Source: Bdellovibrionales bacterium (GTDB taxonomy: Bacteria; Bdellovibrionota; Bdellovibrionia; Bdellovibrionales; UBA1609). Taken from it: a stretch of 45,330 bases of DNA. Position 1 is the stretch's first letter, and each line of letters begins with the position of its first letter. The DNA lies in assembly GCA_020630675.1 (NCBI GenBank), contig JAHDIR010000021.1:1-45330 (forward strand). The letters run 5' to 3'. Position numbers and translations under genes: made by a program. This document shows positions 1 to 45,330 of this stretch, one piece after another. The notes beneath the pieces were generated by a model. That model was given only the letters and a program-made list of their open reading frames with translations. It did not search any database and had not been told where the DNA came from.

Positions 1-836
1 AATACGATAAATATAGCTCCTATCCAAAAGAACATGCTAAAACTTAGCTCCCAAATAAATGAAGAATATAAGCTAGAAAGTACAGGTTCAAAAGCCATGG
101 CCATTCCGGCTTGGTAGCTAGTTACTTTTTTGCTGCCAAAATAAAAAAGTAGGTTTGGCAAAAGTCCAATAACTAGTGAGTAAAGTATTAAATAGCTTCC
201 GGTTTGGAAATTAAGCCAGCTTTTGAAATCGGTATAATCAACGAAAAGCTTTTGATTCAAGATAATTAAAAGAGCTATAAATGCAAAAAAGTCATAGTAA
301 AAAGATAGTCTTAGTGCTTTTACACCTTGTCTTCGTAATCGGCTTGAAAAAAAAATCCATAAAGCCAAGCAGGCACTGGCTGCTAGGGGAAAGATTAAAG
401 AGAGTGTTTGCTGTTGAATCTCCTGAAGGGACCCTCCTGTGATGAGCAAGACTCCAAGAGCTGATAATATTCCAGATATTATTTTTTTGAATCGATGTGT
501 TTTGTCTGTAAAAAAACTTAAGACAGCTAACCAAATCGGGTAGGAAAACATAATAAAAGTGACCGTCCCGGGAGATAACCCTGAATCAATACCCTTAAAT
601 TCAAAGAATTGAAGGCCAGCTCCTACAAAGCCAAAAGTTATCAGTGCAATTAAAGGCTGTTGATTTTTTTTAAAGTTTAGTGGGTTGAATTTAATATTTA
701 ATGGAAATTGAACAAAAAGCCTTACCCCAATATAAGACAGGCAAAAAAAACTAAAAGGAATGCCGCTATCCAGTAGCACCTTGCTTAAGGGGTGAATGAG
801 TCCAAATAGGAGAATTGAAAAGGTAATAGCAATCAT
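1..836 (-). CDS. EamA/DMT-family membrane transporter, 3' end cut off by window edge
   Basis: The reverse strand is open from an ATG at 836 to the left edge with no stop, so at least 278 residues are visible and the C-terminus is missing. The translation is almost entirely hydrophobic, with about nine to ten predicted membrane segments in two halves. Features typical of the drug/metabolite transporter superfamily are visible: an early GLIHPLSK segment, a FGFVGAGLQFFEFKGI segment after the second helix, and a late AMAFEPVLSSLYSSFIWE segment close to the second EamA repeat signature. The family exports or imports small metabolites across the inner membrane; the substrate cannot be read from sequence. 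It lies downstream of the secreted-protein gene on the same strand but is separated from it by a terminator, so it is probably transcribed separately. No strong ribosome binding site is visible (CAGGG about 7 nt upstream). Confidence 0.8.
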   Translation of the reverse strand, partial: MIAITFSILLFGLIHPLSKVLLDSGIPFSFFCLSYIGVRLFVQFPLNIKFNPLNFKKNQQPLIALITFGFVGAGLQFFEFKGIDSGLSPGTVTFIMFSYPIWLAVLSFFTDKTHRFKKIISGILSALGVLLITGGSLQEIQQQTLSLIFPLAASACLALWIFFSSRLRRQGVKALRLSFYYDFFAFIALLIILNQKLFVDYTDFKSWLNFQTGSYLILYSLVIGLLPNLLFYFGSKKVTSYQAGMAMAFEPVLSSLYSSFIWELSFSMFFWIGAIFIV

Positions 837-861
837 TACTGCGCCCTGTGGAGATTGAGTT

Positions 862-908
862 ATATTAAATAAAAATAATGATGAGCCGTCAAATTTGACA
901 GCTCATCA
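862..908 (-). terminator. Rho-independent terminator after the secreted-protein gene
   Basis: An inverted repeat at 879-908 has arms TGATGAGC and GCTCATCA around an inner palindrome GTCAAATTTGAC, with one internal mismatch. On the minus strand it is followed by a T-rich stretch (TTATTTTTATTT). It sits 6 bp past the stop of the minus-strand gene that ends at 915. Confidence 0.75.
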
Positions 909-914
909 TATTTT

Positions 915-2015
915 CTAATAGTGCTTTTTCAGAAGATTTTTTGCTGTTTCTATGGAAAAAGTAGATGAAATATGACTTAAACAAGGATTTATATTTGCTG
1001 ACCAAAGTTGCCCTGCAATCACTTTCAGTGGATTTTGCCATTTAGCCATAATATTAGCATTTAACAGATGGCTTTCTAAATTTTGACTTAAAAGCATTAA
1101 TGTCTCTTCAAGTTGAACTGCAGATACATTTGGACAAGCCGCTTTATTGGGAATCCAATTCGAATAATAAATCAGGGAAGGGTGGTGTAGCAATAGGCTT
1201 GGAATATCAAATGCATAAGCTTCAGGGTATTGATTAGTGAGTTTTTTGATATTGCTAGTGATTGTACTGAGCATCGCATAAGTTGAGCCAAACGTGATAT
1301 CAACACCCACTGATGCCTCAAGTTTTTTATAGTAGACTAAAACCTTTTCTAAGAAAACTTTAAAGTTATTTTCAAGCTTTGGATGGTTTTTAAGCATAGC
1401 ATTTACTACACGAGCGATATAAAGCCCTTTGTAATTAGGTTTTTTAATGTACTCAAAAACGAGATTTGACAAAAGAACCTTGTCATCTTCTTTAAGAGAA
1501 ATGCCGTAAACTTTATTTACATTTACTTTGTATGTTGCTCCAGGCAATGAAATTGATGAAGATTTAAGAACTACTTGTTCGGAGTGAATTAACGGAAAAA
1601 AAGGCAAGTAACCAGCCTTATCTTTGAAGCTAAAGATTTGATTAGCATTAAATTCATGAACTTCCCCCAATTTCGCCAGTGAAAGTTCCATGACTTTCTT
1701 TTCGTCTGTAGTTTCAAATGAGAAGTAGTGCTCGAATGTTTTGCTGTCTAAATCAATCTCAAGTTTTTCTTCCATATTGTCACAACTTTCAGAGAGTGAA
1801 GATATGCTTGATTCCAGATAGGCATACCCTTTTGGTGGATTCCAGTTTCCGGCTCTGTCGATAAAACTACGTGTAACTCCTACTTTTTTTACACTCTTTA
1901 GGCTGATCTCACCATTGCACTCAAGAGTGATTTCTTTGCTGTGAATGCCAATTGCATAGCTATTTGTGCTCAACATTACGCAAATTGCCACAAATACAAT
2001 ATTTAAATATTTCAT
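915..2015 (-). CDS. Secreted protein of unknown function
   Basis: The start is placed at the ATG at 2015 because AGGAG lies 8 nt upstream and because the residues after it form a clean signal peptide (MKYLNIV...), with likely cleavage after NSYA. An upstream in-frame codon at 2048 would add 11 residues ahead of the signal peptide and is less likely. The mature protein of about 345 residues contains several cysteines (positions near the start, mid-protein and C-terminal thirds) and no motif I recognise. It is probably periplasmic or outside the cell. It is divergently transcribed from a LysR regulator across a 119-bp gap, the arrangement in which LysR proteins usually control the neighbouring gene. 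Function unknown. Confidence 0.8.
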   Translation of the reverse strand: MKYLNIVFVAICVMLSTNSYAIGIHSKEITLECNGEISLKSVKKVGVTRSFIDRAGNWNPPKGYAYLESSISSLSESCDNMEEKLEIDLDSKTFEHYFSFETTDEKKVMELSLAKLGEVHEFNANQIFSFKDKAGYLPFFPLIHSEQVVLKSSSISLPGATYKVNVNKVYGISLKEDDKVLLSNLVFEYIKKPNYKGLYIARVVNAMLKNHPKLENNFKVFLEKVLVYYKKLEASVGVDITFGSTYAMLSTITSNIKKLTNQYPEAYAFDIPSLLLHHPSLIYYSNWIPNKAACPNVSAVQLEETLMLLSQNLESHLLNANIMAKWQNPLKVIAGQLWSANINPCLSHISSTFSIETAKNLLKKHY

Positions 2016-2073
2016 TTTAATATCTCCTGTAAAGAGGAAGAGACCCATTCCCCTCCTTTTGAGAAACCATAAA

Positions 2074-2090
2074 CTTTTATTTAAAATAAG
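2074..2090. promoter_or_regulatory. Possible LysR-type operator between divergent genes
   Basis: CTTTTATTTAAAATAAG is an imperfect dyad (six of eight positions pair) and contains a T-N11-A pattern, the general form of LysR binding sites. It lies between the divergent secreted-protein and LysR genes. A TATAAT box follows at 2091-2096 on the plus strand. AT-rich DNA gives such patterns by chance, so this is weak. Confidence 0.3.
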
Positions 2091-2134
2091 TATAATTCAT
2101 TGATTTAATATATCCATTGGTTTAACTAATACCT

Positions 2135-2992
2135 ATGAGCCTGCCATCAAATTATTTAGATGCCTTTCAGGAAATCGCTAAGTCTGGTGGGTTTTCCCAA
2201 GCAACAAAAGTCCTTAATATCTCTCAATCGGCTTTATCCCAGAGAATAAAAAAACTTGAAGAAGAGATTGGGCTCACCCTGTTTGTAAGAACTCCCACCG
2301 GGGTTCTTCTCACCGAGCAAGGTGAAAGGCTACTTCGATATTGCCAAACCAGAGACTCTCTTGAAGAGGAGTTAGTACAAGAACTTAATGCTTCAAATTT
2401 CTTTGATGTGGCGGGAACTTTGAGGATTGGCAGTTACTCCTCTATTTTTAGATCTGTTGTTCTTCCGGCATTGTCACCAATGCTGAAAAAATACCCTAAT
2501 ATTCTTTGTGAATTCACATGTGCGGATATGAAAGATCTGCCAAGAAAGTTGCAAAGAGCTGAAGTTGACTTCATAATTACCGACCAAAAGCTTGACCAAG
2601 CAAATTTAGAGTCTGAAGTTTTAGGTCAGGAAAAATTTGTAGTTATCGAAGGTAAAAATACTGCTAATAGAAATGATATATTTTTAGATAATGATAGCAA
2701 TGATAGAATGACAGCGTCTTTTTTTAAATCTCAGAAGAAAAAGCTTCCTAAATATAGAAGGTCATATTTTGACGACTGCTACGGCATTATAGACGGAGTA
2801 AAAGCTGGGCTTGGTAAAGCTATTATATCTGAGCATCTTGTTTGTGATGATAAATCTTTGCAAATTGCTGCTGGATATAAGCCATTTCAGTTGGATGTAA
2901 TTCTTCACTACTATAAACAGCCTTTTTATTCTAGACTTCATCAAACAGTAGTGCATGCTCTTAAAAGCAAATCAAAAAAATATTTAAGGTGA
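2135..2992 (+). CDS. LysR-family transcriptional regulator
   Basis: A 285-residue protein with the LysR plan: an N-terminal winged helix-turn-helix (about residues 5-65, with GGFSQATKVLNISQSALSQ as the recognition region and LFVRTPTGVLLTEQG as the wing), a linker helix, then a two-lobed effector-binding domain from about residue 95 to the end. It binds DNA in the cytoplasm and responds to a small molecule. The N-terminal sequence resembles the ArgP/IciA group, but the effector cannot be assigned. It is divergent from the secreted-protein gene, its most likely target along with itself. No clear ribosome binding site precedes the ATG. Confidence 0.88.
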   Translation: MSLPSNYLDAFQEIAKSGGFSQATKVLNISQSALSQRIKKLEEEIGLTLFVRTPTGVLLTEQGERLLRYCQTRDSLEEELVQELNASNFFDVAGTLRIGSYSSIFRSVVLPALSPMLKKYPNILCEFTCADMKDLPRKLQRAEVDFIITDQKLDQANLESEVLGQEKFVVIEGKNTANRNDIFLDNDSNDRMTASFFKSQKKKLPKYRRSYFDDCYGIIDGVKAGLGKAIISEHLVCDDKSLQIAAGYKPFQLDVILHYYKQPFYSRLHQTVVHALKSKSKKYLR

Positions 2993-3044
2993 TTTAATTA
3001 AATTTATGATTAAAACTAAGTAAAGAAAAAATTATGAGGCAATA

Positions 3045-4313
3045 TTGAAGACTTTTTTATTTTTTTATACCTGTTTTTTTTTCGCAAAACCTCTTATTGC
3101 ATCAACATCTTATGACCTTGAGTCATATGAAGTGAAGTTGACTCCTTTCTTTGACAAAAAAGAGCTAGAAGTTGATTTAAAAATTACTTTTCAAGTGACT
3201 GAGAGTAATAATAAATTTATTTTTCCTATCGAAGAAGTAACGATAAAATCAGTTGATATAGAATCTCAAAAATTTAATTGGATTATAAAATCAAAGAAAA
3301 TGATTCTTTCTTTAAAAAATCAAATTAAAAAAGGGGAGCGGTTAACGGTAAATATCTTATACACCGGTAAACCTAAGGGGATAGTTTTCTCAAACTCTGT
3401 TGTATTTGCTGATTATGATTCTTGCAAATGGCTCCTTTGTAACGATGACTCGGGTGATAAGTTTTATGCTGATTTTTATATAAAAGCACCCGTTGGATGG
3501 AAGGTCATAGCTAACGGAAAGGAAATAGAATTTAAAAATGGTTTTTATCGGTGGGGTGCTGAGAGGAGCTTTCCGGGATATTTGTTTGGCTTTGTTATAG
3601 GAAAGTTAGAAAAAGAAGAAAGACAAAATTTATCGAAGTCATTTTTTATATTTGGAAATAACTTAAGTCAAAATCAATTGAATAAAATTTTTCAAAAAAC
3701 TTTCAGTGCGACTAAATTTTTTAAGGATAAATCAGGGATAGATTTACCAACGAATACTTACACTCAAGTCATTTTACCAGGATATATCGCCCAAGAAAAG
3801 TCGACCTTTTCGTTATTGGGGTTAAAGTACCTTGATCCCATGTTTTCTGACCCCACAGAAGACTGGTTGATCGTGCATGAGCTTGCACATCAATGGTGGG
3901 GAAATTCAATTATTTGCGCTAATTGGGACCACTTCTGGCTAAACGAGGGGTTAACGACTTTTATGGTGGCGTCTTATAAAAAACATCAATGGGGCGAGAG
4001 TCAATATGAACGAGAAATCAGTCTTGCCAAAAGACGTTATCAAATTGCTATTGATAATAATTTTGACGTTCCTTTAACCTATTCAGGGACTTATCCATCT
4101 TTGAAAATAAAAAGGGCAATTGTTTACAGTAAAGGTTTTTTATTTTTGGAAGCCCTTAAACAGTATATGGGGGATGTTGATTTTTGGGCAGGAATTAAAG
4201 AGTATTCTAATGAATATAAGGATAAAACTGTGACTAGCAAAAATTTTCAAATAAAAATGCAAAAAATGTCTGATAAGAAATTGGAAGGTATTTTTAACGA
4301 TTGGGTTTATTAA
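3045..4313 (+). CDS. M1-family (gluzincin) metallopeptidase, exported
   Basis: Begins with TTG, supported by GAGG five bases upstream and an immediate signal peptide (hydrophobic residues 3-18, cleavage near IAS). The zinc site is intact: HELAH at residues 278-282 and LNEG with Glu301, giving the M1 spacing HExxH-x18-E. The preceding beta-rich region (about 20-200) corresponds to the N-terminal domain of M1 enzymes. The aminopeptidase GAMEN motif is replaced by IAQEK around residue 251, keeping only the glutamate. The protein stops at 422 residues, shortly after the thermolysin-like domain, so it lacks the large C-terminal helical domain of PepN or ERAP enzymes. It is likely a periplasmic or surface peptidase; exact specificity is unclear. 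A five-codon ORF (ATG AGG CAA TAT TGA) overlaps the start. Confidence 0.85.
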   Translation: MKTFLFFYTCFFFAKPLIASTSYDLESYEVKLTPFFDKKELEVDLKITFQVTESNNKFIFPIEEVTIKSVDIESQKFNWIIKSKKMILSLKNQIKKGERLTVNILYTGKPKGIVFSNSVVFADYDSCKWLLCNDDSGDKFYADFYIKAPVGWKVIANGKEIEFKNGFYRWGAERSFPGYLFGFVIGKLEKEERQNLSKSFFIFGNNLSQNQLNKIFQKTFSATKFFKDKSGIDLPTNTYTQVILPGYIAQEKSTFSLLGLKYLDPMFSDPTEDWLIVHELAHQWWGNSIICANWDHFWLNEGLTTFMVASYKKHQWGESQYEREISLAKRRYQIAIDNNFDVPLTYSGTYPSLKIKRAIVYSKGFLFLEALKQYMGDVDFWAGIKEYSNEYKDKTVTSKNFQIKMQKMSDKKLEGIFNDWVY

Positions 4314-4364
4314 TGCTTTTTTGTTTAAGTTTTGCTATTTGTCTAGACAAAAAGGTTAATAGAC

Positions 4365-4760
4365 ATGGAAGATAATGTTGTTTTTTTTGATGGTGTTTGT
4401 AACCTATGTAATACCTCTGTTAGTTTTCTGATTAAAAAAGATAAAAAAAGGGTTTTAAAGTATTCCTCTCTTCAAGGAAATTTTGCAAAAAAAGTTTTGA
4501 GAAAAGATCAAATTGAAAATATGAGTAGTTTAGTGTTTTTGAAACAGGGAATTTTATATACTCAATCTGAGGCTGTGATTCAAATTTTATTAACTCAAAA
4601 AGGGTGGTACCTTTTTTTAGGTCAAGTTTTATCAAAATTCCCACAATTTATTTTAGATGTATTTTATACTTTTATTGCTAAATATAGGTATAAATTTTTT
4701 GGAGTTAAGGATGTTTGCCGGCTACCAAAAAAAGAAGAAACATCGTTATTTATTGATTAG
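4365..4760 (+). CDS. DCC-family (DUF393) thiol-disulfide oxidoreductase-like protein
   Basis: 131 residues with the defining N-terminal motif of the DCC family: VVFFDGVCNLC, Asp9 and the CxxC at Cys12 and Cys15. These are small thioredoxin-like-fold proteins named for the conserved Asp-Cys-Cys. A DxxCxxC site suggests redox or thiol chemistry, but few members have a proven function. The remainder (LKYSSLQG, then SLVFLKQG and SEAVIQIL) also matches the family pattern. It lies 51 bp after the metallopeptidase and 30 bp before the PLP enzyme on the same strand, so all three may be co-transcribed. An AAAGG about 10 nt upstream supports the ATG. Confidence 0.85.
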   Translation: MEDNVVFFDGVCNLCNTSVSFLIKKDKKRVLKYSSLQGNFAKKVLRKDQIENMSSLVFLKQGILYTQSEAVIQILLTQKGWYLFLGQVLSKFPQFILDVFYTFIAKYRYKFFGVKDVCRLPKKEETSLFID

Positions 4761-4790
4761 TTTTTATTTTTTTATGAGAGGTTTAAATAA

Positions 4791-5843
4791 ATGAATAATA
4801 AGTACACTCAATCTTTGCATGGTCACCCGCCAGAAAGTCCTCATCAATATTTTTCTGAAATGAGTGCTTATACACCTGATGAGGAAACAAAGGATCAGTA
4901 CGGTCAAGGAGAGTCTCTTCAGGCCTTTGAGAAAGAGCTATCAACTTTATTTGGCCAAGAAGATTGTATGTTTGTACAAAGTGGTACTACAGCCCAGTTA
5001 ATTGCAATGAGAGTTTGGGCTGATCAAGCAAACAACTCAAAAATAGCCTTTCACTCTTTATGTCATTTACAAATTCATGAGCACTTGTCTTACAACAAGC
5101 TTCATAATCTAGAGGCCGAGCTTATAGGTCAGAAAAATAGGTTGATTACATTAGACGATCTAAAAAACATAAAAAATATTCCTTCAGCGGTTATTTTAGA
5201 GCTGCCACAAAGAGAGATTGGAGGTCAGGTTCCAGAGTGGCAAGACTTATGTGAACAAGTGACTTATCTGAAATCAAAAAAAATTAAAGTTCACTTGGAC
5301 GGAGCTAGAATTTGGGAGTGCACTTCCTATTATGGCAAGAGTTTAAAGGAAATATCTAGTTTATTTGATAGCACTTATATTAGTTTTTACAAAGGAATTG
5401 GAGCTATTACGGGGGCTGCCCTTTTGGGGGCTAAAGGATTTATCGATGAATCACGTATATGGAATAGGAGGCATGGAGCTAATTTATTCACTTTATTTCC
5501 TTATTATCTTTCTGCTCGAAAAAATTTAGAAAAAAGAAAAAACTCTTTTAAGGCTTATTATAACAAAACTTTAGAGATAGCAGAGATAATATCTAAAATT
5601 GGTATTATAGAAATGTTACCAAAAAGGCCACAAGTGAATATGTTTCATTTATTTTTTCCAGGAAATCATTTGGAGTTAAAAGCAAAGGCACAAAAAATCA
5701 GCGAAAATTTAAATATTCAGGTCTTTACTCACTTTAAAGAATGTGAAAAAAAAGGCTTCTGCAAAGTTGAGTGGTATATAGGAGATAGCGCCCTAAAGGT
5801 GCCTAACGCAAAGATTGAAGAAGTTCTGAGGGAGCTGATTTGA
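4791..5843 (+). CDS. Threonine-aldolase-like, PLP-dependent beta-eliminating lyase family protein
   Basis: 350 residues with the fold-type I PLP plan of the threonine aldolase/beta-eliminating lyase family: a YGQGESLQAFEKELSTLFG segment near the start, FVQSGTTAQLIA in the cofactor phosphate region, HLDGARIWE (the Asp that contacts the pyridine nitrogen and the adjacent Arg) and the Schiff-base lysine in SFYKGIGAITGA, Lys201. In typical low-specificity threonine aldolases the lysine motif is SKGLGAPVGS, so this is a diverged member. The expected reaction would be cleavage of a beta-hydroxy amino acid to glycine and an aldehyde, but the true substrate is uncertain. The ATG is preceded by GAGAGG. 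Probably co-transcribed with the DCC protein. Confidence 0.8.
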   Translation: MNNKYTQSLHGHPPESPHQYFSEMSAYTPDEETKDQYGQGESLQAFEKELSTLFGQEDCMFVQSGTTAQLIAMRVWADQANNSKIAFHSLCHLQIHEHLSYNKLHNLEAELIGQKNRLITLDDLKNIKNIPSAVILELPQREIGGQVPEWQDLCEQVTYLKSKKIKVHLDGARIWECTSYYGKSLKEISSLFDSTYISFYKGIGAITGAALLGAKGFIDESRIWNRRHGANLFTLFPYYLSARKNLEKRKNSFKAYYNKTLEIAEIISKIGIIEMLPKRPQVNMFHLFFPGNHLELKAKAQKISENLNIQVFTHFKECEKKGFCKVEWYIGDSALKVPNAKIEEVLRELI

Positions 5844-5898
5844 GCAAAACATTTAAAACTTATTTTTTTCAATAATATTTCATATTATGGACCTTTAA

Positions 5899-6327
5899 AT
5901 GAAAACATTTTCTCTTGAATATTTTTTTGAACCACTTATGGATGACCCAAGTTATTTTACAAAAAAAATGTTTGGTGGTCTTGCTGTTTATTTTGGTGGC
6001 TTAATGGTGGCAGTGATTTCTGAAAGTATAGGTGATCGTGAATGGAAGGGTGTCACATATAGTTATGATATATGGAATGGAGTTCTTTTTTGTACTAGCC
6101 GAGAGCATCATGATTCTTTGAATAGGTCTTTTCCTAGCTTTAAAAGTCATCCTATTTTAGGAAAATGGCTTTATTTACCAATGAGTGAAGTAGATTTTGA
6201 GGCTGAGGTTGTGAAGGTGGTAAAAGCAATCAGTCAATTCGATGAAAGAATTGGTATTGTGCCCGGAACTAAAAAGAAAAAATCAAAAAAGAAAAAAAGA
6301 TTGTCCAAGAAGAAAGTGAAAAAATAA
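5899..6327 (+). CDS. TfoX-N-domain-like small protein with lysine-rich tail
   Basis: 142 residues. The first part contains KKMFGGLAVYFGGLMVAVI, which matches the core of the TfoX/Sxy N-terminal domain (MFGG followed by a short beta hairpin). The rest is unlike the competence regulator Sxy. The last 22 residues are almost all lysine with a few serine and arginine residues, a basic tail that could bind nucleic acid. No catalytic motif is visible and the function is unknown. It follows the PLP enzyme by 55 bp on the same strand and converges on the beta-barrel gene, 28 bp away. Confidence 0.7.
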   Translation: MKTFSLEYFFEPLMDDPSYFTKKMFGGLAVYFGGLMVAVISESIGDREWKGVTYSYDIWNGVLFCTSREHHDSLNRSFPSFKSHPILGKWLYLPMSEVDFEAEVVKVVKAISQFDERIGIVPGTKKKKSKKKKRLSKKKVKK

Positions 6328-6355
6328 TATCTTTATAGAAAAGTATCTTCTTTGT

Positions 6356-6952
6356 TTAAAACGACCAGCCAAAAGCTACCTCTAGGGCTAGCTTTGTATG
6401 AACTCGAACTGTGGTTGTGCCAGATACACCATCAACTTTAATTTCAGCCTCATCATCTTCAAAGGCATGATTATACCCTAAACCAAAAGAAAAATTAAAG
6501 TGATCCCAAAACCATGTATAGCCTGTCATCGCTCCAATATAAGGAGTTGAAAAGCTGAGGTTGGCGTCGGTGCTAGAGTTTTTTAGTTCAACATTAAAAC
6601 TTAAAACTCCGCCATAAAGAGAGGTGTAAAAACTATCGGAAAGAGCGTCATTATAATACCAGTTGGCCTTGAGGTTTCCCCCCGAGGTTTTTATATCAAA
6701 GTCATAAATACCAGACTTAGTTTCAAATTTTCCGACTAAAACGGACCCTCCAAAAGTAAGGTGTTGTGACAGCCTGTACTCATAGCTGATATCTCCAAGA
6801 TTAATAAATAACCCTACGGAGTTGATTTTAAAATTATGGTTGTTAAGTGGATTATCTAAATTTACCTTAGGGTCTGTTGATAACTCTTGACCAAATGACA
6901 GCAAAGGGACAGTTAGAAATAATGTGATAAAAATAGATTTAATTAGTTTCAT
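6356..6952 (-). CDS. Outer-membrane beta-barrel protein
   Basis: 198 residues with a signal peptide (MKLIKSIFITLFLTVPLLSFG, cleavage near FGQ), then alternating hydrophobic/polar strands with many aromatic girdle residues and a C-terminal Phe (AFGWSF) as required for BAM-dependent insertion. The size suggests an eight-stranded barrel such as the OmpW or OmpA-barrel groups, but I cannot assign a family. The ATG lies one base from a 42-bp repeat that contains a TTGTAA-17-TAGAAT promoter on this strand, so the transcript would be leaderless or nearly so; no ribosome binding site is present. Confidence 0.78.
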   Translation of the reverse strand: MKLIKSIFITLFLTVPLLSFGQELSTDPKVNLDNPLNNHNFKINSVGLFINLGDISYEYRLSQHLTFGGSVLVGKFETKSGIYDFDIKTSGGNLKANWYYNDALSDSFYTSLYGGVLSFNVELKNSSTDANLSFSTPYIGAMTGYTWFWDHFNFSFGLGYNHAFEDDEAEIKVDGVSGTTTVRVHTKLALEVAFGWSF

Positions 6953-6953
6953 A

Positions 6954-6995
6954 GTAATATTCTATTAAAGTTGCGATGTTTTTACAAACAAGTTA
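6954..6995. repeat. 42-bp direct repeat, copy 1
   Basis: Identical base for base to 9731-9772. Sequence begins GTAATATTCTATTAAAG and ends ACAAACAAGTTA; the match stops sharply at both ends. It lies between the divergent beta-barrel gene and the small membrane protein gene and holds promoter-like boxes on both strands. Confidence 0.95.
6959..6987 (-). promoter_or_regulatory. Predicted sigma70-like promoter for the beta-barrel gene
   Basis: On the minus strand TTGTAA (6987-6982), a 17-base spacer and TAGAAT (6964-6959). Transcription would begin about 6 nt later, at or next to the ATG at 6952, giving a leaderless mRNA. Confidence 0.5.
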
Positions 6996-6999
6996 TATT
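6971..6999 (+). promoter_or_regulatory. Predicted sigma70-like promoter for the membrane module
   Basis: TTGCGA at 6971-6976, a 17-base spacer and TATATT at 6994-6999; the -10 box straddles the end of the 42-bp repeat. The predicted start leaves a leader of about 50 nt before the TTG at 7056. Confidence 0.5.
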
Positions 7000-7055
7000 G
7001 CCTAACAACAAATTTTCATTTATTAAAAACCAAGTAGAGTTTTTCAGGATTTATT

Positions 7056-7502
7056 TTGAGAGTTACAAATTTAATATTTAATTTATTTGTCAATAATTAT
7101 AAATCCAATTATGCACGTCGGGCAGTTATATTTTTTTTAATTATATATATAGGAATTTCTCAGCTCATATTACCAGCATTTAAAGTAAATGATTTTTTAT
7201 TTTTTTCAAGATGGTCAATGTTTGGCGCCACTAAATATAGAGTTTATGATTTGACATGGGATGGTGGTCAAACCTATTTATTTCGAGACCATAGAGCTGA
7301 ATATATGTCTTTAAATAAAAACCTTCGTATTTTATTTCACAGAGCTAAAAAAAATGATATTGCTTGGCTACGTAAAAACTTATCTGTTTTATATGTTATG
7401 TGTCGATGTAAAAAAATTAATCTAGTTCAATTAGATTCTACTTACAGAGAGCATATTCTCTTAAGAAAGCCAGCAAATACAATACAAACGATAAGCTTAT
7501 GA
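7056..7502 (+). CDS. Small membrane-anchored protein partnered with HTTM-like protein
   Basis: 148 residues, starting at TTG with AGGA six bases upstream. One clear membrane segment (about residues 23-43) is followed by FSRWSMFG and then a soluble part containing YDLTWDGGQTYLFRDH. I recall a similar W-x-MF-x motif just after a membrane helix in small proteins found next to HTTM/vitamin-K-carboxylase-like genes, but that is memory rather than a search. A CRCKK segment lies near the C-terminus. Its stop overlaps the start of the next gene (ATGA), which implies translational coupling and a joint role. Function unknown; the AT-rich, Phe/Ile/Lys-heavy composition resembles the rest of this three-gene module. 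Confidence 0.7.
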   Translation: MRVTNLIFNLFVNNYKSNYARRAVIFFLIIYIGISQLILPAFKVNDFLFFSRWSMFGATKYRVYDLTWDGGQTYLFRDHRAEYMSLNKNLRILFHRAKKNDIAWLRKNLSVLYVMCRCKKINLVQLDSTYREHILLRKPANTIQTISL

Positions 7503-8284
7503 CTAAATTTTTTTTTCAAATCTATCATTTAATATGGCTTGCTTTCTTAAGCTATAATGCTCGTTTTTTTGTAAATCAAAATCACTTTAATATTGAGTTA
7601 ACTATGTTTGCTAAACCTTTTTCCTATTTAGCAAACCCTGAAGTTTTATTTCCATTAGTATTTTTATTAACAGTGTCTTTGACACTATTTAATCTAATTA
7701 GACATAATTTGATAGTTTTTTCTCTCACAACCGTATGCTACTTGCTTTTATTTTCTTTAAAGCACTCCTTTGGTAAAATTGATCACAATATGCAGGGATG
7801 GATGGTTTTATCTGTCTTATTTTGTGGGTTAAATATTAAACAACCATTGAGCAGCTTTAGGAACCTTACAATAATTAGGCTAGGGCAGTGCTTATTGTTG
7901 TCTCATTATTTTTCCTCTGGATTATGGAAGGTTAGGAAAATGTTTAACTCTCCTCCAGATTCGATTTATAATTTAGGCTTAGAACATTTTGCAACAACTA
8001 TTGCTGGTGGCTCTGGAACAAGTTTGTTGATTGAAAATTTTTTTGTTGAAAATGATTGGCTATTAGGATTAGGTTTTATTATTGTTCTAATTTTTCAACT
8101 AACAGCTTTAATTCCTTTTTTTCTTAACAAATGGTACAAGGCTTGGGCTTTCGTGGCAGTTGGGTTTCACATAGTGACAGGTTTTTCATTAGCTATTTGG
8201 TTTAAGCCAACTATAATATCTTTAATTTTTTTACTCTATATAACTGAAGAGTTAATGACACACGAATCAAACAATGTTTCTTAA
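7499..8284 (+). CDS. HTTM-like multi-pass membrane protein
   Basis: 261 residues with about six hydrophobic helices. LSHYFSSGLWKVR around residue 140 and AFVAVGFHIVTGFSLAIWF around 220 match the layout of HTTM (horizontally transferred transmembrane) proteins, relatives of vitamin K-dependent gamma-carboxylase, which carry SGLxK and a histidine-bearing late helix. HTTM members are often found with DCC-family proteins; one occurs 3 kb away but not in this operon. The ATG overlaps the stop of the upstream gene by 4 bp. The stop codon overlaps that of the convergent GT-C-like gene (shared TTAA). Enzymatic activity is unproven. Confidence 0.68.
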   Translation: MTKFFFQIYHLIWLAFLSYNARFFVNQNHFNIELTMFAKPFSYLANPEVLFPLVFLLTVSLTLFNLIRHNLIVFSLTTVCYLLLFSLKHSFGKIDHNMQGWMVLSVLFCGLNIKQPLSSFRNLTIIRLGQCLLLSHYFSSGLWKVRKMFNSPPDSIYNLGLEHFATTIAGGSGTSLLIENFFVENDWLLGLGFIIVLIFQLTALIPFFLNKWYKAWAFVAVGFHIVTGFSLAIWFKPTIISLIFLLYITEELMTHESNNVS

Positions 8285-9672
8285 GTAGAATTGTGATTTT
8301 TTTTGATAGACAGTTCATGCCATACGAATCCAACAAGAAAGTAACCTGTCAAATAACATGGATATACATAATTAAACTGAGCAGCTGGCGCCAGAAAAAA
8401 AACAACGCTGGTTTTCAGTAAGGTGATTGCAGATAAAGCCGAAGAAATAGGTGTAACTCTGAATAAAAATAAACAAAAAAAGCACACAATTAATGATGGT
8501 AGGGCTGTATTAGAAAGTAAATAGAGGCCATGTTTTTTTGATTTTATATTATAAATTATTTTTTCACCTAAGGTAGAGTACTTTGGTTTTTTTAATTGAA
8601 CCCCGTAATCATAAAATATATTTTTTACAAATAAAGCTTTTGTATTAATCGATTTGAAAAAAAGGTTTTGAACAATACTTGTTGGTCCTTTTACACCAAT
8701 TATAGCAGTAAAGATTTTAACTCGATTTTCTATGAATAGCATCGGATTTCTAATAAATATTCTAAAACTCAGGCTTCTAAATGCGAAAAAATCTTGATCT
8801 GAGAAGCTGAGATGTGTTCTGCTAATAGGGTTAACACCATAATCATTTTGTTTGCTTAATAGTCGATCAATAGGAATGACTTTTTCTATTATTGATAATT
8901 GCTTCTCATCAAGCTGAGAAGTTCCAGTTTTTACCAAAATATAAGACAAGGGGTTGATTAATGCAGTTAGCTGATATCTTGGAGTGCCAAAAAAAAGAAT
9001 TTTAAAGCTGATGTTGCTCTTTTTAGTTATTATGAGAGACGAAAAAGTAAAAATTGTAACAAAAAAGAATAAGTTATATTTGATATTTTTTGATCTCCAG
9101 ATCAGGGCGCCGATTAATAAAGGAGTAACTAAAATATTTTCTTTTCTTATAAAGATATAAATAGTTATAAATATTAATATTTTCAAAGACCATTGTTTGT
9201 TCTTTTCATTGTTTCGAAAGTAAAATTTTGTACAAAAAAGTTTATAAAATTCAAAAAATAAAAAGGCTTGAATCCATGCCTGCCAGTAGTCACGAGATAT
9301 AATTAGATTTTGTAATAAAAATAATGGGTTCAAAGCTAGAGTTATTGCGAGGCAGTAAAAAAGTGACCTGTATTTTTGTGCACTCAATAGGTAAGAAAAA
9401 ATAAAAGCAAGTGTTATTGATGAAAAAAATATTTGAGTTAAACTAAAAATTGCTGGATGAAAAAGTATTGATAGGTTTAGTTCTAAAAATAAACTATAAA
9501 GCGGGCTTAACCAGGTGTGATGTCTATTGTGAAAAATTTCGTTTAGCCCAGAAAAAGTGTCGTATGTATATAGGCCTGGATAGCAAATGCAAAACAAAAT
9601 TAACATTGGAAGAAAAAAGGCTGTGAAAAAAATAAAGAAATTATACTTTTTTATATTTAGTCTGGTGATCAT
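8281..9672 (-). CDS. Multi-pass membrane protein, GT-C glycosyltransferase-like
   Basis: 463 residues with ten or more predicted membrane helices and many basic loops. After the first helix comes YPGLYTYDTFSGLNEIFHNRHHTWLSP, with an acidic residue on the first large loop followed by histidines. This is the arrangement in GT-C fold polyprenol-sugar glycosyltransferases and in the DUF6020-like group. A lipid-linked sugar transferase at the inner membrane is therefore plausible. It converges on the HTTM-like gene with overlapping stop codons and starts about 58 bp inside the second 42-bp repeat. The first ATG is used; TTAAGAAAAAAAA upstream is a weak ribosome binding site. Confidence 0.65.
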   Translation of the reverse strand: MITRLNIKKYNFFIFFTAFFLPMLILFCICYPGLYTYDTFSGLNEIFHNRHHTWLSPLYSLFLELNLSILFHPAIFSLTQIFFSSITLAFIFSYLLSAQKYRSLFYCLAITLALNPLFLLQNLIISRDYWQAWIQAFLFFEFYKLFCTKFYFRNNEKNKQWSLKILIFITIYIFIRKENILVTPLLIGALIWRSKNIKYNLFFFVTIFTFSSLIITKKSNISFKILFFGTPRYQLTALINPLSYILVKTGTSQLDEKQLSIIEKVIPIDRLLSKQNDYGVNPISRTHLSFSDQDFFAFRSLSFRIFIRNPMLFIENRVKIFTAIIGVKGPTSIVQNLFFKSINTKALFVKNIFYDYGVQLKKPKYSTLGEKIIYNIKSKKHGLYLLSNTALPSLIVCFFCLFLFRVTPISSALSAITLLKTSVVFFLAPAAQFNYVYPCYLTGYFLVGFVWHELSIKKNHNST

Positions 9673-9730
9673 AATTTTTTTTCTTAATTATTAAAGAAAT
9701 GAGTTTTTAGCTGGTTTGGCAAATAATTTT

Positions 9731-9772
9731 GTAATATTCTATTAAAGTTGCGATGTTTTTACAAACAAGTTA
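9731..9772. repeat. 42-bp direct repeat, copy 2
   Basis: Perfect copy of 6954-6995 in the same orientation, 2,777 bp downstream. Like copy 1 it lies between divergent genes (GT-C-like on the left strand, DUF457 protein on the right). The two copies bracket exactly the three-gene membrane module. Confidence 0.95.
9736..9764 (-). promoter_or_regulatory. Predicted promoter for the GT-C-like gene
   Basis: Same boxes as copy 1 on the minus strand: TTGTAA (9764-9759), 17-base spacer, TAGAAT (9741-9736). The leader to the ATG at 9672 would be about 57 nt. Confidence 0.4.
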
Positions 9773-9776
9773 ATTT
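9748..9776 (+). promoter_or_regulatory. Predicted promoter for the DUF457 gene
   Basis: TTGCGA at 9748-9753, 17-base spacer, TAATTT at 9771-9776. The predicted start falls within two or three bases of the ATG at 9785, so the message would be nearly leaderless, matching the lack of a ribosome binding site there. Confidence 0.45.
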
Positions 9777-9784
9777 GTAGATAT

Positions 9785-11014
9785 ATGGATAATCTCACTC
9801 ACAGTCTTGTTGGGTTTGCTGTGGCAAAAACTGCTCTTTACTGGTGGCCCAATCAAAAGAAAAAAAATCAACTTATTGCCCCACCTATATACTTTGTAGT
9901 GCTATCTATGGTGGCCGCAAGTTTTCCTGATTTTGATGTTTTATTGCAACTTTATAGCCCTACTAAACTCAATTACTTGATAACTCACAGAGGTCATACC
10001 CATTCCTTATGGGCTTTAATTCCCCAAGGGCTTGTTATTTTAGGAAGCTTTACTCTTTTTTTAAAATATAAAAACCTTGCTTTAACAAAAAGCCTTAACC
10101 TGTTAGCTGGCTTTTTGGTTTTTATAAACCTACTTTTGCATTTGTCCTTAGATTTTTTGAACAACTACGGGATTCACCCTTTTAGTCCTTGGAATAATAA
10201 ATGGTATTACGGGGATATGCTGCATATTATTGAGCCCTTACTATGGTTGGCTTTAATGCCCTTTGTGTTAAGGCAAATAACCGGTCGCACTTTTAAATAT
10301 ATTCTTCCTCTTTGTTTTTTGGTCGTTGTTTTTACTTTTGTAAAACTGGAATTTATGTCTTGGATCAACGCTGGCCTTGTTATTTTTATGTTTTTGGCTT
10401 TAGCAGCGGCTCATAGGTTTTTATCGCCGAAAAAGAGTTTACTGTTTTCTTGGGTTTTTACTTTTTTATTAGTTACAACCTTTTATACCTATAAACTATG
10501 GTCTGTTCATAAAGTGAATGATTACTTTTACAAAACCCAAGGTTTTGTTCCAAATGAAATTGTTTTGTCGGCTTTGCCCTCGAGTCCATTTTGTTGGGAA
10601 GTTATGGCCATAACTCTTACAAAAAAAAACTATCGGGTAGACCATGGCAATTTATCTCATTTTAATTTTCGTTGCCAAAGTTTTAAAAGTAAAAGTGGAC
10701 TTTCGTTAAATAAATCTCAATTAATTCAACAGAAAGGGTTAATATGGCAAGGAGAGTATCAAGTTGAAATTCAAGATTTGATGTCTGAATATTCAGCGAG
10801 TTGCAAGCTTCGCCACTGGTTTCAGTTTGCTAGAGTTCCGGTTAAAATAGCTGGACAGTATTCAGATTATAGGTACTCTTTAAAAAGTAAAGAAGATATC
10901 AGTGCTTTTAAAGTGATCAATGGCGACACAAATTGCCCTAAAATTAAAACTCATTGGACCCCTCCTCGCCAAGATCTTATTAATTATTTTTTAACGATGA
11001 ACAAAGAAAATTAA
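9785..11014 (+). CDS. DUF457/YdjM-family membrane-bound metal-dependent hydrolase-like protein
   Basis: 409 residues. The N-terminal half shows the family hallmarks: MDNLTHSLVGFAVAK at the start, SFPDFDVL near residue 45, HRGHTHSLW at residues 68-76 and a later HLSLDFLNNYG segment. These His/Asp motifs on membrane helices are why the family is annotated as a membrane-bound metal-dependent hydrolase. At least six helices occupy residues 1-230, and the remaining 170 residues look periplasmic. Family relatives include the LexA-regulated inner-membrane protein YdjM, but no reaction is established. No ribosome binding site precedes the ATG. Confidence 0.8.
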   Translation: MDNLTHSLVGFAVAKTALYWWPNQKKKNQLIAPPIYFVVLSMVAASFPDFDVLLQLYSPTKLNYLITHRGHTHSLWALIPQGLVILGSFTLFLKYKNLALTKSLNLLAGFLVFINLLLHLSLDFLNNYGIHPFSPWNNKWYYGDMLHIIEPLLWLALMPFVLRQITGRTFKYILPLCFLVVVFTFVKLEFMSWINAGLVIFMFLALAAAHRFLSPKKSLLFSWVFTFLLVTTFYTYKLWSVHKVNDYFYKTQGFVPNEIVLSALPSSPFCWEVMAITLTKKNYRVDHGNLSHFNFRCQSFKSKSGLSLNKSQLIQQKGLIWQGEYQVEIQDLMSEYSASCKLRHWFQFARVPVKIAGQYSDYRYSLKSKEDISAFKVINGDTNCPKIKTHWTPPRQDLINYFLTMNKEN

Positions 11015-11077
11015 ATAGATTGTTTTTGTAAAAAATGTTTATTTAAAGTTCAAAATCAAGAATAACGGAGAATAAAG

Positions 11078-11512
11078 TTGAAAGATTTTAAAAAAGGTAA
11101 AGAAATTGACTGGCCAGACAATGTTATTATTTACACCGATGGGGCAAGTCGGGGTAATCCAGGTGACGCCTCATTAGGTTTGGTGGTTTATGACGAAAAT
11201 AAATCTGATGTGTTTGAGTATGCCGAAAGCTTAGGAACACAAACAAATAACTTTGCCGAGTATATGGCTGTTGTTAAGGCTCTCCAGTTGTGTGTTGAAA
11301 ATGGAGTGAAAGGCTTAACTTTAAGAAGTGATAGTCAGCTATTGGTAAGGCAACTTCAAGGGCAATATAAGGTTAAATCCCCAGGGCTCAAACCATTATT
11401 TTTAAAATGTAAAGAAAGTTTAACTCAACTTTCACAAGTAAAAATCGAACATGTTCTTCGTGGCGATAACAAAAAAGCCGATGAATTAGCTAACTATGTC
11501 TTGGATTTTTAA
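11078..11512 (+). CDS. rnhA: Ribonuclease HI
   Basis: 144 residues with all four catalytic acids of type 1 RNase H: Asp21 in IYTDGASRGNPG, Glu61 in NNFAEY, Asp85 in LRSDS and Asp135 in KKADELAN. It cleaves the RNA strand of RNA-DNA hybrids in the cytoplasm, using two metal ions. The sequence is the shorter type without the E. coli basic protrusion, closer to the Sto/archaeal-like and Gram-positive ypdQ forms. The start is a TTG with GGAG seven bases upstream; no closer ATG fits. It precedes the RNase P RNA gene by about 130 bp on the same strand. Confidence 0.92.
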   Translation: MKDFKKGKEIDWPDNVIIYTDGASRGNPGDASLGLVVYDENKSDVFEYAESLGTQTNNFAEYMAVVKALQLCVENGVKGLTLRSDSQLLVRQLQGQYKVKSPGLKPLFLKCKESLTQLSQVKIEHVLRGDNKKADELANYVLDF

Positions 11513-11623
11513 TTTCAATAATATCTAAAATTATTAGGTGTTTACAAATATGCCATTGGCTTTGCCACTTGTTTTAAAGCCCTTTGATGTTGAAACTCTA
11601 AACATGTTCAATTTTCCATAGCC

Positions 11624-11629
11624 TAGAAT
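11624..11629 (+). promoter_or_regulatory. Likely -10 box of the RNase P RNA gene
   Basis: TAGAAT lies about 12 bases before the first pairing base of the RNase P RNA, the right distance for a transcription start near 11636. No good -35 box is present at the usual spacing. Confidence 0.45.
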
Positions 11630-11641
11630 CAACTTGACGAA

Positions 11642-12036
11642 ATTTAGGTGGGTTGATTACTTGGGGCCAGGTAAAAAGACAGTCGCTTTTAAACTTTAAG
11701 TTTGAGAGAGGAAAGTCCGGACTCCAAATAGCAGCGTACGGGGTAACACCCCTCCGCCGTGAGGCGAGGACCAGTGGAACAGAAAGAATGTCCAGAGCAT
11801 TGATCTTAAGGCTTGAGAACGTGAGGCCTTTTGGGAGTGGATGGAGTGAAAGCAGCTAAACTCTACGTGGAGCAAGATCAAATAGGGAGGTTATTGGTGC
11901 GGCTAGTACTTAAGCCTCCGGGTAGATTGCATAAGGAAATCAGTAATGGTTTTCTCAGAGGAATGGCTGTCGGTGTCTGAGCTTTTATCGGGAAAGTCTT
12001 GGGCAGAACAGAATCCGGCTTATGTTTACCTAAATC
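11642..12036 (+). ncRNA. rnpB: RNase P RNA (bacterial type A)
   Basis: The catalytic RNA of RNase P, which trims the 5' ends of pre-tRNAs. The universally conserved 5' core GAGGAAAGTCCGGACTCC is at about 11706-11723, preceded by AGACAGTCGC. The conserved GAGGAATGGCTG region and the 3' core ACAGAATCCGGCTTAT are at about 11958-11969 and 12008-12023. The ends close as helix P1: ATTTAGGT (11643-11650) pairs with ACCTAAAT (12028-12035). Length of about 395 nt is normal for type A. Short open frames inside are fortuitous. A strong terminator follows directly. Confidence 0.96.
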
Positions 12037-12042
12037 TCGTGA

Positions 12043-12072
12043 GGGGCCCTTTTTGGGGCCCCGCCTTTTTTT
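12043..12072 (+). terminator. Rho-independent terminator of the RNase P RNA
   Basis: GGGGCCC (12043-12049), loop TTTTTG, GGGCCCC (12056-12062), then GCC and seven T (12066-12072). It is the most GC-rich hairpin in the window, and its T run overlaps the stop codon of the convergent phosphatase gene. Confidence 0.93.
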
Positions 12073-13294
12073 AATTTGATCTATATAGGGTTTCGTTATT
12101 CTCACCAATAGCTTCGTATTTTCTATTTTTACCGTCTAAGGTGACATGCCAAAAATGAACTTTTGAGCCGGCCTCTTCTAAATACCATCTTTCAGGGTGG
12201 GAACTGCGAGGAGACCTTCCCCAGCATCCATCACCTATATAAATAGTTCCTTCTCCTGGGGCGACAATCTGCCCATCTTTTAAGGGATGAGTGACTTTAA
12301 AAGTATGGTCATGGTTTTCAAAAGCTAAATCAATTTTGTATTTATCAAAAGTGTTGATCCAGCTTTTGCGACCAACTCGAGAAGGGATCACTTTATATTT
12401 TCTGTTACTTGGATATAAAGGGATATGATAGATAGCCAACTGGTGTTCTAGTCCGCGAAAACGCTTCATTGTTTTTTTCATCCATTTTTTTTGCGGCCCA
12501 AAGTGAGAGCTAATATGTCCTGTATCTAGGTAATACAAAACGGCATCATTACCAATAAGTCTATAAAAATGAGCTTTTTCAACACTTCCTTGTTCAAATA
12601 AAGCAAAGAAAAAAGGGGCTCTTTCATAGCTATTGGAGCCAAAACCAACTTCGTGATTACCAATGGCAGCAGTAAAGGGAGTAATATGTCCATTTTTATT
12701 AATCATATTATCTGTCCACATTTTTAACCAAATATCCCAATTTTTATATTTGGATAACCGACCATCGGCATAGGCAATGTCTCCACCAATGGCAACAAAA
12801 TCCGGAGTGGTATCAATGGCAAGCTTAAGTATTTTTCCCACGGATTCACGTGCTCCCATATCACCACCTGTAACAAAAGTAATAGGGGTTCCATCGTTAG
12901 GTAAAGTTTTAAAGCTGTATTCTTTGGAGTAGCCAACATTTTTATCTCCAACAATAAAATAGTAAATCGCTCCTGGTTTTAAATCATTAAAAGTGACTCT
13001 ATGGAATGCTCTTTTAATACCACTAAGGCTACGAGTTTTTCCGTAAACTCTTTTTTTATAAAGTGATACATCTCCCCCAAGAGGAACCTCACTTATAAAA
13101 GCTTGGGGCATTTCGTAATTCAAGGCCGAATGGTAATTAACGGTCATATGTGTACTGGTATTTTCTTTTTCCCAAGTAAGGTAAATATAAGATAACCCCT
13201 CGTCTGGCTCCCAGCCGACGTTGGCAGCAAAAGCTAAACTAGGTATTAGTAAAAATAGTTGAATAATAATGGTTAAGTTTAATGTTAGTTTCAT
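12071..13294 (-). CDS. Exported purple acid phosphatase-like metallophosphoesterase
   Basis: 407 residues with a signal peptide (cleavage after LAFA), an N-terminal fibronectin-III-like domain (about 25-130, ending FNDLKPGAIYYFIVG) and a calcineurin-like phosphoesterase domain. Metal-binding motifs are present in order: GGDMG, GGDIAYADG with a tyrosine, GNHEVG, and NHDHTF near residue 330. This is the plan of purple acid phosphatases, which hydrolyse phosphomonoesters with a two-metal centre, here in the periplasm or outside the cell. The GHxH motif reads NHDHTF, with Asn in place of Gly. The ATG is preceded by GAGG. It is followed, convergently, by the RNase P terminator. Confidence 0.88.
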   Translation of the reverse strand: MKLTLNLTIIIQLFLLIPSLAFAANVGWEPDEGLSYIYLTWEKENTSTHMTVNYHSALNYEMPQAFISEVPLGGDVSLYKKRVYGKTRSLSGIKRAFHRVTFNDLKPGAIYYFIVGDKNVGYSKEYSFKTLPNDGTPITFVTGGDMGARESVGKILKLAIDTTPDFVAIGGDIAYADGRLSKYKNWDIWLKMWTDNMINKNGHITPFTAAIGNHEVGFGSNSYERAPFFFALFEQGSVEKAHFYRLIGNDAVLYYLDTGHISSHFGPQKKWMKKTMKRFRGLEHQLAIYHIPLYPSNRKYKVIPSRVGRKSWINTFDKYKIDLAFENHDHTFKVTHPLKDGQIVAPGEGTIYIGDGCWGRSPRSSHPERWYLEEAGSKVHFWHVTLDGKNRKYEAIGENNETLYRSN

Positions 13295-13402
13295 AAGGTT
13301 CCTCCCCCTCTAAAGGCTAATCATAGAGCAGATGTTAGGAGAGGTTATTCAGATTTTCATTAGATTTGAAATATCTGGACGAACGTCCGGACCTTGTGAC
13401 AG

Positions 13403-14455
13403 TTAGCGGCGTTGGGCGAAGACAATGAGCTCTTTACCTAGACGGCTACCAGGAGATAATTTTGAGCGTGTCCAATAAAGAAAGCGAAAGTCATTTTTGA
13501 GTCTTTGGTGGATCTCCCACTCGCTTCCACCAAAAGGAGGGCCAAAGCGACGGTGCATAACAAAGAAAACACCCAACACTTGTCCAGTGTCTGTTAACAT
13601 TTGTCGCCACTTTTTAACCAATGAGTTTCTTAAGTCAGGGCTGATCGCGCAATAAATGGTGTGCTCAAATATTAAATCAAATTGTCCAAACTCTTCAGGG
13701 GTGACTTCAAACAAATCTTTACAGAAAAAAGACAAGTGAGCTTGGTTTTTGTATTTATCTTTGGCTCTTTTTATGGCTTCGGGGCTGATATCGATAGCCG
13801 TGACGATATGTCCTTGGCTAGCTAATAAAGCAGCGTCTGTACCCGTGCCGCATCCTAAAACTAAAACTCTACATTTGTTTAACTTAAGCTGGTGTATGGT
13901 AGGCTCTAGAGATGGGTGTGGCACCTTAAGGTCCCACCTAGGATCTTCGGTGTTATAGATATGAGTCCAAAAACTTTCTTTTTTAGTCTCATGATTTGGG
14001 GAGAGCCAAGAGTCAGTATTTATTTTTTGTCCAGCAATAGTGACACTATCATCATCAAACTCATCAACTAAGTTAAAAAATTGATCTTGAGCCTTTTCCC
14101 CTAATACAAAAGGGACTCCACAGGAGCTTTCTCCATGAAAGCGGTCCCACTCATCAAGACATAAGCTCTCTAAGTTAATTTTTTGAGCATACCCGTAGGG
14201 CATGGTGATGCTAAATTCATGGCTTTCATTTTTTTCAATATTTTGAGCGATAAAAGGTTCATCGTAAGGTTCGACCAAAATAGGTTGACCTTGATAAACA
14301 CTTATAAGGTGTCCGCTCTCATTGATAATAAGGTTTTCAAAAAGAGGAAGTCCTTGCTGGGGGGCTTCAATACGAGTTTCACCGAAATGAAAGTAGCCCT
14401 CGCTATCGATTTGAATAGATGTTTTGGGTAAAGAGGGGGAGTTGAGTGAGGTCAC
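13403..14455 (-). CDS. Two-part protein: DUF1285-like N-domain and class I SAM methyltransferase
   Basis: 350 residues starting with GTG. Residues 160-350 form a class I methyltransferase of the thiopurine-methyltransferase-like group: FWTHIYN, WDLKVPHPSLE and motif I VLVLGCGTGTD (197-206), then an acidic IDIS that would bind the SAM ribose. The N-terminal 150 residues, with EGYFHFGETRIE, LPLFENLIINESGHL and EPYDEPFIAQ, resemble the DUF1285 pattern; this match is tentative. The methyl acceptor is unknown. The gene starts 2 bp after the stop of the small exported protein upstream, so the two are co-transcribed. Confidence 0.75.
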   Translation of the reverse strand: MTSLNSPSLPKTSIQIDSEGYFHFGETRIEAPQQGLPLFENLIINESGHLISVYQGQPILVEPYDEPFIAQNIEKNESHEFSITMPYGYAQKINLESLCLDEWDRFHGESSCGVPFVLGEKAQDQFFNLVDEFDDDSVTIAGQKINTDSWLSPNHETKKESFWTHIYNTEDPRWDLKVPHPSLEPTIHQLKLNKCRVLVLGCGTGTDAALLASQGHIVTAIDISPEAIKRAKDKYKNQAHLSFFCKDLFEVTPEEFGQFDLIFEHTIYCAISPDLRNSLVKKWRQMLTDTGQVLGVFFVMHRRFGPPFGGSEWEIHQRLKNDFRFLYWTRSKLSPGSRLGKELIVFAQRR

Positions 14456-14457
14456 TA

Positions 14458-14892
14458 TTACTCGTTCAAAGAATTTGAGCTATCGTTTCCAGGAGTAAGG
14501 GTGATACCTTCTTTGAAAATAATATGATTATTTGAAATTTGAATTTCTCTAAGAGTCCAGGTTTCTACGCCTTGTTTAACAACTCCATTTTTATTTAATC
14601 GAGCATAACCATCGATGAGCATTCCGGTTCGTCCGCCATCACCTTCAGCTTCATCAAAAGAATATTTAAAATAAGCTTTGACCTCTTCTGAGTTGATGGT
14701 TTCGCTCCATACGTTTGTAAATTTTAAGTTAGTGGCTGTAGGTAATTGAGTTTGAATATAGTCACGGATAAGAACTTTAATTTCTTCTTGGATTTCGGTA
14801 TGAACCATTTCAGAAATATTTTGATCATTTTGAACCCAACACCAAGTGACGCTAAACAAAACAGTCAAAATTATGAGATTGATGTAGCGCAT
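14458..14892 (-). CDS. Small exported protein of unknown function
   Basis: 144 residues beginning with a hydrophobic export signal (MRYINLIILTVLFSVTWCW). The mature part, about 120 residues, is acidic with a helix followed by several predicted strands (LKFTNVWSETINSEEVKAYFKYSF, then WTLREIQISNNHIIF). The layout suggests a small cystatin- or NTF2-like fold, but I recognise no family. TTAAGAAGGAATTTAATT before the ATG provides a ribosome binding site. It is first in a two-gene operon with the methyltransferase and diverges from the liu operon. Confidence 0.7.
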   Translation of the reverse strand: MRYINLIILTVLFSVTWCWVQNDQNISEMVHTEIQEEIKVLIRDYIQTQLPTATNLKFTNVWSETINSEEVKAYFKYSFDEAEGDGGRTGMLIDGYARLNKNGVVKQGVETWTLREIQISNNHIIFKEGITLTPGNDSSNSLNE

Positions 14893-14981
14893 AATTAAAT
14901 TCCTTCTTAAGAGCTGTGTTCATTATTGAGTGAATGATAAATATAAAATGCTTTAACGCAATAAACCAGTTTCAATTCGGC

Positions 14982-14995
14982 AAAAGTTAACTTTT
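14982..14995. promoter_or_regulatory. Perfect 14-bp palindrome, possible operator for liu genes
   Basis: AAAAGTTAACTTTT is a perfect palindrome in the 257-bp divergent region before the leucine-degradation operon. It could be a repressor site, but AT-rich palindromes of this size can occur by chance. Confidence 0.35.
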
Positions 14996-15020
14996 ACACA
15001 ACGCATCTGTTTACCTTAAC

Positions 15021-15032
15021 AGCTCTTTAACA
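15021..15032 (+). promoter_or_regulatory. boxA-like antitermination sequence in the liu leader
   Basis: AGCTCTTTAACA matches the ribosomal-RNA leader boxA (TGCTCTTTAACA) at 11 of 12 positions, and the following AATTAGTCTGTG also resembles the rrn leader after boxA. A related ACAGCTCTTAA lies on the minus strand at 14917-14907, in the leader of the divergent gene. Confidence 0.4.
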
Positions 15033-15105
15033 ATTAGTCTGTGAATAGCGGGCTAAGTCAGTGACTAGCTGGCATTCTTTCGGTAGATTCGGGTTTCAAT
15101 TTTAA

Positions 15106-15122
15106 GACCTTACATTTAGGTC
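15106..15122 (+). promoter_or_regulatory. Short hairpin before the liuB ribosome binding site
   Basis: GACCT (15106-15110), seven-base loop, AGGTC (15118-15122), then ATTTTATTT. It resembles a weak terminator or attenuator ahead of the ribosome binding site AAAGGGG at 15136-15142. Only five pairs, so low confidence. Confidence 0.25.
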
Positions 15123-15149
15123 ATTTTATTTGGGGAAAGGGGTACTGTC

Positions 15150-16757
15150 TTGGCTTTTATAGACTCAAACATTGATACTACATCGTCAGTTTTTTTAGAA
15201 AATAAAGAACATATGCAAAGCTTGGTGAATTCCATGAACTCGGCCAAAGAAAAAGTATTTCAAGGCGGTGGTCCAGCGACTGTTGAAAAACACCAAAAGC
15301 GTGGAAAGCTGACCGCACGCCAACGTATTGAAAAGCTCATTGATAATGGCAGTACATTTTTAGAGTTTTCCACTTTTGCGGCCCATAATATGTATGACAA
15401 TAAAGCCCCTGGAGCGGGGGTGGTCACCGGCATTGGAGTGATTCATGAGCAAGAGTGTGTGATTGTTGCTAATGATGCCACTGTAAAGGGGGGAACTTAC
15501 TTTCCTATGACAGTCAAAAAACATTTAAGAGCTCAAGAAATAGCTTTAGAAAATGAACTTCCATGTGTTTATTTGGTGGATAGTGGTGGAGCTTTTTTGC
15601 CAATGCAAGATCAAGTTTTTCCAGATCGAGATCATTTTGGCCGCATTTTTTATAATCAAGCTCAAATGTCCGCCGCAGGAATTGCACAAATTGCGGTTGT
15701 AATGGGTAGTTGTACGGCAGGAGGAGCATATGTTCCTGCCATGAGTGATGAGAATGTAATTGTTAAAGGAACGGGGACTATATTTTTGGGCGGACCTCCT
15801 TTAGTAAAGGCAGCAACTGGTGAGGTGGTCACGGCTCAAGATTTAGGTGGAGCCGATGTGCACTGTAAAGCCAGTGGTGTTACCGACCACCTCGCTGAAG
15901 ATGACGAGCATGCTTTAGAAATTACTCGCGACATTGTATCTCACTTGAATAAAAATTCATTTCAAAAAATTAAAACAAAACAAGTCATCGAACCCAGTTA
16001 TGCTCAAGAAGAACTTTATGGAATTGTTTCTAAAGATCCCCGTGTTCCTTTTGATATTAAAGAAATAATTGCTCGTTTAGTCGACGGTGGAGAATTTCAT
16101 GAGTTCAAAGAAAACTATGGATCAACCATTGTTACTGGTTTTTCTCATATTTGGGGTTTTCCGGTAGGGTTTGTTGCAAATAATGGTGTTTTATTTAGTG
16201 AAAGCTCATTAAAAGCAGCTCACTTTGTTGAGCTTTGTGATCAAAGAAACATTCCTTTGGTATTTTTACAAAATATCACTGGTTTTATGGTGGGTCGAAA
16301 ATATGAAAATGAAGGAATTGCTAAGCACGGTGCAAAGCTTGTGGCTGCAGTTAGTAACACGCGAGTTCCCAAATTTACTGTCGTTGTTGGAGGATCATAC
16401 GGCGCGGGCAATTACGGAATGTGTGGAAGAGCTTTTCAGCCTAGGCAAATGTGGATGTGGCCTAATTCAAAAATTTCTGTAATGGGTGGCGAGCAAGCTG
16501 CCAATGTATTATTGACGGTTAAAATGGATCAGTTGGCTAAGAAAAATGAAGAACTGTCTGCCGAACAGCAACAACAATTTAAAGATCCTATTTTAAAAAA
16601 ATATGAAGAAGAAAGTTCAGCTTACTATTCCAGTGCCCGCATTTGGGATGATGGAGTGATCGACCCTAAAGACACTCGAAAGTATTTAGCTTTAGGTATT
16701 AAAGCGAGCTTAAACAAAGAGTGGCCAGAAAAAACGAAAGCCGTTTTTAGGATGTAA
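15150..16757 (+). CDS. liuB: Methylcrotonoyl-CoA carboxylase beta subunit (carboxyltransferase)
   Basis: 535 residues, the usual length. It transfers CO2 from carboxybiotin to 3-methylcrotonyl-CoA in leucine breakdown. The carboxyltransferase halves are clear: [22 protein letters not shown] at the start, [13 protein letters not shown] and [17 protein letters not shown] in the N-domain, then [28 protein letters not shown] and [14 protein letters not shown] in the C-domain. The first-half motif [16 protein letters not shown] is characteristic of methylcrotonyl-CoA carboxylase rather than propionyl-CoA carboxylase. The start is TTG, with AAAGGGG seven bases upstream. It heads the liu operon; the next gene begins one base after its stop. 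Confidence 0.93.
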
Positions 16758-16758
16758 A

Positions 16759-17538
16759 ATGAGTGTAGTCAGAACGGAAGTTATAGATAATATTTTTTAT
16801 ATCTCCCTTAATAAGCCCAACAAAAAAAATGCATTTGATCCCGAGATGATTGAACTCTTAACTCAAGCCTTCTTAAGTGTGGGGCAATTAAAAAATGTAG
16901 CCGGAGTTTATTTGTCGGGAGCTGGAGATTGCTTTTGTGCCGGAGCTGACTTGGGATGGATGAAATCAATGGTTAACTACAGCCTTGAAGAAAACATACA
17001 AGACTCTGAAAAATTATTTGATATGTTTTTAGCAGGACTTCATTGTCCGTTGCCTGTGGTGGGTTACTTTCATGGTTATGTCATGGGGGGAGCCACTGGT
17101 TTGGCAGCAATTTGTGATATAGGAATATCTGAAGAAAACACTAAATATTGCTTTAGCGAAGTTAAGCTCGGTTTAGCTCCTGCTGTGATCAGCCCTTTTG
17201 TGATGGCTAAGATGAAAGCTAATTTTGCTCAAGAGTATATGCTTACGGCTAAACTTTTTGGCTCTCAAGAAGCCTTAGGTTCTGGTTTAGTTAACTATTC
17301 AGAGTCTCAACAAAATTGCGAGCAAATTATTGATAAAATTTTAAATAGACTTCTTAAGAATGGCCCGGAGGCTGTGAAAGAAACAAAAAAGTTATTACGT
17401 GAAGTCAATCCCTCTCAAGTGGCCAGCTTTAAAAAAATCACAACAAAAGTTATTGCTGAACGAAGAGTGAGTCAGGAAGGGCAAGAAGGCTTATCGGCTT
17501 TTTTTAGTAAAACAAAACCAAATTGGTTAGGGGTTTAG
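16759..17538 (+). CDS. liuC: Methylglutaconyl-CoA hydratase (crotonase family)
   Basis: 259 residues of the enoyl-CoA hydratase family. The oxyanion-hole segment is DCFCAGADLGWM (about residue 57) and the second is HGYVMGGATGLAAICD (about 110). A glutamate in the catalytic region is kept in FSEVKLGLAPAVISP (about 135). Position between the two carboxylase subunits, and the DLGWMKSM pattern, point to hydration of 3-methylglutaconyl-CoA to HMG-CoA, the fifth step of leucine catabolism. The family is too uniform to prove this by sequence alone. It starts one base after liuB and ends one base before the biotin carboxylase, so translation is probably coupled. Confidence 0.87.
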   Translation: MSVVRTEVIDNIFYISLNKPNKKNAFDPEMIELLTQAFLSVGQLKNVAGVYLSGAGDCFCAGADLGWMKSMVNYSLEENIQDSEKLFDMFLAGLHCPLPVVGYFHGYVMGGATGLAAICDIGISEENTKYCFSEVKLGLAPAVISPFVMAKMKANFAQEYMLTAKLFGSQEALGSGLVNYSESQQNCEQIIDKILNRLLKNGPEAVKETKKLLREVNPSQVASFKKITTKVIAERRVSQEGQEGLSAFFSKTKPNWLGV

Positions 17539-17539
17539 T

Positions 17540-19000
17540 GTGGGAAAAATTGAGAAGGTAGCTATAGCAAACCGGGGAGAAGTGGCTGTTCGAATTATTA
17601 GAGCTTGCCAAGAAATGGGAATTGAAACAGTTTTATTGCACTCAGAAGTAGATAAAAACACAATGGCCTATCGTTTAAGTGATCATGTTGTTTGTATTGG
17701 TGGTGCTGCTATTTCTCAAAGTTATTTAAATATGGACAGTGTTATTGAGGGAACTTTAGCCAGTGGAGCTGATGCCCTTCACCCAGGTTTTGGTTTTTTG
17801 TCTGAAAATGCTGAGTTTGCTCAAAAATGTTTAGATAACAAAATTATTTTCATTGGCCCACGTCCTGAAAGTATTGACCTGTTTGGCGATAAAATTTCTG
17901 CTAAAAAATTAGTGCAAACCACTAGCTGCCCTGTGATTCCAGGCTACATTGGTGACGATCAGTCCGAAGAAAACCTACTGAAAGAAATGAATAATATAGG
18001 TTACCCTGTTATGGTCAAAGCGGCTGGCGGTGGTGGTGGACGTGGATTAAAAGTAGCTTACTCCGAATCGGAAGCTAAAACTGCAATTGAGTCAGCGCGC
18101 CGGGAAGGAATCAATGCCTTTGGCTCTGACAAATTGTTTTTAGAAAAGTATTTAGGAAAGTCTAAACATATTGAAGTGCAGATTTTTGGAGATTCGACCG
18201 GACAGGTTTTTCACCTTTATGAAAGAGAGTGTTCAGTACAAAGAAGGCATCAAAAAGTCATTGAGGAATCTTTAGGGCAGATTAGTCCTGAACTTCGCGA
18301 AAAAATTTGTCAAGCGGCAGTGAGTGTAGCTAAAAGTGCCAATTATTTAGGGGCTGGTACGGTAGAGTTTTTAGTAGAAGGCGATGAATTTTACTTTCTA
18401 GAAATGAATACCCGTTTGCAAGTAGAGCACCCAGTGACCGAATTTATTATGGGCATTGATCTTGTAAAGGCGCAAATTTTAGCGGCTTCTGATCAAAGTG
18501 TTCTTTGGAATCAAAGTGAACTATCCCCGCAAGGGCATGCCATTGAGTGCAGGGTGTATGCCGAAGACCCTTATTTAGGGGGGGTTCCAAGTGTGGGTCG
18601 TTTGGGTTTTTGTAAGTGGCCGCATGGGCCAGGTCGTCGCTTTGAAGTTGGCTTTGAAGAAGGAGACTCTATTACGAGTTACTATGACTCCATGTTAGCC
18701 AAAGTCATTGTTTATGATGAGTCGCGACCAAGAGCAATTACCAAAATGATTAAAACTTTACAAGAAACAGTTATTTTTGGGTTAAAAACAAATATTCCAT
18801 TTTTAATTGAAATTTTGCAGCATCCTGAATTTATAAGTGGAGAAATGACGACTCAATTTTTAGGACAACATTTTAGCTCCCATCTTGAGAAAAAAGAAAA
18901 TTCAAAGCGTGAAAATTTAATTCTTGATTCCATTAAAAAACAGGTTGGTGGTTCAAAAACTTCAACCTCTCAATTAAAAAACCCTTGGTTTGAGGCCTAA
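17540..19000 (+). CDS. liuD: Biotin carboxylase part of a split methylcrotonoyl-CoA carboxylase alpha subunit
   Basis: 486 residues, GTG start. It carboxylates biotin with ATP and bicarbonate. The ATP-grasp biotin carboxylase is complete: KVAIANRGEVAVRIIRAC at the start, HPGFGFLSENAEFA, the glycine-rich loop KAAGGGGGRGLK, ERECSVQRRHQKVIEE, EMNTRLQVEHPVTE and HAIECRVYAEDP. It stops about 35 residues after the carboxylase core. In most alpha subunits one chain of about 650 residues continues through a BT domain to the biotin carrier; here the carrier is a separate gene beginning 4 bp after this stop. Neighbours make methylcrotonyl-CoA the likely substrate. Confidence 0.92.
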   Translation: MGKIEKVAIANRGEVAVRIIRACQEMGIETVLLHSEVDKNTMAYRLSDHVVCIGGAAISQSYLNMDSVIEGTLASGADALHPGFGFLSENAEFAQKCLDNKIIFIGPRPESIDLFGDKISAKKLVQTTSCPVIPGYIGDDQSEENLLKEMNNIGYPVMVKAAGGGGGRGLKVAYSESEAKTAIESARREGINAFGSDKLFLEKYLGKSKHIEVQIFGDSTGQVFHLYERECSVQRRHQKVIEESLGQISPELREKICQAAVSVAKSANYLGAGTVEFLVEGDEFYFLEMNTRLQVEHPVTEFIMGIDLVKAQILAASDQSVLWNQSELSPQGHAIECRVYAEDPYLGGVPSVGRLGFCKWPHGPGRRFEVGFEEGDSITSYYDSMLAKVIVYDESRPRAITKMIKTLQETVIFGLKTNIPFLIEILQHPEFISGEMTTQFLGQHFSSHLEKKENSKRENLILDSIKKQVGGSKTSTSQLKNPWFEA

Positions 19001-19004
19001 TAAA

Positions 19005-19382
19005 ATGAAAAACTTAATATTAAATTTAGATGGCGAACGCATACAAATTTGGGCCCAAGTGATAGGCAATGAATTATGGGCTCATTTTGACGGACAAACT
19101 TTTGTTCAAGACCTCCAAACCTCTTCGCGTCGAAAATCTCGATCGGGGGGGGCTGTGGCCGAAAATGAACTTGTGGCTCCTATGCCAGGCAAAATTTTGA
19201 GTATTAAAACTTCAAAAGGGCAAGAAGTAAAAAAGGGAGATGTATTAATTGTAATGGAAGCTATGAAAATGGAATATAGCTTGTCGGCTCCTAAAGATGG
19301 GAAAGTAGAGGATGTTCTTTGCCAGGAAAGTGATCAGGTGCTTTTAAAGCAAAAATTGGTGACTTTAAACTTTGAAGGATGA
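19005..19382 (+). CDS. Biotin carboxyl carrier part of the split alpha subunit
   Basis: 125 residues from the ATG at 19005; a TTG at 18990, inside the previous gene, is possible but lacks benefit. The C-terminal 70 residues are a biotinyl domain: VAPMPGKILS, then EAMKMEY with the biotin-accepting Lys88. The first 40 residues (LDGERIQIW, WAHFDGQTFVQDL) resemble the last strands of the BT domain that in fused enzymes contacts the beta subunit; the linker SSRRKSRSGG follows. So the pair of genes carries carboxylase and carrier but only a small BT remnant. It is followed by HMG-CoA lyase with a 7-bp gap. Confidence 0.9.
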   Translation: MKNLILNLDGERIQIWAQVIGNELWAHFDGQTFVQDLQTSSRRKSRSGGAVAENELVAPMPGKILSIKTSKGQEVKKGDVLIVMEAMKMEYSLSAPKDGKVEDVLCQESDQVLLKQKLVTLNFEG

Positions 19383-19389
19383 TGAGGTT

Positions 19390-20277
19390 ATGAGTCGAGT
19401 AAAAATTGTTGAGGTTGGGCCTAGAGATGGTTTACAAAACGAAGCCAAGTCACTATCAGTAGCCCTAAGGCTTCAGTTGATTAAAAAATTAAGTGCGGCT
19501 GGATTAAAACATATTGAGGTAGGAGCTTTTGTTTCTCCAAAATGGGTTCCTCAAATGCAAGGTTCTGAGGAGTTGATCGGTAAGATTTTTAAGTCAAAGA
19601 TATTACAACCGAAAGCAAAATATTTTTCAGCCTTAGTTCCTAACTTGAGAGGACTTCAAGATAGTTTAAACACCCCTATTCGTGATGTAGCTGTTTTTGC
19701 TTCGTGCAGTGAAGGCTTTTCCCAAAAAAATATAAATTGTACCATCAAGGAAAGTTTTTTTCGCTTTGAACAAGTGATACAAGAGGCACAAAAAAATAAA
19801 GTTAAGGTTCGAGGGTATTTAAGTACGGCTTTTGGTTGTCCTTATGATGGAAAAATTCCTTTAAGTCGTGTTGTTAAATTAACTCAAAAGTTTTTAAAAA
19901 TGGGTGTTTATGAAGTTGCTATTAGTGACACAATAGGAACTGCTCACCCCAAAGCTGTTGCAGAGTTAATCAAAAAACTGCAACAAGCTGATATTGACTT
20001 GAGTCGATTAGCTTTTCATATGCATAACACTAAAGGAGCGGCTTTAGCCAATGTACTCACAGCTTATCAATTGGGAATTCGAACTTTCGATACGAGTGTT
20101 GGAGGTTTAGGAGGTTGCCCTTACGCCGAAGGAGCAAGTGGTAACTTAGCCACCGAGGAGTTGGTAAGTATGTTTGATGGAATGAAAGTAAAAAGTGGTG
20201 TAAGCCTTTCTGGTTTGATTAAAATTAATCACTGGCTCAGAAGCTCTGTAGGGCTACAAACTCGCTCTCAATTTTAA
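19390..20277 (+). CDS. liuE: Hydroxymethylglutaryl-CoA lyase
   Basis: About 295 residues. It cleaves HMG-CoA to acetyl-CoA and acetoacetate, the last step of leucine degradation. The start is placed at ATG 19390 because MSRVKIVEVGPRDGLQNE is the standard N-terminus; an in-frame TTG at 19372 overlaps the carrier gene. Motifs seen: GPRDGLQNE (metal-binding Asp), ISDTIGTAHP, FHMHNTKGAALAN (metal-binding His pair) and the signature GGLGGCPYAEGASGN with the catalytic cysteine. The last gene of the liu operon; it converges on a lipoprotein gene 20 bp away. No isovaleryl-CoA dehydrogenase (liuA) is present in the window. Confidence 0.93.
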   Translation: MSRVKIVEVGPRDGLQNEAKSLSVALRLQLIKKLSAAGLKHIEVGAFVSPKWVPQMQGSEELIGKIFKSKILQPKAKYFSALVPNLRGLQDSLNTPIRDVAVFASCSEGFSQKNINCTIKESFFRFEQVIQEAQKNKVKVRGYLSTAFGCPYDGKIPLSRVVKLTQKFLKMGVYEVAISDTIGTAHPKAVAELIKKLQQADIDLSRLAFHMHNTKGAALANVLTAYQLGIRTFDTSVGGLGGCPYAEGASGNLATEELVSMFDGMKVKSGVSLSGLIKINHWLRSSVGLQTRSQF

Positions 20278-20297
20278 CTTTATAAAATCAACTTTAT

Positions 20298-21602
20298 TTA
20301 ATAATTAACATTTGGAAATAAAAGCCTACGATCCGTCGCCGCAGTAGGAGCTGTGTTATCTGTTGTGTAGTTTCCCCCCACGCCAGTTAGAATATCATCA
20401 AAGTCACCAAAATCATTACAAGGTGAACCTGTGCCAACTCCATTGTCATACTGACAATTAATACCTTCCTCACCAATAACATCATCATTTATCGTGCTGC
20501 CATTTGTAGAGCCATAAACTAAAAAGTCTTCAAGGGTGTTCCATTCTCTTATATGAACTCTAATTTTATGCCTTTCTTCCATAGCAGCATCAAAGCAGGT
20601 GAATAAAAATGCGTCAGAGCCAGGAACAAGTAAACTACCGTCTAAATCATCAATGGGCTCAACGGCATATGGAAGGTTGGAAATAGCAGCACTTTCATAG
20701 CCATTATGGTTATGAGGGTTGGCAGTCTTTTCAAAATAATTGGCATTATAAGAGTAGTTAGTGACAGCTGTTGTACTATTTGACTTAATATCAAGAGAGT
20801 TACTGTATCCCAGGTTACTTGTTCGTACTAATAAACTTAAAGGATAGCCGACAACGTTAAATAAGTCCCAAGAGGTTCTTACAATTCCTCCCAGACAAGA
20901 TTTAACGTCTCCACCCCACGAACGAACTTCTGATGTTGTTTCATCTGCTGTAGTGTCACCATCGGTATCGATATGTTGCACATAGGTGTAGTTACCAAAG
21001 CAGCAATTTCTTCCGAACTCTTCCTCTGATCGGTCATAAACACAAGAAGGCATAAAGCTATTATCGAAACCACTTAATTCTAGGGAAGTACTACAATCAA
21101 CCACAGAGTTATCCTCTAGAGTGACGTTACATGAAGACCCTGGGTTGGTTAAGTCTGTAAGAACCGGAGTTCCACTAGATTTACTAACTTCAAAAGTAAC
21201 TTGCTTTGGTCCATAGCCTATAGACTCATTCCAGTGCCAAGCTGGTGTTATTGAAAAATGCTCACACATTCCAGGGGGCACATTGTAACTTAACTTGATT
21301 TCATTGTTATAAAGGTCACCCTCTGGAATATCTATCAAGCAAGAAATCACTTCATTATTTGTTGTCGTAGAACTAATTGAACAATTAGAGCCCCACTCAG
21401 ACTCTTTATTAATATAATAAAGATAATCATCACTTGAAACATTAACCCACAAACCCGAAGCTTCTGACTCTCCCACTGGTGAATTGTCAATTTCAGAAGG
21501 CTTGAGGGATGAATTTGTAGTGCTATCTCCACAAGAAGTGAGCAGAGAAACAAGGCAAATATTGGTAATAAAACTAAAAAAAATACGATTAATTTTAATC
21601 AT
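20298..21602 (-). CDS. Large lipoprotein of unknown function
   Basis: About 434 residues from ATG 21602 (a second ATG at 21614 would add four). The lipobox LLTSC directs lipid attachment at the cysteine about 24 residues in. The mature chain is rich in Asp, Asn, Ser and Thr and contains many cysteines, several in pairs such as RNCCFG, which suggests disulfides and an extracytoplasmic home. HIDTDGDTTADE resembles a calcium-binding acidic loop. I recognise no domain. It stands alone between the liu operon and the CoA operon, both pointing toward or away from it without sharing a transcript. Confidence 0.75.
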   Translation of the reverse strand: MIKINRIFFSFITNICLVSLLTSCGDSTTNSSLKPSEIDNSPVGESEASGLWVNVSSDDYLYYINKESEWGSNCSISSTTTNNEVISCLIDIPEGDLYNNEIKLSYNVPPGMCEHFSITPAWHWNESIGYGPKQVTFEVSKSSGTPVLTDLTNPGSSCNVTLEDNSVVDCSTSLELSGFDNSFMPSCVYDRSEEEFGRNCCFGNYTYVQHIDTDGDTTADETTSEVRSWGGDVKSCLGGIVRTSWDLFNVVGYPLSLLVRTSNLGYSNSLDIKSNSTTAVTNYSYNANYFEKTANPHNHNGYESAAISNLPYAVEPIDDLDGSLLVPGSDAFLFTCFDAAMEERHKIRVHIREWNTLEDFLVYGSTNGSTINDDVIGEEGINCQYDNGVGTGSPCNDFGDFDDILTGVGGNYTTDNTAPTAATDRRLLFPNVNY

Positions 21603-21825
21603 GAAAAGTCCCATGGATTTGAGTAAAAAGAAGGTCTAAATGCATTTTGCAAAATAACCTTATCCTTATTAAATCATTGCTGGTGCTTGTTTTGGAGGAG
21701 CGCTCATCTTGAGGAACATAAAACTAGTCAAACGTCTTGCTGGTTTTTTTAGCAAAAGTACAATGATAAAGTTTACTATGACCTTAGTCTTTAAAATCAG
21801 TTTGTCAGTGAATAAAAAATACAGT

Positions 21826-22599
21826 TTATGAATTGAGTTTGAGCGCTAAGAAAAGGCCTTTGAGAACTAAATTTGGTTCTTCGAGATCAAAAATATTTAG
21901 GCCACGAAAAAGTTTGGTGAAGCCTCCGGTTCCTATAACTTTAATTTCTTGTTGTGGAAAAGCTTCTTGTTTTAAATTTTCAGCAATTTGCTTAATAGCA
22001 CCAACATGTCCCCAAAATAATCCGGACTGAATGCTACTAACAGTGGTTTTACCCAAGGTAAAATCAGTTTGTGAGATTTCAACAGAAGGAAGTTTTGCAG
22101 TATTTGACTCAAGAGAACGCATAGATATTTGTAAACCTGGGATAATTACACCCCCAAGATATTCATTTTTTTGGTTAATGGCACAAAACGTTGTGGCCGT
22201 TCCTAGGTCAATAATTAAAGAATTAGTTTCAGGAAACATATGTGTAGAGGCAATGGCGTTAGCAATACGATCAGCTCCGACCTCTAAGGGATTGTGATAT
22301 TTAATTTTTAGACCTGTTTTTGTTCCTGCTTTTAATATAAATGGTTTTTTAGAAAAATACTTCAAACAAGCATTTTGAATGGAATGTAGAGCCTCTGGAA
22401 CTACTGAGCAAATTGAGATTTGGTGAATTTTTAAGTAATCAATTTCATTTTCTTTTAAAACAGACCTTAAAAATACACCCATTTCGTCAGAAGAAATTAC
22501 ATTTTTCGTATTTTTTCTAAATTGAAGTTTTAAGTCTCCATGACTTGAAAAAATACCACCGTGTATTTGAGAGTTACCAATATCAAGACATAAAATCAT
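21826..22599 (-). CDS. coaX: Type III pantothenate kinase
   Basis: 257 residues. It phosphorylates pantothenate, the first step of CoA synthesis. The ASKHA-fold motifs are visible: LCLDIGNSQIHGG (phosphate 1), NPLEVGADRIANAIA, LIIDLGTATTF (phosphate 2) and a late IGTGGFTKLF. A ribosome binding site AGGAG lies in the end of coaBC, one base gap between genes. It is last in the panG-panB-panC-coaBC-coaX operon. Type III kinases are not feedback-inhibited by CoA, as known for the family. Confidence 0.94.
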   Translation of the reverse strand: MILCLDIGNSQIHGGIFSSHGDLKLQFRKNTKNVISSDEMGVFLRSVLKENEIDYLKIHQISICSVVPEALHSIQNACLKYFSKKPFILKAGTKTGLKIKYHNPLEVGADRIANAIASTHMFPETNSLIIDLGTATTFCAINQKNEYLGGVIIPGLQISMRSLESNTAKLPSVEISQTDFTLGKTTVSSIQSGLFWGHVGAIKQIAENLKQEAFPQQEIKVIGTGGFTKLFRGLNIFDLEEPNLVLKGLFLALKLNS

Positions 22600-22600
22600 A

Positions 22601-23836
22601 TCAAAGCTCCTGAGAAACAGTTGTGTCCATAATGAAACGATCTATAAAATCGCCCAATTCAAATATATTTTCTTTTTTAGTTTTTGATTTATTATTTTCA
22701 TGAATATAAAAGTGGTGATTTTTATTTTCTATATCGTGTAAGTCATTTTGAACCACCAGATCAATACTCTTATTAGATAAAATTTTGTTAACGGCTATTG
22801 ATTTTTCATCTTCAGAATTAGTTTTTGTTAGTTTAAAGGCGATAACTTGTATATTTTTATTTTTAGAGTAGGAGGCTAAACGTTCAACAATTTTAAAATT
22901 AGGTTTTAACTGAATAGATAGTTCGGTGCCAGATGAAATTTTTATTTTAGAATTAACACTTATTTTTTTAGCACCAGCATTAAGGTGACTTACGGAATAG
23001 TCACTAATGGCTGCCGTTTGAATGACTGCATCGAAGTGTTGGCTGGAAAGTAAGCTTTGGGTTTGTTGGTTAAGGTTGAAAAAATCAGTAAATACTGACG
23101 TGTTTTGACAAAACTTTGGTGAGGCTGCAGAAACTCCTTTTAATAAAACCACATCATGTCCTTGAAGAGTCAGTTGATCAGCTAAAGAGGCTCCTGTTTT
23201 TCCTGTACTAAAATTTGTAATAAAGCGAACCCCATCAATACTCTCGCGAGTGGCACCAGCTGTGATTAATATCTTTTTTTGAGTTTTTTTACTAAAATAA
23301 TTTTTTTCGATATAATCACATATAAAATCAGGCTCTAGTAACCGGCCTTCTCCGATCTCACCACAAGCCAGAGCGCCAGTATTAGTAGGAAGTACAGTCA
23401 CTCCCCAAGAAGACAGTAACTTCATTGACCTTTGGGTGCTGGGGTGCTGATACATTTTTGTATTCATGGCTGGAAAAATAAGAAAAGGCTTTTTTTGTAA
23501 TTCATAAGCAAGAAATAAAGTTCCAACAATATTTTCTCCCGAGCCTTGAGCAAGCTGGTTTATGGTATTGGCTGTTGCTGGACATAATAGGGTTAGGTCG
23601 GCCCAGCGACCTAAATCAATATGCTCCATATCAAGTTTGTTTTGAAAATTTTTATATATAAGAGGGCCACTAGACAGAGCTTCGAGTTCTTCTTGAGAAA
23701 CAAACTGAAAAGTACTCTCTGTACAAGCAATGCGAATGGTGTAGCCATTATGAATTAATTTTTTAATAACAAGAAGAGCTTTGGGTAAAGCAATAGATCC
23801 ACTTAGCATAAACAATATTTTTTTAGAGTTCAACAT
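22601..23836 (-). CDS. coaBC: Bifunctional phosphopantothenoylcysteine decarboxylase/synthetase
   Basis: About 411 residues. The N-terminal CoaC half (1-190) is a flavin decarboxylase with LSGSIALPKA, the PAMNTKMYQHPSTQ motif and the active cysteine in LACGEIGEGRL. The C-terminal CoaB half (190-411) is the CTP-dependent synthetase, beginning ILITAGATRESIDGVRFITNFSTGKTG. The start could be ATG 23836 or an in-frame TTG at 23842, which is better spaced from GAGG; both overlap panC. It makes 4'-phosphopantetheine from 4'-phosphopantothenate and cysteine, in two steps. Confidence 0.93.
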   Translation of the reverse strand: MLNSKKILFMLSGSIALPKALLVIKKLIHNGYTIRIACTESTFQFVSQEELEALSSGPLIYKNFQNKLDMEHIDLGRWADLTLLCPATANTINQLAQGSGENIVGTLFLAYELQKKPFLIFPAMNTKMYQHPSTQRSMKLLSSWGVTVLPTNTGALACGEIGEGRLLEPDFICDYIEKNYFSKKTQKKILITAGATRESIDGVRFITNFSTGKTGASLADQLTLQGHDVVLLKGVSAASPKFCQNTSVFTDFFNLNQQTQSLLSSQHFDAVIQTAAISDYSVSHLNAGAKKISVNSKIKISSGTELSIQLKPNFKIVERLASYSKNKNIQVIAFKLTKTNSEDEKSIAVNKILSNKSIDLVVQNDLHDIENKNHHFYIHENNKSKTKKENIFELGDFIDRFIMDTTVSQEL

Positions 23837-24575
23837 TATCAATTAACCTCACATCACCTAAAAAAACAGCTATAAACCTTCGGCCATAATGTTCCTCTAG
23901 GTAATCAATTTTAAAACCAGCCTTTTCTAATGTTTCTTGAATTTGTTTTAAGCTTTTATCACTCTTTAATTGTTCATAAACTAGAGAGGCTTGAGAGAGC
24001 TGCGCGGCAGACAAACGTTTATTTCTTGAGCTCATAGCTAGACCACTTGGTTCTCTAATAACGGGGCAAGAAATAATTTCGGTTTTGAGAAAAAAAGATG
24101 TAACCATATTTTTAATCAGCAAGAACTGTTGATAATCTTTTTCTCCAAAGTAAGCTCGATGGGGTTGAACAATATTTAAAAGCTTTAAAACTACAGACAA
24201 AACACCATCAAAGTGGCCTGGGCGACGAGCTCCACATAAAATTTGTGAGAGTTCATTTTCACAAACTTTATAAGAATAGTTGAGAGGATAAATGTCTTCT
24301 TTGGTAGGGCTGAGAACATAGTCTACTTTTAAAGATTGAAGTTTATTTAAATCTTCTTCCCATGTTTTAGGGTAGTTGATCAGGTCATTTGAGTTATTAA
24401 ATTGAGTTGGGTTTACAAAAATACTTAGTACTGTCGTTTGGTTTTCATGCAATGATTTTTTAATTAAAGACAGGTGCCCATCGTGTAGAGCCCCCATTGT
24501 TGGTACAAAACCTAAGCTTTTGCTACTGAGTTTGAGATTCTGAAAGTCTTTAATGCTATGTATAACTTGAGTCAT
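23823..24575 (-). CDS. panC: Pantothenate synthetase (pantoate-beta-alanine ligase)
   Basis: 250 residues, somewhat short for the family (about 280). Shows FVPTMGALHDGHLSLIK with the HxGH nucleotide-binding motif, SIFVNPTQF, FGEKDYQQ and the SSRNKRLS loop that serves as KMSKS. It joins pantoate to beta-alanine with ATP. It overlaps panB by 4 bp (ATGA) and coaBC at its end. No panD (aspartate decarboxylase) is in this operon, so beta-alanine must come from elsewhere. Confidence 0.94.
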   Translation of the reverse strand: MTQVIHSIKDFQNLKLSSKSLGFVPTMGALHDGHLSLIKKSLHENQTTVLSIFVNPTQFNNSNDLINYPKTWEEDLNKLQSLKVDYVLSPTKEDIYPLNYSYKVCENELSQILCGARRPGHFDGVLSVVLKLLNIVQPHRAYFGEKDYQQFLLIKNMVTSFFLKTEIISCPVIREPSGLAMSSRNKRLSAAQLSQASLVYEQLKSDKSLKQIQETLEKAGFKIDYLEEHYGRRFIAVFLGDVRLIDNVEL

Positions 24576-25357
24576 GTATAACTTTCCTTTTCAGAAGGAA
24601 AAGTTTGGCTTTTAACTTCAAAATTAAACTGAGTAAAAGAGCTTAAAAGTTGCTCATTGAGTTGATTGTACTTTTTTACAAACTTTGGATTTTTTAAATA
24701 AACACCTAGCAAATCTTGCATGACAAGAACCTGTCCATCTGTTTGATGACCGGCCCCAATTCCAATGGTTGGAATTGATAGCTGTTCACTAATATTTTTT
24801 GCCAAGGAGCTGGGCACGCACTCTAGCACCACTGAAAAACAACCAGCCTTTTGAAGGGAGAGGGCGTCATTATAAATTTTTTCAGACGAAGCATTATCTT
24901 TTCCTTGAACCTTATAACCTCCCATCTGGTTTAGCATTTGCGGCGTAAGCCCTAAGTGACCCATGACAGGAACACCTGATTCTATAATATGACTTATGGT
25001 TTTTAAGTTTCCATCAGCACCTTCTAATTTTATAGCATGAGCTCCCGCTTTCATGAGTAAACCGACATTATCCATCGTAGTTGATAAATTTTTGCGGTAA
25101 GATAAAAAGGGAAGGTCCGCGACGATAAACTTTTTGGGAGCCCCTTTACGAACAGCTTTAACATGTTCAGCGATTTGAGAAGTTGTAATATCTAAAGTGT
25201 TTTCTTTTCCATAAACCACCATAGCTAAGCTATCACCAACTAAAATTGAATCGACAGGAGATTCATTTAAAATTTGTGCCGACCAATGATCATAACAGGT
25301 GACCATAGAAATTTTTTTATTTTCTTTTTTATAATTAATAAAATCATGAATATTCAT
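24572..25357 (-). CDS. panB: 3-methyl-2-oxobutanoate hydroxymethyltransferase
   Basis: 261 residues with SMVTCYDHWSA, ILVGDSLAMVVYG, ADLPFLSY, KLEGADG, GHLGLTPQ and the C-terminal IGIGAGHQTDGQVLVMQDLLG. These are the metal- and substrate-binding motifs of PanB, which makes ketopantoate from 2-oxoisovalerate and methylene-tetrahydrofolate. It overlaps both neighbours by 4 bp (ATGA), the tightest coupling in the operon. Ketopantoate then needs reduction, the role proposed for the upstream gene. Confidence 0.95.
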   Translation of the reverse strand: MNIHDFINYKKENKKISMVTCYDHWSAQILNESPVDSILVGDSLAMVVYGKENTLDITTSQIAEHVKAVRKGAPKKFIVADLPFLSYRKNLSTTMDNVGLLMKAGAHAIKLEGADGNLKTISHIIESGVPVMGHLGLTPQMLNQMGGYKVQGKDNASSEKIYNDALSLQKAGCFSVVLECVPSSLAKNISEQLSIPTIGIGAGHQTDGQVLVMQDLLGVYLKNPKFVKKYNQLNEQLLSSFTQFNFEVKSQTFPSEKESYT

Positions 25358-26154
25358 ATATGACTTTCCTGGTGAGTATTTGTACTGGGTTTATTATTTT
25401 GAACCAAGTTAAAATAAGAAATAAAAGATTTATATAGATTTATTTCTTCGGGGTGTTCTAAGGCTTTTAGGTGTTTATTGATAGTATGAGTGTCTCCTCT
25501 TTTTAAGGGCCCAGTAAGAGCTTCTTTGGGAGAAAGCTGAATATTCTCAATACACTTCATCATAAAGGGAAATAAAATATTTGCAGGAAGTTCTAATTGA
25601 TATTCAAAGTTTTCCATTTGTTTTTGCCATAGTATTTGCGTAAAATTTCCAGCCATTGAGCAAAAGCAATGATAGAGCTCCTTTTTGCCTTTAGGTAAAT
25701 GGTAGAAAGGGTTGTCGAGTTCGGGGACAATATTTTTTAAATCTATGTTTTGGTCTAAAACAAAAGGTATATGATCGTATTCGTTTCGTTGATATAGTTC
25801 TGGCCCAAAAGTCATTAGAGGATGTAGTCCTAATGTACCTTCAATAGATAAGGCACCAGAAAAATGAATAATTTTTTGGTGGGAAGAAATGGTTTTTATT
25901 GTCTTAATAAAGTTAATCAAAGAATCATCAGTTAAAGCCAAAAAAACATGGCTAGATTTCTCGAGAGTTTTTATTAATCGCTCTTTTGAGCAAGAGTTAG
26001 TCTTAACGCTTAAGGTGTTGAATTCAGGTTGGTTGTTTCGTGACCATTGTTGAAAATTAATATTTTTTTCACTAAAAAAATGGGCGAAGTGTTTGGCAAC
26101 ACGGCCAGACCCAATTAGCGTGTATAAATGTTTACCCTGCGGTACCTGTCTCAT
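25354..26154 (-). CDS. DUF2520 Rossmann-fold protein, candidate ketopantoate reductase (PanG-like)
   Basis: 266 residues from ATG 26154, preceded by AGGA with seven bases spacing. An N-terminal NAD(P)-binding fold carries LIGSGRVAKHFAHFF near residue 15, then HVFLALTDDSLI and HFSGAL, and a C-terminal helical part with AGNFTQILWQKQ, matching the Rossmann-like plus DUF2520 architecture. It is first in the pantothenate operon and no PanE or IlvC-type gene is seen here. PanG of Francisella is, as I recall, a ketopantoate reductase in a similar pan locus, so the same role is inferred. PanE belongs to a different family branch, which keeps alternatives open. Confidence 0.72.
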   Translation of the reverse strand: MRQVPQGKHLYTLIGSGRVAKHFAHFFSEKNINFQQWSRNNQPEFNTLSVKTNSCSKERLIKTLEKSSHVFLALTDDSLINFIKTIKTISSHQKIIHFSGALSIEGTLGLHPLMTFGPELYQRNEYDHIPFVLDQNIDLKNIVPELDNPFYHLPKGKKELYHCFCSMAGNFTQILWQKQMENFEYQLELPANILFPFMMKCIENIQLSPKEALTGPLKRGDTHTINKHLKALEHPEEINLYKSFISYFNLVQNNKPSTNTHQESHI

Positions 26155-26279
26155 GATCAAGTCCTATGTTATAAAGTAGGTTTTATATCTACCTTTGCTC
26201 TCAAAATATGTTAATGTGAGCGCGTCTGTCAATGTAGAGAAATATATAAGTTATATTAGATACTTAACTTTAGGTTTTT

Positions 26280-26918
26280 ATGAAAATTTTATTTATCGCC
26301 ATTTTGTTTATTGTTTCGGCCAGCGTATATATTATTAAAAGCTCAGGCTATAACCCTAAGCCAATACTAGTTATGAAGCCCTCAAGCTATTCCTCTTTAG
26401 ATAATTTAGGACGTTCTTTATTAAGGAGGTTCTTTAAAGAAAGTGAACTTTCTGAGCAAATTTACATTGTTTGCTCGTCAGAACTTTGTGATAAAATTTC
26501 TTTGTGGAATGGTTTTTTACAAGCTTCTGTAGAAAACAAATTAGAAAAACGAAAAGTATATCTAAGCTCTTCTTTGAAAGAGCAGTCAGTTTTTTTTCCA
26601 TTGGCTGAAATTGTCAGTGAAGTTGATAACGTTTTAAATAAAAAATCTATTATTTTTATAAACCATAATGAAGAGAATAAATTTTTAAAAAGTGAGGGAA
26701 AAAAGCCTTTAATTTTCTATATGACTTCTTTTTATGTTCAAAGAGATAAAGAGCCCAGCAGCTTGATTTGTGATGGAGTTGAGGCGTTTCGCCGTTTACC
26801 CTGTTTAGGCGCTTTTTATTCTCGAGATTTTTATAAGAAAAATCTAGATAAAAACACTTCATTTGCTGGGATGAATAGAGTTTCTGCCAACAAATACGTT
26901 CTTTATTTATATCAATAA
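26280..26918 (+). CDS. Membrane-anchored protein of unknown function
   Basis: 212 residues with an N-terminal hydrophobic anchor (about residues 2-20, no clear cleavage site) and a soluble remainder. Two cysteine pairs occur (ICSSELC-like near residue 64 and CDGVEAFRRLPC near 160), which could form disulfides outside the membrane. No motif or family is recognised. It is divergent from the pantothenate operon and convergent with the HAD nucleotidase. Confidence 0.65.
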   Translation: MKILFIAILFIVSASVYIIKSSGYNPKPILVMKPSSYSSLDNLGRSLLRRFFKESELSEQIYIVCSSELCDKISLWNGFLQASVENKLEKRKVYLSSSLKEQSVFFPLAEIVSEVDNVLNKKSIIFINHNEENKFLKSEGKKPLIFYMTSFYVQRDKEPSSLICDGVEAFRRLPCLGAFYSRDFYKKNLDKNTSFAGMNRVSANKYVLYLYQ

Positions 26919-26956
26919 AGAATATTTAAAAATAGAGCGAATCATAACCTTTAAAT

Positions 26957-28336
26957 TTACTGGCCATCATCATGAGCCATGAGACGTCGAGAGCTTCTGT
27001 AGTAAGCTCTTGGAGACTGTTCAAAGAAGTCTAAAAGTGTTGGCATATAAATATCGGCAAAACGTTCAACTTGGTAAGCAAAATAGCTTTCTTCAATACC
27101 AGTCCTCATGATTTCACCCCAATAAGGGTTAAAATGACTTTGTATCTTAGTTATGAGGGGAGATATTGTTTTATCTAGCTGGCTTACTTTTTCTAGGAGT
27201 TGATTTATTTCGGTACGATTGTTTTTATGATTATTTTCAATCTCGTCAGAAATGAGCTCGTCAATTTTTATTTCTATAGGAATTTTCTCTGCCATTAAAG
27301 CTTCAACTTCAGAGTTAAGGGCAGAGCATTTATCATTACTTTTAATTTCATCATCAAGCTCTTCAAAGATTAGCCCAGTTCTCCACGAGCAATCTTTTTT
27401 GAGTCGAACCACATCTCCGTAGATATGATCTCCAATGTAAAGGATATTGCCTGGGTCGAGGTTTAAGTCCGAAGTAAAAACATTGGCAGAGCCCCCTTGG
27501 TATATGCCAGGAGTTAATTTAGAGGACACATTCGTCATGCTGCCGGTTTCAGGGTCAATCTTTAAAAACCTCAAGTTATCATAAAAAAAGCGAGGTTTTT
27601 TGGAGCCTGTGATTGTAATCTCAAACAAATCCATCCAAGATTTATGATCTTTCAAGAAGGGGTTAATGGCGTAGTCAAGAAGAAGCTTTGAATAAGGGTA
27701 TTCAGAGTTGGTTACGATAAATATTTTTTTACCGTGCTTTATAAATTTTTCTAAATGATGAACTATCTTTTCATCCTGAATAATATAATCAGCAAGGTTA
27801 TCTCTAACGACAGATTTAAGGCTTCCATCTTGATGGGCTTGGTCAAGAGCATAGTTAATGTCTGCTGCAATTTGATTATATTCTGGTAGGCTTTGAAACT
27901 CACTCGTGTTCTTAAGCTCTACTAATTGTGCAAAGAGTGTAGCAAATGAAATTGAAAAATTAGTATCAATGGTGTCGTAGTTGGGTTCGCTAATATCAAT
28001 AAAGGTATTAGCAAAAATTTTCTTTCGTTGATAATATTCAATAGGCTTTAAGCCATGAAAACTTTCTTTGATGCCACCAAATCGACTGACTTTGAGTAAG
28101 TTACCTGCATTTTTGTCAATGACTAAACCTTTAATAGCTCTGTTATATTCAAACTTTAAATTTAAAATAGACTCAGGGTATTCACGAGTAGAAACTAGCT
28201 TTTTGAGCATAATTTCGTGAGCAAGTTTTTCAAAATTTTCAGTTTTATACCTAATGAGAGTGTGATCCATATCTAGGCCGATATGGGTAATTTTTTTTAA
28301 ATTTAAGGTTCTGTTAACAAAAACTTTTTTTTTCAT
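26957..28336 (-). CDS. HAD-IG-family 5'-nucleotidase (NT5C2-like)
   Basis: 459 residues. It dephosphorylates nucleoside monophosphates in the cytosol, with purine preference known for the eukaryotic family member. HAD motif I GLDMDHTLIRY gives the nucleophile Asp22 and acid/base Asp24. Motif II is FIVTNSEYPYSK, the lysine motif is in GSKKPRFF and motif III/IV is LYIGDHIYGDVV with the acidic pair. The C-terminal 110 residues are helical. The length and the DMDHTL form match the bacterial HAD-IG 5'-nucleotidases. It begins 3 bp after the rhodanese stop, so they form an operon. Confidence 0.88.
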   Translation of the reverse strand: MKKKVFVNRTLNLKKITHIGLDMDHTLIRYKTENFEKLAHEIMLKKLVSTREYPESILNLKFEYNRAIKGLVIDKNAGNLLKVSRFGGIKESFHGLKPIEYYQRKKIFANTFIDISEPNYDTIDTNFSISFATLFAQLVELKNTSEFQSLPEYNQIAADINYALDQAHQDGSLKSVVRDNLADYIIQDEKIVHHLEKFIKHGKKIFIVTNSEYPYSKLLLDYAINPFLKDHKSWMDLFEITITGSKKPRFFYDNLRFLKIDPETGSMTNVSSKLTPGIYQGGSANVFTSDLNLDPGNILYIGDHIYGDVVRLKKDCSWRTGLIFEELDDEIKSNDKCSALNSEVEALMAEKIPIEIKIDELISDEIENNHKNNRTEINQLLEKVSQLDKTISPLITKIQSHFNPYWGEIMRTGIEESYFAYQVERFADIYMPTLLDFFEQSPRAYYRSSRRLMAHDDGQ

Positions 28337-28339
28337 AAT

Positions 28340-28702
28340 TTATTTTTCCGTAGGTAAGTTTTTTTCATTCCAAAGAAGCATTCCGCCCTTTAAGTTAAAA
28401 ACAGATTTAAATCCGTTTTGTTGAGCAAACTGTGTGGCTTGTCCAGAGCGTCCTCCGCTACGACAAACAAACACAATGGTTTTTGTTGAGTCTAGCTCAG
28501 AAATTCTTTGTGGAAGTTGGTCTAATACAAGGTGTTGAGCACCAGGTATATGGCCGAGTTCACCCTCAAATTCATCAGGGCGCCGAACATCCACCATCAA
28601 AACATTATCTTTATGATTCATTAAATCTTCAGGGCTGATATCCATGACACCAGGTACATTGGGGTTATCTGTTTTGCTTTCAAAGTCGACTTGCTGCTCC
28701 AT
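28340..28702 (-). CDS. Single-domain rhodanese (sulfurtransferase)
   Basis: 120 residues, one rhodanese domain covering nearly all. Family motifs: VDVRRPDEFEGELGHIPGA, LPQRISEL and the active-site loop VCRSGGRSG with Cys80. Such proteins carry sulfur as a persulfide or move it from thiosulfate-like donors to acceptors. The CRSGGRS loop is typical of GlpE- and PspE-like single-domain types. The ATG has AGGAGA upstream. It is first in an operon with the HAD nucleotidase. Confidence 0.9.
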   Translation of the reverse strand: MEQQVDFESKTDNPNVPGVMDISPEDLMNHKDNVLMVDVRRPDEFEGELGHIPGAQHLVLDQLPQRISELDSTKTIVFVCRSGGRSGQATQFAQQNGFKSVFNLKGGMLLWNEKNLPTEK

Positions 28703-28867
28703 AAGATCTCCTAAATAGTGGGGGTTGAGAAAATATAATTTAAAAACTGTTATTTTGTATTTTCCGCAAGTAAACTCTTTGAATAATCGCTTGCAGCCAG
28801 CTAGTACTCTAGATTTAAATGCAAGAGATGTCTATATTAATTTGTTTATAATCAATTGGAAGTGAAT

Positions 28868-30100
28868 ATGGCCGTAGAGTTTACACCGTCTCAGTTTAAT
28901 GCCTTAGCAGCCCTTTGCTCAGAGCAAAATGTTTTTTTAACAGGCGAGGCTGGGAGTGGAAAAAGTTTCTTAATTGAACACTACATGAAAGATCATGACA
29001 AAAAAACCTTTCCAATTTTAGCAAGTACAGGAGCTGCAGCCATTATTATTGGTGGCCGAACCTTTCATAGTTTTATGGGGCTTGGAATTATGGAAGGGGG
29101 AGTGGACAAAACTGTAGAGCGCGCCCTTAAAGACAAGAGAGTCGTTCGTCGCTTAAAAAAAATCAAGGGGTTTGTTTTAGATGAAGTGTCCATGATTTCT
29201 CAAGATACTTTTTTAGCGGCAGAAAGAATATGTCGTCTTGCTCGTGGTAAACAAATTGAACCCTGGGGTGGTCTGCGTGTTATAGCTGTTGGTGATTTTG
29301 CCCAGCTTCCTCCGGTTCAAAAAAGTGGACCACGAAAATGGATATTTCAAAGTGACGTCTGGGAGCACTCAAACTTTAGGGTTGTGCAATTAAAACAAAA
29401 TATGAGAACCAATCATGGTAATTTTTTAGAAGTACTTAATAGTATTCGTCGCGGTGAAGTGAGTGAGCAAGTGCGCTCTTTTTTAGATCAAAGATGTATA
29501 GACCCTGGTGAAGACTTTGAAGGTACGAGGTTGTTTCCAAGAAGGTTTCAAGCTGAAAAATTTAATGAATTACGATTATTAAAAATATCAAAGCCCTCTT
29601 TATTTTTTGAGTCTATTTATTCTGGGCAAAAAAGATTTGTAGATATTTTAAAAAAAGTTTCTCCTTTGAAGGAAAAAATTGAAATTAAAGAAGGGGCTCT
29701 AATTATGTTGAAAACCAATGACCCAAAACAGCGATGGGTGAATGGTAGTACTGGCGTTGTTTTAGGGCAGTCTGATGGTAGTTTAAGAGTTGAACTTTTA
29801 AGTGGGAGAACTGTGAATATTGAAAAAGTGACTCTGTCTCTCTATAATGCCGAGGGAGATGTTATGGCTAGCGTAACCAACTATCCCATTGAATTGGCTT
29901 ATGCGACAACCATACATAAATCTCAAGGAATGACATTGGACACTTTGTTTGTTGACTTATCCAACTTATGGGAGCCAGGGCAAGCTTATGTAGCTTTGAG
30001 CCGGGTAGTGAGTCCAGAGAAGTTATATATTAAGTCTTGGACGGCTTCTTCGATTAAAGCTGATGCTAAAGTGAATGATTGGTACGAAGCAAGTTTATAA
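28868..30100 (+). CDS. PIF1-like superfamily 1 DNA helicase
   Basis: 410 residues from ATG 28868, where GGAAG lies five bases upstream; a TTG at 28856 is also in frame. Walker A is GEAGSGKS (26-33), followed by ASTGAAA (motif Ia), Walker B VLDEVSMIS, GDFAQLPPV (motif III), LKQNMRT (IV), and the PIF1/RecD-type ending ATTIHKSQGMTLD and AYVALSRV (V, VI). It is a single-strand translocase unwinding DNA 5' to 3' by family precedent. It is shorter than eukaryotic PIF1 and lacks extra domains. It is divergent from the rhodanese operon. Confidence 0.88.
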   Translation: MAVEFTPSQFNALAALCSEQNVFLTGEAGSGKSFLIEHYMKDHDKKTFPILASTGAAAIIIGGRTFHSFMGLGIMEGGVDKTVERALKDKRVVRRLKKIKGFVLDEVSMISQDTFLAAERICRLARGKQIEPWGGLRVIAVGDFAQLPPVQKSGPRKWIFQSDVWEHSNFRVVQLKQNMRTNHGNFLEVLNSIRRGEVSEQVRSFLDQRCIDPGEDFEGTRLFPRRFQAEKFNELRLLKISKPSLFFESIYSGQKRFVDILKKVSPLKEKIEIKEGALIMLKTNDPKQRWVNGSTGVVLGQSDGSLRVELLSGRTVNIEKVTLSLYNAEGDVMASVTNYPIELAYATTIHKSQGMTLDTLFVDLSNLWEPGQAYVALSRVVSPEKLYIKSWTASSIKADAKVNDWYEASL

Positions 30101-30113
30101 AAAATAACGCCTT

Positions 30114-30665
30114 TTATCTAATGTTATAAATCATTTCAACGGCGGTACATTGGCAGGGTTTAATTTGGCAGCCCGAACAAAGGTAATCAAACTTTTCCCA
30201 ATAGTTTTTAATGTCGCCTAAGCTCTTGAACCCAGCACTTTCAAGATACTTTACCGATGAGTTGTTGGGAGACTCTTTCCAAGAGTGAGTCAGTATTTTT
30301 TTAGCCCCCATTTGCTTTAAAATTTCTATCGACTTTCTTGATAGCATTGGGCCGAGTCCTTTTTTTTGGTATTTTGGGTCGACAAAAAGAGATTTAAAAT
30401 AAGCTACTCCATTTGTATCTTTTAAAAATGCAAAGTCTATAAAGGAGTCCCATAAAGAGGGAGCATAAGTGATTCGAATGCCAATGAGTTGTTTTTTAAT
30501 ATTTTTTAAAACAAAAGAGCAGCAGAGATGATTCAAGGTGGATAAATGAATTTGTTGATCAAAATTATTTTCATTGAAATAATTTTGACCAATGAATTCA
30601 TCTGAAAAATGAATAAAAGATTGTCGATCACTTTTGTGAAGTGCTGTTATAGAAAAATCAGACAT
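30114..30665 (-). CDS. GNAT-family acetyltransferase with C-terminal cysteine cluster
   Basis: 183 residues. GNAT acetyl-CoA-binding motif A is FVDPKYQKKGLGPMLSRKSIEIL (about 92-115), with the Q/RxxGxG/A pattern KKGLGP; the following KKILTHSWKESPNNSSVKYLESAGF is the family's motif B. It would transfer an acetyl group from acetyl-CoA to an unknown acceptor. The C-terminus carries CSGCQIKPCQC (residues about 165-175), a four-cysteine cluster that could bind zinc and is unusual for GNAT enzymes. Divergent from the HPPD operon. Confidence 0.85.
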   Translation of the reverse strand: MSDFSITALHKSDRQSFIHFSDEFIGQNYFNENNFDQQIHLSTLNHLCCSFVLKNIKKQLIGIRITYAPSLWDSFIDFAFLKDTNGVAYFKSLFVDPKYQKKGLGPMLSRKSIEILKQMGAKKILTHSWKESPNNSSVKYLESAGFKSLGDIKNYWEKFDYLCSGCQIKPCQCTAVEMIYNIR

Positions 30666-30971
30666 AATTAACCTTACTAGTACTTGACGGGCTAAGCCTT
30701 GGCAATCGACAGAAACTTAAATGGTCAGTTTTGAAGGACGTTTTTTTGAAGATTAATTTGGGCTTGAGAAAATGGTGTTTCCGTAAGCTATTGCTTTTAT
30801 TTGGTTTTAGTGGATATCTTGAGAGCTTGCTCACTTGTATTTTCCTCAAATCGTATTGAACCCCTTCAAGAAATGGGGTAATGATTGAAGCAATACCAAA
30901 CGACGGGTCTTTTTTAACTCATGTGAAGCATTTATTTAGCAAGGCCCCACTAAAATTTAGGAGGATTTATC
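30666..30971. other. 306-bp divergent intergenic region upstream of the HPPD operon
   Basis: No convincing gene; a 63-residue open frame on the minus strand overlaps the GNAT start and has no ribosome binding site. The stretch contains a nested inverted repeat (30853-30896) and, at its end, the ribosome binding site GGAGG before the HPPD start. Confidence 0.6.
30853..30896. promoter_or_regulatory. Nested inverted repeats upstream of HPPD, possible operator
   Basis: Outer arms GTATTG (30853-30858) and CAATAC (30891-30896) enclose inner arms ACCCC (30860-30864) and GGGGT (30875-30879). The asymmetry of the outer loop argues for protein binding or a branched RNA leader rather than a simple terminator; no T run follows. 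Confidence 0.35.
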
Positions 30972-32021
30972 ATGGAAACAGTCATGAACAATCAAGCTTT
31001 ATCTGAAGAAAACCCTGTGGGTTTAAATGGCATGGAGTTTATTGAATACAGCACTAAAAATGCAGAAGAAATGGAAAAACTTTTTTCTGTTTTTAAATTA
31101 AAAAAAGTGGGTGATCACAAATCTAAAAACATCAGTTTATATAAACAAAACGACGTTCACTTTATTTTAAATAAAGAGCAAGGTTCATTTGCCGATGCTT
31201 TTCAAAATAGTCATGGCCCTTCTATTTGTGCCACGGGTTTTAGAGTTTTCGATGCTGACAAAGCTTTTGAGGCTGCCGTTAAAAGAGGGGCTAAGCCTTA
31301 TGAAGGAAATGGTCATAGCTTTAAAGCAATTTACGGCATAGGAGACTCCCTTGTTTATTTTATTGATAAAAAAGGGGAGCAAAAAATTTATGAGGAAGAT
31401 TTCAAACTCATCGATAACCCAGAAAATGAAGGCTGTGGTTTAACTTTTGTAGATCATATGACAAATAATGTTCCTGCTGGTGATATGGACAAATGGTGTT
31501 CGTTTTATGAAGATATTTTTAATTTTAAAGAAGTTCGTTTCTTTGACATTCAAGGAGAGCAAACTGGCCTAGTGTCAAAAGTAATGATGTCTCCATGTAG
31601 ACGTATCATTGTTCCTATTAATGAACCGACAGACAACAAATCTCAAATTCAAGAGTATTTGGATGAATACAAGGGCTCAGGTATTCAGCACTTAGCAATG
31701 CGTACTGATGACATTTGTAAAACTGTAGCTCAACTCAGAGAAAATGGTGTTCAGTTTTTAGACGTTCCTGACACTTACTACGAAACTTTAAACGAACGTG
31801 TACCTGGCGTCACAGAAGACTTAGAAGAGCTAAAAAAATTAAAAGTTTTAGTCGACGGTGACGAGAAGGGATATTTATTACAAATTTTTACTAAGAATTT
31901 GATAGGCCCTATTTTCTTTGAAATTATTCAACGTAAAGGTCATAAAGGTTTTGGAGAAGGAAACTTTCAAGCTTTATTTGAAGCTATTGAAGAAGACCAA
32001 AGACGCCGAGGGTATCTATAA
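30972..32021 (+). CDS. hpd: 4-hydroxyphenylpyruvate dioxygenase
   Basis: 349 residues. It converts 4-hydroxyphenylpyruvate to homogentisate in the cytosol, using Fe(II) and O2. The iron ligands are in place: His162 in FVDHMTNN, His240 in IQHLAMRTDD and Glu317 in IFFEIIQRKGHKGFGEGNF, the C-terminal helix typical of the family. Two vicinal-oxygen-chelate halves are visible (20-140 and 155-330). AGGAGG just upstream gives a strong ribosome binding site. It heads an operon with homogentisate dioxygenase, starting 2 bp after its stop, and ribD. Confidence 0.95.
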   Translation: METVMNNQALSEENPVGLNGMEFIEYSTKNAEEMEKLFSVFKLKKVGDHKSKNISLYKQNDVHFILNKEQGSFADAFQNSHGPSICATGFRVFDADKAFEAAVKRGAKPYEGNGHSFKAIYGIGDSLVYFIDKKGEQKIYEEDFKLIDNPENEGCGLTFVDHMTNNVPAGDMDKWCSFYEDIFNFKEVRFFDIQGEQTGLVSKVMMSPCRRIIVPINEPTDNKSQIQEYLDEYKGSGIQHLAMRTDDICKTVAQLRENGVQFLDVPDTYYETLNERVPGVTEDLEELKKLKVLVDGDEKGYLLQIFTKNLIGPIFFEIIQRKGHKGFGEGNFQALFEAIEEDQRRRGYL

Positions 32022-32022
32022 A

Positions 32023-33120
32023 ATGCATCATTACAGCCAAGGTAAATCGACTAAGCAGGCCCATAAGGCTATTCCTGAGGGCTTTTATGAAGAAGAGCAA
32101 GGGCTGAAAGGTTTCTTTGGGCCAGTATCACATTTGATTAAACGAAAACCAAGCACTCGTTGGAGTCAGATTGAAGGGCCGTTAAGGCCTCACTTGTTTG
32201 ATTTAGTGAAACTTGAGTTGAAACCAGAGTGGCAAAGACTCTTATATAATCATCAGCTCACGATCTCTATGGCTCAGCATTCCTCCGGCTTAAGTGACCA
32301 TGCTTTTAAAAACGCTGATGGCGACACCATATATTTTTGTCATCAAGGGCAGGGGCATTTACTCACGGAATATGGTCTGCTTGAATACAAAAAAGGTAGC
32401 TATATAATTATACCTAAATGTATTCCTCATCAGTTCTTTGTTGAAAAAGCCACTCAGTTTTTAGTGATAGAAAATAAGTCGAGCCATTACGAAGAACCTG
32501 AAAGAGGAATGGTTGGACGCCATGCTGTTTATGATATTAATGCCATTGGTAAACCCAATTTAGAACTGCTGGATCAATTTATTGAAAAGCATAAAATTGA
32601 AACTACAAAAGTTAAAATTAAACATAACAATGAATTCACTCATTTTATGTACAATGAAACTATTTTTGATGTCGTAGGTTGGAAGGGCGACCTTTTTCCT
32701 TTTACTCTTCATGTTGATGATATGATGCCTTTAATGAGTCATCGATCTCACTTGCCTCCAAGTGCTCACACCACTTTTGTTGCTCGTGACTTTGTGGTGT
32801 GCACATTTTTACCCCGCCCTTTAGAAGAAGATCACGACGCTTTGAAGGTTCCTTTTTATCATCAAAATATTGATTATGATGAAGTGCTGTTTTATCACGA
32901 TGGTGATTTCTTCAGCCGCGATAACCTTCATGCCGGTATGATGACTTTTCACCCGGCGGGTTTTCCCCACGGGCCACATCCTAAAGCCGTTAATAATGTT
33001 AAAAGTAAAACACATACAGATGAGACAGCAGTGATGATTGATTCTAGGCAGCCATTAAAAAAAGATCCAATTTTAGATGGTGTTGAGTTCAACGAATACT
33101 GGAAGTCATGGCAAACCTAG
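32023..33120 (+). CDS. hmgA: Homogentisate 1,2-dioxygenase (short form)
   Basis: 365 residues from ATG 32023; an open frame reaches back to 31918 inside hpd but the family N-terminus (MHHYSQGK) and adjacency fix the start. It opens the homogentisate ring to maleylacetoacetate. Cupin iron-binding residues are in PFYHQNIDYDEV (His280, Glu287) and HPAGFPHGPHP (His near 310). It is shorter than the 430-residue animal and Pseudomonas enzymes, matching a short bacterial branch. It starts one base after hpd and its stop overlaps ribD by 13 bp. No maleylacetoacetate isomerase or fumarylacetoacetase is in this window. Confidence 0.9.
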   Translation: MHHYSQGKSTKQAHKAIPEGFYEEEQGLKGFFGPVSHLIKRKPSTRWSQIEGPLRPHLFDLVKLELKPEWQRLLYNHQLTISMAQHSSGLSDHAFKNADGDTIYFCHQGQGHLLTEYGLLEYKKGSYIIIPKCIPHQFFVEKATQFLVIENKSSHYEEPERGMVGRHAVYDINAIGKPNLELLDQFIEKHKIETTKVKIKHNNEFTHFMYNETIFDVVGWKGDLFPFTLHVDDMMPLMSHRSHLPPSAHTTFVARDFVVCTFLPRPLEEDHDALKVPFYHQNIDYDEVLFYHDGDFFSRDNLHAGMMTFHPAGFPHGPHPKAVNNVKSKTHTDETAVMIDSRQPLKKDPILDGVEFNEYWKSWQT

Positions 33121-34259
33121 AGGCTAAGCTCGGAGAAAAATATTCTGATTTTCGTGCGATGCTTTTGGCTTATCACTTAGCTGAGCAAGGTGTTGGCTTT
33201 GTTGAGCCAAACCCTCCAGTGGGTTGTGTAATATTAGATGCTTCAAATCATTTAATTGGTTTTGGTTATCATCAAGCTTACGGCCAGGGCCATGCCGAGG
33301 TTCAGGCCGTTCAATCTGTGGTTGATAGGTCTTTGTTAAAAAATAGCCGTGTATTTGTCACCCTTGAGCCTTGTGGACATCAAGGAAAAACTCCCCCTTG
33401 TTCTGATATGCTGGCTAAGCACAAAATTGGTGAACTGATTTATGCGGTTTCAGACCCAAGCCCTTTATTTCACCATCGTGGCTTGGAAGTTTTAAGGCAG
33501 GCAGGAGTAAATATTCAGCAGTTTAATGAAAGTGCTGATCTTTTAAATAAGATGCATCGTTTAGTTGATGTTTATATGCATAACTTGAACCATAAAACTT
33601 CTTTTGTATCACAAAAATTTGCCAGCAGCTTAGATGGGAAAATTGCCCTTAAAAATGGGCAGAGTCAGTGGATCACAGGAAAAGAAAGTCGACGTTTCAC
33701 TCATTTTTTACGTGCGAGTCATGACGCAATTTTAGTGGGAGTGAAAACACTATTGACGGATGATCCAAGCCTTAACATTCGGCACGAGCGTTTTACTGGA
33801 AAAAAAAATAAAGTGATTATTTTGGACCCATCTTTTAAATCCAATAAATTTCTTAAAACCTCCAAACTTGGTCAGGAACATTCTCCAGAAAACATATTCA
33901 TAGCCTGTCATAAAGACGTAATACCTAAAGTTAACATTGAAGGTTTTAATTATATACCTTGTTTGAGCGCAGATGATGGGCTGTTTGTATGGAACGAGTT
34001 ACTTAAAGCGACCAAAGCTTTGGGGATTTCTTCTATTTTGGTGGAAGGTGGCGCTTGCACTCATTCGAGTTTGCTAGCCCAGAAAGCATCAAATCGTATC
34101 TATGCATTTATTGCTCCTAGTATTATTGGTGGCCAGGCTGGTGTCGGTTGGAGTGATCATTTTCTCGTAACAAATTTGAACGAAAAGTTAGAGTTAGCTC
34201 CTCCAGAAATTACTAAGTTAGGCTCCGACATTTTGTTTAAAACTTATAGACTTTCGTAG
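33108..34259 (+). CDS. ribD: Bifunctional riboflavin deaminase/reductase
   Basis: 383 residues. The N-terminal deaminase (10-150) has GHAEVQA with His62 and Glu64 plus zinc cysteines 89 and 98 in VTLEPCGHQGKTPPC. The C-terminal reductase (155-383) has FASSLDGKIAL, the WITGKESR motif and ILVEGGACTHSS. Together they perform the second and third steps of riboflavin synthesis. The start overlaps hmgA by 13 bp, placing ribD in a tyrosine-breakdown operon, away from other rib genes, which is unusual. The start is set by the family N-terminus; GGAAG lies very close upstream. Confidence 0.92.
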   Translation: MANLEAKLGEKYSDFRAMLLAYHLAEQGVGFVEPNPPVGCVILDASNHLIGFGYHQAYGQGHAEVQAVQSVVDRSLLKNSRVFVTLEPCGHQGKTPPCSDMLAKHKIGELIYAVSDPSPLFHHRGLEVLRQAGVNIQQFNESADLLNKMHRLVDVYMHNLNHKTSFVSQKFASSLDGKIALKNGQSQWITGKESRRFTHFLRASHDAILVGVKTLLTDDPSLNIRHERFTGKKNKVIILDPSFKSNKFLKTSKLGQEHSPENIFIACHKDVIPKVNIEGFNYIPCLSADDGLFVWNELLKATKALGISSILVEGGACTHSSLLAQKASNRIYAFIAPSIIGGQAGVGWSDHFLVTNLNEKLELAPPEITKLGSDILFKTYRLS

Positions 34260-34352
34260 TAACTTCACTTTATGTTTACCGATGAAAGTCCTGCTTTTTT
34301 ATAAATAAAGATATTTCTTTATGGTTAAGTAGTTTTGACCGAAAAGACTATT

Positions 34353-36290
34353 ATGGCAAAGAGTCAAAAAATTCTCATCATTGATGATGATAGTACATTA
34401 GCTAAAGCAATCTCTGAACTTTTCACAAGAAAAGGTTTTGAGACAATCATTGAGTCCAAAGCGGATAAGGCTTTGAGTTTAATGCGTGTTCAAAAGATTG
34501 ATGGAGTGATTATTGATTGCATGATACCCGGAATGAACGGTGTTGATTTAGGACAAAAGCTAAGAGAAGACTTAAATTTTCAAGACACAATGGTTCTTAT
34601 AAGTGGAATTTTTAAAGATAAAAATTTTGCAAAAGCTTCTCTTCGAAAAACAAATGCTATTGATTTTATGTTTAAGCCCTTAGACTTAGAAAAGCTTATA
34701 GGGCATTTTCATGCCGATGAAAACACGTCCGAGGAAGGCTCTGCTGGCAGTTGGTATGGACAACTGGTCGAAGAAAAACTAGAGGCAGCTAATGCTCTGG
34801 CTGTTGTTAAAGACATCTCTAATATTAATTTCAAAGAAATTCCACTGCTTATTTCCATGCTTGAAAAACATAAAATGAGTGTTTTTATGGAGCTTACTTC
34901 AGGTAAAGACATTTTTTCAATTCAGGTTTTAAAAGGAAAAATTTTAAATGTAGGTTCAAATAAAACAAACCTTTATCACAAAGAATATATTCTTCGAGAA
35001 AACTTATGCACTTCTGATTTAATGGACAAATATATAAGCGACAATGATAACATTTTATCTGAACTTGTTGAAAAAGCATTGCTGAGCCCTCACTTTGAAG
35101 ATCGTATACGGGCCAGTGTTGCCAATAGTGTTTTAAAAAATATTTACCTATCTGATACTGATTTTAGCATAACAATTGATGTTGATAGTTCAGTACCAAG
35201 CCCAACCCCTTTGGTGCTGAAAAATATTTCTTATACTCTTCATGAAGTGGCTGAAACCAAATTAGATCCACTATTTTTAAAAAGTTTCTCATCCTATTTA
35301 AAAGATCGAACTTTTACTTTGGCAAGGTCTTTTGATGCAGATATGCAGTTAAAATCTCTTCCTCTCATTGCGAGCAATAGTAAATTTTTGGAGGAGTTAA
35401 AAAATAAGTTATCACTTGCTGCTATTATGGAAAGAAGTGATAGCTTAAGGCTTTTGAAAGTCTTATTTCTTTTGCAAAGTATGGGACATGTGCACATTAA
35501 AGAATCGGTGATGTCTTTAGATGATTTACCAAAAGTAGAGCAAAGATTTCAGGGAATGTTGGATGGTATCAAAGGTAAAAGCCCGGAAGAGATATTTAAC
35601 TTTTTAGGGGTCGATGATGCCAGATCTATGTTTGTTGCTCCATTTTTTAAAAATTTTGCTAAAATTAATCACCCAGATAAATTACCACAAATCGCTCCTG
35701 ATAGTCTTAGAAAGCTAAATCAACAAGTGTTTTCGATTGTGTCTGAAGCCCATGGAATTTTAACTGATCCCGAAAAAAGAAAAGCCTATGTTGAAGAAGT
35801 AAATAGTAAAAAAACGGAAGTAATATTAAAGGCAGATGCCTTAAAAGAAAAAGGACAGTCTTTACTTAAAAAATCTCAATACAAAGAGGCATTACCGTTT
35901 TTTGAAGAATCAAAAAGTCTCCATCAAGACAATAGAACAACACTCTATTATCATTGGTGTTATATGAAAATTCATAAAAAAATTGAAGATAAGAACATAA
36001 GGTTAAATATATATAATGAGTTAGTGGCCTTTCCTATTGAAGAAAAAAGAGATGAACTTTTTTGCTTGGTCATGGGGATTTTTAAGAAAAGATCCAAAGC
36101 CTACGAAGAGGCTATTGCTGAATTTAAAAAATCTTTAGGCTTTAACGAAAACTTTTTACCGGCTCGACGTGAACTTATGCAGCTGCAGTCGCAACTAAAA
36201 GCTAGAAAATCTAAAACAGATGTCACAAATATTTTTGGTGCAGACTTAGGCACAGTTGTTTCTAATATTTTTAAGAAAAAAGCCAATTAA
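34353..36290 (+). CDS. Response-regulator receiver/DUF4388-like/J-domain/TPR fusion protein
   Basis: 645 residues from ATG 34353 (a TTG at 34335 is also in frame). Residues 1-118 are a receiver domain: ILIIDDDS, IDCMIPGMNG with the phospho-acceptor Asp, VLISGIF and the lysine in DFMFKPL. Residues about 145-225 (IPLLISMLEKHKMSVFMELTSG..IQVLKGKILNVG) look like a DUF4388/PATAN domain. Residues about 415-480 are a J-domain: HPD motif at His440 (NHPDK) and ending AHGILTDPEKRKAY. The C-terminus (490-600) has TPR-like helices. It is probably a signalling adapter that recruits Hsp70 (DnaK) when phosphorylated. No kinase gene is adjacent. It converges on phenylalanine hydroxylase. Confidence 0.78.
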   Translation: MAKSQKILIIDDDSTLAKAISELFTRKGFETIIESKADKALSLMRVQKIDGVIIDCMIPGMNGVDLGQKLREDLNFQDTMVLISGIFKDKNFAKASLRKTNAIDFMFKPLDLEKLIGHFHADENTSEEGSAGSWYGQLVEEKLEAANALAVVKDISNINFKEIPLLISMLEKHKMSVFMELTSGKDIFSIQVLKGKILNVGSNKTNLYHKEYILRENLCTSDLMDKYISDNDNILSELVEKALLSPHFEDRIRASVANSVLKNIYLSDTDFSITIDVDSSVPSPTPLVLKNISYTLHEVAETKLDPLFLKSFSSYLKDRTFTLARSFDADMQLKSLPLIASNSKFLEELKNKLSLAAIMERSDSLRLLKVLFLLQSMGHVHIKESVMSLDDLPKVEQRFQGMLDGIKGKSPEEIFNFLGVDDARSMFVAPFFKNFAKINHPDKLPQIAPDSLRKLNQQVFSIVSEAHGILTDPEKRKAYVEEVNSKKTEVILKADALKEKGQSLLKKSQYKEALPFFEESKSLHQDNRTTLYYHWCYMKIHKKIEDKNIRLNIYNELVAFPIEEKRDELFCLVMGIFKKRSKAYEEAIAEFKKSLGFNENFLPARRELMQLQSQLKARKSKTDVTNIFGADLGTVVSNIFKKKAN

Positions 36291-36293
36291 GAA

Positions 36294-38015
36294 TTAAATA
36301 ATTTGATGATGTCTTTCGATTCCTTTAGAAATACAAACGGCAACTTCAGCGCTGTGTTTTTTATTTTTTTCGAGTTGTGCCAAAAGCTGCTCTTTAACTT
36401 TTTCAGAACCATTTATATGTGAGGAAAGTTCAAGTAATTCAATTCCAGCTAACCACTCTTGAGGAAACTGCTCGATGTACTGATTGGCAGCTGAGGCTAG
36501 AGAATCAAGGTGAGTATTTTGACTATCGCGCATATCTCTGATTTTTTGATAAAAACAAAAGATCTTATGGTCCTGTTCTGAAATATTAACCTCAGGGATG
36601 ACTTTGGCGGGGTAGTCATACATAGTTATATAACTTAGGCTGTCAGCAGGCCCTCGAAATACACTGGTGACAGTGCTTCCAACGGCCATGTCAAAATCAC
36701 CCCAAGAAGGTTCAAAGTAAACATTATCTTTATAGGTCACTGTGCAATCAGTGAACTTAATCAGAATGAGCTGCTTGTTATTAAAAACAAGGTCTGCAAT
36801 ACGTCCGTTAACATTGAATCCAGAGTCATATTTTAAATGGCAATTTTCATGGAGCTGAACCCCTAATGCTTCTAACTCAATTGTATTAAGTTCAGATAAG
36901 CATTGATTATTAATGGTGCCTAAGGGGCAGCTATAGCCATGATTGTGTTGTTCGACCCCTTGACCGGGAAGTTGTTGGCCTTCTACACAAATTTGTGTTG
37001 GGTTAGAAATCTTAAAAAATAAAGTTTTATTTTGATCTTTGATTTGTTCCGCCACTTTACCAGAAACTTGAACGCCTGAGTTGAGTTCAATTGTGTTAAT
37101 GGTTCTAGAGACAATTGCTTTTTCAACACTTTCTGCTCCCCCAAGGGTGAAAGCCATTGATAGGCTAAGATCTTTTAAAACCTTAGTGAGATGAGCAAAA
37201 TCAGGAGTCACAAAAAGTTGAGGCTGTTGCTCTGTTATATCGTACTCGTAGTTGATACATTCAACAGATAAAGCTATTTTTTTAACACGAGAACTTAAGC
37301 TATTTTCCGACTCACCTAAAGAGGAAAGCAGGCCGGCTCCAAAAATTTTAGGGTTATCCAGTGAGCCAATGAGGCCATATTCGGCGGTCCACCAATTCAT
37401 TCGTCCAAGTAAAGAGGCTTCTGATGGAGATCCCATATTATTGGAAACTTGATGAAGTTTTTCTTCACACTTTGCAATCTCGGCTTCAGTGGAGCTTGGG
37501 TGTTCTTTTATATCGCTCAGCTCTCGAATAGCTTCGTAAAGCTTAATATCTTCTTTTTTGACAATCGCTTTATTAGCCACTTCAGCATAGTTTTTTAAGT
37601 ACTGAGCAAACTCTGGGTCGGCGATTATAGGAGCATGACCTGCGGCCTCATGAATAATATCAGGAGCAGGAGTGTAGAGAATATGGTCAAAAGTACGTAT
37701 ACCACTGGCAATAGGTAAATAACCTAAAGACTGAAACTCCATAAAGGCGCCAGGAGGAATAAAACCACTGACAGGGATAGCTGACCATCCAAAGCGGTTT
37801 AACTTTTTGTTGATGTCTTGAATTTTAGGAATGGAGTCGATTTGAATGCCAGTTTTTTCTAATCCATCGACATAACTAGGATGAGCATGAGTAGAAAGGT
37901 AGCTTTTAAGTTGTCGCATAGAAAAACGCCAGACAGCATGATCACGAGCTGAGTAACTTTCAACATCTTGTACAACCACATATTTTTGCAAATGTTTAGG
38001 AACTTCGTTCGTCAT
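36294..38015 (-). CDS. phhA: Phenylalanine 4-monooxygenase, long form
   Basis: 573 residues. It hydroxylates phenylalanine to tyrosine with a pterin cofactor and Fe(II). The pterin-dependent aromatic hydroxylase core occupies about 20-330: GFIPPGAFMEFQ, RTFDHILYTPAPDIIHEAAGHAP (iron ligands His122 and His127) and the tryptophan-flanked MNWWTAEYGLIG with the third ligand glutamate. Enzymes such as those of Pseudomonas end near residue 280; this one continues for about 240 residues with beta-rich stretches and a helical end, as in some Bacillus and Bacteroidetes enzymes. It feeds tyrosine to the hpd-hmgA operon nearby. ATG-proximal ribosome binding site AGAAGG. Confidence 0.9.
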   Translation of the reverse strand: MTNEVPKHLQKYVVVQDVESYSARDHAVWRFSMRQLKSYLSTHAHPSYVDGLEKTGIQIDSIPKIQDINKKLNRFGWSAIPVSGFIPPGAFMEFQSLGYLPIASGIRTFDHILYTPAPDIIHEAAGHAPIIADPEFAQYLKNYAEVANKAIVKKEDIKLYEAIRELSDIKEHPSSTEAEIAKCEEKLHQVSNNMGSPSEASLLGRMNWWTAEYGLIGSLDNPKIFGAGLLSSLGESENSLSSRVKKIALSVECINYEYDITEQQPQLFVTPDFAHLTKVLKDLSLSMAFTLGGAESVEKAIVSRTINTIELNSGVQVSGKVAEQIKDQNKTLFFKISNPTQICVEGQQLPGQGVEQHNHGYSCPLGTINNQCLSELNTIELEALGVQLHENCHLKYDSGFNVNGRIADLVFNNKQLILIKFTDCTVTYKDNVYFEPSWGDFDMAVGSTVTSVFRGPADSLSYITMYDYPAKVIPEVNISEQDHKIFCFYQKIRDMRDSQNTHLDSLASAANQYIEQFPQEWLAGIELLELSSHINGSEKVKEQLLAQLEKNKKHSAEVAVCISKGIERHHQII

Positions 38016-38267
38016 TTAAAAAACCTTCTTATTTATTACTCAACTATATACCTATAAAATAGCCGACAGGATAGAGCCTATTTATATTCTTTTTGTGTAT
38101 AAACGAATTGTTAAAAAGGTGAGGCGGGGTTTGATCGGTAAATTTAGTAAGAAACCAGCCAGAATGAATAACATAGACGTGCTGCGTTACCTAACTAAGG
38201 GCTCACTGGTTGTTTTTGAGAAGGAAAGTTATAGTAAATCAACCAATTACAGGAGAGCACTTACTTT

Positions 38268-39269
38268 ATGCGTTTTGTATTCATCATCTTAATATTTTTA
38301 TTGTCATTATCTTGTGAAGAATCTAGCAAGTCAGTAAAGGTTCGTGAGCCAAATGGCAGTGGAGCGTCTAATAAAGTCACGTCCTCTAAGTCTGAACAGT
38401 TGAGAATTGGAGTTTATAGTTTAGATAAATATGGGATTACAAAAAATGCCAATAAAACTAAAAATATTAAAAAAGCTCTAACCCCTTTTTTTAAAGATAA
38501 AGTTGATCTCATGGTTTTTACTGATGTTATGGTTTCAGCCACTCAGTTTAAAAAAGAAGTAGTAAATAACGAGTTTGTTTGTGAGACCTTTAAAAAGTCC
38601 AAAAAAAAACAAAGTAAAATTATTGTTTGTCGCAATCCTGGTTTAATAAAGATGGTGCGTGGTAATGGTTTACCAGAGGAAGAACTTGCCAATAACACTA
38701 TTAATGAAGTCGCTTTACCAAACTATAATCATGATGTCCCAGCCTTTCATTCTGTGTACGAGTTTAAAAATGATGGCTTTCGTTTTTATTTTGTCGCCGT
38801 TGACTTGATATCTGGATTCTCTAATGATGATCTTCGACAGGACCAGCTAGAAGCTTTGACCTCTTATATGAATCAAAGTTCTTTTTTGGAGCTACCCGCG
38901 GTCTTGGTGGGTAACTGGAAGAATAACCCCGCCTTAAATAATGATTTATCTGGTGCACGTGAAATTGACCTTCTTCATGAAAGCATTCTTAGAGTTTTTC
39001 CTGAAACCAGTTTGTTTGAATCAAAACTACCCAGAACTAAAGTTCTTGACGGAGACTCAGGCCTTCCCAAAAAGTACAATAACTTATTTTATAACAAAGC
39101 AGCATGGTCTGAGGAGAGCGTAAAGTCTAATGATATTTGTGCTGACTTAAATACTGAAGATGCAGAGAATCCTGATAAGGTCAGGAGGTTAGAGGAAAGA
39201 AGATACCTTTATGTAGAAAATTTTTCTAGTTATTGTACAGTCTTTTTTAATCTTCGTCGAAAAAAATAA
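38268..39269 (+). CDS. Lipoprotein with endonuclease/exonuclease/phosphatase-like fold, likely inactive
   Basis: 333 residues with lipobox LSLSC at residues 13-17. After a lysine-rich linker the layout of an EEP-family protein can be followed: RIGVYSLDKYG (RVATWNV position), VDLMVFTDVM (metal-Glu strand), FYFVAVDLISGFSNDDLRQDQLEAL (HLKS..R..Q position) and PAVLVGNWKNNP where active enzymes have GDFN. The catalytic acids and histidines appear replaced, so this may be a non-catalytic member; that comparison is by eye. Its stop is 2 bp from that of the convergent SelO-like gene. A ribosome binding site GGAG precedes the ATG. Confidence 0.62.
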   Translation: MRFVFIILIFLLSLSCEESSKSVKVREPNGSGASNKVTSSKSEQLRIGVYSLDKYGITKNANKTKNIKKALTPFFKDKVDLMVFTDVMVSATQFKKEVVNNEFVCETFKKSKKKQSKIIVCRNPGLIKMVRGNGLPEEELANNTINEVALPNYNHDVPAFHSVYEFKNDGFRFYFVAVDLISGFSNDDLRQDQLEALTSYMNQSSFLELPAVLVGNWKNNPALNNDLSGAREIDLLHESILRVFPETSLFESKLPRTKVLDGDSGLPKKYNNLFYNKAAWSEESVKSNDICADLNTEDAENPDKVRRLEERRYLYVENFSSYCTVFFNLRRKK

Positions 39270-39271
39270 AT

Positions 39272-41101
39272 TTATAAATCTTCTTTATATAAATGAATTA
39301 AGTTATCAAAACTTTTTAATAAAAATTTTTCTTTTGAATTAAGCCCTGTTTTTTTGTTTTCTTTTTGCCCAGGAAGAAAAACTTGTTTTTGAATCACACT
39401 TTCAATTAATTTTTGAAGGCTAAGAATAGATGTAGTTTTGTTTTTCTCAATTAACTGCTGAACGATAAAAACCAAAGCATTACCGGTGACCCGATCCTCG
39501 CGATTAATTGATGAAGAGCGCTCAAACAAACATTTAAGGTCTTTTACCTTAAGTTTACTTTTTGAACTTAAGCTAGATAGCAACTTTATATAACTTGAAA
39601 TTAAATTGAGAAATTTTGAGTGATGCTTTTCTAGGGTGATCATATCTTTCTCATTAGAAAACTCACTAGCCAGTTCAAAAAGAAGGGAGTCAATTCGAGG
39701 TGTATCAATATTTAAATCACTTTCAATCAAGAGTTTAGGAATTAAACGTAAGAAACTTCTCATATTAAGGATGGGAGGGTGATTTATCCCATCTTCAACT
39801 TCTTGCTCTCCTGATGAAGTCTTTAGCTTTTCAAAAAAAGTAAACTGATGAAAAAGATGGTGGCATTGATCTCGCCAATGAGTGAAAGCAAGTTTAGATT
39901 GTTTTTCATTTAAACCCATTTGAAATAAAAAGTGTTTGAGTCGATAGTCATCAAAGCTTTTATCAAATTGGGATAAAATAGCATGATCTTTAAAAGATTG
40001 AATGGGTTCTTTTTTGTTTGTTTTTAAAAAATGAACCATTTGAGCAAAAACTTGAACAGTGAATTTAGCTTTGTTTTTTTGTTCATTTAAAGTGGTTGAG
40101 TAGCGTTCAACATCGTCATAGCGATATTTATCATGGCGAAGTCCAAGCCAACGAATACTACCATAGTCAATAAGGCCAGCATTAGCTAAAACATTATCAC
40201 CGTCCCAATCTAGCCAAGTAAATAAATACTCTCTTTCTAGCTGAGCACTAAACCTTGCAAAGGAATCACATACTAAATCAAGCATTTCATCATACTTTTT
40301 CTTTCCAGAGCTAGAAATGATCCACTCTTTATTCGTGACTTGTCGATCAATAAGGTAATCCGTGGCTTGTTTTAATTGATCGAACTTATTTTGCTTTAAG
40401 TGAAGAAACAAATGGGCAGGGCGAATTAAATTTTTACCGGCTCTAACCCCAATTCCACAGCCATCGCCAAAATCAATAATGGCTAACATTCGCTCTGTGG
40501 TAAAGCCATAGTTATGTAAAGTTTCAGACATAATTGACGTTCCAATGAGTTCATCTACTTCTGCTAAGCCGCAGCCATAACCATATTCTTCACTGCCTGT
40601 CTGCAAGTTCTTACCAGCTAAAACAGAGCCAGGAGATAAGCAAGTAACACCTGTTCCGCGGCTACTCACATCCCAAGTGATTCCCTTATTTTTAATCACT
40701 CCATTCCAAATGCCTCGTCCATCTCCTGAGTTGAGGCCTCTTTTGTCTTTATGCTGAAGTTGTAAATAACGAGAGGCCATATAGGTATTTTTTTTAACTA
40801 AATCAAAGTCGTTAATACTTTTTGATTCTAGGTCGTACTCATTAATAATACGTAAGCAAAAAGTGGACATAATTTTTTGTTTTAGTTTGTTATTTAATCG
40901 ATGAGGGTGATCTTTTTGGATGAGACCCATTTCTTTAGCAAGGTCGTAGTTAAAATAAGTGACAGAGCCAGAGGCAAGCTCTCTTACTTTATAGGGAACA
41001 TGAGAATGACTTACGTTTTTTGACCATGGGTGGGTGCCATCGATTTTATCAAAGTGACGATAGGGATCTGGAGTAAGTACTTTTGGCTTCTTTTGTCCCA
41101 T
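39272..41101 (-). CDS. Divergent SelO-like (protein adenylyltransferase-related) protein
   Basis: About 609 residues from ATG 41101; an in-frame TTG at 41161 would add 20. SelO proteins have a kinase-like fold that AMPylates proteins. Matches seen: SGDGRGIWNG (about residue 125), the region SETLHNYGFTTERMLAIIDFG (about 195) where SelO has ALGIPTTRALALV, and the active-site pair GDNVLANAGLIDYG (Asn303 and Asp312), corresponding to SelO DNMSILGLTIDYG. The rest is too diverged to align by eye. It lacks the usual SelO N-terminal ending and the sequence HSHVPYKV is different. No strong ribosome binding site is present. Alternative: unrelated kinase-like family. Confidence 0.62.
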   Translation of the reverse strand: MGQKKPKVLTPDPYRHFDKIDGTHPWSKNVSHSHVPYKVRELASGSVTYFNYDLAKEMGLIQKDHPHRLNNKLKQKIMSTFCLRIINEYDLESKSINDFDLVKKNTYMASRYLQLQHKDKRGLNSGDGRGIWNGVIKNKGITWDVSSRGTGVTCLSPGSVLAGKNLQTGSEEYGYGCGLAEVDELIGTSIMSETLHNYGFTTERMLAIIDFGDGCGIGVRAGKNLIRPAHLFLHLKQNKFDQLKQATDYLIDRQVTNKEWIISSSGKKKYDEMLDLVCDSFARFSAQLEREYLFTWLDWDGDNVLANAGLIDYGSIRWLGLRHDKYRYDDVERYSTTLNEQKNKAKFTVQVFAQMVHFLKTNKKEPIQSFKDHAILSQFDKSFDDYRLKHFLFQMGLNEKQSKLAFTHWRDQCHHLFHQFTFFEKLKTSSGEQEVEDGINHPPILNMRSFLRLIPKLLIESDLNIDTPRIDSLLFELASEFSNEKDMITLEKHHSKFLNLISSYIKLLSSLSSKSKLKVKDLKCLFERSSSINREDRVTGNALVFIVQQLIEKNKTTSILSLQKLIESVIQKQVFLPGQKENKKTGLNSKEKFLLKSFDNLIHLYKEDL

Positions 41102-41161
41102 AGCTATATTATGAGAGTTGTTTATTCGATTGAAAAGGCACAGAGACCTGGTTTTAGTCAA

Positions 41162-41494
41162 AAGTCACCCGACAAAAGTAGGCCTTATAATTAGAAAGTC
41201 TTGATTTCAGTTATTAAGTCTTGCTGGATTTAAAGCTTATTGAAGGCTCTTTACTATGTATTACTTAAATATTATTAGCCCCGCTTTAGGGGCTTTTTTC
41301 AGTTTTATTGTTTCAAAATGAATCATTATTGTTTGGCCTGTTGTATTAAAATAAATTTTTTAAAATGTTAAATATTGAGAATTAATACCACTGATCTGCT
41401 GACAACTGAGCTTAAAAGTAAAGCTTATGATAATATGAACAAAAGCCTATGCGGGCAAAAACAGTTTTTTGTAAAGTAAAATGGGGTAATAGTA
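41162..41494. other. 333-bp intergenic region with an orphan terminator
   Basis: No coding frame of note. It holds a TATAAT at 41186-41191 and, 86 bp later, a rho-independent terminator on the plus strand with no upstream plus-strand gene, so a small RNA of about 100 nt is possible. The last 190 bp lead into the FN3 lipoprotein gene. Confidence 0.5.
41277..41299 (+). terminator. Orphan rho-independent terminator
   Basis: AGCCCC (41277-41282), loop GCTTTA, GGGGCT (41289-41294) and a T run to 41299. It lies 117 bp past the divergent edge of the SelO-like gene and has no plus-strand gene before it. Confidence 0.85.
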
Positions 41495-43441
41495 ATGAAA
41501 AAAATTTATTCTTTTTTTTCACTCTTTTTTTTAATCCTTCTTTTTCAAAATTGTAGTAGTGAATTTCAAGCTATAGATACTTTGAATTCAACCAATGAAA
41601 ATTCATCATCTAGAACAACGGCTTTGCCACCAAATCCTTTAGAAATGGAACCTCCGTCTACGATTGTTAAACAAGATCAAAGTTCAGAAAACCTCATGTT
41701 AAATCAAATAGATAAAAATCAACACACAGAGCCTTTGGTTTTAAAAAGAGTGACTCTCGATAATGTGACTTCGTCTTCTGCTTTAGTATCTTGGTCTATT
41801 AGTAACTTGGCTACGGGGTATATTGAGTACGGCCTAAGTGAAGAGCTCAATTTACAAACAGTCATTGAAAATACTTTCAAATACTCTTCTCATAAACAGC
41901 CATTGACAGATCTAGAAGCAGATCAAGTTTACTATTATAGAGTGCATTCAGAAGATCAAAATGGAAGTTTGGTTTCCTCAGAAATCAAGAGTTTTAAAAC
42001 AAAAGCAGTAAAACTCGAAGAAATGGCTTCAGAAGTAGTAACTCCACCATCAAATACTTCTGCAAATGAAGCTCAAACCGAGAACGCTTCTTCTTCTGTG
42101 CCTAGCGAAATGATGAGATTGCCTACGTCAATTGAGCAAACCGTAAACTCCTCTTCCGTTAATGCCCAAAAAGGGTGGCCTGTTAAAACTGATGACCACC
42201 TCCCTATGGGTGGCGTTTTTTATGGCAACCATGTGCATGGTTGGAGAACAGCTAATGCTCAAATTGGTGTTGAAAATGTCAGGCGCTTCAGAGCGGGCCG
42301 AACGGGAAAAGTTCAAGCTATTAAGTTTAATAACAGAACTTTAAAAGCATCGACGGTGAAGCTTCGCTGTGATGCCAACCCGTCTAGTGTGTGGTGTAAT
42401 TGTGTGAAGGCAAACTTAACAGGTGCCGAATGTGGTTATACCATCAGTAATAGTTATTCCGTTGGTAATGGTGGTACCATAGTTGTGCAAATCAGAACAG
42501 ATAATGGAAAAGGCTTACCTTCTGAAACTGTCCTAGCTCAAACAAAGCCTTTTTCTCCAGTAAAGAATGGTGATAATGAATATCCGCGTTTACCCTTAAT
42601 TCAGTCAGCTTTTTTAAAAGCAGGAGCCATTTATCATCTAGTTCACAAAAATTTAACGCCACCAAGTTGTCCTCTGTCAGGTTTGACTGTAGCGCAAGCT
42701 AAAAGGTGTCCCAAAAATGAGGGAGCTACAGGTTTAAATGGTATTGGTCACTACAACTCACCGTCAACGACGGGTCGCTTTGGTCCTTACTCTGGAGATG
42801 AGGCCGATGCTAACTTTTATAAAACAAAAGTAGGAGGCACTTGGCAGCAGTCAAAAAAGGTTTTGTCTTTTTATGAAATTCAATATGATGATGGGGAGTG
42901 GAGAGGTGATGCCTACCACGCTTATGACTCATCTATATCTGATGGTTGGAAGCCTGTTGCCGGATCTCATATAGTTAGGCAAATTTTTACGGTAGAAAGA
43001 GCTAATAGAAAAGTGAATGGCTTATGGTTAAACTTTGGGTTAAGCCCCTCTGCCGACGGATCTCCATTATTGGTATCTTTAAAAGATTCAAGGGGAGTTG
43101 TAGTAGCTAATGGAAAAATCAATGCCTCTTCGATGTGTTTAAAAATGAAAGATAAGTATTGCCGTGATTGGGGGTATACAAACCTGAATAAAAATATCGA
43201 ACTTAAAAAAGGCTTATCATATTCGGTGGAGTTAAGCGCTTCGTCTCAAGCCGGTTTTATTGTTTCTACTTATGTTCCTATGCTTGGGCAGGGGTTTAAT
43301 GCAAAAAATATGTGGAGCAGTTCAAAAGCACAGTATAGTAAAAATAAAGGTTTAAATTGGGTTAAATATGCCAATCGCTATCCCAATGATAGGGATATGG
43401 CCTTGCTGTTTACAATTGTGGGGCACCCTAAAAGCTTGTGA
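41495..43441 (+). CDS. Large lipoprotein with fibronectin-III domain and two beta-sandwich-like modules
   Basis: 648 residues with lipobox LFQNC near residue 20, a Ser/Thr/Asn-rich stalk, and an FN3 domain at about 85-165 (SSALVSWSISNLATGYIEYG ... LEADQVYYYRVHSEDQNG). A second serine-rich linker follows. Residues about 235-400 and 460-640 look like two copies of one beta-sandwich: each opens with a RFxAGRTGKVQAIKF / IFTVERANRKVNGLWL strand, has a VVVQIRTDNGKGLPSE / LLVSLKDSRGVVVA strand, and closes near LKAGAIYHLVH / LKKGLSYSVEL. Such modules resemble carbohydrate- or surface-binding domains. A cell-surface adhesin role is inference. Four or more cysteines occur in the first module. Confidence 0.75.
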   Translation: MKKIYSFFSLFFLILLFQNCSSEFQAIDTLNSTNENSSSRTTALPPNPLEMEPPSTIVKQDQSSENLMLNQIDKNQHTEPLVLKRVTLDNVTSSSALVSWSISNLATGYIEYGLSEELNLQTVIENTFKYSSHKQPLTDLEADQVYYYRVHSEDQNGSLVSSEIKSFKTKAVKLEEMASEVVTPPSNTSANEAQTENASSSVPSEMMRLPTSIEQTVNSSSVNAQKGWPVKTDDHLPMGGVFYGNHVHGWRTANAQIGVENVRRFRAGRTGKVQAIKFNNRTLKASTVKLRCDANPSSVWCNCVKANLTGAECGYTISNSYSVGNGGTIVVQIRTDNGKGLPSETVLAQTKPFSPVKNGDNEYPRLPLIQSAFLKAGAIYHLVHKNLTPPSCPLSGLTVAQAKRCPKNEGATGLNGIGHYNSPSTTGRFGPYSGDEADANFYKTKVGGTWQQSKKVLSFYEIQYDDGEWRGDAYHAYDSSISDGWKPVAGSHIVRQIFTVERANRKVNGLWLNFGLSPSADGSPLLVSLKDSRGVVVANGKINASSMCLKMKDKYCRDWGYTNLNKNIELKKGLSYSVELSASSQAGFIVSTYVPMLGQGFNAKNMWSSSKAQYSKNKGLNWVKYANRYPNDRDMALLFTIVGHPKSL

Positions 43442-43488
43442 TATATTTTTTTGAAATATGTAAAAAATTGGTATGACCGATAAATAAT

Positions 43489-44691
43489 TTAATTTTGTAC
43501 ATCAATTAAAGAAAATCCGCCACCAAGTGTTCGAAAGTTAGTGACTTGTCCTTGATAGCTTCGCACAACCATCTGTTGAATTTTATCTTGGTATACATAA
43601 GCCCGTATTTCAAACTTCCAATCTTGATCACCTATAGTATGTGTTGGGGCAGGAACATATTTTTGTACGAGAGTTTTTTCTGTTAACAGTCGTTCAAATG
43701 GCTTTCGACTAATACTTTTACCTCTATAAACGGACTTTCCGCCAAATGATTGTGATGGCTTAAAAAAATACTTTTTTCGATGTTTCCAAAGTTCATCTTC
43801 TTCAAAATCGCTGATGGGTGAAATGGGTGTGACGGTTTTTGAAATAATATCTATTTGTTCGAGGCTTAAGTTCATTTGCTCCAACCAACTTTTTTGTGAC
43901 CAAGAAATCATTCGACTTTTATCTGCCAGTAATAAGTACTCTTTAGGTTGGGGACTGAAAACTGTGTTTTGATTGATATAAGCTTTATATAAATGTTGAG
44001 AACGTTTTTCTTCGAGATAAAAATCACAAAAGCGATTGTAAACAAAATCTATAATTTGCCCTTGAGAATTTTTAAGCTGTCCATTTTCTAAGTTTAGTTG
44101 GTGAATATCATAGATATCTGAATCATATCCCCAAGACTTAAAGAGGTCATTGTACATTAAAAATTCAAGATTCATATTTTGTTCTTTTGGGTTTTCGTCA
44201 AGAATGGCGATGCGTTGAATCTTTTTGTGATTTAATGGAAATTCTGATTCAAATGAATTTTTGAGATCAGAAATAAAATCGTCTTTTTGATGAACAAGAG
44301 AAAGAAGATTGGATATCAAATAGCCAGAGGCGTTGGTGTTGACCTCTATGAGTTGAGCCGCATCGTCTTCAATATGAAAATCATAAGCCATAAGCACTGA
44401 CTGCTGATTAAGGCTTAAATTTTTAATGGAATCCAGGTGAGGGGCATCTTTTGTAGAAATAAGCTGTGAGTATTGATCATTGCGGGAAACAGAGTAAATT
44501 GTTTTTATAAAATTAGAGATTTGATCTATGACGTTTTTAGAAATCGGAACATGAAAATCAGAGAGTAAGTTTTTAGCCAAAGAAAAATCATAACTTTGCG
44601 TAGAAGGAAAGTGTTGTTGGCTCAACTTGGAAAATTTTAAAAGAATGTCGTTGTGATTCATGGGTAGAATATACGTTGGAGACATCAACAT
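43489..44691 (-). CDS. ATP-grasp-like protein of unknown function
   Basis: 400 residues from the first ATG; in-frame ATGs at 44685 and 44661 are alternatives and none has a clear ribosome binding site. The C-terminal half has an ATP-grasp look: YFFKPSQSFGGKSVYRG (a lysine and glycine-rich loop), TLVQKYVPAP and WKFEIRAYVY (paired acidic/basic near the metal site). Residues 100-130 (AYDFHIEDDAAQLIEVNTNASG) resemble the Glu-x-Asn metal motif of glutathionylspermidine-synthetase-like enzymes. The substrate is unknown. It lies downstream of the FN3 lipoprotein, convergent, and upstream of the peroxiredoxin on the same strand. Confidence 0.65.
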   Translation of the reverse strand: MLMSPTYILPMNHNDILLKFSKLSQQHFPSTQSYDFSLAKNLLSDFHVPISKNVIDQISNFIKTIYSVSRNDQYSQLISTKDAPHLDSIKNLSLNQQSVLMAYDFHIEDDAAQLIEVNTNASGYLISNLLSLVHQKDDFISDLKNSFESEFPLNHKKIQRIAILDENPKEQNMNLEFLMYNDLFKSWGYDSDIYDIHQLNLENGQLKNSQGQIIDFVYNRFCDFYLEEKRSQHLYKAYINQNTVFSPQPKEYLLLADKSRMISWSQKSWLEQMNLSLEQIDIISKTVTPISPISDFEEDELWKHRKKYFFKPSQSFGGKSVYRGKSISRKPFERLLTEKTLVQKYVPAPTHTIGDQDWKFEIRAYVYQDKIQQMVVRSYQGQVTNFRTLGGGFSLIDVQN

Positions 44692-44741
44692 TTAAAGTAA
44701 AAAGCGCAATAATTAAATAACATAATTGAATATAGGCAAAA

Positions 44742-44768
44742 AAAAACACGCCAATGAGGCGTGTTTTT
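44742..44768 (-). terminator. Rho-independent terminator of the peroxiredoxin gene
   Basis: AAAAACACGCC (44742-44752) and GGCGTGTTTTT (44758-44768) with a five-base loop. On the minus strand it ends in a run of T (to 44738); it lies 22 bp past the peroxiredoxin stop. It can also work on the plus strand. Confidence 0.9.
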
Positions 44769-44790
44769 AAAGTTTTATTTTTTTAAAGGA

Positions 44791-45315
44791 TTAACCAACA
44801 CTAACGTGCTTGTCGCCTTTTTTCCAACCCGCTCCGCAAAGCTCGCCAGATTTTAAACCTTCAAGAACACGAAGAATTTCATTGGCATCACGACCAACAT
44901 TAAGGTTATGAACACCCATGTACTGAACAACACCCTCAGGGTCGATGATAAATGTTCCACGAGTAGCAATTCCAGCTTCTGGTAATAAAACATTATAGTC
45001 GCGGGACATTTGCTTTGTTACATCACCAACAAGAGGGTAGCCAAGGTCACCAAGATCATCTTTAATCCATCTCTTATGAGAGTGTACTGAGTCGATGCTT
45101 ACTCCTAAAACTTCAGCACCATGTTCTTTAAAAGCAGGAAGGTGGTCACGAAATTGAGTGATTTCTGTTGGACATACAAAAGTGAAATCAAGTGGGTAAA
45201 AGAACATAACGACCCATTTTCCTTTGTAATCTGATAAGCTAATTTTTTTGAAATCTCCACCGTCGACTACGGCTTCAGAGGTAAACTGAGGGGCGGGTTG
45301 ACCAATCATTGGCAT
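44791..45315 (-). CDS. Typical 2-Cys peroxiredoxin (AhpC/Prx1 family)
   Basis: 174 residues, complete. It reduces hydrogen peroxide and organic peroxides using a thiol donor in the cytoplasm. The peroxidatic Cys48 is in DFTFVCPTE, and the resolving Cys160 is in ELCGAGWKKGD. The active-site arginine is in GIATRGTFIID, and GVHNLNVGRD is a family motif. The C-terminus stops soon after the resolving region and lacks the YF motif that makes eukaryotic Prxs sensitive to overoxidation. AGGAG lies upstream of the ATG. A terminator follows; no AhpF is adjacent. Confidence 0.95.
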   Translation of the reverse strand: MPMIGQPAPQFTSEAVVDGGDFKKISLSDYKGKWVVMFFYPLDFTFVCPTEITQFRDHLPAFKEHGAEVLGVSIDSVHSHKRWIKDDLGDLGYPLVGDVTKQMSRDYNVLLPEAGIATRGTFIIDPEGVVQYMGVHNLNVGRDANEILRVLEGLKSGELCGAGWKKGDKHVSVG

Positions 45316-45330
45316 AATTTTCTCCTTTTG

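Follow-up and report, generated by a model that had tools for sequence, protein, structure and literature searches.

A perfect 42-bp direct repeat around three membrane-protein genes in a Bdellovibrionales genome suggests an insertion with spacer duplication

In the 45,330-nucleotide stretch of DNA analysed here (hereafter the window), from an uncultured member of the Bdellovibrionales, two identical 42-bp sequences lie in the same orientation on either side of three genes coding for membrane proteins. The best reading, which we hold with slightly better than even confidence, is an insertion that left a duplicated intergenic spacer around the three genes. Such an insertion had been proposed in a first-pass annotation of the window, and it is backed by the perfect and unique repeat, by G+C steps, by the sporadic occurrence of the enclosed genes and by their absence from the locus in two congeners. 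Two other parts of that annotation, the ancestral gene order and the unity of the three-gene module, are not supported.

Results

A unique direct repeat between divergent genes

The locus reads as follows, the 463-aa gene being convergent with the two genes before it.

6356..6952, - strand: 198-aa predicted outer-membrane-barrel-like protein (barrel call by inspection only; no Pfam match)
6954..6995, + strand: 42-bp repeat, copy 1, between the barrel gene (-) and the 148-aa gene (+)
7056..7502, + strand: 148-aa membrane-anchored protein that pairs with the 261-aa protein; starts with TTG, preceded by AGGA
7499..8284, + strand: 261-aa multi-helix membrane protein, its gene overlapping the 148-aa gene by 4 bp
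8281..9672, - strand: 463-aa polytopic membrane protein, with two paralogues elsewhere in the genome
9731..9772, + strand: 42-bp repeat, copy 2, between the 463-aa gene (-) and the YdjM/DUF457 gene (+)
9785..11014, + strand: 409-aa membrane protein of the YdjM/DUF457 family (PF04307), its leaderless-like start lying 12 bp from copy 2
11078..11512, + strand: RNase H-like protein, direct divergent neighbour of the barrel gene in two congeneric genomes, G002 and G003

Both copies carry GTAATATTCTATTAAAGTTGCGATGTTTTTACAAACAAGTTA on the + strand, are identical at 42/42 positions and lie 2,777 bp apart, start to start, each between divergent genes, just as first described. When stretched to 47 bp they match at 45/47 positions, the five bases to the right reading TATTG in one copy and ATTTG in the other (two differences); there is no leftward extension. 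The 42-mer is the sole exact direct repeat of at least 18 bp within the window, and the chance expectation for such a pair in 45 kb, estimated from the window base composition, is about 1e-15. The first-pass annotation had called for a genome-wide search. In the own assembly (3.1 Mb, 110 contigs, 99.9% complete), only these two sites were found with up to 3 mismatches allowed, so that the 42-mer is not common genome-wide. The three remaining genomes of the genus, searched with a 23-bp core at 3 mismatches, gave no copy, nor did GTDB genomes and viral contigs give an exact one. Likewise, no repeats were found bracketing homologous genes in other genomes, or bracketing the two 463-aa paralogues in the own genome.

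These searches weigh on two explanations that dispense with an insertion. The repeat could be a regulator-binding or otherwise functional site of one regulon, kept identical by selection, as the two divergent spacers that hold it lie in front of four genes for membrane or envelope proteins. However, the 42/42 identity includes bases between the promoter-like boxes, which selection would hardly fix, the central 24-bp core gave the same two sites only in the own genome (up to 3 mismatches), and the 42-mer has no stable fold and is missing in the congeners; we regard this explanation as improbable. An assembly artefact, i.e. a misjoin of a metagenome-assembled contig at a repeated k-mer, comes to mind with an assembly in 110 contigs, congeners that are MAGs, and a perfect repeat that bounds a change in composition. 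Yet a misjoin needs the 42-mer at other sites, of which the assembly has none, and current assemblers usually resolve repeats of 42 bp, which makes an artefact highly improbable.

G+C content changes at the repeats

The enclosed genes have 27-30% G+C, against 35-37% for the outside genes (barrel, YdjM, RNase H), YdjM alone being at 34.6%. Along the sequence, G+C is about 35% outside the copies and 25-32% in the stretch that they enclose, with the steps at the repeats. Homologues were used as controls: the paralogue of the 463-aa protein on contig C40 has 26% G+C, and the homologous 148/261-aa gene pair of genome G001 has 28-30% in a 32% contig. Because these genes are low in G+C as well, the low value is partly a trait of the families, and the step alone is no proof of foreign origin.

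The enclosed genes form two independent units

The three genes had been taken for one module. Their distribution contradicts this: two independently distributed units stand side by side here, and the 148/261-aa pair and the 463-aa family co-occur in no other genome of the class. Five further genomes of the family have the pair with its genes adjacent; only G001 has them in reversed order. Its surroundings differ by genome, with dioxygenase-like, asparagine-synthetase-like or phosphosugar-isomerase-like genes (labels by inspection). It is thus sporadic in Bdellovibrionales and occupies different loci (window 7056-8284; L039 305-1554; L056-L060). In G061:C9 (L057 2629-2993), the homologue of the 261-aa gene is interrupted close to its 3' end, at a point overlapped by two 55-bp direct repeat pairs; a tandem duplication or an assembly fault could account for this. 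The 463-aa family counts three members in the own genome; elsewhere in the class it was found in three genomes, and in relatives it lies at other loci. The paralogues of the window gene (G000:C40:154553-155956 and G000:C104:234637-236058) are diverged, with about 30% and 22% identity.

The 148-, 261- and 463-aa window proteins could not be named from Pfam or NCBIfam, no relative of theirs turned up among the solved structures searched, and no PDB, PHROG or PADLOC match yielded a function. Neither the insert nor the 463-aa protein matched plasmids, and the 261-aa protein had no match in phages. Judged by eye, the 463-aa protein resembles glycosyltransferases of the GT-C type, and the 261-aa protein resembles membrane proteins of the HTTM type. 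Single-sequence structure models of both were poor (mean pLDDT of 42 and 49, respectively). Elsewhere in the window, about 2.3 kb from the insert, lies a DCC1-like thiol-disulfide oxidoreductase gene (PF04134, 4365-4760), which has the lowest G+C of the window (26.8%); DCC1-like genes often accompany HTTM-type membrane proteins.

The locus in related genomes

The 198-aa barrel-like protein has homologues in G002 (48% identity) and G003 (35%). Both genomes keep the order of barrel, RNase H, purple acid phosphatase-like, methyltransferase-like and carboxylase genes, and in both the barrel and RNase H genes are immediate divergent neighbours with a short spacer between them. At this locus they have no YdjM/DUF457 gene, no 148-, 261- or 463-aa gene and no 42-mer, and their barrel genes have Shine-Dalgarno leaders (AGGAG before a TTG start in G002, AAAGG before ATG in G003). 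Outside the genus, 16 genomes were checked up to 1.5 kb from the RNase H gene, and none showed the barrel-RNase H pairing.

The ancestral layout first proposed, a barrel gene and a DUF457 gene around one shared promoter, is seen in neither congener; in both, barrel faces RNase H, YdjM and the 42-mer are absent and barrel has its own Shine-Dalgarno leader. It can only be an intermediate, which is seen in no available genome. The comparison with relatives, suggested as a check for an empty site, gave a split answer: the insert is indeed absent in G002 and G003, but YdjM is missing too, and searches of the genus, of GTDB genomes and of viral contigs turned up nothing with just one copy of the 42-mer. 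Since the congeneric locus is without YdjM, this gene, which is outside the insert proper, would also be a lineage-specific gain, or would have been lost in both congeners. The lineage of the window thus appears to have altered the sequence immediately ahead of its barrel gene and to have gained the three genes.

Three candidate links were set aside. A YdjM locus near carboxylase genes in genome G024 was considered as the ancestral place of YdjM, but its carboxylases are only 33-46% identical, against 74-83% for the orthologues of the genus, and RNase H is not adjacent there. The 42-mer shows marginal similarity to the barrel-RNase H spacer of G002 (p about 0.04, one of six tests), and its similarity to the RNase H leader is not significant.

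The main rival starts from these same genomes. The whole four-gene block (the pair, the 463-aa gene and YdjM) may have entered the barrel/RNase H spacer, the 42-bp promoter being copied later by duplication or gene conversion and displacing the Shine-Dalgarno leader of the barrel gene. All four genes are missing in both congeners, and the barrel gene has a Shine-Dalgarno leader in the congeners and none in the window. Nevertheless, YdjM is at the G+C of its neighbourhood, in contrast to the three genes, and the repeat sits at the composition boundary between them and YdjM. Because this boundary separates insert and YdjM, we disfavour block entry and consider it rather unlikely.

Start codons and promoter-like boxes

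The barrel ATG is 1 bp from copy 1 and the YdjM ATG 12 bp from copy 2. Both starts (MKL... and MDN.THS) fall at the same residue as in homologues, so these distances are sound. With a simple motif test, no Shine-Dalgarno motif was found before either start, while the same test found one in 21 of the 41 larger ORFs of the window. The first description of the outer genes, close to the repeat and without ribosome binding site, therefore stands, as do the distances of 58-60 bp for the inner genes, which start 60 and 58 bp away from their respective copies. Conserved starts of this kind would fit leaderless-like outer genes. Literature searches gave nothing on leaderless Bdellovibrio transcripts with a bearing on the locus.

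Three box pairs resemble promoter elements:

6971..6999, + strand: TTGCGA-17-TATATT, copy 1, toward the 148-aa gene (consensus matches at 4/6 and 5/6 positions)
6959..6987, - strand: TTGTAA-17-TAGAAT, copy 1, toward the barrel gene, with some 6 nt between the end of the -10 and the ATG
9736..9764, - strand: TTGTAA-17-TAGAAT, copy 2, toward the 463-aa gene

The boxes are present as the first-pass annotation wrote them. Their value as promoters holds up less well, in that the second + strand box of copy 2, TAATTT, agrees with TATAAT at 3/6 positions only, below the threshold that copy 1 passes; elements above the threshold thus occur in both directions in copy 1 and in one direction in copy 2. 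Moreover, 24 boxes of this quality were found in 6300-11100, against 21 +/- 5 in shuffles, i.e. no enrichment over the AT-rich background. The boxes plausibly fit a two-way promoter. Because their quality is not above the shuffle background, the argument is positional: the spacer is divergent, and some 6-8 nt separate a -10-like element from a start codon that has no Shine-Dalgarno motif.

Discussion

We propose that low-G+C DNA with three membrane-protein genes entered the short spacer (about 55 bp) between barrel and YdjM, and that 42 bp of this spacer were left on both sides of the insert. The event would be fairly recent, since the copies are identical at 42/42 positions. When the outer flanks are joined at one 42-mer, a 55-bp barrel-YdjM spacer results, near the size of the short barrel-RNase H spacers of the congeners. 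YdjM itself would probably have been gained earlier, at the ancestral divergent spacer between barrel and RNase H. Two routes may be envisaged: repair of a staggered break with captured DNA, duplicating the target, or integration, by a single crossover, of a circular molecule that had the 42 bp in common with the spacer. The spacer probably holds two opposed, overlapping promoters; each copy would then serve one gene on either side. The outer gene would yield a leaderless or near-leaderless mRNA and the inner gene an mRNA led by about 50-60 nt, which would wire in the insert and leave both outer genes intact. Promoter activity, the one-copy intermediate and the recombination mechanism are all things that we infer. 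What counts against the insertion reading is that no genome with a single 42-mer turned up in the searches above, that low G+C is partly a family trait, and that the boxes do not rise above background.

No recombinase, transposase or integrase gene was found between the repeats, nor terminal inverted repeats, and the window has no tRNA gene. With transposase, integrase, inverted ends and tRNA all missing, no standard mobile element is indicated. A transposon or IS does not fit, with neither transposase nor terminal inverted repeats and a duplication of 42 bp; target duplications of transposons and IS are short, about 2-14 bp, and 42 bp to our knowledge exceeds those of known bacterial transposons. 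Nor does an integrative element fit, with no integrase between the repeats and no tRNA in the window. One may speculate further on transposase-free gene gain, a compact bidirectional leaderless promoter serving as docking sequence for circular DNA that shares the 42 bp, so that each insertion duplicates the promoter and old and new genes are expressed at once; we regard this idea as very unlikely.

The locus offers a clean snapshot of how new genes may be slotted into a short divergent spacer with neither neighbour silenced: if the promoter reading holds, duplication of the spacer lets every gene keep a promoter. Should both promoter activity and the one-copy ancestor be true, this would be a simple path for wiring in acquired genes without a mobile-element enzyme. 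As footprints of gene gain go, it is otherwise tidy and rather ordinary; a single case without parallel in related genomes is an anecdote.

Comparison with known systems

The YdjM protein of the window matches the YdjM/DUF457 family (PF04307) over residues 1-187 (E 8.7e-26) and has an additional C-terminal part of about 220 residues. Like HTTM-type proteins, the 261-aa protein has several predicted helices, together with a conserved SHYFxSGLWKxR-like motif; it differs from them in having no Pfam, NCBIfam or PDB match, the resemblance being by eye only. Divergent bacterial promoters with leaderless transcripts likewise have opposed box pairs in a short spacer, and -10-like elements about 6-8 nt from conserved starts without Shine-Dalgarno. 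Here, by contrast, the spacer with its putative promoters is duplicated, and each copy also faces a leadered inner gene. Finally, compared with insertions flanked by direct repeats, through target-site duplication or Campbell-type integration, the present repeat is long for a transposon and is not a tRNA end, and transposase, integrase and terminal inverted repeats are lacking; what the locus shares with them is foreign-looking DNA held between identical direct repeats of the target.

Follow-up and report, generated by a model that had tools for sequence, protein, structure and literature searches.

The gene at 34353-36290 on the + strand of the contig analysed here (45,330 nucleotides in full, hereafter the window) is best read as one for a response-regulator scaffold that carries a co-chaperone module. 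Its product joins a receiver (REC), a PATAN (DUF4388) region, a winged-helix-like segment, a J-domain, TPR and a basic tail in a single chain of 645 aa, and represents the A member of two paralogues described below. The frame opens with ATG at 34353 and its stop codon ends at 36290; an alternative in-frame TTG start at 34335 would lengthen the product to 651 aa. According to the interpretation that we put forward tentatively, giving it a little less than an even chance, the protein acts as a scaffold under the control of phosphorylation and directs DnaK to a client bound by its TPR and PATAN parts. A receiver, a DUF4388-like region, a J-domain and TPR in one chain had already been proposed by a sequence-only reading of this DNA, and this order is borne out by aligned relatives and by AlphaFold. 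When 23 family members were scanned singly with Pfam, REC was registered in 23/23, DnaJ and DUF4388 in 21/23 each (best E 9.5e-16 and 1.2e-9, respectively) and TPR_2 in 20/23. The full-chain AlphaFold model, built from the window protein and 45 relatives from named contigs, had a mean pLDDT of 87 and pTM of 0.54, and because of the latter value its domains are reliable as predicted and their mutual arrangement is not. Since the fold search with the full model was swamped by receivers, residues 140-492 were folded separately (pLDDT 90.5, pTM 0.73). Foldseek gave no match to this part with E below 0.5, and VIA-align found J-domains, the N-domain of XpsE and segments resembling winged helices, none of them reaching Z 8. 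Such moderate Z values outside REC, together with the weak scores of the window protein taken by itself, count against the proposed mechanism.

The receiver occupies residues 7-117 (34371-34703, + strand). Pfam REC matches the window protein alone with 62 bits (E 7e-17, cut-off 30.2), and PDB receivers match this part of the model at Z ~20. The acidic pocket (D12/D13), the phospho-acceptor D55 (34515-34517), S84 and K108 are all there, just as the sequence-only reading had it for the pocket and the acceptor, and by profile, fold and catalytic residues alike the protein is a response regulator. Positions D12, D55, S84 and K108 were compared in a deduplicated set of 79 relatives longer than 550 aa, outside which stand short fragments (for instance L154, L155 and L181) and L138 with its decayed J-domain. 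They read D, D, S, K in 77 proteins and D, D, T, K in one, and the last one has Y in the first position; catalytic residues are kept, therefore, in 78/79. Phosphorylation of the window protein by a cognate kinase is putative, a kinase gene being linked in relatives only.

For the PATAN region (residues 163-271, 34839-35165, + strand) the window protein alone scores 13.4 bits with DUF4388 (E 0.083, under the cut-off of 25), and a search of the window's genome with this model gave no match at E<=0.01. The assignment is made, consequently, by family, through the aligned relatives whose matches reach 1.2e-9, and from these profiles the region may be called PATAN. VIA-align pairs residues 185-258 with the N-domain of XpsE, an ATPase of type II secretion (2d28, Z 7.4), and AlphaFold places an alpha-helical insertion of four helices between the strands 196-202 and 271-277. 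This insert contains an S-P-H motif (residues 245-247, 35085-35093, + strand), which together with H-P-D makes up the sole invariant columns of the 353-residue stretch from PATAN to the J-domain in 33 sequences, the remainder of 46 rows from which one near-duplicate and 12 rows whose J-domain has decayed were removed beforehand. Residues 316-383 (35298-35501, + strand) are matched by 9o5d_C (Z 6.9), 7t3b_C (Z 6.1) and 6dgd_A (Z 5.1), and based on our reading of these chains and at such moderate Z the segment may be named winged-helix-like. The statement that residues 230-440 have no recognised fold does not hold, therefore: this stretch consists of the end of the PATAN region with its helical insert, the winged-helix-like segment (Z 5 to 7.4 for both) and a helix leading into the J-domain.

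The J-domain spans residues of about 408-483 (35574-35801, + strand). With Pfam DnaJ the window protein alone gives 24.1 bits over 423-479 (E 4e-5, under the curated cut-off of 27.8), and in a six-frame search the same model gives 27.8 bits and is listed above the cut-off. When PDB was searched with a profile of the family over residues 140-492, J-domains came up at 8.5e-16, and VIA-align superimposes many J-domains over about 404-489 with Z up to 7.2. The HPD motif at residues 440-442 (35670-35678, + strand) lies between helices 425-439 and 450-471, J folds align across it, and so the HPD expected from the sequence sits in the helix II-III loop of a J fold. Judging by profile and HPD, this is a class C J-domain protein, i.e. 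one having the J-domain and neither G/F region, zinc finger nor DnaJ C-domain. In the aligned rows selected as above HPD is invariant wherever the J-domain is kept. The window's genome has one DnaK and three J-domain genes, and the canonical dnaJ adjoins dnaK elsewhere (C37). The window protein may bind this DnaK and stimulate its ATPase.

Next in the chain comes the TPR region, residues of about 494-620 (35832-36212, + strand), with TPR_1 at 494-527, TPR_8 at 578-600 and paired helices in the model; on the window protein alone TPR_1 scores 25.3 bits, near the cut-off. The last 15 residues (631-645, 36243-36287, + strand) form a basic tail aligned across the family, with D631 in >=90% of rows. 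This acidic-aromatic-basic segment is conserved family-wide after an unstructured link that is not, and may serve for docking or for contact with the membrane.

The same architecture is present in other Bdellovibrionota with conserved neighbours: 120/143 genomes of the class Bdellovibrionia match at 1e-6, and both paralogues stand in conserved gene clusters. A scan of named genome contigs for the conserved receiver motif gave 47 loci, most of them from Bdellovibrionota or its parts. The tally of 361/368 genomes obtained in a search of the whole phylum was rejected as a measure of family spread, being made up largely of ordinary J-domain proteins; nearly all its matches cover the J segment only, as judged from 13 genomes outside the class in which match positions were inspected. 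Among these 13, true relatives were found in family f28 only, as PATAN-J-TPR proteins without receiver at L219 and L235 (by Pfam) and at L218, L220 and L221, where a thioredoxin gene is adjacent in all three cases. Two further f28 proteins (L245:283-2616, by Pfam, and L231:718-2994) have the order REC-PATAN-J-TPR followed by a hydrophobic stretch and one more C-terminal domain. The architecture looks, therefore, older than the class. The f28 genomes G359-G363 are also unusually rich in J-domain matches, with 6-9 in each versus 1-5 in the other eight genomes searched.

Two paralogues, A (that of the window) and B, were distinguished by gene order at 68 distinct loci and by a tree of 79 proteins, on which this label changes twice; the exceptions are long-branch reduced genomes. 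Paralogue B adjoins mreC-PBP2-rodA, and A usually accompanies a CheA-like kinase, a STAS-like protein, CheY and/or a SpoIIE phosphatase. All neighbour counts given here for A and B are lower bounds, many contigs being short. Within 8 kb of B in 37 rows outside the reduced genomes there are rodA in 28, PBP2 in 26, f9 in 22, mreC in 20 and f3 in 31; Pfam names of these neighbours were checked at one locus (L072), and f9 is mreD by position only. In 23 of the same 37 rows a thioredoxin gene lies beside B on the opposite strand (for instance L072:6698-7075). Docking of thioredoxin to response regulators is reported in PMC9584953. No B paralogue was seen in the window's genome (G000), where the full-length query returned itself and receivers and where the J-domain genes are only those three.

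For paralogue A, 39 rows were collected. In the 14 that have HPD and lie outside the window's genus and the reduced genomes, the genes found on A's own strand at a distance of no more than 8 kb were f2 (13/14), f16 (12/14), f1 (11/14) and f19 (11/14). The 19 rows of A without HPD have f1 in 19, f11 in 19 and f2 in 18, f2 being mostly divergent. According to Pfam, f2 is a PAS-Hpt-HATPase protein in CheA-like order, f11 is HAMP-SpoIIE and f16 is a CheY-like receiver. We rejected f1 as a firm STAS protein and call it STAS-like only, since its matches are too weak (2/19 members, best 0.011; the best PDB match is an anti-sigma factor antagonist at 0.038). Likewise f19 was rejected as an RsbW-like kinase and left unnamed: HATPase_c_2 matched 1/11 members, weakly (0.03), and nothing informative came from a PDB search. 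This conserved protein of ~290 aa without a confident Pfam match (L081:4157-5023 and 10 others) contains glycine-rich and N-box-like motifs that by eye suggest a GHKL ATPase.

In relatives the genes are ordered HPPD, homogentisate dioxygenase, ribD, f19, f1, f2, f16 and A; in the window and two genus-mates they run HPPD, homogentisate dioxygenase, ribD and A, so that the f19-f1-f2-f16 block is missing in 3/3 loci of this genus, in the window from the junction of ribD and A at 34260-34352. The earlier remark that no partner kinase lies nearby is true, then, of the window itself, and the reason is that the kinase block, present here in relatives, is missing between ribD and A in this genus; a linked kinase is absent only in this genus and in some reduced genomes. 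The genus has four genomes, of which one is 64% complete, and f1 was found in none of them versus 102/143 in the class, where f2-type kinases are registered in 91/143 genomes at 1e-60. That the window's genus keeps REC without a linked kinase is an argument against the proposed mechanism, and one may suppose that in this genus the protein has become a decaying orphan, whose input genes are gone and whose receiver is no longer phosphorylated. Besides the lost block and the lost f1, the long branch leading to the genus clade (1.07) agrees with such decay, which nevertheless seems very improbable, as all three genus proteins keep D12, D55, S84, K108 and HPD, and the window's genome retains an unlinked and shorter Hpt-HATPase relative of f2 (L168:7365-8807, contig C75, 278 bits). 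Its locus is without f1 or f16, and no receiver gene was recognised beside the kinase, which may, as an orphan kinase, act on the window protein. Under the scaffold mechanism the receiver in this genus would either take phosphate from another kinase, such as this one, or be an idle switch. Around A in the window there is a block of phenylalanine/tyrosine catabolism kept in the genus (30972-38015, neighbours named by Pfam: HPPD, homogentisate dioxygenase, RibD, the A gene and, convergent with it, a biopterin-dependent aromatic amino acid hydroxylase), and a PIF1-like helicase of 414 aa is found at 28856-30097.

HPD is kept in 54/79 relatives (36/40 B and 18/39 A) and absent in 25/79. The absences include three B proteins from a single genus and the complete A clade of Bdellovibrionaceae type (18 rows), whose J segment is decayed. 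On a quick LG+G4 tree of the 79 proteins with J columns excluded, the state of HPD changes at least 6 times; long branches meet in this tree (L184 with L186), so that the figure is rough, and gain and loss are indistinguishable there. Because of these 25 proteins DnaK recruitment cannot be the whole function: about one relative in three has lost HPD, so that the core function can do without DnaK, which speaks against the mechanism. All 5 loci read in genus g44 encode an A-type protein with PATAN and TPR and with neither REC nor J. Such data would suit a REC-PATAN-TPR scaffold with PATAN/TPR binding to an envelope machine as its output, in which the J-domain is a mere spacer or a protein-binding helix bundle weakly or not at all tied to DnaK: REC, PATAN and TPR stay where HPD is lost, and in g44 PATAN and TPR persist even without REC and J. 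We regard this explanation as rather unlikely, however, since a spacer needs no HPD and the motif is unchanged in more than half of the proteins, nearly all of B among them, and in f28 relatives outside the class as well. The g44 protein adjoins f1 in four loci, and in L252 f1 is nearby on the other strand. No g44 genome (0/14) appears among the f2 matches at 1e-60; The joint absence of REC and f2 is in favour of the mechanism, and it is that of one clade and hence one event. In two g44 genomes (L249:6433-9399 and L251:618-3188) the PATAN-TPR frame continues past a membrane-helix-like stretch into a long C-terminal part, the open frames having 989 and 857 residues.

The combination of J and TPR in one chain is known also in human P58IPK/DNAJC3, whose J-domain came up for the J segment in both the fold and the sequence search; this eukaryotic co-chaperone differs from the window protein in having TPR before J and no receiver. 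By this likeness the family could serve general quality control, the receiver sensing a stress signal and TPR binding unfolded proteins broadly. Such a role is improbable, given that the two paralogues occupy two fixed non-chaperone loci and that the canonical dnaJ has its own place at dnaK.

Under the scaffold mechanism that we propose, a CheA-like Hpt/HATPase kinase would phosphorylate D55. The changed state of the receiver may then alter the PATAN/winged-helix part through a conserved SGIFKDK face, a motif that is observed and for which this role is presumed. What PATAN and TPR hold would be a client or a machine of the cell envelope; by analogy with the PATAN regulators of cyanobacteria, a motor ATPase like that of type IV pili is possible. 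Finally, HPD of the J-domain would bring DnaK to this client and trigger its ATPase, so that remodelling takes place where and when the signal allows. The coupling of phosphorylation to DnaK recruitment supposed in the sequence-only reading stands, therefore, in part: receiver sites in 78/79 proteins, invariant HPD and S-P-H and the linked kinase with CheY are in its favour, and the 25/79 proteins without HPD are against it. The single DnaK of the window's genome with its three J-domain genes and the cyanobacterial precedent described below also favour the mechanism. Against it, none of the neighbours named at family loci was recognised as a pilus gene. PilT is found in 141/143 genomes of the class, and a pilus link by co-occurrence was set aside, this near-universal gene offering no contrast and speaking neither for nor against.

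Published accounts of the cyanobacterial systems permit a closer comparison. The PATAN regulator PixG acts with PilB1/PilC (PMC12288463), PixG and PixE bind PilB1, and a TPR-bearing DnaJ3 works with DnaK1 at the type IV pilus motor (both PMC12288463, PMC9239167). PixG, PixE and PatA resemble the window protein in combining PATAN with a receiver and in signalling from a CheA-like kinase, and differ from it in the reversed order, PATAN being N-terminal in PatA and following REC here. According to PMC12288463 and PMC9239167, DnaJ3/DnaK1/GrpE is a dedicated Hsp70 system at the pilus motor, in which J and TPR share one protein as they do in the window; in contrast to the latter, no receiver or PATAN is mentioned for DnaJ3, and the likeness is one of domains. 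PATAN regulators and the J-TPR co-chaperone are separate proteins in cyanobacteria and fused in the window's family; fused domains commonly point to a shared pathway, and this may hold here. The cyanobacterial PATAN regulators are not known to have a J-domain or TPR. PilB binding by the window protein is putative. We hold it doubtful, yet worth stating, that the family is a one-chain fusion of the two cyanobacterial pilus-motor modules, in which phosphorylation of the receiver gates the site of Hsp70 action, i.e. a two-component system with chaperone output and two paralogous pathways. With the same doubt, A with its CheA-like kinase and partner-switching genes and B beside the rod-elongation genes would be these pathways, and loss of the chaperone arm in the Bdellovibrio lineage would be, no more probably, a natural experiment.

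The output of most two-component systems is transcription, a second messenger or motor switching. If the family does wire a receiver to a J-domain, the action of Hsp70 would become an addressable output, and the fusion would link PATAN regulators with J-TPR co-chaperones, known from separate studies of the cyanobacterial pilus motor, and predict one shared pathway for them. Signal-controlled recruitment of the chaperone is testable because the gene of a likely kinase stands next door in many relatives. Each step may be approached, since most genomes of the class, those of the genetically workable Bdellovibrio among them, have the family, and since it offers natural variants without HPD or REC. 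As far as the partially covered literature shows, each domain and PATAN response regulators are known, and the J-TPR arm under a receiver and the two syntenic paralogues are new; the domain string may already stand in automatic databases. Searches for DUF4388 with DnaJ, or for Bdellovibrio with DnaJ, response regulator and TPR, found no paper in this partial coverage. A description of the whole architecture was not found there either, which does not show it to be unpublished; one mention of DUF4388 came up, in the context of nitrite reductase.

TPR or PATAN proteins are described also in predatory relatives. Bd2492 of Bdellovibrio, a TPR protein of 40.5 kDa encoded by the first gene of the tamAB operon, is tied to MglA by experiment. 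Its identity with the family was rejected: family proteins at L106 and L144 have 642-652 aa and have SpoIIE, STAS-like and kinase genes as neighbours. MXAN_3211 and MXAN_4965 of Myxococcus are PATAN proteins tied to SgmX by co-occurrence, and this pair is compared with the window protein by the PATAN domain only.
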